Shown in pieces: positions 1 to 23,504 of a stretch of 23,504 nt of DNA. The position numbers were made by a program, and so were the translations under genes. Numbering within the stretch: the first letter of the stretch is position 1; each line of letters opens with the position of its first letter. Source of the stretch: a virus; IMG/VR virus record IMGVR_UViG_3300030380_000205, positions 1 through 23,504 of that record; one strand, written 5' to 3'. The notes below the pieces were generated by a model. That model was not told where the DNA came from. It made no database searches and saw only the letters and a program-made list of their open reading frames with translations.

Positions 1-192
1 GTTTCAAACAGTTACACTAAAACAGAAGCAGACACACGTTACCCATTCAAAGGTAACAACTCAATCATAAGATTAAACGGACAGACAATAAGTGCAGACA
101 TTACAATAGATAGTGATGAGAATGGTGTAAGTGCAGGTCCTATAACACAGAACGCTACAGTTACTGTTAATGGATATTGGAGTATCGTATGA
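1..192 (+). CDS. Tail fibre protein, C-terminal end (5' truncated by window)
   Basis: An open frame runs from base 1 to a TGA at 190-192 and has no start inside the window, so only the last 63 residues are seen. It contains TKTEADTRYPFKG, a motif typical of the collagen-like/trimeric shaft of phage tail fibres, then a beta-rich end (ITIDSDENGVSAGP...) finishing in YWSIV. It would be the distal part of a host-recognition fibre of the virion tail. The next gene's ATG (189-191) overlaps this stop by four bases (ATGA), so the two are translationally coupled. Fibre identity is inferred from the motif and the neighbours; the N-terminal virion-anchoring part is not visible. Confidence 0.72.
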   Translation, partial: VSNSYTKTEADTRYPFKGNNSIIRLNGQTISADITIDSDENGVSAGPITQNATVTVNGYWSIV

Positions 193-557
193 CAAGTCAA
201 TTAAATGTAGATACTATAGCAGACAAGGCAGGTAGTGGACCTGTTGGGTTGACTAAACAAATTGCAGCTAAAGCATTTGGAAATGCAGGTAGTGATGCAA
301 GTATTAGAAACAGTTTAAATATTTCAACTAATACAGACTCTGGCACTGGTTTATATACATATGGACTATCTAATGCGTTTACTGCCGATATAGACCAACA
401 CTGTGCTATGGCAGGTATGTGTACTGGAGGAGCTAGATACCCTAGAACTGGAACGACAAATACTACTGCATCAGCAATAGAAATACATATTGAAAATTCT
501 AGTGGTTCAAATACAGATTCTAGTCATACATTTCAACTTACTGGAGATTTAGCATAA
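189..557 (+). CDS. Tail-tip-like mini-protein, array copy 1
   Basis: This 122-residue protein starts at the ATG overlapping the previous stop. An in-frame TTG at 177 is less likely because it lies inside the fibre gene. Layout: a polar N-terminus (TSQLNVDTIADKAG), a central KQIAAKAFGN..ASIRNSLNIS block, then D(S)GTGLYTY and a C-terminal ...FQLTGDLA. The same skeleton (N-terminal L-VN-L, QG-AKAW, DSFN-S, D-GTG, ending in GDLA or GDSA) occurs in the next three genes, so these are paralogues. The 'DSFNVSS..D.GTG' block is one I associate with distal domains of marine phage tail fibres. It is probably a separate tail-tip or receptor-contact subunit. This copy is the most diverged: NSLNIS replaces DSFNVS and the Trp is Phe. 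Confidence 0.7.
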   Translation: MTSQLNVDTIADKAGSGPVGLTKQIAAKAFGNAGSDASIRNSLNISTNTDSGTGLYTYGLSNAFTADIDQHCAMAGMCTGGARYPRTGTTNTTASAIEIHIENSSGSNTDSSHTFQLTGDLA

Positions 558-955
558 TGGCTAGTGAACTTAAAGTAAATAAACTAACAGGTGTAACGAC
601 AGCAGGGTCTATATCTGTTACAGGTGAAGGCAATAGTACAACAACTAATCTGCAACAAGGGTTGGCAAAGGCTTTTTGGGATTTAGATGGCACAGGCACA
701 ATCGCCTTGCAAGACTCATTCAATGTTAGTAGTGTTGCTGACTTAGGCACTGGTTATTATCAAATTAATTACAACAATATTTTTAACTCCATAAATAATG
801 TGCCATTAAACCATACATTTAATCATGTTGATTATGACACAACATTAACAAATGGAAAAAATGCTTCTTTGGCTCTTTTTTACACATTTAAATCAACAAA
901 TGGAACTCTACAAGACAGTAAGCCATTTGGTGCAACATTCGGAGACTTAGCATAA
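557..955 (+). CDS. Tail-tip-like mini-protein, array copy 2
   Basis: This 132-residue paralogue's ATG overlaps the previous TAA in the string TAATG. It begins MASELKVNKLTG, continues TTNLQQGLAKAFWDLDGTG, LQDSFNVSSVADLGTGYY, and ends FGATFGDLA. The QGLAKAFWDLDGTG..DSFNVSS..D.GTG stretch is the clearest match in the array to the conserved C-terminal domain of marine phage tail fibres. The part after GTG (about residues 72-115) differs strongly between copies, as expected for the receptor-contact surface, while the ends are conserved. No signal peptide or membrane segment is visible. The role is inferred; none of the copies has an obvious shaft of its own, so they would need to bind the fibre or another tail part. 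Confidence 0.72.
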   Translation: MASELKVNKLTGVTTAGSISVTGEGNSTTTNLQQGLAKAFWDLDGTGTIALQDSFNVSSVADLGTGYYQINYNNIFNSINNVPLNHTFNHVDYDTTLTNGKNASLALFYTFKSTNGTLQDSKPFGATFGDLA

Positions 956-1347
956 TGGCTAGTATATTAAGAGTAAACACATTAACAGATGCAAGTAGTA
1001 ATAACTCAACACCTATGGCTACTATTAATCAGGGAACAGCAAAGGCTTGGATAAATTTTACTGGTATATCAACTACTGCTGAACGAGACTCATTTAATGT
1101 TTCAGGTTTAACTGATGGTGGTACAGGAAATACCACAGTTGCATTATCAAGCAATATGTCAAATACAAACTACACAGGTTCTTGGTATCAAAATGGCTCT
1201 ACAGGCTCTGGAAAGAGTGATTTTAACAATGATTATGGTGGTGGATTTGGCGATAGAGCCACAAATTCTGTTGGTGTATTTGGATTTTCAAACACTCAAT
1301 TTGATGCGTTTTTTAATGATTTGATTTTATTCGGAGACTCGGCATGA
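955..1347 (+). CDS. Tail-tip-like mini-protein, array copy 3
   Basis: This 130-residue paralogue starts at a TAATG overlap with copy 2. It reads MASILRVNTLTDASS at the N-terminus, then INQGTAKAWINFTGI, RDSFNVSGLTDGGTGN, and ends LILFGDSA. AKAWINF...DSFNVSGLTDGGTG is very close to the tail-fibre distal domain seen in other marine phages. The region after GTG is Gly/Asn/Ser-rich (NGSTGSGKSDFNNDYGGGFGD) and unlike copies 1, 2 and 4, so divergence is concentrated in the C-terminal half. It is co-translated with its neighbours. A distal receptor-binding or decoration role is inferred from family and position only. Confidence 0.72.
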   Translation: MASILRVNTLTDASSNNSTPMATINQGTAKAWINFTGISTTAERDSFNVSGLTDGGTGNTTVALSSNMSNTNYTGSWYQNGSTGSGKSDFNNDYGGGFGDRATNSVGVFGFSNTQFDAFFNDLILFGDSA

Positions 1348-1787
1348 CCAGAGCAGCAGAAATAGCAAAGATTATTGGCAAGGGTTCTGTAGACATACAT
1401 GGTGAAGCAGGTACAACTAGTAGTGGGTCAACAGGTAAGACTACTAATTTGCAACAAGGGTTGGCTAAAGTTTGGATATATTCACCTGCAACATCGGCAA
1501 GTATATCAGATAGCTTTAACATTGGTTCAATTACAGATGGTGGCACAGGCGAACAAGACATGACTTTTACTTCAGCTATGGCTACTGCTAACTATTCTTC
1601 ACCTATAGGTGCAGACACAGATAGAGTACATAATACAGGTGCAGGTCTTAGAGTTACGCAAGTTCTTACTAAAACCACACTTTTAATTGATGCAAGGGCT
1701 GACAGAGCAACCACATCTGCACAATACGCAGGTGGAGAAGAAGATGCCATATTCTATAATATGACTACATTTGGAGACTTAGCATAA
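1344..1787 (+). CDS. Tail-tip-like mini-protein, array copy 4
   Basis: This 147-residue paralogue starts four bases before the end of copy 3 (ATGA). Its N-terminus differs from copies 2 and 3 (MTRAAEIAKIIGKGSVDIHGEAG). It then shares TTNLQQGLAKVWIYS with copy 2 almost exactly, followed by ISDSFNIGSITDGGTGEQ and a C-terminal MTTFGDLA. The DNA for TTNLQQGLAK (near 1440-1467) is nearly identical to that of copy 2 (near 641-668), while the flanks differ, which suggests recent exchange or duplication between copies. It is the last of the array; the next gene is a membrane protein. The function is inferred to be tail-tip or receptor contact. Confidence 0.72.
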   Translation: MTRAAEIAKIIGKGSVDIHGEAGTTSSGSTGKTTNLQQGLAKVWIYSPATSASISDSFNIGSITDGGTGEQDMTFTSAMATANYSSPIGADTDRVHNTGAGLRVTQVLTKTTLLIDARADRATTSAQYAGGEEDAIFYNMTTFGDLA

Positions 1788-2017
1788 TGGAGATTGATGG
1801 CACTATTATATGGAATGTAGTGTTGACACTAATCATCATGCCATTTGCTTGGGCATTTAATAAGATGTTTGCAGAAGTGAAACGATTGCAAATACTACTG
1901 AATAAGACAAGAGAAGAGTACGCATCTAAAGAAGATTTGCGTGATACGTCTGGTCGTGTGATGGAAGCCTTGCACAGGCTAGAAGATAAACTGGACAAGG
2001 TTCTGAATGTGAGGTGA
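1787..2017 (+). CDS. Small N-terminal membrane protein, holin/lysis-accessory candidate
   Basis: This 76-residue protein starts at a TAATG overlap with the last tail-tip gene. Residues about 8-24 (IWNVVLTLIIMPFAWAF) form one hydrophobic segment. The rest is a charged helix rich in Lys, Glu and Leu (VKRLQILLNKTREEY...RLEDKLDKVL), probably coiled coil on the cytoplasmic or periplasmic face. One TM plus a coiled coil is common among small phage lysis proteins (holin partners, i-spanins), and the gene stands at the head of a run of small membrane proteins that ends in the endolysin. I do not recognise a named family. Confidence 0.65.
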   Translation: MEIDGTIIWNVVLTLIIMPFAWAFNKMFAEVKRLQILLNKTREEYASKEDLRDTSGRVMEALHRLEDKLDKVLNVR

Positions 2018-2021
2018 CATT

Positions 2022-2492
2022 GTGCTTGAAATGCTAATGGTAGCGAATAGTGCTTTTGCAGTCATCAAACAAACAATAGAAAATGGTCGTGATATAAGTT
2101 CAGCAGGATCAGCAATCTCTAAATTTATAACTGCTGAAGATCAATTACAAAAAGATTTACATAAAAAACGTAACAGCATATGGACAGCTTTTCTTGGTAA
2201 GACTGACAATGACCTTGAAGAGTTTATGGCATTAGAGCAAATAAAACAAAAACAAGATAAGCTGCGAGAATATATGCAGCTGTATGGCAGACCAGGACTA
2301 TGGACTGACTATCAACATTATTGTGCTGAAGCAAGAAAATCTAGGAGGGAAGCCGCTATCAAAGCTAAAAAACGTAGAGAGTACATAAAAGAATTAACAT
2401 TGAAGATAATATTAGGTATTCTTGTTACAGCTATGTTAGCTGGTGTTATAACTGTTCTTGTAATTATAGCTAAGAAACGAGGTATAATATGA
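2022..2492 (+). CDS. C-terminally anchored coiled-coil membrane protein
   Basis: This 156-residue protein most likely starts at GTG 2022, because GAGGTG at 2011-2016 lies five bases upstream; ATGs at 2031 and 2037 are too far from it. The first 50 residues are helical (QTIENGRDISSAGSAISKF). A conserved-looking LYGRPGLWTDYQHY lies at about 87-100 and a basic linker (RKSRREAAIKAKKRR) at about 105-119. One transmembrane helix follows at about 128-150 (ILGILVTAMLAGVITVLVIIA), ending KKRGII. The IENGRD...LYGRPGLW pattern recurs in marine phages next to lysis genes, but I know of no assigned function. It overlaps the next ATG by four bases. A tail-anchored membrane protein of the lysis block is the best description. 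Confidence 0.65.
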   Translation: MLEMLMVANSAFAVIKQTIENGRDISSAGSAISKFITAEDQLQKDLHKKRNSIWTAFLGKTDNDLEEFMALEQIKQKQDKLREYMQLYGRPGLWTDYQHYCAEARKSRREAAIKAKKRREYIKELTLKIILGILVTAMLAGVITVLVIIAKKRGII

Positions 2493-2686
2493 CGGCATTT
2501 ATATTATCATGTATGGTTGGCACAATAGATGTTGGCAGCATACATTTTAAATCTATAAACGACTGCACATACTACTCTGAAAGACTTAGTGGTCAGCAAT
2601 TAGAAACAGAAGATGGAACAGAGACATATAACTGTATATGTAAGCTGGTCCCTTATGTGGATAAAAATAAAGTGAGGGTTTACTAA
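2489..2686 (+). CDS. Small Cys-containing hypothetical protein
   Basis: This 65-residue protein is joined by overlaps on both sides (ATGA upstream, TAATG downstream), so it is part of the membrane-protein operon. It has a short hydrophobic N-terminus (MTAFILSCMVG) and four Cys residues: C8, the C of NDCTYYSE, and two in YNCICKL. The pattern would fit a small exported, disulfide-bonded protein, but the hydrophobic stretch is short for a signal peptide and there is no clear lipobox (LSC at 6-8 is only suggestive). A lipoprotein-type outer spanin is possible given the location but not shown. The function is unknown. Confidence 0.55.
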   Translation: MTAFILSCMVGTIDVGSIHFKSINDCTYYSERLSGQQLETEDGTETYNCICKLVPYVDKNKVRVY

Positions 2687-2898
2687 TGGTTATGACAGTA
2701 GAAAGATTTCTTCGTTGGAAAATATTACCAAGATTTATGATGTTATTATCAACAGCAATGTCTTGGAGATGTGCCGAATGGTTTATGGATTTAGATGATC
2801 CTACATCACAGCAATCAGCGTTTGTTTCTGTGGTTATGGGTGTAATGACAGGAGTGTTTGGCATATGGATGGGTCACGAACATAAAGGGGATAAATAA
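2686..2898 (+). CDS. Small two-TM protein, putative holin
   Basis: This 70-residue protein starts at a TAATG overlap, with MVM as the alternative first residues. There are two hydrophobic helices, about residues 13-30 (ILPRFMMLLSTAMSW) and 45-62 (AFVSVVMGVMTGVFGIWMG), separated by an acidic turn (DLDDPTSQQ), with a charged C-terminus HEHKGDK. Size, two TM segments and a charged tail fit class II holins, which form inner-membrane pores at lysis. The sequence type RFLRWKILPRF...MSWRC.EWFM is one I recall from marine phages without an assigned role. The next gene also looks like a holin, so one may be an antiholin or a pinholin partner. Confidence 0.6.
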   Translation: MVMTVERFLRWKILPRFMMLLSTAMSWRCAEWFMDLDDPTSQQSAFVSVVMGVMTGVFGIWMGHEHKGDK

Positions 2899-3290
2899 TG
2901 ATACAGGCGTTAATAGGTCCTATAGCTAATTTAGCTGGTGCATGGTTTGAAAACAAAGTTGCCAAAACGAAGGCAGACGGCGAAGCTAAAGTTGCAGAGG
3001 CAAAGGCTCGTGCTACTGTTGCAGAAAAGGTTGCAGCAGGTGAGGTTGCATGGGAGGGTAAGATGGCAGATGCTACAGTGGATTCTTGGAAAGACGAATT
3101 TGCGTTAGTTGTACTGCTTTTACCTGCGATACTAGTGTTTATCCCTGGTATGCGTGGCTATGTGCAAGAAGGTTTTAATGTGCTTGCATCTTTGCCAGAA
3201 TGGTATCAATATCTTTTATATATAGCAATTTCTGCATCATTTGGTATAAAAGGTGTAGGTCAAGCAGCTAAAATGTTGAGGAAGAAGTAA
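2898..3290 (+). CDS. Holin, GTA_holin_3TM-like
   Basis: This 130-residue protein starts at a TAATG overlap. It has an N-terminal amphipathic helix (LIGPIANLAGAWFENK), then an Ala/Lys/Glu-rich helix (residues about 20-60), a conserved-looking SWKDEFALVVLLLP entering TM1 (about 68-84), and TM2 (about 103-120), ending in a basic tail. The arrangement matches the holin family described for gene-transfer-agent and phage release (GTA_holin_3TM), whose members have a similar size and the WKDE-type entry to the first core TM. It would make the membrane lesion that lets the M15 endolysin 0.55 kb downstream reach the peptidoglycan. The short basic-protein genes lie between them. Confidence 0.75.
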   Translation: MIQALIGPIANLAGAWFENKVAKTKADGEAKVAEAKARATVAEKVAAGEVAWEGKMADATVDSWKDEFALVVLLLPAILVFIPGMRGYVQEGFNVLASLPEWYQYLLYIAISASFGIKGVGQAAKMLRKK

Positions 3291-3291
3291 C

Positions 3292-3408
3292 ATGAAATCA
3301 AAATCTAAAGTAAAAAAAGTAAAAAAGGTAGCTACAGCGTTAAAAAAAGCATCAAGGATGCACGCAAAACAAGCAAAGACACTGACTAAACTTGTAAAAG
3401 GTAGATAA
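3292..3408 (+). CDS. Very small Lys-rich protein (38 aa)
   Basis: The ATG follows the holin stop by one base (TAACATG), and AGGAAGAAG just inside the holin end can act as ribosome binding site. The 38-residue product begins MKSKSKVKKVKKV and ends KLVKGR, about 40% Lys/Arg with no acidic residue. The stop at 3406-3408 is one base before the next ATG, so it sits in a tightly spaced operon, which argues for a real gene despite its size. Strong positive charge suggests nucleic-acid or envelope binding, possibly a DNA-condensing virion component. This is inference; I recognise no family. Confidence 0.55.
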   Translation: MKSKSKVKKVKKVATALKKASRMHAKQAKTLTKLVKGR

Positions 3409-3409
3409 C

Positions 3410-3583
3410 ATGGCTAAATCTACAGTAAATAAATCAGGTAACTACACAAAACCAACTATGAGAAAACAGTTATTTCAAAGAATAAAAGCTGGTGGCAAAG
3501 GTGGTAAGCCTGGTCAATGGTCAGCTAGGAAAGCACAAATGCTTGCCAAGCAATACAAAGCTAAAGGTGGTGGGTATAAATAA
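3410..3583 (+). CDS. Small basic protein, DUF5872-like (57 aa)
   Basis: This 57-residue product (MAKSTVNKSGNYTKPTMRKQ...GGKGGKPGQWSARKAQMLA...GGGYK) begins one base after the preceding stop and ends with a TAATG overlap. The block KPxxRKxxFxxIKAGGKGGKPGQWSARKAQMLAKxYKxxGGGY is a widespread phage signature that I associate with DUF5872-type small basic proteins of unknown function. It is net strongly positive with many Gly, so it is probably flexible and nucleic-acid binding. It belongs to the run of basic proteins flanking the endolysin. The family assignment is from memory. Confidence 0.65.
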   Translation: MAKSTVNKSGNYTKPTMRKQLFQRIKAGGKGGKPGQWSARKAQMLAKQYKAKGGGYK

Positions 3584-3843
3584 TGGCACTTACAAAGCGA
3601 CAAAGATCACTAAAGTCTTGGACCAAACAGAAGTGGCGTACCAAGAGTGGTAAACCTAGTACACAAGGGCGAAAAGCAACAGGTGAACGTTATCTACCTG
3701 AGAAAGCGATTAAGGCTCTTAGTGCCAGTGAATACGCCAAGACTACGGCTGCTAAACGAAAAGCAACTAGAGCAGGTAAACAAGTATCTAAACAGCCCAA
3801 AAAGATTGCAGCAAAAACGAAAAGATTTAGAAAGGTTACGTAA
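3583..3843 (+). CDS. Small basic protein of a widespread phage family (86 aa)
   Basis: This 86-residue product starts in a TAATG overlap and ends in another with the peptidase gene. It begins with TKRQRSLKSWTKQKWRTKSG, has KPSTQGRKATGERYLPEKAI in the middle and ALSASEYAKTTAAKRKATRAGKQ near the C-terminus. I know this arrangement from many phage genomes (also labelled DUF5872-like) as a conserved protein of unknown role. About a third of residues are Lys/Arg, so nucleic-acid binding is plausible. Translation is coupled on both sides, tying its dosage to that of the endolysin. Confidence 0.65.
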   Translation: MALTKRQRSLKSWTKQKWRTKSGKPSTQGRKATGERYLPEKAIKALSASEYAKTTAAKRKATRAGKQVSKQPKKIAAKTKRFRKVT

Positions 3844-4292
3844 TGTCCAAGCTGAGTCCAAACTTCTCGCTAAGCGAATTAACGAAGAGTCAAACAGCAG
3901 AGAGAAAAGGAATACAAAACAACCCAAACGCAGACGAGATATACAATCTGACTTTATTATGTGAGAATATACTACAGCCAATACGAAACAAGTTTGGTTC
4001 CTTTATTGTTTCCAGTGGTTATAGATGCCCTGAGTTATCTATTGCTATAGGAAGTTCTGAGAACAGTCAGCATTGTAAAGGACAAGCAGCAGACTTTGAG
4101 GTAGCTGGTGTAGACAACTACGAGCTTGCTTTGTGGATCAAGGACAACCTCGACTTTGACCAGTTGATATTAGAATGTTATACTGGTGGGAATAGTGGCT
4201 GGATACATTGCAGTTACATTGAGAACGGAAGAAAAGAAACATTAACTTATGATAAGCTAAATGGCTATAGAAGTGGGTTGATTAATGGCTAA
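3843..4292 (+). CDS. Peptidase M15 family endolysin
   Basis: This 149-residue protein has the Peptidase_M15_3 core. FIVSSGYRCPELSIAIG (about 54-70) precedes the zinc motif with H77 (SQHCKGQAADF) and D84, and the second zinc His is H122 in GWIHCSY; E111 is the likely catalytic acidic residue. M15 enzymes of this kind are D-Ala-D-Ala-type or L-Ala-D-Glu carboxy-/endopeptidases that cut peptidoglycan cross-bridges. Single-domain length and the lack of a signal peptide fit an endolysin that needs the upstream holins for release. The alternative, a virion-borne peptidoglycan hydrolase, is possible because tail genes are near. The start overlaps the preceding stop (TAATG). Confidence 0.85.
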   Translation: MSKLSPNFSLSELTKSQTAERKGIQNNPNADEIYNLTLLCENILQPIRNKFGSFIVSSGYRCPELSIAIGSSENSQHCKGQAADFEVAGVDNYELALWIKDNLDFDQLILECYTGGNSGWIHCSYIENGRKETLTYDKLNGYRSGLING

Positions 4293-4587
4293 GACACCAG
4301 CATGGCAGAGAAAGGCAGGCAAAAATCCCAAAGGTGGATTGAATGCTAAAGGCAGAGCCTCTGCTAGGCGTCAAGGCATGAATCTGAAAGCACCAGTCAA
4401 GAGTGGTGACAATCCAAGACGAGCCAGTTTTCTAGCTAGAATGGGAGGTATGCGTGGACCTGAAAGAGATGCTAAAGGCAAACCTACGAGATTATTACTT
4501 TCACTGCGTGCATGGGGTGCGAGTAGTAAGGCAGACGCTAAAAGAAAAGCTGCTGCAATTAGTAAACGTAATAAAGCGAAGAGTTAG
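4285..4587 (+). CDS. Small basic protein, DUF6321-like (100 aa)
   Basis: This 100-residue product overlaps the end of the endolysin gene by eight bases. KTPAWQRKAGKNPKGGLNAKGR at the N-terminus, then NLKAPVKSGDNPRRASFLARM and a Lys/Ala-rich C-terminus, match the DUF6321 pattern found in many marine and jumbo phages. The role is unknown. It is strongly basic, like its neighbours on the other side of the endolysin, so the endolysin is embedded in a group of at least five such genes. A DNA- or capsid-associated role is possible. Confidence 0.7.
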   Translation: MAKTPAWQRKAGKNPKGGLNAKGRASARRQGMNLKAPVKSGDNPRRASFLARMGGMRGPERDAKGKPTRLLLSLRAWGASSKADAKRKAAAISKRNKAKS

Positions 4588-4624
4588 CAATTACGAATGG
4601 ATACCAATAGAAAAGGAGAATGCT

Positions 4625-4774
4625 ATGCCAATGGGTAAAGGAACATATGGGTCTAAAAGAGGTAGACCACCAAAGAAAAAGATGGGTAATGGTAGTGGTT
4701 TGACTGCAAAGCAAAAGACATTGCCTAGTGCTTTACAAAAAAAGATTATGAAAGCTAAAAAGAAAAAGAAGTAA
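4625..4774 (+). CDS. Very small Lys-rich protein with AT-hook-like core (49 aa)
   Basis: The start at ATG 4625 is set by AAAGGAG at about 4613-4619; the longer upstream frame lies inside the previous gene and is a shadow. The 49-residue product has a Gly-rich N-terminus (MPMGKGTYGS), KRGRPPKKK at residues 11-19, and ends KAKKKKK. GRP flanked by basic residues is the core of AT-hooks, which insert into the minor groove of AT-rich DNA; here the core is RGRP followed by PKKK. The gene ends exactly where the convergent minus-strand gene ends, with no spacer. DNA binding is inferred. Confidence 0.65.
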   Translation: MPMGKGTYGSKRGRPPKKKMGNGSGLTAKQKTLPSALQKKIMKAKKKKK

Positions 4775-4792
4775 TTACTTCTCTTCCTTCTT
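4757..4792. terminator. Palindrome at a zero-gap convergent gene junction
   Basis: The plus-strand stop (TAA 4772-4774) directly abuts the minus-strand stop (TTA 4775-4777). Around this point AGAAGTAATTACTTCT (4767-4782) is a perfect 16-base palindrome, and pairing continues with mismatches outward because both genes end in Lys/Glu-rich codons. It could fold in either transcript and act as a weak bidirectional terminator. There is no clean loop at the centre and no U-tract separate from coding sequence, so this is only a candidate. Confidence 0.35.
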
Positions 4793-5119
4793 ATATGTAT
4801 ATCTGGAGCCTTCTCTAGGCGAACCATGTTTGTAATCATGGCGATTTCTTTTTGTCATAATCTCAGATAGATTAGTACCACCTGAGATTATCTGTGTTGG
4901 TTGTCTAAAGACTCTGCCGTATTGTATTTCTTTCTCGGCTCTTGGGTCATCAAGGACACTCCAGTCCTCGTTTGATTCTTCCTCTACTGGTTTGATCTCT
5001 CCTATGCCATGATAGATACAACTCTTGCATCTTCTTACATGGTTTCTTTTGTGCAGCACTTCTTTTAGTTTTTCTCCACACACATAGCAGTTACTTAGAT
5101 CTTTACCAGCTTTATTCAT
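4775..5119 (-). CDS. Zinc-ribbon protein at the end of the recombination operon
   Basis: The ATG at 5119 is preferred because GGGGAG lies five bases upstream; an in-frame ATG at 5131 has no such site. The 114-residue product has C11-x2-C14 (CYVC) and C31-x2-C34 (CKSC), a treble-clef/zinc-ribbon-like pair with a His/Arg-rich loop (HKRNHVRR) between, followed by an acidic linker and a basic tail (TKRNRHDYKHGSPREG). Such small zinc proteins bind nucleic acid or act as adaptors, and HNH-type nuclease remnants look similar, but I see no complete HNH motif. It is the last gene of the leftward operon and overlaps the HTH gene before it. Confidence 0.6.
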   Translation of the reverse strand: MNKAGKDLSNCYVCGEKLKEVLHKRNHVRRCKSCIYHGIGEIKPVEEESNEDWSVLDDPRAEKEIQYGRVFRQPTQIISGGTNLSEIMTKRNRHDYKHGSPREGSRYTYKKEEK

Positions 5120-5297
5120 CAGTCTCCCCATTTATTTCGCTTGCATATACAAACCATCTTTTGCCAAACTTTTTGCCTTTGACCTCTCCGTTTTGTAGTA
5201 AACGAAGAAGTCTTTTTCTGTTGCTTGGTGTGTCTCCAAACATAAGTTCTGTGGCTTCCTGAGTAGAATAATACGCTTTAGAATGGTATGTCATCAT
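5112..5297 (-). CDS. Excisionase-like helix-turn-helix protein
   Basis: This 61-residue protein (start 5297, or 5294 for the second Met) overlaps the SSB-like gene by 20 bases. YYSTQEATELMFGDTPSNRKRLLRLL...GEVKGKKFGKRWFVYASEI matches the small winged-helix fold of excisionase/MerR-type DNA-binding domains (HTH_17): helix 1, a recognition helix around SNRKRLLRLLQNG, then a beta-wing with GKRWFV. It probably acts as a regulator or architectural DNA-bending factor. With no integrase in the window, a true excisionase role is not supported. It is more likely an operon regulator. Confidence 0.65.
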   Translation of the reverse strand: MMTYHSKAYYSTQEATELMFGDTPSNRKRLLRLLQNGEVKGKKFGKRWFVYASEINGETDE

Positions 5298-5616
5298 TTA
5301 ACTCATCTTTTAATGCTGAGATAGGACTTTTCTTAGGTGGATCAATAGACTGAGCTAGTGATTTCATTCCTGGTTGCGATACTCCGTCTGAAATACTGTC
5401 TGTGTATTGACCTTGCACAACCTCTGATAAAGATAAACCTAGCGATCCATCATCATTACCAAATAGTTTGACACTGTATCTTGCGTCTTTTCTAAGTGTA
5501 ATATCTGCTGGACTGCCGTCTTTGTATGGTGTCCATTTTGAGTTACCATGTGTAGCTTTGCCCTCTGAGTTAGGGAAAAGCGTGATGTTTACTACTTTTC
5601 TATATTGATTAGCCAT
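5278..5616 (-). CDS. Probable ssDNA-binding protein with SSB-type C-terminal tail
   Basis: This 112-residue protein starts at ATG 5616 behind GGAAGG. The N-terminal two thirds is beta-rich (RKVVNITLFPNSEG..., DARYSVKLFGNDDGSLGLSLSEV), compatible with an OB-fold. After a flexible Pro/Ser linker (QSIDPPKKSPISALKDE) it ends in NDDIPF. That end matches the acidic DDDIPF peptide by which bacterial SSB proteins recruit recombination and repair enzymes. It sits directly downstream of the annealing protein, overlapping its gene by eight bases, in the place where phages carry an SSB. It would coat ssDNA during recombination or replication. The overall family is not recognised, so the call rests on tail and context. 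Confidence 0.6.
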   Translation of the reverse strand: MANQYRKVVNITLFPNSEGKATHGNSKWTPYKDGSPADITLRKDARYSVKLFGNDDGSLGLSLSEVVQGQYTDSISDGVSQPGMKSLAQSIDPPKKSPISALKDELNDDIPF

Positions 5617-6313
5617 TTGTTTTTCCTTCCATTTTTGTTAGATATTTTAAAAATATATTTCTTGCCTGTTCATATAGATCAGGATTGTGTTGCTTCATCT
5701 CATCTAATGTAGATTGAGAGTCAGTGTAGTAAGAGTCTAATTGGTCCTGTGTTTTCTTTTGCTGACACCAATGCTCAAAGTCATCAACCTTTCTTTTATG
5801 CCTGTCTCTCCTTTCTTCAGGTGTCAATTTTGGTATTTTAATTTGTAGAGATTTAGGGGTATCTTCTGTATCCTCTATAGGTGTAGGATATGGATCAGGT
5901 ACTCCCTTTTTAACTTTGATTATAGCACCTTTCCTTTCTACTGCATCCATTTCATTCGCACTAGCATACTCTCCACCAGCAAGACCAAGACTAGCCAAAG
6001 CTCTACCTATTGCAGATGTTTCTGCATTCTCTAATGCAGATGTAGTATTGACAAGACCTTGCCCTCGTATCTCCTCTGCCATACCAGCACCTATGATGTG
6101 ACTATTCTTGTCTGTGATAATAGCTTTGATGACAACACGCTTGCCATCATTGACTAATATTTCAGTATCAAGACCAAAGTCTGTGCCATGTATTCTTCTA
6201 AAGGCTTCCATTCTATGCACAACTTGTGTGTATAGCTTGCCACCTTTTTGTTTGACACCATGAGACTTGTGTAAGTCTGCAATGGTATCCATAGTTTTAG
6301 CTAAGTTACTCAT
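5609..6313 (-). CDS. Single-strand annealing recombinase (ERF/Rad52-like)
   Basis: This 234-residue protein starts at ATG 6313 behind GAGAGG. The first ~130 residues hold the annealing core: an LYTQVVHRMEAFRRIHG helix, beta strands (TEILVNDGKRVVIKAIITD), then an RGQGLVNTTSALENAETSAIGRALASLG helix and GGEYASANEMD. The ALENAETSAIGRAL...YAS(A)xEM signature is characteristic of ERF/Rad52-superfamily annealing proteins. The remainder is a Lys/Pro linker and a helical tail, probably for partner binding. Such proteins anneal complementary ssDNA during phage recombination and end joining, working with a 5'-3' exonuclease (the RecB-like nuclease upstream) and an SSB (downstream). ERF, Sak and Sak3 subfamilies cannot be separated by eye. 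Confidence 0.78.
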   Translation of the reverse strand: MSNLAKTMDTIADLHKSHGVKQKGGKLYTQVVHRMEAFRRIHGTDFGLDTEILVNDGKRVVIKAIITDKNSHIIGAGMAEEIRGQGLVNTTSALENAETSAIGRALASLGLAGGEYASANEMDAVERKGAIIKVKKGVPDPYPTPIEDTEDTPKSLQIKIPKLTPEERRDRHKRKVDDFEHWCQQKKTQDQLDSYYTDSQSTLDEMKQHNPDLYEQARNIFLKYLTKMEGKTNG

Positions 6314-6491
6314 TGTTTCCTCTCATCATTTTACTTAACAATTCCATAAGCACTTCATTCTGTTTTGTTACAGTCTTATGCTTATCCTCTAGTTTAGCTA
6401 TACGTTTCTCTAATAGATCTATAGCTTGTGCATGATACTGTTCAGTATCAGTCATTTCTTTTTGCCATTTACTGACTAATTCGTTTATCAT
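6306..6491 (-). CDS. Small coiled-coil protein (61 aa)
   Basis: This 61-residue protein overlaps the preceding stop (ATGA at 6488-6491) and the annealing-protein start by eight bases. The sequence is almost all helix with heptad-like Leu/Ile spacing (AIDLLEKRIAKLEDKHKTVTK, LMELLSKMM), so it probably dimerises as a coiled coil. No catalytic or metal motif is visible. Its place between a winged-helix protein and the annealing recombinase suggests a small accessory of the recombination complex or a scaffold, but this is inference and no family is recognised. Confidence 0.6.
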   Translation of the reverse strand: MINELVSKWQKEMTDTEQYHAQAIDLLEKRIAKLEDKHKTVTKQNEVLMELLSKMMRGNNE

Positions 6492-6847
6492 ATTCCAGCT
6501 TGCTCCTCTGCCATATGTTGTATTCTGTCCTCGTCAGTTACTGATTCATGGTAGTAATACCTAGAACTCCACATCTTTTGCTGTTTTCTGCCACTCTCAG
6601 CCTTGATGGCTGTTCCGTCAGTTACAATCATACCTTTTTCTTTTAAGGCTTTGTAGCGTGCTGTAATCGTGCTGTATCGGTATTCAGGTAAAGCATACTG
6701 CACTTGGTCTGAAATGCAGCCATTTTCTCCGAATGAATCAATCACACTCCATACAATCTTTTCCATACGATTAGTGTCAACTTTCTCTGCACTCTCGTGG
6801 CTAGTGTATGGATCTAGGTTTCTTCTTAATGTTTTTGGATTTGTCAT
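6488..6847 (-). CDS. Winged-helix DNA-binding protein
   Basis: The ATG at 6847 has GGAG seven bases upstream, so it is chosen over ATG 6859, and it overlaps the nuclease stop (ATGA). The 119-residue product begins PKTLRRNLDPYTSHESAEKV, then has an alpha-alpha-alpha-beta wing: MEKIVWSVIDSFGENGCI, SDQVQYALPEYRYSTITARYKALKEKG, MIVTDGTAIKAESGRKQQKMW. The '(T)SxESAE...I...G..SDQV....Y..STITARYKALKEKGMI....R...SGRKQ.MW' layout is a common phage winged-helix type, often placed beside recombination or replication genes and usable as regulator or primosome-loading factor. The role here is probably DNA binding; the target is unknown. Confidence 0.65.
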   Translation of the reverse strand: MTNPKTLRRNLDPYTSHESAEKVDTNRMEKIVWSVIDSFGENGCISDQVQYALPEYRYSTITARYKALKEKGMIVTDGTAIKAESGRKQQKMWSSRYYYHESVTDEDRIQHMAEEQAGI

Positions 6848-7737
6848 GTTATACTCCATAGTTGTTTAGCTAGGTTTGTAATGTTAGGTCCATGTCTTTG
6901 TGTTATCTGCACCATGTCAGGCTGAACTAATCCAGCTAACGTCTTCCATGAACCTCTACTTGCTTTAAGTAAGTTCTGAGTAACTAACCAAGAACGTACT
7001 ACATCATCATAAGCCTTTTGCAGATTATCCTCTGTCATAAGCTCACAATTTGTTTCGTCTACTATGTTGTAACCTGATGCAGTTACAAACAACAAAGCTG
7101 GTTTCTCTCCTGTAGCTTTCCAATAGACTGCTTGTTGCATAACTTGTTGTGCTGATGGTTCTGTCTTAGGTTTGGGTACACGCCAAGACCTAGTACCATC
7201 TTTCTTTGGTGGGTTTCTCATAGGCAGAGAGCATTTTAGATCTATCTGTCTACCACCACCTGAGTAATCCTGATATAAAACAACTGGCACATCTATCTTA
7301 GGCTCAATAAATTGCTTCATTGATTCTCCCTCGATACGATTAACACCAGTAAAATATTGTTGTAATCCATCAACAGCGTGCTTAATCATTTCAGGTATAT
7401 GCTCAAGAAACTCCTCGTATTCCTCTGCATCTTTGCCATTATCCCATGTTCTAGGTGTGTATCCTTGGTATTCTGTGAGTGCATATCTTACTGCTTCATT
7501 GATATCCATTGCTTCTTGGACACCTCTGATTGGACTGTAGTTATGTAATCCCATTGCACAATCAACACCTGTCTGTACTTTGATTCCAGCTATCGGTCTT
7601 GATGCCATAGGAAAAGACATCTTATGTTCTTTTCTAAGATAATGCTTGAGTATCATCTCGTCTTTGGTTGTTGTACCATTGCTTGCACTCTCATGCTCAA
7701 TGCCAAAGTTTAATCTGTAGTCAGGTATCTCAGCCAT
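6844..7737 (-). CDS. RecB/Cas4-like PD-(D/E)xK exonuclease
   Basis: ATG 7737 (behind AAAGGAAG) is chosen; an in-frame start at 7800 would run far into the preceding zinc-ribbon gene. The 297-residue product carries the PD-(D/E)xK nuclease core of the RecB/Cas4/YqaJ group: E145 in FIEPKID, D157 in LYQDYSGGG, D166-x-K168 in IDLKC, and Q201-x3-Y205 (QxxxY, typical of RecB-family nucleases) in QQAVYW. The N-terminal ~130 residues are helical. No Cys cluster for an Fe-S site is obvious. It would resect DNA ends to give the ssDNA used by the annealing protein, a lambda Exo-like function. Length is normal for the family. Confidence 0.75.
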   Translation of the reverse strand: MAEIPDYRLNFGIEHESASNGTTTKDEMILKHYLRKEHKMSFPMASRPIAGIKVQTGVDCAMGLHNYSPIRGVQEAMDINEAVRYALTEYQGYTPRTWDNGKDAEEYEEFLEHIPEMIKHAVDGLQQYFTGVNRIEGESMKQFIEPKIDVPVVLYQDYSGGGRQIDLKCSLPMRNPPKKDGTRSWRVPKPKTEPSAQQVMQQAVYWKATGEKPALLFVTASGYNIVDETNCELMTEDNLQKAYDDVVRSWLVTQNLLKASRGSWKTLAGLVQPDMVQITQRHGPNITNLAKQLWSIT

Positions 7738-7738
7738 A

Positions 7739-8035
7739 TTATTTAAACTTCCTTTCCACTGCTTTGAAAAAACCTTGCTCCCATTTATCCCAGTTCTCAA
7801 GCTCTTTTCTTCCCATGTATTCTGATTTCTTTTGATAAAACCTATCTTCTATTTGACCACAATCAAATTTCATTTGATCCCCAAATTCATCCCAATCTCC
7901 TTCATGCCAACAACTAGGACACTTAAGTGTTTTGGTTTTTTTGGGAACATAAAATCCATCCTCAAATCTACCACCACATCTAGGACAATCTTTTATGTAT
8001 CCATCATATTCAAATCTATAAACTCTTTTAATCAT
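7739..8035 (-). CDS. Zinc-ribbon protein, first gene of the recombination operon
   Basis: This 98-residue protein has two CxxC knuckles, C17-P-R-C20 (DCPRCGGRFEDG) and C39-P-S-C42 (KCPSCWHEGDW), the classic rubredoxin-like zinc ribbon. A charged C-terminal helix (GRKELENWDKWEQGFFKAVERKF) follows. Start ATG 8035 has AAGGG eight bases upstream. It is the first gene after the divergent control region and is followed after one base by the nuclease gene. Zinc ribbons of this size are often nucleic-acid or RNA polymerase adaptors, so an early regulatory or replication-accessory role is possible. No specific family recognised. Confidence 0.62.
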   Translation of the reverse strand: MIKRVYRFEYDGYIKDCPRCGGRFEDGFYVPKKTKTLKCPSCWHEGDWDEFGDQMKFDCGQIEDRFYQKKSEYMGRKELENWDKWEQGFFKAVERKFK

Positions 8036-8060
8036 GTTTTTCCCTTTGCTATATTATACT

Positions 8061-8122
8061 AGATTATTCTTTTTAATCTTTACTGTCAACACCTTTATAT
8101 ATTATAATTGACAGATTGTCAA
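8061..8122 (-). promoter_or_regulatory. Tandem leftward early promoters
   Basis: On the minus strand the first promoter has -35 TTGACA (8122-8117), a 17-base spacer and -10 TATAAA (8099-8094). The second has -35 TTGACA (8089-8084), a 17-base spacer and -10 TAATCT (8066-8061). A TATAAT at 8058-8053 lies too far from any -35 to score well. Transcripts would start near 8087 and 8054 and carry AAGGG ahead of ATG 8035. Both would drive the recombination operon. Spacing and box quality are seen; activity is inferred. Confidence 0.65.
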
Positions 8123-8125
8123 CAC
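8084..8125. promoter_or_regulatory. Operator-like repeats in the divergent control region
   Basis: TGTCAACAC occurs at 8084-8092 and again at 8117-8125, 33 bases apart (about three helical turns). TTGACA-GAT-TGTCAA at 8108-8122 forms a 15-base inverted repeat. All three TTGACA hexamers serve as -35 boxes of the leftward and rightward promoters, so a repressor bound here would block them. The adjacent HTH protein at 8143 is the obvious candidate ligand. Confidence 0.5.
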
Positions 8126-8136
8126 TTATTTATTCT
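8108..8136 (+). promoter_or_regulatory. Rightward promoter of the regulator operon, possibly leaderless
   Basis: -35 TTGACA (8108-8113), a 17-base spacer and -10 TATTCT (8131-8136). The expected start point, about seven bases after the -10, is at or next to the A of ATG 8143. No Shine-Dalgarno sequence precedes that ATG, which agrees with a leaderless message like that of lambda cI from PRM. An alternative -10, TATAAT at 8103-8108, has no good -35. Confidence 0.55.
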
Positions 8137-8142
8137 AGCAAC

Positions 8143-8358
8143 ATGAAATTAATTGAGTACATAAAGAAGAATAAGCTGACACAAAACAAGTTTGCCCTCA
8201 AATCAGGGTTAACTAGATCAGCTATATGTAGACTCATAAAGTGTGAGAGATTCCCAACACCTGACACAATGAACAAGATAGAGTTAGCTACACTTGGTCA
8301 AGTAACTGCGAATGATTTCCTTAAACAAATGCAAGAGAGAATGATAGATGGCAGATAG
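8143..8358 (+). CDS. Cro/CI-like helix-turn-helix regulator
   Basis: The ATG at 8143 gives 71 residues; an upstream TTG frame at 8116 runs through the promoter and is rejected. The protein is a single XRE/Cro-type HTH domain: MKLIEYIKKNKLTQNKFALKSGLTRSAICRLIKCERFP, with helix 2 NKFALKSG and recognition helix RSAICRLIKC. A C-terminal helix ends in QMQERMIDGR. There is no cleavable dimerisation or peptidase domain, so it resembles Cro more than CI. It is divergent from the recombination operon across a control region with operator-like repeats and probably autoregulates. The downstream nuclease gene overlaps its end by 11 bases. Confidence 0.75.
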   Translation: MKLIEYIKKNKLTQNKFALKSGLTRSAICRLIKCERFPTPDTMNKIELATLGQVTANDFLKQMQERMIDGR

Positions 8359-8743
8359 TCGTAACAAGGGTGCATCTTTTGAGAGGCAGATCTGTAAGCT
8401 CATAAAACAGAACTTAAACTATGATGCAAAGAGAAACCTAGACCAGTATCAATCAAAGGGTATGGCTGACATCATAATCCCTGGGTGGTCTATTGAATGT
8501 AAGTCGTATAAAAAAAGTGGGTCAAATAACTTTAGACCTAGTTGGTGGCAACAAGCTAAAGAAAGTGCTGCATTTTTAAAGCTGACACCTGTATTGATAT
8601 ACAAGTTTAACAACTGTCCTATCAAGTGTGTTATTTCTCTTGATGTGTTATCAAGAAACTTTAATGCTGGGCATGATTTAGTTTGTGAAGTAGAGTTAGA
8701 AACATGGTTTTACATAGTGAGGGAAAGAGATGTTATTAGCTGA
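8348..8743 (+). CDS. Holliday-junction-resolvase-like PD-(D/E)xK nuclease
   Basis: This 131-residue protein has an N-terminal NKGASFERQICKLIK helix with E13, then D41 in MADIIIPGW and E50-x-K52 in SIECKSY. That completes the E...D...ExK active site of archaeal Hjc-like and other small phage resolvases. GASFERQI is characteristic of this group. A later helix with WWQQAKESA fits the conserved Q-containing segment. It probably cuts branched DNA made by recombination or replication before packaging. The alternative is a VRR-NUC-like nuclease of unknown substrate. It starts inside the regulator gene with GAGAG upstream, so it is co-expressed with the regulator. Confidence 0.72.
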   Translation: MADSRNKGASFERQICKLIKQNLNYDAKRNLDQYQSKGMADIIIPGWSIECKSYKKSGSNNFRPSWWQQAKESAAFLKLTPVLIYKFNNCPIKCVISLDVLSRNFNAGHDLVCEVELETWFYIVRERDVIS

Positions 8744-8972
8744 TGGATTCGAGAAAGCATTTATAGGTATTACAATACCAAATCCAAGCTCGGAAGAGGT
8801 TGCAGTCTACGATTATTATAAGTGTATTGAGATACTGAAGAACAGAGATGGCATGACTGAAGATGATGCTATTGAGTATTTTTATTACAATGTAGTTGGT
8901 TCTTACGTTGGCAAGTACACTCCTGTTTTTTATAAGTCAGCCTCTATTGAAGAGGTTGATGGTAATGAATAA
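8730..8972 (+). CDS. Hypothetical protein (80 aa)
   Basis: This 80-residue acidic protein begins at ATG 8730 behind AGGGAAAG and overlaps the nuclease gene by 14 bases. It contains IPNPSSEEVAVYDYYKCIEILKNRDGMTEDDAIEYF, helix-rich with alternating acid and aromatic residues. The 'DYYKCIEIL..RDGMT.DDAIEYFYYNV' stretch resembles a small phage protein that recurs beside early genes, but no function is known to me. No membrane segment or metal site is visible. Confidence 0.6.
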   Translation: MLLADGFEKAFIGITIPNPSSEEVAVYDYYKCIEILKNRDGMTEDDAIEYFYYNVVGSYVGKYTPVFYKSASIEEVDGNE

Positions 8973-9231
8973 GTTTGATCTGTTAAACAAGACTGCTGAT
9001 GTTATTAAGCAAAGAGGCGAGGACTATGGATCTATCTTAGATAATCATACTCGTATTGCTAAGTTATGGTCTGTCCTGTTAGGTACTGACGTTACTCCTG
9101 AGCAAGTTGCTTTGTGTATGATAGCAGTAAAACAAGCTAGACTGATGGAAACACCTGACCATGTTGATTCTGTCCAAGACATACTAGGCTATGCCTTGAC
9201 CTATTATGAGTGTGTCAATGCCAAAAAATAA
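8965..9231 (+). CDS. DUF6378-like protein
   Basis: ATG 8965 is preferred because AGAGG lies nine bases upstream; ATG 8959 is an alternative. The 88-residue product, with LLNKTADVIKQRGEDYGSILDNHTRIAKLWSVLLG then VTPEQVALCMIAVKQARLMETP..VDSVQDILGYALTYYE, matches the DUF6378 family of all-alpha phage proteins. The ordered E, D and H residues (RGEDYG...NH..IA..W; DS..D..GY) resemble the MazG/dUTPase-like all-alpha NTP pyrophosphohydrolase pattern. A nucleotide house-cleaning role is a reasonable inference but is not established for DUF6378. It overlaps the genes on both sides. Confidence 0.72.
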   Translation: MNKFDLLNKTADVIKQRGEDYGSILDNHTRIAKLWSVLLGTDVTPEQVALCMIAVKQARLMETPDHVDSVQDILGYALTYYECVNAKK

Positions 9232-9466
9232 ATTTAATATATTTAAAAAATATGCCAACTCATGCAAGACAAAAGAAAGATATATTACAGTTATGAAGGC
9301 TATGAATGTTCTGCCTCGTGGCAGTGAGCATATGATAGACGTTACTCTTGAGGCATACTGGGTTTACTATAAAGAGCTAGAGGATAGTGAAAGACGAATG
9401 AGAGACGTTTCTCTTTTTGTGCATGGGTACGTTAGTAAACATATCCAAGATAAATTATTTTCTTGA
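9218..9466 (+). CDS. Hypothetical protein (82 aa), end of the regulator operon
   Basis: The gene could start at ATG 9206 or 9218; 9218 has a weak GAG seven bases upstream, so it is used here. The 82-residue, mostly helical product begins MPKNKFNIFKKYANSCKTKERY and continues VMKAMNVLPRGSEHM, then VYYKELEDSERRMRDVSLFVHGYV. Charge is mixed, with no TM and no catalytic motif I can name. It is the last gene of the rightward operon, overlapping the DUF6378 gene; its stop codon overlaps the -35 box of the strong promoter that follows. Confidence 0.55.
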   Translation: MPKNKFNIFKKYANSCKTKERYITVMKAMNVLPRGSEHMIDVTLEAYWVYYKELEDSERRMRDVSLFVHGYVSKHIQDKLFS

Positions 9467-9490
9467 CAGGTTTTAAGCCTCGAATATAAT
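9463..9490 (+). promoter_or_regulatory. Consensus sigma70-type promoter, rightward
   Basis: TTGACA at 9463-9468 and TATAAT at 9485-9490, both perfect, are separated by 16 bases. This is the best promoter in the window. It points right, yet no rightward gene follows for 2.6 kb apart from shadow frames; the genes ahead are all on the minus strand. It therefore probably makes a small RNA or an antisense transcript. Its -35 overlaps the TGA of the preceding gene. Confidence 0.72.
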
Positions 9491-9496
9491 CAAGCG

Positions 9497-9547
9497 TAGC
9501 TTGTAAGCACAGCCGTATGGCAATAATCAAAACTTAGTTTTGTTTTT
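9497..9547 (+). ncRNA. Candidate small RNA from the consensus promoter
   Basis: The expected start is near 9497. About 50 nt are transcribed before CAAAAC-TTA-GTTTTG (9528-9542), which is followed by five Ts (9543-9547), a minimal intrinsic terminator. A small GCC-GTAT-GGC stem lies inside (about 9512-9521). No credible ORF with a ribosome site is present. The terminator stem is AT-rich and weak, so read-through into the antisense region up to the strong terminator at 10033-10071 is likely. RNA identity is unknown. Confidence 0.35.
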
Positions 9548-9615
9548 ATAGTCTTTCTGAATGGATAAACTAAAATAAATAAAAAAATATCTTAGTAATT
9601 ATAGAAATGCAAAAC

Positions 9616-9654
9616 AAGTATATCTATGCAATACTGTACTGCATAGATATACTT
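9616..9654 (-). terminator. Perfect 15-bp inverted repeat, terminator of the leftward small-gene operon
   Basis: AAGTATATCTATGCA (9616-9630) is exactly inverted at 9640-9654, with a nine-base loop. It lies 13 bases past the last stop (9668) of the minus-strand operon. Read leftwards, the stem is followed by GTTTTGCATTTC, a fair U-rich tail. The AT-rich stem could also be a protein-binding palindrome. Confidence 0.55.
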
Positions 9655-9667
9655 ACATAGATTTGCG

Positions 9668-9811
9668 TTATTTATGCTTTTCATAAAAATTATTTAATAT
9701 GCCTTGCGTTTTTACAAGAGTCATTTGACTGTCTCTGTCTTTGTTTTTAGAGCACCAAGTAACCATTATTTGAATAGCTTTTGATATTATTTTATATTTA
9801 TAATATGTCAT
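9668..9811 (-). CDS. Very small hypothetical protein (47 aa)
   Basis: The ATG at 9811 has AGGAGAG about six bases upstream, an excellent ribosome site, and the stop TAA lies at 9670-9668. The 47-residue product is basic and helical (MTYYKYKIISKAIQIMVTWC, then SKNKDRDSQMTLVKTQGIL), ending in NNFYEKHK. It directly follows the HTH gene (11-base gap) at the end of the leftward operon and could be a partner of that regulator. The strong SD and position support a real gene; no family is recognised. Confidence 0.5.
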   Translation of the reverse strand: MTYYKYKIISKAIQIMVTWCSKNKDRDSQMTLVKTQGILNNFYEKHK

Positions 9812-9822
9812 TCTTTTCTCTC

Positions 9823-10002
9823 CTATTTCTCGTCTTGATATATTCTATTAGCTAGAATAGATACAGTTCTGCCAACAGGTCTTTGCCCTGTCTCGTAGTA
9901 CGTTATCATTCTAATAGTTATTCCTAACATTTCTGCGAACTCTTTTTGAGTATATTGCAGTTCTGTTCTGATAGTTTTAAATTGCTCTTTTGTTAATTGC
10001 AT
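9823..10002 (-). CDS. Small XRE-family HTH regulator (59 aa)
   Basis: The ATG at 10002 is preceded by AAGGAGAAAG. The 59-residue product is a minimal XRE helix-turn-helix: MQLTKEQFKTIRTELQYTQ, KEFAEMLGITIRMITYYETGQ, RPVGRTVSILANRIYQDEK. Helix 2 (KEFAEMLG) and the recognition helix (TIRMITYYETG) are canonical, with the G-x-R-P-V turn common in plasmid and phage regulators. It is the second-last gene of the leftward small-gene operon and lies opposite the rightward transcript from 9463. Autoregulation or control of the 8.1 kb or 11.85 kb promoters is possible. Confidence 0.72.
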   Translation of the reverse strand: MQLTKEQFKTIRTELQYTQKEFAEMLGITIRMITYYETGQRPVGRTVSILANRIYQDEK

Positions 10003-10032
10003 GGTATCTTTCTCCTTACCTTTGCTAGGTTA

Positions 10033-10071
10033 AGGCGTTGCAATTTCATGTTTTGCAACGCCTCTTTTTTT
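10033..10071 (+). terminator. Canonical intrinsic terminator, rightward
   Basis: AGGCGTTGCAA (10033-10043) and TTGCAACGCCT (10053-10063) form a perfect 11-bp stem with a nine-base loop, followed by C and seven Ts (10065-10071). It works only for rightward transcription; on the minus strand the stem is followed by TTAACC. No rightward gene ends here, so it must stop a non-coding or antisense transcript, most simply one from the promoter at 9463. In the leftward message the same hairpin stands 30 bases ahead of the HTH gene. Confidence 0.75.
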
Positions 10072-10255
10072 ATTGTTTGGCATAAGCTATTACAAGAAAG
10101 TCTATGTCCTGTAAGTTTTGAGCCGCTTCGTTTGGTACATACTTGGCTAACTCTTTGTGAGATTTACCACCAAACCATGCAGTACCATCTTTAGTTGTCA
10201 TAGGTTGCCAACCCTCTTTTTTCAGCAGTTCTAATTGCTCTTTTGTTAAAAACAT
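10070..10255 (-). CDS. Hypothetical protein (61 aa)
   Basis: The ATG at 10255 comes one base after the preceding stop, with AGGTGG in the end of that gene as ribosome site. The 61-residue product begins MFLTKEQLELLKKEGWQPM, then TKDGTAWFGGKSHKELAKYVPNEAAQN and ends DFLVIAYAKQ. The start LTKEQ.E.L recalls the HTH gene downstream (MQLTKEQF), but the rest differs. There are no TM helices or catalytic motifs. It is possibly one of several host-takeover or anti-defence peptides in this island; no family recognised. Confidence 0.55.
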   Translation of the reverse strand: MFLTKEQLELLKKEGWQPMTTKDGTAWFGGKSHKELAKYVPNEAAQNLQDIDFLVIAYAKQ

Positions 10256-10256
10256 C

Positions 10257-10451
10257 TTAGTCCATCCACCTTTTTACACCTACTATTTCAACCATATAGT
10301 CTTTATACTTTGGATCTTTTTCTAGTTTACGTTCTATGTCAGTAGATAAACGGCTTATGTCTATGTAAAAACGTTTGCCGTAATCTTCTACGTTCTCTTC
10401 TTCGGTTACGTAGTCAAATACATCTATTGTAAAATACGATTTGTTACTCAT
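10257..10451 (-). CDS. Hypothetical acidic protein (64 aa)
   Basis: The ATG at 10451 follows GAGGAAC, with the preceding gene's stop at 10465-10463. The 64-residue product is acidic in the middle (FDYVTEEENVEDYGKRFYIDI) and helical later (RLSTDIERKLEKDPKYKDYM), ending in VEIVGVKRWMD. It is probably a small alpha/beta protein. Small acidic phage early proteins often mimic DNA or bind host regulators, but nothing in the sequence proves that here. It is part of the leftward island operon with one-base spacing to the next gene. Confidence 0.55.
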   Translation of the reverse strand: MSNKSYFTIDVFDYVTEEENVEDYGKRFYIDISRLSTDIERKLEKDPKYKDYMVEIVGVKRWMD

Positions 10452-10462
10452 GTCTGTTCCTC

Positions 10463-10702
10463 TTAGTTCCTTTCTCTGTTAGATTTCTTGAAGTTATTAA
10501 TTTGCTCATCATTCAAATCATTCAATGATGGATTTTCTTCAAGCTCCTCTTCATAAAATTGATTTTCGTTTGTCTCATCTACTAAAGTTATTGTAGAAAC
10601 AAACTCTCCAAAATAGTCTTTATGTATATCAATAACTTTCTTAAGCTCTTCTAAGGATATCTTACTATCCTTAGAGGCTACGTCTAATATAAATCTAGCC
10701 AT
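10463..10702 (-). CDS. Hypothetical acidic protein (79 aa)
   Basis: The ATG at 10702 has AAAGGAAC upstream, inside the end of the previous gene. The 79-residue product (MARFILDVASKDSKISLEELKKVIDIHKDYF...) has an N-terminal beta/alpha segment, then a very acidic tail (FYEEELEENPSLNDLNDEQIN), ending NRERN. Its last codons repeat those of the upstream 56-aa gene (KERN), because both overlap the same ribosome-site sequence AGAAAGGAACTAA. The beginning looks ferredoxin-like in pattern (ARFILDV..KDSKISLEEL) but this is weak. No known family. Confidence 0.55.
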   Translation of the reverse strand: MARFILDVASKDSKISLEELKKVIDIHKDYFGEFVSTITLVDETNENQFYEEELEENPSLNDLNDEQINNFKKSNRERN

Positions 10703-10704
10703 GT

Positions 10705-10875
10705 TTAGTTCCTTTCTTTGCTAGTTATTATTTCAAATATGCTCTCAGCAAATTCTAATCTGCCTCGAGAAATATCTGCAGTTCCATCAGTTACTGTTGA
10801 ATAATGATGTTCTTCGTTGATCTCAATTTCTGTAGTAACAAGATCAATTATTTTTTGTTGTTGTTTTTTAGTCAT
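10705..10875 (-). CDS. Very small hypothetical protein (56 aa)
   Basis: The ATG at 10875 is preceded by TAGGAGAAAAGC, a strong ribosome site. The 56-residue product reads MTKKQQQKIIDLVTTEIEIN, then EEHHYSTVTDGTADISRGRLEFAESIFEII and ends TSKERN. It is helical and mildly acidic. Its first codons (MTKKQ) and the DNA just around the start are nearly identical to those of the next upstream gene at 10890-11027, although the rest of the proteins differ. The function is unknown. The strong SD and tight packing support it. Confidence 0.55.
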   Translation of the reverse strand: MTKKQQQKIIDLVTTEIEINEEHHYSTVTDGTADISRGRLEFAESIFEIITSKERN

Positions 10876-10889
10876 GCTTTTCTCCTATG

Positions 10890-11027
10890 CTAGTTATAAA
10901 GGTCTTTTGTTTTATATATTACATTCCAAATGGTGTACTCTTTGCTTATTGGGTTTATTACTGAGACAGTAACAAACACGCCAAGAATGAATATTATAAT
11001 ATATTCTGCTATTTGTTTTTTAGTCAT
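10890..11027 (-). CDS. Very small single-TM protein (45 aa)
   Basis: The ATG at 11027 is eight bases after the preceding stop; the ribosome site is weak (GGATAG at the end of the upstream gene). The 45-residue product is MTKKQIAEYIIIFILGVFVT, then VSVINPISKEYTIWNVIYKT and KDLYN. Residues about 7-24 form one transmembrane helix, with a short polar tail outside or inside. Single-TM phage peptides of this size include superinfection-exclusion and inner-membrane toxin proteins, but no family match is claimed. The stop TAG is part of the repeated leader element of the next gene. Confidence 0.5.
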   Translation of the reverse strand: MTKKQIAEYIIIFILGVFVTVSVINPISKEYTIWNVIYKTKDLYN

Positions 11028-11034
11028 GCTTTAA

Positions 11035-11283
11035 CTATCCTTGTATAAATATAATCTTTTCATCAAGAAACTTTTTGGTTGCTCCAGTTTCTTTAGAAAG
11101 TTTTGTTGTCATTGTTTCTTTAACTAGCCTTTCATGTATGGTTCTTGCTTCTTCTATTAGCTTCTCAGCTTCTTCAATAGTAATACCATAATCAGATGAA
11201 AACTTTTCATAAGTAAGGTAGTTATTGAACCAATCTAAAAAGATTGATTGCATTTCTTTGTTTGTTTTATTTTTGTAGTTCAT
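11035..11283 (-). CDS. Hypothetical protein (82 aa), helical
   Basis: The ATG at 11283 is preceded by AGAAAGGC within the repeated leader element. The 82-residue product starts MNYKNKTNKEMQSIFLDWFN, continues LTYEKFSSDYGITIEEAEKLIEEA and ends with a basic/amphipathic segment (KLSKETGATKKFLDEKIIF). YEKFSSDYGITIEEAEKLIEEAR resembles a helix-turn-helix-like hairpin found in small phage proteins, so DNA binding is possible but weak. Two hairpins lie just upstream of this gene in the leftward message. Confidence 0.55.
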   Translation of the reverse strand: MNYKNKTNKEMQSIFLDWFNNYLTYEKFSSDYGITIEEAEKLIEEARTIHERLVKETMTTKLSKETGATKKFLDEKIIFIQG

Positions 11284-11311
11284 GTTATTAGCCTTTCTGT
11301 TGCTAGGTTAT

Positions 11312-11354
11312 GAGCTTCTTATAGCTCTTATACTGCAGGAATAGACCTGCAGTA
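11312..11354 (-). other. Two consecutive intercistronic hairpins
   Basis: GAGCT-TCTTAT-AGCTC lies at 11312-11327, and TACTGCAGG-AATAGA-CCTGCAGTA (perfect 9-bp arms) at 11331-11354. They lie between the genes at 11368-11811 and 11035-11283. Neither is followed by a U-tract in either direction, so they are more likely RNA-processing or stability elements, or an attenuator, than terminators. Confidence 0.5.
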
Positions 11355-11367
11355 CTAGAGTAATAAG

Positions 11368-11811
11368 TTAAGCAACTTGCTTTTTTTCTGTGTCAACTAA
11401 TTCGCAATAATCTAATAGTTTGAAGTTCACTATTTTGGCTAAGTTTTCTTCATACCATTTTAAAGATTTATCTGTATAATTTAACATAAAACTTTCAGCC
11501 ATTATTATACTTGTCTTGATGTGTAAATAATCTTTTACTGTGTGAAGTTTACTTTTGTCATAGTCTTTTAAAAACTTTTGATAGGCATTAATACAGTCTA
11601 CCATATGCTTTACTGTAAAGTATTTAGCAGAAAGCGTTGCAGTAAATCTGCCGTAGTCTCTGCCGTTGCAGTAGCCGTTTCTATGTTGCTTCTCTTGTTG
11701 AAGTTCATATTTGTATATATCATCTCTGTATTTGTTCCATGTAATATTATTCATGAATTGCAATTCAATATATAGGTCGTTTATTAATTTGATTTGTTTG
11801 TTATTAATCAT
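11368..11811 (-). CDS. Hypothetical protein (147 aa), first gene of the small-gene island
   Basis: The ATG at 11811 follows AGAAAGGC in the leader element. The 147-residue product is helical and rich in Tyr, Lys and Asn (MINNKQIKLINDLYIELQFM, YRDDIYKYELQQEKQHRNG, then YCNGRDYGRFTATLSAKYFTV). The C-terminus is KWYEENLAKIVNFKLLDYCE. No TM helix, zinc motif or catalytic signature that I can name. As the promoter-proximal and largest gene of the island it may be made first and in largest amount. Possibly an anti-host or anti-defence protein by location only. Confidence 0.6.
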   Translation of the reverse strand: MINNKQIKLINDLYIELQFMNNITWNKYRDDIYKYELQQEKQHRNGYCNGRDYGRFTATLSAKYFTVKHMVDCINAYQKFLKDYDKSKLHTVKDYLHIKTSIIMAESFMLNYTDKSLKWYEENLAKIVNFKLLDYCELVDTEKKQVA

Positions 11812-11844
11812 TAGTTTTGCCTTTCTGCTAAGTTAATAGATATA

Positions 11845-11872
11845 AGCATATAGAAATTATTTCTATTGTAAA
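11845..11872 (-). promoter_or_regulatory. Candidate promoter with internal operator for the island
   Basis: On the minus strand TTTACA (11872-11867), a 16-base spacer and TATGCT (11850-11845). An inverted repeat ATAGAAA-TTA-TTTCTAT (11850-11866) fills the spacer, placed where a repressor would block polymerase. It lies 34 bases upstream of the first island gene's ATG. The boxes are imperfect, so activity is inferred from placement. Confidence 0.4.
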
Positions 11873-12031
11873 GAAAAAAGTACAAGAAAAAAACAAATAA
11901 AAACAATCACATAACAAAATAGTTTGAAAGGTATATATATAATATGGTAATGATTTGTATATAAAAGAGAGAGAATATCACAAACAATAAACGCTGAGTT
12001 GAGACAATCTTGCACGGCAAATAAAAAAAAC
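11873..12031. other. AT-rich gene-free stretch before the packaging genes
   Basis: No supported gene. It contains long A-tracts and TATATATATAAT at 11932-11943, but no good -35 box at proper spacing in either direction. Further right (12072-12134) there are several short inverted repeats (TGCAGTTCTGCA, GGCATCATGCC). The position just upstream of terS is where pac/cos sequences often lie; nothing in the sequence proves it. Confidence 0.35.
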
Positions 12032-12148
12032 ATGAAAATCAAAACAAAAAAAGCAATAATAAAAAAGTATGCAGTTCTGCAAGGCATGGGGGGTGCAATA
12101 ATTAAGGCATCATGCCCAGCCAGGCGTGCCACATTATATATCAATTAA
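12032..12148 (+). CDS. Possible very small basic protein upstream of terS (38 aa)
   Basis: ATG 12032 to TAA 12148 encodes 38 residues: MKIKTKKAIIKKYAVLQGMG, GAIIKASCPARRATLYIN. It is strongly basic at the start. The local base composition rises in G and C within it, unlike the AT-rich flanks, and the frame fills that island, which favours a gene. Against it, no Shine-Dalgarno is present (AATAAAAAAAAC precedes the ATG). It could equally be a structured packaging site read by chance as an ORF. Confidence 0.3.
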   Translation: MKIKTKKAIIKKYAVLQGMGGAIIKASCPARRATLYIN

Positions 12149-12167
12149 TAGGTAGTTCCACACACAC

Positions 12168-12557
12168 ATGATAAGCAAAGCAAAACAAGAGCACATCATA
12201 GCATCAATTACAGACGGACACAGTCTAGTAAAGGCTTGTCAAGATGCAAAGGTGAGTCGTGCTACGTTATATCGCTATATGAGCAAAGATGCTGACCTAG
12301 ATGCTAATGTTAAGACTGCACAGAGACAGGCTGCAGAGAAAGCACTAGAAGAGCTAGAGGATATGTACGGAGATGCGTTGCATGGGCGTAAGAGCTATGA
12401 CCCTAATTTATTGAGAGACTATGGACATCATGTACGTTGGAAGGTGCAGAAGATATTACCAGAGAGATTTGGCGAGGCTAAGAACAGAACTGGCGTTGAG
12501 ATTAGTGATGGTTCATTGAAGATAGTTTGGGAGACTGGATCAGAGGATGCAGGTTAA
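12168..12557 (+). CDS. terS: Terminase small subunit
   Basis: This 129-residue protein has an N-terminal HTH (ITDGHSLVKACQDAKVSRATLYRYM), a central oligomerisation helix rich in Ala/Glu (KTAQRQAAEKALEELEDMYG) and a C-terminal tail (GVEISDGSLKIVW). Layout and position directly before the large subunit match Sf6/phage-type small terminases, which form rings that bind the packaging site and regulate the large subunit. It starts at ATG 12168 with a weak ribosome site. It overlaps the large-subunit gene by 11 bases, ensuring coupled synthesis. Confidence 0.85.
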   Translation: MISKAKQEHIIASITDGHSLVKACQDAKVSRATLYRYMSKDADLDANVKTAQRQAAEKALEELEDMYGDALHGRKSYDPNLLRDYGHHVRWKVQKILPERFGEAKNRTGVEISDGSLKIVWETGSEDAG

Positions 12558-13833
12558 GATACCATACAAGCCTAGAGACTTACAGGCTGAGATGCACAAA
12601 GACCTGAAGAGGTGGAATGTGCTGGTGATGCACAGGCGATTTGGTAAAACTGTATTTGCTGTCAATCATATGATTAAACACGTGCTTACTTGTCCATTAC
12701 CAAGACCAAGAGTTGCGTTAGTTGCTCCTACATTTACCCAGGCTAAGAGGATTAGCTGGGATTATGTAAAGTATTATGCTGGTGTGATACCTGGTGTTAC
12801 GTTTAATGAGACTGAGCTAAGAGCAGACTTTCCTAATAATGGTAGGATTATGTTATTGTCAGGCGAGAATCCTGATGCTTTGAGAGGTATATACTTAGAC
12901 TTGTGTGTCTTTGATGAGTATGGGATGCAGAATCCTAGGGTATGGGGGGAGGTTGTAAGACCAGCACTATCGGATAGAGAGGGGGCAGCCATATTTTTAG
13001 GTACACCAGCAGGTCATAATCATTTTTTTGATATACTGCAGCAGGCAAAGGAGCAGGGTGAAGAAGGGTCCGATCAATGGTACTGGAAGATTGCTAAGGC
13101 TAGTGAGACTAATCTTGTAAAAGATGAGGAACTAGAAGCTGCTAAGTTGCAAATGACACCTGAGCAGTATGAGCAAGAATATGAATGTTCATTTACTGCT
13201 GCTATTATTGGTGCGTACTATGGCAAGTTATTGGCTGAAGCTGATGATAATAATAAGATTACCAGGGTTCCATATGACCCAGCGTTGCCAGTTCACACTG
13301 CATGGGATCTAGGCATCAACGATAGTACAGCTATTTGGTTTGCACAGGTCTATAGAGGGGGTGCTATTAATGTTATTGACTATTATGAGAATAGTGGCGT
13401 TGGCTTGGACCATTACGCTGAAGTATTGCGAAAGAAAGATTATCACTGGGGAGATCATCTTGCTCCACATGATATTGAAGTTCGAGAACTGGGTAGTGGG
13501 AAATCGAGATTAGAAACTGCTTTTAGTTTAGGTATAAGGTTTAAGGTGATACCTAGAATGAAAATTGCTGATGGAATCAATGCTGCTAGGATGATAATAC
13601 CTAAATGTTATTTTGATAGAGATAAATGTGCAGAGGGGTTGGAAATGTTGCGACAGTATAGGCAGGAATGGGATGAAAAGAAAAAGATATTCCGAGATCA
13701 GCCAAGGCATGACTTTACGAGTCACGCTGCTGATGCTTTTAGATATTTGGCTGTTGGGTTGGAGAATCGTACTAAGATGTCAAGACCACCACAATCGGTG
13801 GCTGTTAATGAGTACAATCCGTTTACGCTATGA
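12547..13833 (+). CDS. terL: Terminase large subunit (ATPase and nuclease)
   Basis: This 428-residue packaging motor starts at ATG 12547. ATPase domain: Walker A HRRFGKT (29-35), Walker B LDLCVFDE with D123-E124, and coupling motif LGTP (151-154). Nuclease domain (RNase H fold): D254 in HTAWDLG, D309 in APHDIE and D396 in HAADAFRY, the acidic metal-binding triad. It pumps DNA into the prohead through the portal and cuts concatemers. Length is at the short end for large terminases but all motifs are present. It ends inside the ATG of the HlyC-like gene. Confidence 0.93.
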   Translation: MQVKIPYKPRDLQAEMHKDLKRWNVLVMHRRFGKTVFAVNHMIKHVLTCPLPRPRVALVAPTFTQAKRISWDYVKYYAGVIPGVTFNETELRADFPNNGRIMLLSGENPDALRGIYLDLCVFDEYGMQNPRVWGEVVRPALSDREGAAIFLGTPAGHNHFFDILQQAKEQGEEGSDQWYWKIAKASETNLVKDEELEAAKLQMTPEQYEQEYECSFTAAIIGAYYGKLLAEADDNNKITRVPYDPALPVHTAWDLGINDSTAIWFAQVYRGGAINVIDYYENSGVGLDHYAEVLRKKDYHWGDHLAPHDIEVRELGSGKSRLETAFSLGIRFKVIPRMKIADGINAARMIIPKCYFDRDKCAEGLEMLRQYRQEWDEKKKIFRDQPRHDFTSHAADAFRYLAVGLENRTKMSRPPQSVAVNEYNPFTL

Positions 13834-14237
13834 TGTATGGTCAAGATTATGAAGACGCACTAGAGATGGTGCAACAAAGTGAGTTTCACAGTTGGTGGGA
13901 TGATGAACTTATACAAAAATATATTGAAAAACCTTTATCGGTTAGACAGTATAAGATTATGAGAAACGATTTACATGAGCCATTGGTGTTTGCTACCTGG
14001 GGTTTTCCTAATGAAGAGCAGGTAAAAACATACATGGATAGCCAAGAGTTCCCTGCTGACGCATACAAGGGTGGTGGCAAAGATGTTTGGGTTATAGACT
14101 TTATTGCAAAAAAAGGTTATACAAGAAAAGGATTCCTTGCTTTGAAGAAGGGTTTTGCAAGGAGTGGGTATCAAAAGGCGTTTTGGTTTCGACCTGATAA
14201 AAACAAAGCAGGTTGGCACACATGGAAAGGAATATGA
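13830..14237 (+). CDS. HlyC-like (RTX toxin-activating) acyltransferase homologue
   Basis: This 135-residue protein overlaps the terL stop (ATGA). Its sequence aligns by eye with E. coli HlyC along nearly its whole length. [11 protein letters not shown]...I..[13 protein letters not shown] parallels [51 protein letters not shown] parallels [29 protein letters not shown] parallels WFIDWIAPFG. H20 and D90 fall where HlyC has its catalytic His23 and Asp92. The family has a GNAT-like fold and transfers acyl groups from acyl-ACP to Lys of RTX toxins. There is no RTX toxin here, so the substrate is unknown: possibly a virion or host Lys, or a GNAT-like protein with a structural role. The C-terminus is shorter than HlyC's. 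Confidence 0.72.
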   Translation: [135 protein letters not shown]

Positions 14238-14238
14238 T

Positions 14239-14631
14239 ATGGGAGCCGTAGTTAGACCAATAAAAAAGATTGTAAAGAAAGCTACAAAGGCTGTTGATAA
14301 AACTTTGATAGAGCCACTAGAAAGACCAGTAAAGAAAGCTGTGAATGTAGTTGAGAAAGTTGGTGCAGATATTGTAGAGCCTTTGGAAAGACCAGTTAAG
14401 AAACTAAGTCAAGAAATTTTAGAGACTGTTACAGGTACAGATAAAATGGATTATAGGCAGCCACAGCAGCCAGAAAAAACACCAGAGATAACACCTGAAA
14501 TAGTTGAAGATGAAAAGCCAACAATAACAACAAGATATGCAACAAGAGGTAAGCGTGCAGGACAGGCTGGTACAATCATAGAAGGTTTTGGCGTAATACA
14601 AAGAAAGAAATCACCGAAGGCAATAACATAG
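14239..14631 (+). CDS. Repeat-containing basic structural protein candidate
   Basis: The ATG at 14239 is set by AAAGGA at 14226-14231 (the upstream frame is a shadow of the acyltransferase gene). The 130-residue product has a Lys/Val-rich helical N-terminus with the nonapeptide EPLERPVKK repeated exactly at residues 25-33 and 47-55. An acidic Pro-rich linker (PQQPEKTPEITPEIVEDEKP) follows, then a Gly/Arg C-terminus. The 22-residue period suggests an amphipathic helical repeat that packs against DNA or membrane. It is probably a minor head or portal-associated protein; no named family. Confidence 0.6.
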   Translation: MGAVVRPIKKIVKKATKAVDKTLIEPLERPVKKAVNVVEKVGADIVEPLERPVKKLSQEILETVTGTDKMDYRQPQQPEKTPEITPEIVEDEKPTITTRYATRGKRAGQAGTIIEGFGVIQRKKSPKAIT

Positions 14632-14640
14632 GAGATTGCA

Positions 14641-14862
14641 ATGTCATTTTTAAGACCAAAGGTTTATGTTCCACCACCACCACCAGTTCCAGAAGAACCT
14701 GCAAAGGCTGACTTTGAAAAGGCTGCAGCGTTAGCTGGAGAAGCTGAAGCACAAGAAAGAAAAAAGCGTAGAGGGCGTGGCAGTACGATTGTTGCTGGTC
14801 AGCTAGGCGAAACATCTACAAGCATGAGCAGTACAGGTGGTACACCAACTTTGTTAGGATAA
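14641..14862 (+). CDS. Small Pro/Arg-rich protein upstream of the portal
   Basis: The ATG at 14641 follows AGGAG (14631-14635, overlapping the previous stop). The 73-residue product starts MSFLRPKVYVPPPPPVPEEP, then an Ala/Glu helix (EKAAALAGEAEAQERKKRRG) and RGRGSTIVAGQLGETST, ending TPTLLG. The pattern 'PPPPP...RKKRRGRGSTI(V/L)xG.LG.TS....TLLG' is a widespread small phage protein next to the portal in T7-like and other phages. Its role is unknown, possibly head assembly or portal docking. It is adjacent to the portal and shares its operon. Confidence 0.65.
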   Translation: MSFLRPKVYVPPPPPVPEEPAKADFEKAAALAGEAEAQERKKRRGRGSTIVAGQLGETSTSMSSTGGTPTLLG

Positions 14863-14866
14863 AGCT

Positions 14867-16459
14867 ATGATGAATGTCAAAGATATAGTTTCTAGGTTTG
14901 AATACATAGAAGGACAGCGAGATAACTGGAACAATCATTACCAGGAGTTAGCTGATTATATGCTTCCAAGAAAAGCAGATGTAGTCAAAAAAAGAAGTCG
15001 TGGCGAAAAACGAATGGAACTTATCTTTGATGGTACGGCTTTACAGGCAGTGGATTTATTATCATCAAGTTTACATGGTATGCTGACATCAGGTGCTACA
15101 CCTTGGTTTCATCTGACAATGAAAGATGAAGAGCTAGGCAGAGACGAAGAAGTACAAAGATGGCTAGAAGATAGTTCGCAGAGAATGATGCGTGCTTTTA
15201 CCATGTCAAATTTTGAAACAGAAGTCCATGAGATGTATGTTGACCTAGTTGTATTTGGTACTGGCTGTATGTTTGTGGAGATGGATGAGAAGACATTACG
15301 TTTTAGTACAAGACATATATCAGAGTTTTATGTAACAGAAGATCAGTATGGCATTGTTGATACTGTATTTAGAAAGTATGAGTTGCCTGCAAGACAAGCT
15401 GTACAAAGGTTTGGGATAGATAACGTAGGTAATTTTATTGCAAGAACATTCGAGAAGAAGCCAGATGAAAATGTAGAGATACTTCATGTGGTTATGCCAA
15501 GAACAGACAGAGATCCTACAAAACAAGACAATAAGAATATGCCGTTTGCATCTATGTATATTTGCTTAGAGACAAAGATGATATTGGCAGAGAGTGGTTT
15601 CCAAGAACTACCTTACGTTGTTCCACGCTTTCTCAAGGCAACAGGGGAAGTGATGGGGAGATCTCCAGCTATGGTTGCGTTGCCAGATGTCAAGATGATT
15701 AATCTAATGTCAAAGACAATCATACAAGCAGCACAGAAGATGATAGATCCTCCACTCTTAGTGCCTGATGATGGGTTCTTGCTCCCCATACGAACCCAGC
15801 CTGGGGGTCTCAACTTTTACAGATCAGGTTCAAGAGACACCATAACACCATTACAAACTGGTGCAAACATACCTATCGGACTAAACATGGAAGAACAGCG
15901 AAGAACAGCAATACGTTCTGCTTTCTTTGTTGATCAGTTGCTAAGTGGCTCACAGCCTAACATGACAGCTACGGAAGTTATCCAAAGACAAGAAGAAAGA
16001 ATGAGAGTGATTGGTCCTGTGCTTGGTAGGTTGATGAACGAAATGCTAAGACCTTTGATAGATAGAGCTTTTGCGTTGATGTTGCGTGCTGATATGCTTG
16101 CTGTACCACCAGAGGTATTACAAGGATTGGATATAGATATTGAATATGTATCTCCACTTGCAAGGGCACAGAAGTCAAGTTCTGTCAATGGTGTGATGAG
16201 AGCCTTAGAAATATTGATGCCACTAGGACAGTCACTTCCAGTTGGAGATCATATAAATCCTGATGGATTGGTGAATTATCTAACAGAAGCATTAGGTGTT
16301 CCAAAGTCAGTATTGAAACCACAGTCAGTGATTGATGAGGAAAGAGAGCAGCGTGCAATGATGCAAGAAGAGCAAATGCAAAGACAGATGGAGCAAGAAG
16401 ATGTTGCTACAGCTGGTCAAGCTGCACAAGCTGTAAGAATGGTGGGTGCAAATGAATGA
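14867..16459 (+). CDS. Portal (head-to-tail connector) protein, T7 gp8-like
   Basis: This 530-residue protein of the Head-tail_con family has the N-terminal signature VSRFEYIEGQRDNWNNHYQEL, then DGTALQAVDLLSSSLHGMLTSG and TPWFHLTM at about 50-80, and a central MYVDLVVFGTGCMFVEMDE. The long C-terminal helix and Met/Gln-rich tail (MMQEEQMQRQMEQEDV) are typical of podovirus connectors that extend into the barrel. Twelve copies form the channel through which terminase packages DNA and to which tail tubular protein A attaches. It starts at ATG 14867 (MM) behind AGGATAAAGC. Length is normal for the family (about 500-550). Confidence 0.9.
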   Translation: MMNVKDIVSRFEYIEGQRDNWNNHYQELADYMLPRKADVVKKRSRGEKRMELIFDGTALQAVDLLSSSLHGMLTSGATPWFHLTMKDEELGRDEEVQRWLEDSSQRMMRAFTMSNFETEVHEMYVDLVVFGTGCMFVEMDEKTLRFSTRHISEFYVTEDQYGIVDTVFRKYELPARQAVQRFGIDNVGNFIARTFEKKPDENVEILHVVMPRTDRDPTKQDNKNMPFASMYICLETKMILAESGFQELPYVVPRFLKATGEVMGRSPAMVALPDVKMINLMSKTIIQAAQKMIDPPLLVPDDGFLLPIRTQPGGLNFYRSGSRDTITPLQTGANIPIGLNMEEQRRTAIRSAFFVDQLLSGSQPNMTATEVIQRQEERMRVIGPVLGRLMNEMLRPLIDRAFALMLRADMLAVPPEVLQGLDIDIEYVSPLARAQKSSSVNGVMRALEILMPLGQSLPVGDHINPDGLVNYLTEALGVPKSVLKPQSVIDEEREQRAMMQEEQMQRQMEQEDVATAGQAAQAVRMVGANE

Positions 16460-16655
16460 CCAGATAGCACAGCTTAAGGTTATGTATAAAGATACCTTTG
16501 GGGATAATGCAGGTAAAAAAGTTTTGGAGGATTTGGAGTTACGCTGTAACTGGCGTGCTTCAAGTTATGTAGCTGGAGATGCCAATGCTACAGCCTTTGA
16601 AGAAGGTAAAAGGGCAGTCATACTACACATTTATAACATGATGAAAGAGGAGTAA
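16452..16655 (+). CDS. Bbp19-like small head protein
   Basis: This 67-residue protein starts at ATG 16452 (GTG 16446 is an alternative) inside the portal gene's end. The sequence ...YKDTFGDNAGKKVLEDLELRC...ASSYVAGDANATAFEEGKRAVILHIYNMM matches the Bbp19 family of podoviruses: a helical protein with the pattern G+.VL.DLE..C......A....DP..TAF.EG+R.V..HI. Its location between portal and scaffold is the usual one. The role is probably a minor head or connector-associated protein; it is not biochemically characterised to my knowledge. Confidence 0.72.
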   Translation: MNDQIAQLKVMYKDTFGDNAGKKVLEDLELRCNWRASSYVAGDANATAFEEGKRAVILHIYNMMKEE

Positions 16656-16657
16656 AT

Positions 16658-17503
16658 ATGTCAGAACAAGTTGCTGAACAGGTAGCCGAACCAGTACAGC
16701 CTACAACGCTGGAGACACCAGCAGAGGTTGCACAAGGTGGGTCTGGTAACAGTTTCATTGAAATGATACCAGAAGAATTAAGGGAGCACCCTAGCTTATC
16801 ACCAATAAAAGATGTTGGTAACTTAGCTAGGAGTTATGTAAATGCACAGAGATTAATAGGTAGCGACAAGGTTCCGTTACCAAAAAATCCAACAGAAGAA
16901 GATTTAGATAATATTTACAGTAAGTTAGGCAGACCAGAAACAGCAGAAGGCTATGAGATTCCTGTTGATGGTAATGTAATTACTGAAGATATTGCAAAAA
17001 ACTATGCAGATATTGCACATAATCTAAGACTTACACCACAGCAAGCACAAGGTGTATTGGATTATTACAAGAGTTCAGTTGCACAAAGTGCAGAAAGTTT
17101 ACAACAACAAGCAGAGCAACAAGCAGAACAAACAGCGGCAGAGCTTCAAAAAGAATGGGGTCAGGCTTTTGAGCAGAAAGTTACGGCTGCAAAAGAAGTT
17201 GTTGAGCAGTTTGGTGGCACAGATTTACTACAGATGAAGCTAGAAGATGGTACTTTGATTGGCAATCATCCAGCTTTCATCAAGGCTTTTGCTGCTATGG
17301 GTGAGTTCAAGTCTACAGTTACAAGCGAAGATACTGTGTCTGAAAACGCTACAAACAAGGCTTATACACCACAAATGGCACAACAAGAGGTAGATGCTAT
17401 TATGAACGACAAGCAACACGCTTACTGGAATAGAAAAGATCCTATAGGTAGACAGCGTGCTGTTGAACGTATGCAAGAGTTGATGGGGTATATTCATGGC
17501 TAA
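16658..17503 (+). CDS. Scaffolding protein, T7 gp9-like
   Basis: This 281-residue, very acidic and helical protein has an N-terminal Gln/Glu/Pro-rich part, EMIPEELREHPSLSPIKDVGNLARSYVNAQRLIGSDK at about 37-72, and LPKNPTEEDLDNIYSKLGRPETAEGYEIP. A long Gln/Ala coiled coil (SLQQQAEQQAEQTAAEL) follows, with a C-terminal RKDPIGRQRAVERMQEL. The LRxxPSLxxxKDxxxLAxSYVxAQxxIGxxKIPLPxx pattern is typical of phage scaffold/head assembly proteins placed between portal and coat genes. It would guide coat assembly around the portal and leave before DNA entry. Strong ribosome site AGAGGAG precedes ATG 16658. Confidence 0.82.
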   Translation: MSEQVAEQVAEPVQPTTLETPAEVAQGGSGNSFIEMIPEELREHPSLSPIKDVGNLARSYVNAQRLIGSDKVPLPKNPTEEDLDNIYSKLGRPETAEGYEIPVDGNVITEDIAKNYADIAHNLRLTPQQAQGVLDYYKSSVAQSAESLQQQAEQQAEQTAAELQKEWGQAFEQKVTAAKEVVEQFGGTDLLQMKLEDGTLIGNHPAFIKAFAAMGEFKSTVTSEDTVSENATNKAYTPQMAQQEVDAIMNDKQHAYWNRKDPIGRQRAVERMQELMGYIHG

Positions 17504-17711
17504 TGAAATATCTCAAATAGATATTCGTTTGGAATGTTTGAGGCTTGCTGTTGAATTTGGAACGCAAAGAGATATGTTGCATCCAAGCAAACTTGCTGAT
17601 ATATATTACGAATGGGTTATGCAGGGTAGCTCGGAAACGAGTCCTCAAGACAATCGGAAAGACGATAGCCTAAAGTTGGCTCAAAAAACTAGGAGTGTCC
17701 GTAAAGGGTAG
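17496..17711 (+). CDS. Small hypothetical protein between scaffold and coat genes
   Basis: This 71-residue protein overlaps the scaffold gene end by eight bases. The N-terminal half is helical and conserved-looking (ISQIDIRLECLRLAVEFGTQ, then RDMLHPSKLADIYYEWVMQG). The C-terminal half is a polar, basic tail (SPQDNRKDDSLKLAQKTRSVRKG) that is probably disordered. The 'DIR.ECL.LA...G......P..LADIYYEWV' pattern is frequent in phage structural clusters without known function. It is possibly a head-assembly cofactor. Confidence 0.6.
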   Translation: MANEISQIDIRLECLRLAVEFGTQRDMLHPSKLADIYYEWVMQGSSETSPQDNRKDDSLKLAQKTRSVRKG

Positions 17712-17757
17712 CACGCTGCAAATAAAATCAAATGTAACTTTTACGAAGGAGACTTAA

Positions 17758-18621
17758 ATGTCATCACAAGTAACTACAGCATTTGTCCAACAGTATTCTG
17801 CTAACGTGCAGATGCTATCTCAGCAGATGGGAAGCCGTCTAAGAGATGCAGTTCGTGTAGAGAATATCACAGGGAAAAATGCTTTTTTCGATCAGGTAGG
17901 CGTTGCTACTGCTCAGTTGCGTACCACTCGCCATGCTGACACCCCACAGATGGACACACCTCACGCAAGAAGAAGAGTGAGTCTAGCTGACTATGAGTAT
18001 GCCGATTTAATTGATGACCAGGATAAAGTCAGAATGTTAATCGATCCAACATCTTCCTATGCACAAGCAGCTGCTGCTGCAATGGGTAGAGCAATGGATG
18101 ACGTTATCATCTCTGCTGCACTTGGCACAGCTTTTACAGGCGAGACAGGTTCAACATCAACATCATTTGCTGCTGCTAATCAGATTGCAAATGGTAGTGC
18201 AGATATGTCTATTGCTAAGTTAATTGAAGCTAAAAAGATTTTAGATTTAGCTGACGTTGACCCATCAATACCAAGATATATTGCTGTTGGTCCTAATCAG
18301 ATTGAAGCCTTATTGAACACAACATCAGTAACAAGCTCAGACTTCAACACAGTCAAGGCTCTTGTGCAAGGTGATGTGGACACATTCTTAGGGTTCAAAT
18401 TTATTGTAACAAACAGACTATCGATTGCATCTAATATCAGATCATGTTTTGCTTGGGCAGAAGATGGTATTGCTTTAGGTGTTGGAAAAGATGTTTCTGC
18501 AAGAATAGATGAGAGAGCAGATAAAGGTTATTCTACTCAGGTCTACTACTGCATGAGCATTGGTGCTACTAGAATGGAAGAAAACAAAGTAGTACAAATC
18601 GATTGTGATGAATCAGCTTAA
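17758..18621 (+). CDS. Major capsid protein
   Basis: This 287-residue protein has a very strong ribosome site (AAGGAGAC at 17745-17752), as expected for the most abundant virion protein. The N-terminus MSSQVTTAFVQQYSANVQML is followed by SRLRDAVRVENITGKNAFFDQVG, then RRRVSLADYEYADLIDDQDKVRML, YAQAAAAAMGRAMDDVIISAALG and a C-terminal FKFIVTNRLSIASN. This is the HK97-fold phage coat group ('Phage capsid protein' Pfam family) common in marine podoviruses. About 290 residues fits that family and is shorter than T7 gp10. It forms the icosahedral shell around the scaffold, with the decoration-like protein encoded next. Confidence 0.88.
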   Translation: MSSQVTTAFVQQYSANVQMLSQQMGSRLRDAVRVENITGKNAFFDQVGVATAQLRTTRHADTPQMDTPHARRRVSLADYEYADLIDDQDKVRMLIDPTSSYAQAAAAAMGRAMDDVIISAALGTAFTGETGSTSTSFAAANQIANGSADMSIAKLIEAKKILDLADVDPSIPRYIAVGPNQIEALLNTTSVTSSDFNTVKALVQGDVDTFLGFKFIVTNRLSIASNIRSCFAWAEDGIALGVGKDVSARIDERADKGYSTQVYYCMSIGATRMEENKVVQIDCDESA

Positions 18622-18637
18622 GGAAGGGAGTGAATAA

Positions 18638-19117
18638 ATGACTACAAAAAATTCAACACTTGTAGCTAACTTTGAAGCTAGTCCTCAAGTTGCAAGTGAT
18701 GCCCACGAGTTACATGGCGTTTTGCGTGTAGCACAGGGCACAGTGGCTTTAGTCGCTGGTGATAGCACAGACAATGATATTGTTATGCTTGCACCAATAC
18801 CAACTAACGCATCTATTTCGTCACTACAGATTGGGTCTGATGCACTTGGTGGATCATGCACATTCAACGTAGGTCTATATACATCAGACGGAACAGTTAT
18901 AGACGAAGATCTATATGCCTCATCCGTTGCTGATGGTGCAGCATTAGCTGAGTTAAGAAACGAAGCTGCTGACATAAACACTATTGGTCAACAGATTTGG
19001 GAAGATGGTGGTGCATCATCTGATCCTGGTGGATATTACTATGTTGCAGTAACATTCAATGCAACAGGTGGCACAGCAGGTGATATGTCTTTCGTCATAC
19101 ACTATGTTGTTAACTAA
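18638..19117 (+). CDS. Putative head decoration protein
   Basis: This 159-residue protein is encoded directly after the coat gene (GGAAGGGAG precedes ATG 18638). The sequence is beta-rich with Gly/Ala/Thr: HGVLRVAQGTVALVAGDSTD, NDIVMLAPIPTNASISSLQI, GGSCTFNVGLYTSDGTVIDEDLYASS, YYYVAVTFNATGGTAGDMSF. Proteins with 'A.G...L.AGD.......A.IP..A.I..L.I....LG....N.GL' are common next to coat genes in marine phages and are usually taken as capsid decoration or minor head proteins. The absence of a catalytic motif and the beta-sandwich pattern support this. Confidence 0.65.
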   Translation: MTTKNSTLVANFEASPQVASDAHELHGVLRVAQGTVALVAGDSTDNDIVMLAPIPTNASISSLQIGSDALGGSCTFNVGLYTSDGTVIDEDLYASSVADGAALAELRNEAADINTIGQQIWEDGGASSDPGGYYYVAVTFNATGGTAGDMSFVIHYVVN

Positions 19118-19127
19118 AACATTTGTG

Positions 19128-19148
19128 AGGAGCAGTTAATCTGCTCCT
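19128..19148 (+). terminator. Hairpin after coat and decoration genes
   Basis: AGGAGCAG-TTAAT-CTGCTCCT is a perfect 8-bp stem 10 bases after the decoration gene stop. It is followed by TACCTTTAGGAG, which lacks a real U-tract and leads straight into the ribosome site of the tail gene. It is probably a partial terminator or 3'-end stabiliser that lets coat mRNA accumulate over tail mRNA. Confidence 0.5.
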
Positions 19149-19166
19149 TACCTTTAGGAGTTTGAT

Positions 19167-19763
19167 ATGCCGTCAGTCGTAGACATTTGTAACGAAGCTA
19201 TGGATTTACTTGGTGCAGCTACAATTACTGCATTGACAGAAAACTCTAAAGAAGCACGACTTTGTAATAGAAGATTTGAAACAGTAAGAGATGCAGTTTT
19301 AAGAGCACATTCTTGGAATGTAGCTATAACAAGAGCATCATTGGCAGCAGATAGTGCTGCACCTGCGTTTGGTTTTTCAACACAGTTTACATTACCTACA
19401 GATCCTTATTGTCTAAGAGTTATATCTTTTTGGAATGCTAACGTTAATAACGACATTGCAGCGTATGATAGCAATGTGATGTATAAGATTGAAGGCAGAA
19501 AGATACTATCGAATGAAAGCACTTGTTCTATAATTTATATAGGCAGGGTAACAGATACAGAGTTATATGATTCTTTGCTTAGTAGCACTATAGCTCACAG
19601 ATTAGCTTCAGAGACAGCTTATGCTATAACAGGAAGCAATGCTTTGGCTCAATCAATGTATTCATTATATCAAGCAAGATTAAGTGAAGCTAGAAGCATG
19701 GATGCACTAGAGGGTTATCCAGAACAACTACAGGCAGATACTTACACTAACGCAAGGTTCTAA
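19167..19763 (+). CDS. Tail tubular protein A, T7 gp11-like
   Basis: This 198-residue protein has VDICNEAMDLLGAATITALTENSKEARLCNRRFETVRDAVLRAHSWNVA at its N-terminus, the signature of podovirus tail tubular protein A (gatekeeper/adaptor). Next come FSTQFTLPTDPYCLRVISFW and a C-terminal helix (LASETAYAITGSNALAQSMY). Twelve copies attach below the portal and carry tail tubular protein B and the fibres. Length is normal (about 190-210). It starts at ATG 19167 behind AGGAG, and the stop is one base before the next gene. Confidence 0.88.
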   Translation: MPSVVDICNEAMDLLGAATITALTENSKEARLCNRRFETVRDAVLRAHSWNVAITRASLAADSAAPAFGFSTQFTLPTDPYCLRVISFWNANVNNDIAAYDSNVMYKIEGRKILSNESTCSIIYIGRVTDTELYDSLLSSTIAHRLASETAYAITGSNALAQSMYSLYQARLSEARSMDALEGYPEQLQADTYTNARF

Positions 19764-19764
19764 T

Positions 19765-22173
19765 ATGGCTAGAGTATCGTCTATCATCACCAATTTCAGA
19801 GCAGGTGAGATATCTCCACGATTAGAAGGGCGTATTGATTTACAGAAATATAATGAAGCTGTAAAAGATCTAAGCAATATGATTGTATTCCCACAAGGGG
19901 GTGCAACAAGAAGACCAGGTACATACTATGCAGGTAGTTCAAAAGATGGTGGTAAAGTAAGGTTAATTAACTTTGAGTTTTCTGATGAACAGGCATATGT
20001 ACTTGAGTTTGGTGCAAACTATGTAAGGTTTTTCAAAGATGGTGGAATACTTACAGAGGCAACAACAAATATCACAGCAATAACAAAAGCAAACCCAGCA
20101 GTTGTAACAGCTGCATCACATGGACTAAGCAATGGCGATAGAGTATTTATTGCAAGTGTTGGTGGTATGACAGAAGTAAATAACAAAGAGTTTACTGTTG
20201 CTAACAAAACAACAAATACATTTGAATTATCAGGTATTAATAGTTCTGCATTTACTACATATACAAGTGGTGGCACAGTAGGAAAAATAGTAGAAGTTAC
20301 AACGACTTACAGCGTAACTGAGATATTTGAGATTAACTATGCACAATCAGCAGATGTGTTGTTTCTTGCACATAAAGACCATGCACCTGCAAAGCTAACA
20401 AGAACTACAGCTACTAGCTTTACTTTAGCAGATATTGATTTTATTGATGGTCCTTGGTTAGATGAGAATGTTACGACAACAACATTATATGCTTCAGCAG
20501 CTACAGGCAGTGTGTCTATTGTAGCTTCAGCTAATTTATTTAGCAGTGATGATGTAGGAAGATATATAAGATTTCGTGAGATACTTGAGATAGAGCATGA
20601 TGAATGGGCAGCATCAACAAGCTATGTAAACAATGCTACAGTTAGATTTAATGGTCATGTTTACAAAAATGTAACTGGTTCTACGCAAACAAGTGGTAAT
20701 ACAGCACCAGTTCATTTATCTGGAACAGAAACATATGGTTCTATTGATTGGCAATATCAACATAATAATCATGGTCATGTAAGGATAACTGCCTTTACAG
20801 ATGCACAAAACGTAACAGCGACAGTGCATGAAGATCAGTTTGGTAATTCGAAACTACCAGATAGTGCTGTAGGCTCAAGCAATGCAAACACAAGATGGTC
20901 ATTAGGTGCATTTGACGGAGATCAAAAGTTTCCAAGGGCAGTGGCGTTTTATGAAGAAAGATTATACTTTGCAGGCACTGTAGGACAGCCACAGACAATA
21001 TTCGGCTCTAAGTCTGCTGATTTTGAGAACCATACACCTGGTACAAATGATGATGATGCAATCAATGTTACTATAGCTTCTGACCAAGTAAACGTAATTA
21101 AGCATCTTTTACCAGCTAGATTCTTGCAGTTATTGACTACAAGTGCTGAATTTACCTTATCAGGTGGTGCAGGATCAGAACCAGTAACGCCTACAAACGT
21201 AAACGTATTACGAGAAACTACATTTGGCACTGGTAATGTAAGACCACTAAGAGCAGGAAACAGCACCATACTCATACAAAAAGGTGGTGAGAAAGTAAAA
21301 GAAATAACCTTTGATTTAGACACAGATGGATTGCTAGGTGTTGATTTAACTGTGTTAGCCGATCATTTAGCTAGAGGTGGCTTAACTGATATGGTATGGC
21401 AGCAGGAGCCAGAGCTATTATTGTGGTTTGTGCATGGTGATGGCAGGTTGATAGGACTAACATACGATAGGGCAAACGCTACAGTAGGATGGCACGAGCA
21501 CAGTTTAGGTGGCAGTGGAGTGGTAGAAAGTATTACAGCTATCCCTAGTGGTGCAGAAGACCAAGTATATCTTACTGTGAAAAGAACAATAAACAGTGCT
21601 ACAGTCCGTCATATAGTATTTCTTAAATCATTATATTTTAATGATGATGTAAATGATGCTTTCTTTGTTGATAGTGGGTTGACATACAGTGGCAGTGCTA
21701 CAACGTCTATCACAGGCTTAAATCATCTTGAGGGTGTTACAGTAACTATTTTAGCAGATGGTGCTGCACACGCTGATAAAACAGTCAGCAATGGTGCAAT
21801 TACGCTGGACAGAAGTGCGTCTAAGGTTCATGTTGGCTATGGTTACACATCTACGCTTGAAACATTGCGTATGGAATCAGGTGCAGAAGATGGCATTGCT
21901 CAGGGCAAGATAAAAAGAATACATGGTGTAACAGCTAGGTTTTTTCAGACAGTGGGTGCAGAGTTAGGTCCTGATACATCTAATCTTGATAGATTGCCAT
22001 TTAGAGATAGTAGTATGGCTATGGATACAGCTGTACCATTGTTTAATGGTGATAAAGAAATATCTTTCCCATCAGGCTATGACAATGATGCAAAGATTGT
22101 TATAAGGCAAACACAGCCATTGCCAATGACAATATTAGCTATAATGAGAAGGTCTAATACGTTTGATGCTTAA
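19765..22173 (+). CDS. Tail tubular protein B (nozzle), T7 gp12-like, with inserted binding-type domains
   Basis: This 802-residue protein starts with ITNFRAGEISPRLEGRIDLQKYNEAVKDLSNMIVFPQGGATRRPGT, the hallmark of gp12-like nozzles. Residues about 105-175 (PAVVTAASHGLSNGDRVFI...) form an FCCH/E1-type beta domain often inserted in phage tail proteins. About 281-331 (WAASTSYVNNATVRFNGHVY) resembles a carbohydrate-binding ChiC/CBM5-12-like module (the WxxxTxYxxxxxVxxxGxxYxx pattern). The beta-propeller core resumes at about 385-560. The protein closes the tail tube; the insertions could contact host surface or fibres. TTPB length is usually about 750-850. Confidence 0.88.
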   Translation: MARVSSIITNFRAGEISPRLEGRIDLQKYNEAVKDLSNMIVFPQGGATRRPGTYYAGSSKDGGKVRLINFEFSDEQAYVLEFGANYVRFFKDGGILTEATTNITAITKANPAVVTAASHGLSNGDRVFIASVGGMTEVNNKEFTVANKTTNTFELSGINSSAFTTYTSGGTVGKIVEVTTTYSVTEIFEINYAQSADVLFLAHKDHAPAKLTRTTATSFTLADIDFIDGPWLDENVTTTTLYASAATGSVSIVASANLFSSDDVGRYIRFREILEIEHDEWAASTSYVNNATVRFNGHVYKNVTGSTQTSGNTAPVHLSGTETYGSIDWQYQHNNHGHVRITAFTDAQNVTATVHEDQFGNSKLPDSAVGSSNANTRWSLGAFDGDQKFPRAVAFYEERLYFAGTVGQPQTIFGSKSADFENHTPGTNDDDAINVTIASDQVNVIKHLLPARFLQLLTTSAEFTLSGGAGSEPVTPTNVNVLRETTFGTGNVRPLRAGNSTILIQKGGEKVKEITFDLDTDGLLGVDLTVLADHLARGGLTDMVWQQEPELLLWFVHGDGRLIGLTYDRANATVGWHEHSLGGSGVVESITAIPSGAEDQVYLTVKRTINSATVRHIVFLKSLYFNDDVNDAFFVDSGLTYSGSATTSITGLNHLEGVTVTILADGAAHADKTVSNGAITLDRSASKVHVGYGYTSTLETLRMESGAEDGIAQGKIKRIHGVTARFFQTVGAELGPDTSNLDRLPFRDSSMAMDTAVPLFNGDKEISFPSGYDNDAKIVIRQTQPLPMTILAIMRRSNTFDA

Positions 22174-22588
22174 GATAAAGAAATTTGAAAAAGAAGACTT
22201 GAATATGATTGAAACAAATTTTCATTTTCCAGAAAGCTCAAAAGCAGCTATGATGAAAGAAACTTGTTTAAGTGCATACACAGCATTGCTAGAAAGTAAG
22301 GTATTTATGATTGGTGGTGTATATGGATTGTGGCAAAATGTAGGAGAAGCCTGGTTTATTATGTCAAGCCATGCTTACAAAATGCCGTTTGCAGCAGCTA
22401 AGTATTCTAGTTTACTATTAGATCATGTGCAAGAAGACAACAAACTACAACGCATACAGGCAAGTGTTCATGCAGATGATAGTCAAGCTGTAAGATATGT
22501 TGAGTGGTTAGGATTTGAGAACGAAGGTTTAATGAAGAGGTATGGTCCTGATGGATCAGACTATTATCGTTTTGCGAGGGTTGTGTAA
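22166..22588 (+). CDS. GNAT-like internal virion protein, T7 gp13-like
   Basis: This 140-residue protein starts at ATG 22166, just inside the tail tubular gene's end. It has the GNAT acetyltransferase-like pattern of T7 gp13-type proteins: MLKIKKFEKEDLNMIETN, then ALLESKVFMIGGVYGLWQNVGEAWFIMSS (beta 2-4), LQRIQASVHADDSQAVRYVEWLGFENEGLMKRYG (beta 5, helix, and the classic AxR/WxxxLGFExEG end). It may be a small internal or assembly-time protein of the tail/core. Whether acetyltransferase activity remains is unknown: the acetyl-CoA loop (Q/RxxGxG/A) is not evident. It overlaps the next gene at TAATG. Confidence 0.72.
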   Translation: MLKIKKFEKEDLNMIETNFHFPESSKAAMMKETCLSAYTALLESKVFMIGGVYGLWQNVGEAWFIMSSHAYKMPFAAAKYSSLLLDHVQEDNKLQRIQASVHADDSQAVRYVEWLGFENEGLMKRYGPDGSDYYRFARVV

Positions 22589-23022
22589 TGTTAGATGCTG
22601 TTCTAGGTTACAAAGGAAATATGGCTTCAGCAAAAGCTGCAAGGCAAGTTGGTGAATACAATGCTAAAGTTGCTGAAAACGAAAAAATATTAGTACAGCG
22701 TGCTACAAGGCAACAAGAAGCTAACTTAAGAAAAAATGCTGAAAGACTACAAGGCACACAAAGAGTTGCTACTGCAAAGTCTGGAATACAAATGTCAGGC
22801 AGTGCTCTTGAGGCGTTAAGAGATACTTTCTTTAACACTGAGTTAGATGCAATAGGAATACGATATGCAGGTTCTATACAAGAGGCTGCAAAGATAAATG
22901 AAGCAGCTATGGCTAGGGCAACAGCGAGTGCTCAATCTGCACAGTTTAAAACAGCAGCTTACAGAACTGTTTTACAAGCAGGTGAAAAGGCAGCTAAAAC
23001 ATATATGGGTATGCCAGGATAG
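22588..23022 (+). CDS. Internal virion protein B, T7 gp14-like
   Basis: This 144-residue Ala/Gln/Lys-rich helical protein has the short internal virion protein pattern: a Gly/Ala-rich N-terminus (LGYKGNMASAKAARQVGEYNAKVAENE), then RQQEANLRKNAERLQGTQRVATAKSGIQMSGSALEAL, TELDAIGIRYAGSIQEAAK and YRTVLQAGEKAAKTYMG. Proteins of this kind (gp14-like) are ejected ahead of the DNA and form a channel across the outer membrane and periplasm. The SGIQMSGSALEAL segment is conserved in the family. It starts in a TAATG overlap; the gene after it is the larger internal protein. Confidence 0.8.
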   Translation: MLDAVLGYKGNMASAKAARQVGEYNAKVAENEKILVQRATRQQEANLRKNAERLQGTQRVATAKSGIQMSGSALEALRDTFFNTELDAIGIRYAGSIQEAAKINEAAMARATASAQSAQFKTAAYRTVLQAGEKAAKTYMGMPG

Positions 23023-23035
23023 GAAGGTTTGCAAT

Positions 23036-23504
23036 ATGCCACAAATACCATTATATAACAAAGGCTTAGGTGCATCAGGTGTTACTTCAGGTGCTTCATT
23101 AGGACCTAGGGCATCAGCAGGTGCTTTTACTGGAGTAGGTCAAGAGATTGCAAGATTCGGTGAGGCTGCTGGTAATATTATGCGTGATTTTTATGATGCA
23201 GACAAAAAGGCAGAAGCCAAAAGTGCTATTGCACAAGCTGAAAATGAACTTACAAAAGAAATAGATACACATATAAAAAATGATACCAGCACAAGCATGG
23301 AAGAGTTTGATGGTAAATATAAAACTTTTGCAGATAAAAAAGTAAAAGATATTGCTGGTAAATATAACTTAAGACCTGTGGAGCAACAGGCACTTATTGG
23401 TAGATTGGGCGATATACAAGCTGGTGGACAGTTAAAAGGTAGAAATGAAGCGTATGGAAAACAAGAAGTAATAAGAGGAACTGCTGTAAATGATAAGTTA
23501 GTTA
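23036..23504 (+). CDS. Large internal virion protein (gp15/gp16-like), 3' truncated
   Basis: The ATG at 23036 is preceded by AGGAAGG. 156 residues are visible before the window ends: MPQIPLYNKGLGASGVTSGA, then SAGAFTGVGQEIARFGEAAG, NIMRDFYDADKKAEAKSAIAQAENELTKEID and KYNLRPVEQQALIGRL. The beginning is Gly/Ser/Ala-rich, then helical. Position after gp14-like and 'PQIPLYN.G.G' beginnings are typical of internal core proteins, which may carry a transglycosylase further on; that part is not in the window. Confidence 0.72.
   Translation, partial: MPQIPLYNKGLGASGVTSGASLGPRASAGAFTGVGQEIARFGEAAGNIMRDFYDADKKAEAKSAIAQAENELTKEIDTHIKNDTSTSMEEFDGKYKTFADKKVKDIAGKYNLRPVEQQALIGRLGDIQAGGQLKGRNEAYGKQEVIRGTAVNDKLV

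Follow-up and report, generated by a model that had tools for sequence, protein, structure and literature searches.

Ackermannviridae carry branched receptor-binding complexes of four tail spikes, in which the conserved N-terminal parts assemble and the variable C-terminal parts bind (PMC11414711). The conserved N-terminal domains have also been proposed as recombination sites (PMC11414711). In HTVC010P-like phages, tail-fibre and C1q host-recognition genes form variable regions called metaviromic islands, and the variation described there affects whole genes or their C-terminal parts (PMC3909814). In Puniceispirillum phage HMO-2011, gp28-gp41 are annotated as tail fiber and C1q proteins. Both the protein family studied here and the HMO-2011 array were in the databases as annotated tail fibres before this analysis, and it was known that fibres vary in these phages (PMC3909814). 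The array described below is a concrete organisation that bears on the ways in which phages of abundant marine bacteria alter their host specificity: putative docking tags are separate from exchangeable bodies, the joints are standard, and the exchange points can be predicted in advance.

By analogy, the closest functional parallel of the array would be the branched receptor-binding complex, since in both cases several receptor-binding proteins (a predicted role in the array) occur per phage. The slot-specific tags suggest that here, too, N-terminal parts could join several such proteins into one complex. The Ackermannviridae spikes are large and contain Gp10-like XD and TD domains, whereas the array subunits are ~130 aa long with a ~27-residue tag, number up to eight family members, and have start signals inside the cassette. 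XD or TD linker domains are absent from the array proteins (these are too short and have no Pfam hit), so the array may work like a branched complex without being a member of that group. Compared with the metaviromic islands, the array varies between two fixed joints; the accessible part of PMC3909814 mentions neither fixed slots nor cassettes with two joints nor start signals embedded in them. No description of the organisation into slot tag, body, and embedded start was found in the open-access literature searched, HMO-2011 included.

The window (the whole stretch of DNA analysed) is a 23.5-kb record of a marine virus of bacteria, and its genome is cut. The TerL is nearest to those of HTVC034P/HTVC010P-type pelagiphages (about 52%). 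The array is flanked by tail genes, which end the contig at the right, and by a presumed lysis region. The contig start falls inside the array, and the copies in the window are the last four slots (E to H) of a larger one (Table 1). The truncated reading frame ahead of slot E has 90% identity to L118:733-1224, a 163-aa reading frame (151 aa from the MAYIG start). It is the tail of an array gene of ~150-165 aa, complete in L118, and not the end of a long fibre; the likely full gene (L118:769-1221) matches tail-fibre PHROGs.

Table 1. Features of the array end and its right-hand neighbours in the window.
Feature	Position	Strand	Remarks
3' end of array gene ahead of slot E	1..192	+	ends TVNGYWSIV; cut by contig start
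GGAG in gene ahead of copy 1	179..182	+	precedes copy 1 ATG; codon pattern in relatives
Copy 1, slot E (MTSQLNVDT)	189..557	+	tag 189-266, body 267-554; phrog_11355 E 1.7e-13
GGAG in GD codons of copy 1	543..546	+	10 nt 5' of copy 2 ATG (TAATG overlap)
Copy 2, slot F (MASELKVNK)	557..955	+	tag 557-664, body 665-952; phrog_11355 E 3.2e-11
GGAG in copy 2	941..944	+	precedes copy 3 ATG; family codon test
Copy 3, slot G (MASILRVNT)	955..1347	+	tag 955-1038, body 1039-1344
GGAG in copy 3	1333..1336	+	7 nt 5' of copy 4 ATG (ATGA overlap)
Copy 4, slot H (MTRAAEIAK)	1344..1787	+	tag 1344-1463, body 1464-1784; phrog_11355 E 1.5e-13
GGAG in copy 4	1773..1776	+	precedes ATG of 76-aa gene; family codon test
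76-aa gene 3' of array	1787..2017	+	missing, like the array, from both sibling phages
156-aa anchor gene	2022..2492	+	synteny with siblings resumes; DNA similarity to both from window 2010

The original prediction described four consecutive overlapping related genes, and a profile search bears out their homology well beyond chance. All four match PHROG 11355 ('tail fiber protein', E 3.2e-11 to 1.5e-13). Three copies align over ~112-117 of the ~130 model positions, copy 2 over 61 only. With copy 3 as the query the other three copies in the record are recovered (E 2e-8, 8e-7, 1.4e-4). The skeleton noticed from the sequence (QG-AKAW, D-GTG, and a GD-A end) is likewise real: the invariant residues M1, Q24, A27, K28, S42, N44, D50-G52-T53-G54, G119-D120, and A122 are present. 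The tags share the pattern M-x-S-x-L-x-V-x-x-L. Pfam has no family for any of the four copies.

Relatives were gathered by scans of viral contigs and an iterated profile. The set contains 346 unique family members, of which 342 stand alone as genes of about 130 aa (mostly 119-153 aa); this fraction may be biased because the scans were seeded with stand-alone copies. The fused long form, in which the domain is the C-terminal end of longer fibre-like proteins (L186, L187, L007), is rare. With almost all members stand-alone and no long fibre next to the array, the idea that the tip of a long fibre was detached and multiplied here is not supported in that form. A bacterial genome scan with one divergent copy as the query found no relative, which is a weak negative.

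In the relatives the slots follow a fixed order: A, B, C, two unrelated genes (as at L022:4275-5136), D, a 'YIGxxP' gene, E, F, G, H. The order is strict in 60/66 loci (629 concordant versus 15 discordant pairs). Array variation among relatives, also foreseen, takes the form of a copy number between 3 and 8 family members. The N-terminal tag of each copy in the window matches that of the gene in the equivalent position in other phages; for copy 4 these genes are L118:2436, L160:3245, and L105:1074 in slot H, and the slot F label of copy 2 is backed by the slot order in relatives. HMO-2011 has the same order and the same GGAGAC..GCAT overlapping junctions. Its family members (gp29, gp32, gp34, gp37, gp40) occupy slots A, C, D, E, and G, whereas the window contains E to H. 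In contrast to the window, HMO-2011 has a C1q-domain gene at the slot-F position, a 364-aa fibre piece at slot H, and packaging genes of another type.

Several variants of the array were also observed. Rearranged or duplicated orders are rare: A B D H G E F in L070 and L071, E F H G in L074 and L076, and E F F G in L019. There are two 'P(F/Y)IGxxP' genes, one preceding slot A (L022:2638-3087) and one preceding slot E (L022:5546-6004), as if each array half had its own anchor protein. Tail-fibre PHROGs are matched by the former and by the L118 relative of the latter. The C1q-domain gene of HMO-2011, gp31 (L005:6753-7277), starts with MASVLKVE and lies at the slot-F position, which suggests that bodies of another fold can fill a slot. 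A slot-F tag on this C1q body was not accepted, as position and an 8-residue resemblance were its only grounds and the slot-F profile lent it no support. Slot H (MSKAAELAALIG / MTKAAELAK) is in many relatives a 357-385 aa protein (e.g. L022:7192-8265, L171:6363-7520) that matches only the last third of phrog_4492, a long tail-fibre family of 1096 positions.

The slot labels were set by hand from the first ~9 residues, and columns 10-27 were tested separately. In these columns identity is 52% within the same slot and 25% between different slots (z 85). Further along the protein almost no slot effect is left: the corresponding values are 31% and 30% in columns 61-75, 14% and 13% in columns 76-119, and 20% and 20% in columns 120-129. 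Slot specificity therefore sits in the first ~27 residues; this tag is inherited by position and the body is not. The body from QG-AKAW on is hypervariable and almost independent of the slot, in line with the highly different C-terminal parts seen in the window. None of the 532 same-contig pairs exceeds 37% identity in the C-terminal part. Multiplication by recent tandem duplication within this genome was dropped for this reason, and the positional match of the tags speaks against it as well.

Exchange of bodies between slots is directly visible in copy 3. The body of this slot-G gene has 93-94% DNA identity to a slot-B gene (L086:2728-3183, also L168). Identity starts at GC(A/G)AAGGCTTGG and stops at GGAGAC, and both flanks are unrelated. 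Overall, 41 body pairs are at least 75% identical in DNA, and in 14 of these the tags are less than 60% identical; bodies up to 98% identical sit behind different tags. In the 14 swap pairs homology starts at most 12 nt from the AK codon (14/14) and ends at most 9 nt from the stop (11/14). A mosaic test run without pre-selection by slot, and without selection at AK, agrees. Shared segments that span the start codon (n=1,575) have 5' ends that peak at -14 (GGAG) and 3' ends at 0 to +15 of AK; none extends beyond the first 150 nt of the body, except 23 that cover the whole gene. Among the segments that cross the stop (n=1,572) 99.7% begin at most 30 nt from it, with the caveat that neither the pairs nor the segments counted here represent independent events. 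The predicted cassette exchange is thus bounded by the two blocks that had been noted, QG-AKAW and the stop/start junction. The dN/dS of the bodies is low (median 0.15) and shows them to be under purifying selection, so the diversity looks reassorted rather than hypermutated. Together with the swaps, these sequence data point to reassortment of old, functional bodies. Hypermutation, as in the target of a diversity-generating retroelement, was rejected because there is no excess of amino-acid change in the body.

The near-identical DNA reported at the junctions and in the QQGLAK block was found again: a 54-nt repeat at 543/941 (80% identity), a 24-nt repeat at 537/935/1767, and a 39-nt QQGLAK repeat between copies 2 and 4 (82%). 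The junctions listed in the original prediction (543, 941, and 1773) are real, but the equivalent at 1333 between copies 3 and 4 and the GGAG at 179-182 were missed. GDLA is the C-terminal end of nearly every family member, and its codons are unusually fixed. The glycine is GGA in 297/298 genes versus 24% elsewhere in the same genes, the aspartate is GAC in 84% (background 32%), and the alanine is GCA in 94% (background 41%). In 293/298 the next ATG overlaps the stop (TAATG or ATGA), with GGAG 10 or 7 nt ahead. The unrelated array gene ending in YWSIV embeds GGAG in its W-S codons (TGGAGY) in 46/51 relatives, and in 46/51 relatives it has an ATGA overlap with the next start. If no neighbour overlaps, the family member ends in FGD, LG, FR, or FY instead. 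Fused or non-overlapping members lack LA or the whole GDLA motif, and where there is a downstream spacer the motif varies or is gone. Most simply, the junction would hold an embedded ribosome-binding site that couples translation of the two genes, and the DNA identity there would be mainly due to this site. The GDLA end would then be largely a DNA signal, similar to a Shine-Dalgarno sequence, for the overlapping next gene; a purely structural role as a protein end was dropped. QG-AKAW, which is followed by no start codon, likewise has a raised codon bias (GGG 44% versus 10%), and this suggests that both joints serve as homology blocks for recombination as well.

AlphaFold models of copy 1 (pLDDT 83, pTM 0.69, beta-rich) and copy 3 (pLDDT 83.8, pTM 0.73) are both beta-sandwich-like with an extended N-terminus, and the variable columns map to the later strands and loops. 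In BFVD there are 48 matches with E<=1e-3, to stand-alone phage proteins and to tail fibres of Synechococcus phages Syn5, ACG-2014f, S-TIM5, and S-CAM7. The match to the marine cyanophage fibres (Syn5, S-TIM5, ACG-2014f) is one of predicted fold; there the matching domain lies inside a 760-1350 aa protein, while in the array it is a separate gene. Foldseek searches of PDB with both models gave no confident match (best E 0.12-0.7, phiAB6 and Pam1 tailspikes included), and a sequence profile search of solved structures gave nothing meaningful.

Two sibling contigs, with 96% identity to the window in TerL and 98% in the capsid protein, lack both the array and the 76-aa gene. Their DNA is 85-88% identical over long stretches from window 11966 to the right end, and 72-92% identical in blocks from window 2010 to about 10070. 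At the same site, 5' of the common 156-aa gene, their products are 583+817 aa or 1336 aa long and have matches in fibre and virion structural families. The array is also present in HMO-2011 and in records with HMO-2011-type TerL (70-80% identical). A TerL of the window type was sought in the array-carrying contigs and none was found in the records certain to carry the array, which shows either different backbones or absent genome parts. Given siblings without the array and arrays on other TerL backbones, the array is an exchangeable alternative to long fibres.

At the level of sequence, the comparisons establish ordered slots, slot tags, two-joint exchange of bodies, purifying selection, and GGAG at a fixed distance from the next start. 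Homology, predicted fold, and position suggest that the products belong to the tail. The four genes probably form the end of an ordered array for several different small beta-sandwich tail-fibre subunits, with slot tags, exchanged bodies, and embedded starts; the tags would dock and the bodies would bind receptors. Its best reading is a candidate modular, multi-subunit receptor-binding tip. Bodies have moved between slots and phages as ~300-bp cassettes that run from the QG-AKAW block to the GGAGA..GCAT(A)ATG junction. Because the junction encodes both the GDLA end and the GGAG for the next gene, an incoming cassette would carry its own downstream start signal. Each tag may give its subunit a separate docking position on the tail or a fibre hub, the bodies, probably the host-contacting part, may bind different host-surface receptors, and coupled translation may hold subunit amounts in step. 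Reassorting old bodies could then shift host range without new mutation.

The idea of a modular receptor-binding set survives in its core, the related stand-alone genes similar to tail fibres. Free assembly into 'mixed tips' fares less well. If all copies competed for one dock on the same fibre, virions would have mixed or different tips, and the common body fold, the tag pattern shared by the copies, and the lack of a repeated body within any one contig would all fit. Strong slot specificity of the tags and a fixed gene order would however be needless for one shared site; slot-specific docking is likelier, and alternative tips are an unlikely explanation. It is quite improbable that the products are absent from the virion and act during infection as fibre assembly helpers, soluble decoys, or surface-binding proteins. 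The two non-family genes within the array have no assigned function and would agree with such a role, but the homologous domains form the ends of longer fibre-like proteins, the viral structure matches are tail fibres, and the corresponding site in the siblings is taken by long fibre or virion structural proteins.

The identities at the junction and QG-AKAW could also mark recombination sites only, with the embedded GGAG having no translational role. The codon bias at QG-AKAW, where no start codon follows, argues for this. Against it, the GGA lock is near total only at an overlapping next ATG, the GGAG ahead of the overlap comes from other codons in an unrelated array gene, and members with a downstream spacer vary or drop the motif, and we consider it rather doubtful that recombination is the whole explanation. 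Old duplication in place followed by divergence, with no cassette transfer, is barely credible. Most body pairs are too diverged for any transfer to show, but near-identical bodies behind different tags, such as those of copy 3 and L086, already contradict it unless the swap pairs are assembly chimeras.

Extended beyond the window, the reading of slot-docked, exchangeable subunits leads to a tentative generalisation, held at somewhat less than even confidence. Abundant marine phages would carry six to eight or more tagged slots in a fixed rack, and any ~300-bp receptor-binding body could be fitted into each of them through joints standardised in DNA; the result would be a multi-receptor tip re-tooled by reassortment. 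If this is true, an exchanged body keeps the reading frame, the docking tag, and the ribosome site for the next gene. The tag, AKAW, and GGAGA-GDLA are sequence markers by which candidate receptor-binding bodies in viromes can be catalogued. GDLA would also be a case of a 'conserved protein motif' that is largely a ribosome-binding signal.

At the array site of some other relatives (L115:3799-5783, L141:5733-7835, L112, L162) there are runs of a different gene family of 150-185 aa. Some of its members start with M.SILKVD.LQ, contain VLQV, and end in.MEIGG; these runs are possibly a second kind of mini-fibre array. Elsewhere in the window, positions 9616-9653 align to both siblings in the opposite orientation too and therefore form an inverted repeat, which might be a hairpin terminator or an origin element. 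A small reading frame ahead of the portal gene (14155-14631) contains an internal protein repeat (IEPLERPVKKAV / VEPLERPVKKL), which a DNA repeat at 14357-14402 matches.
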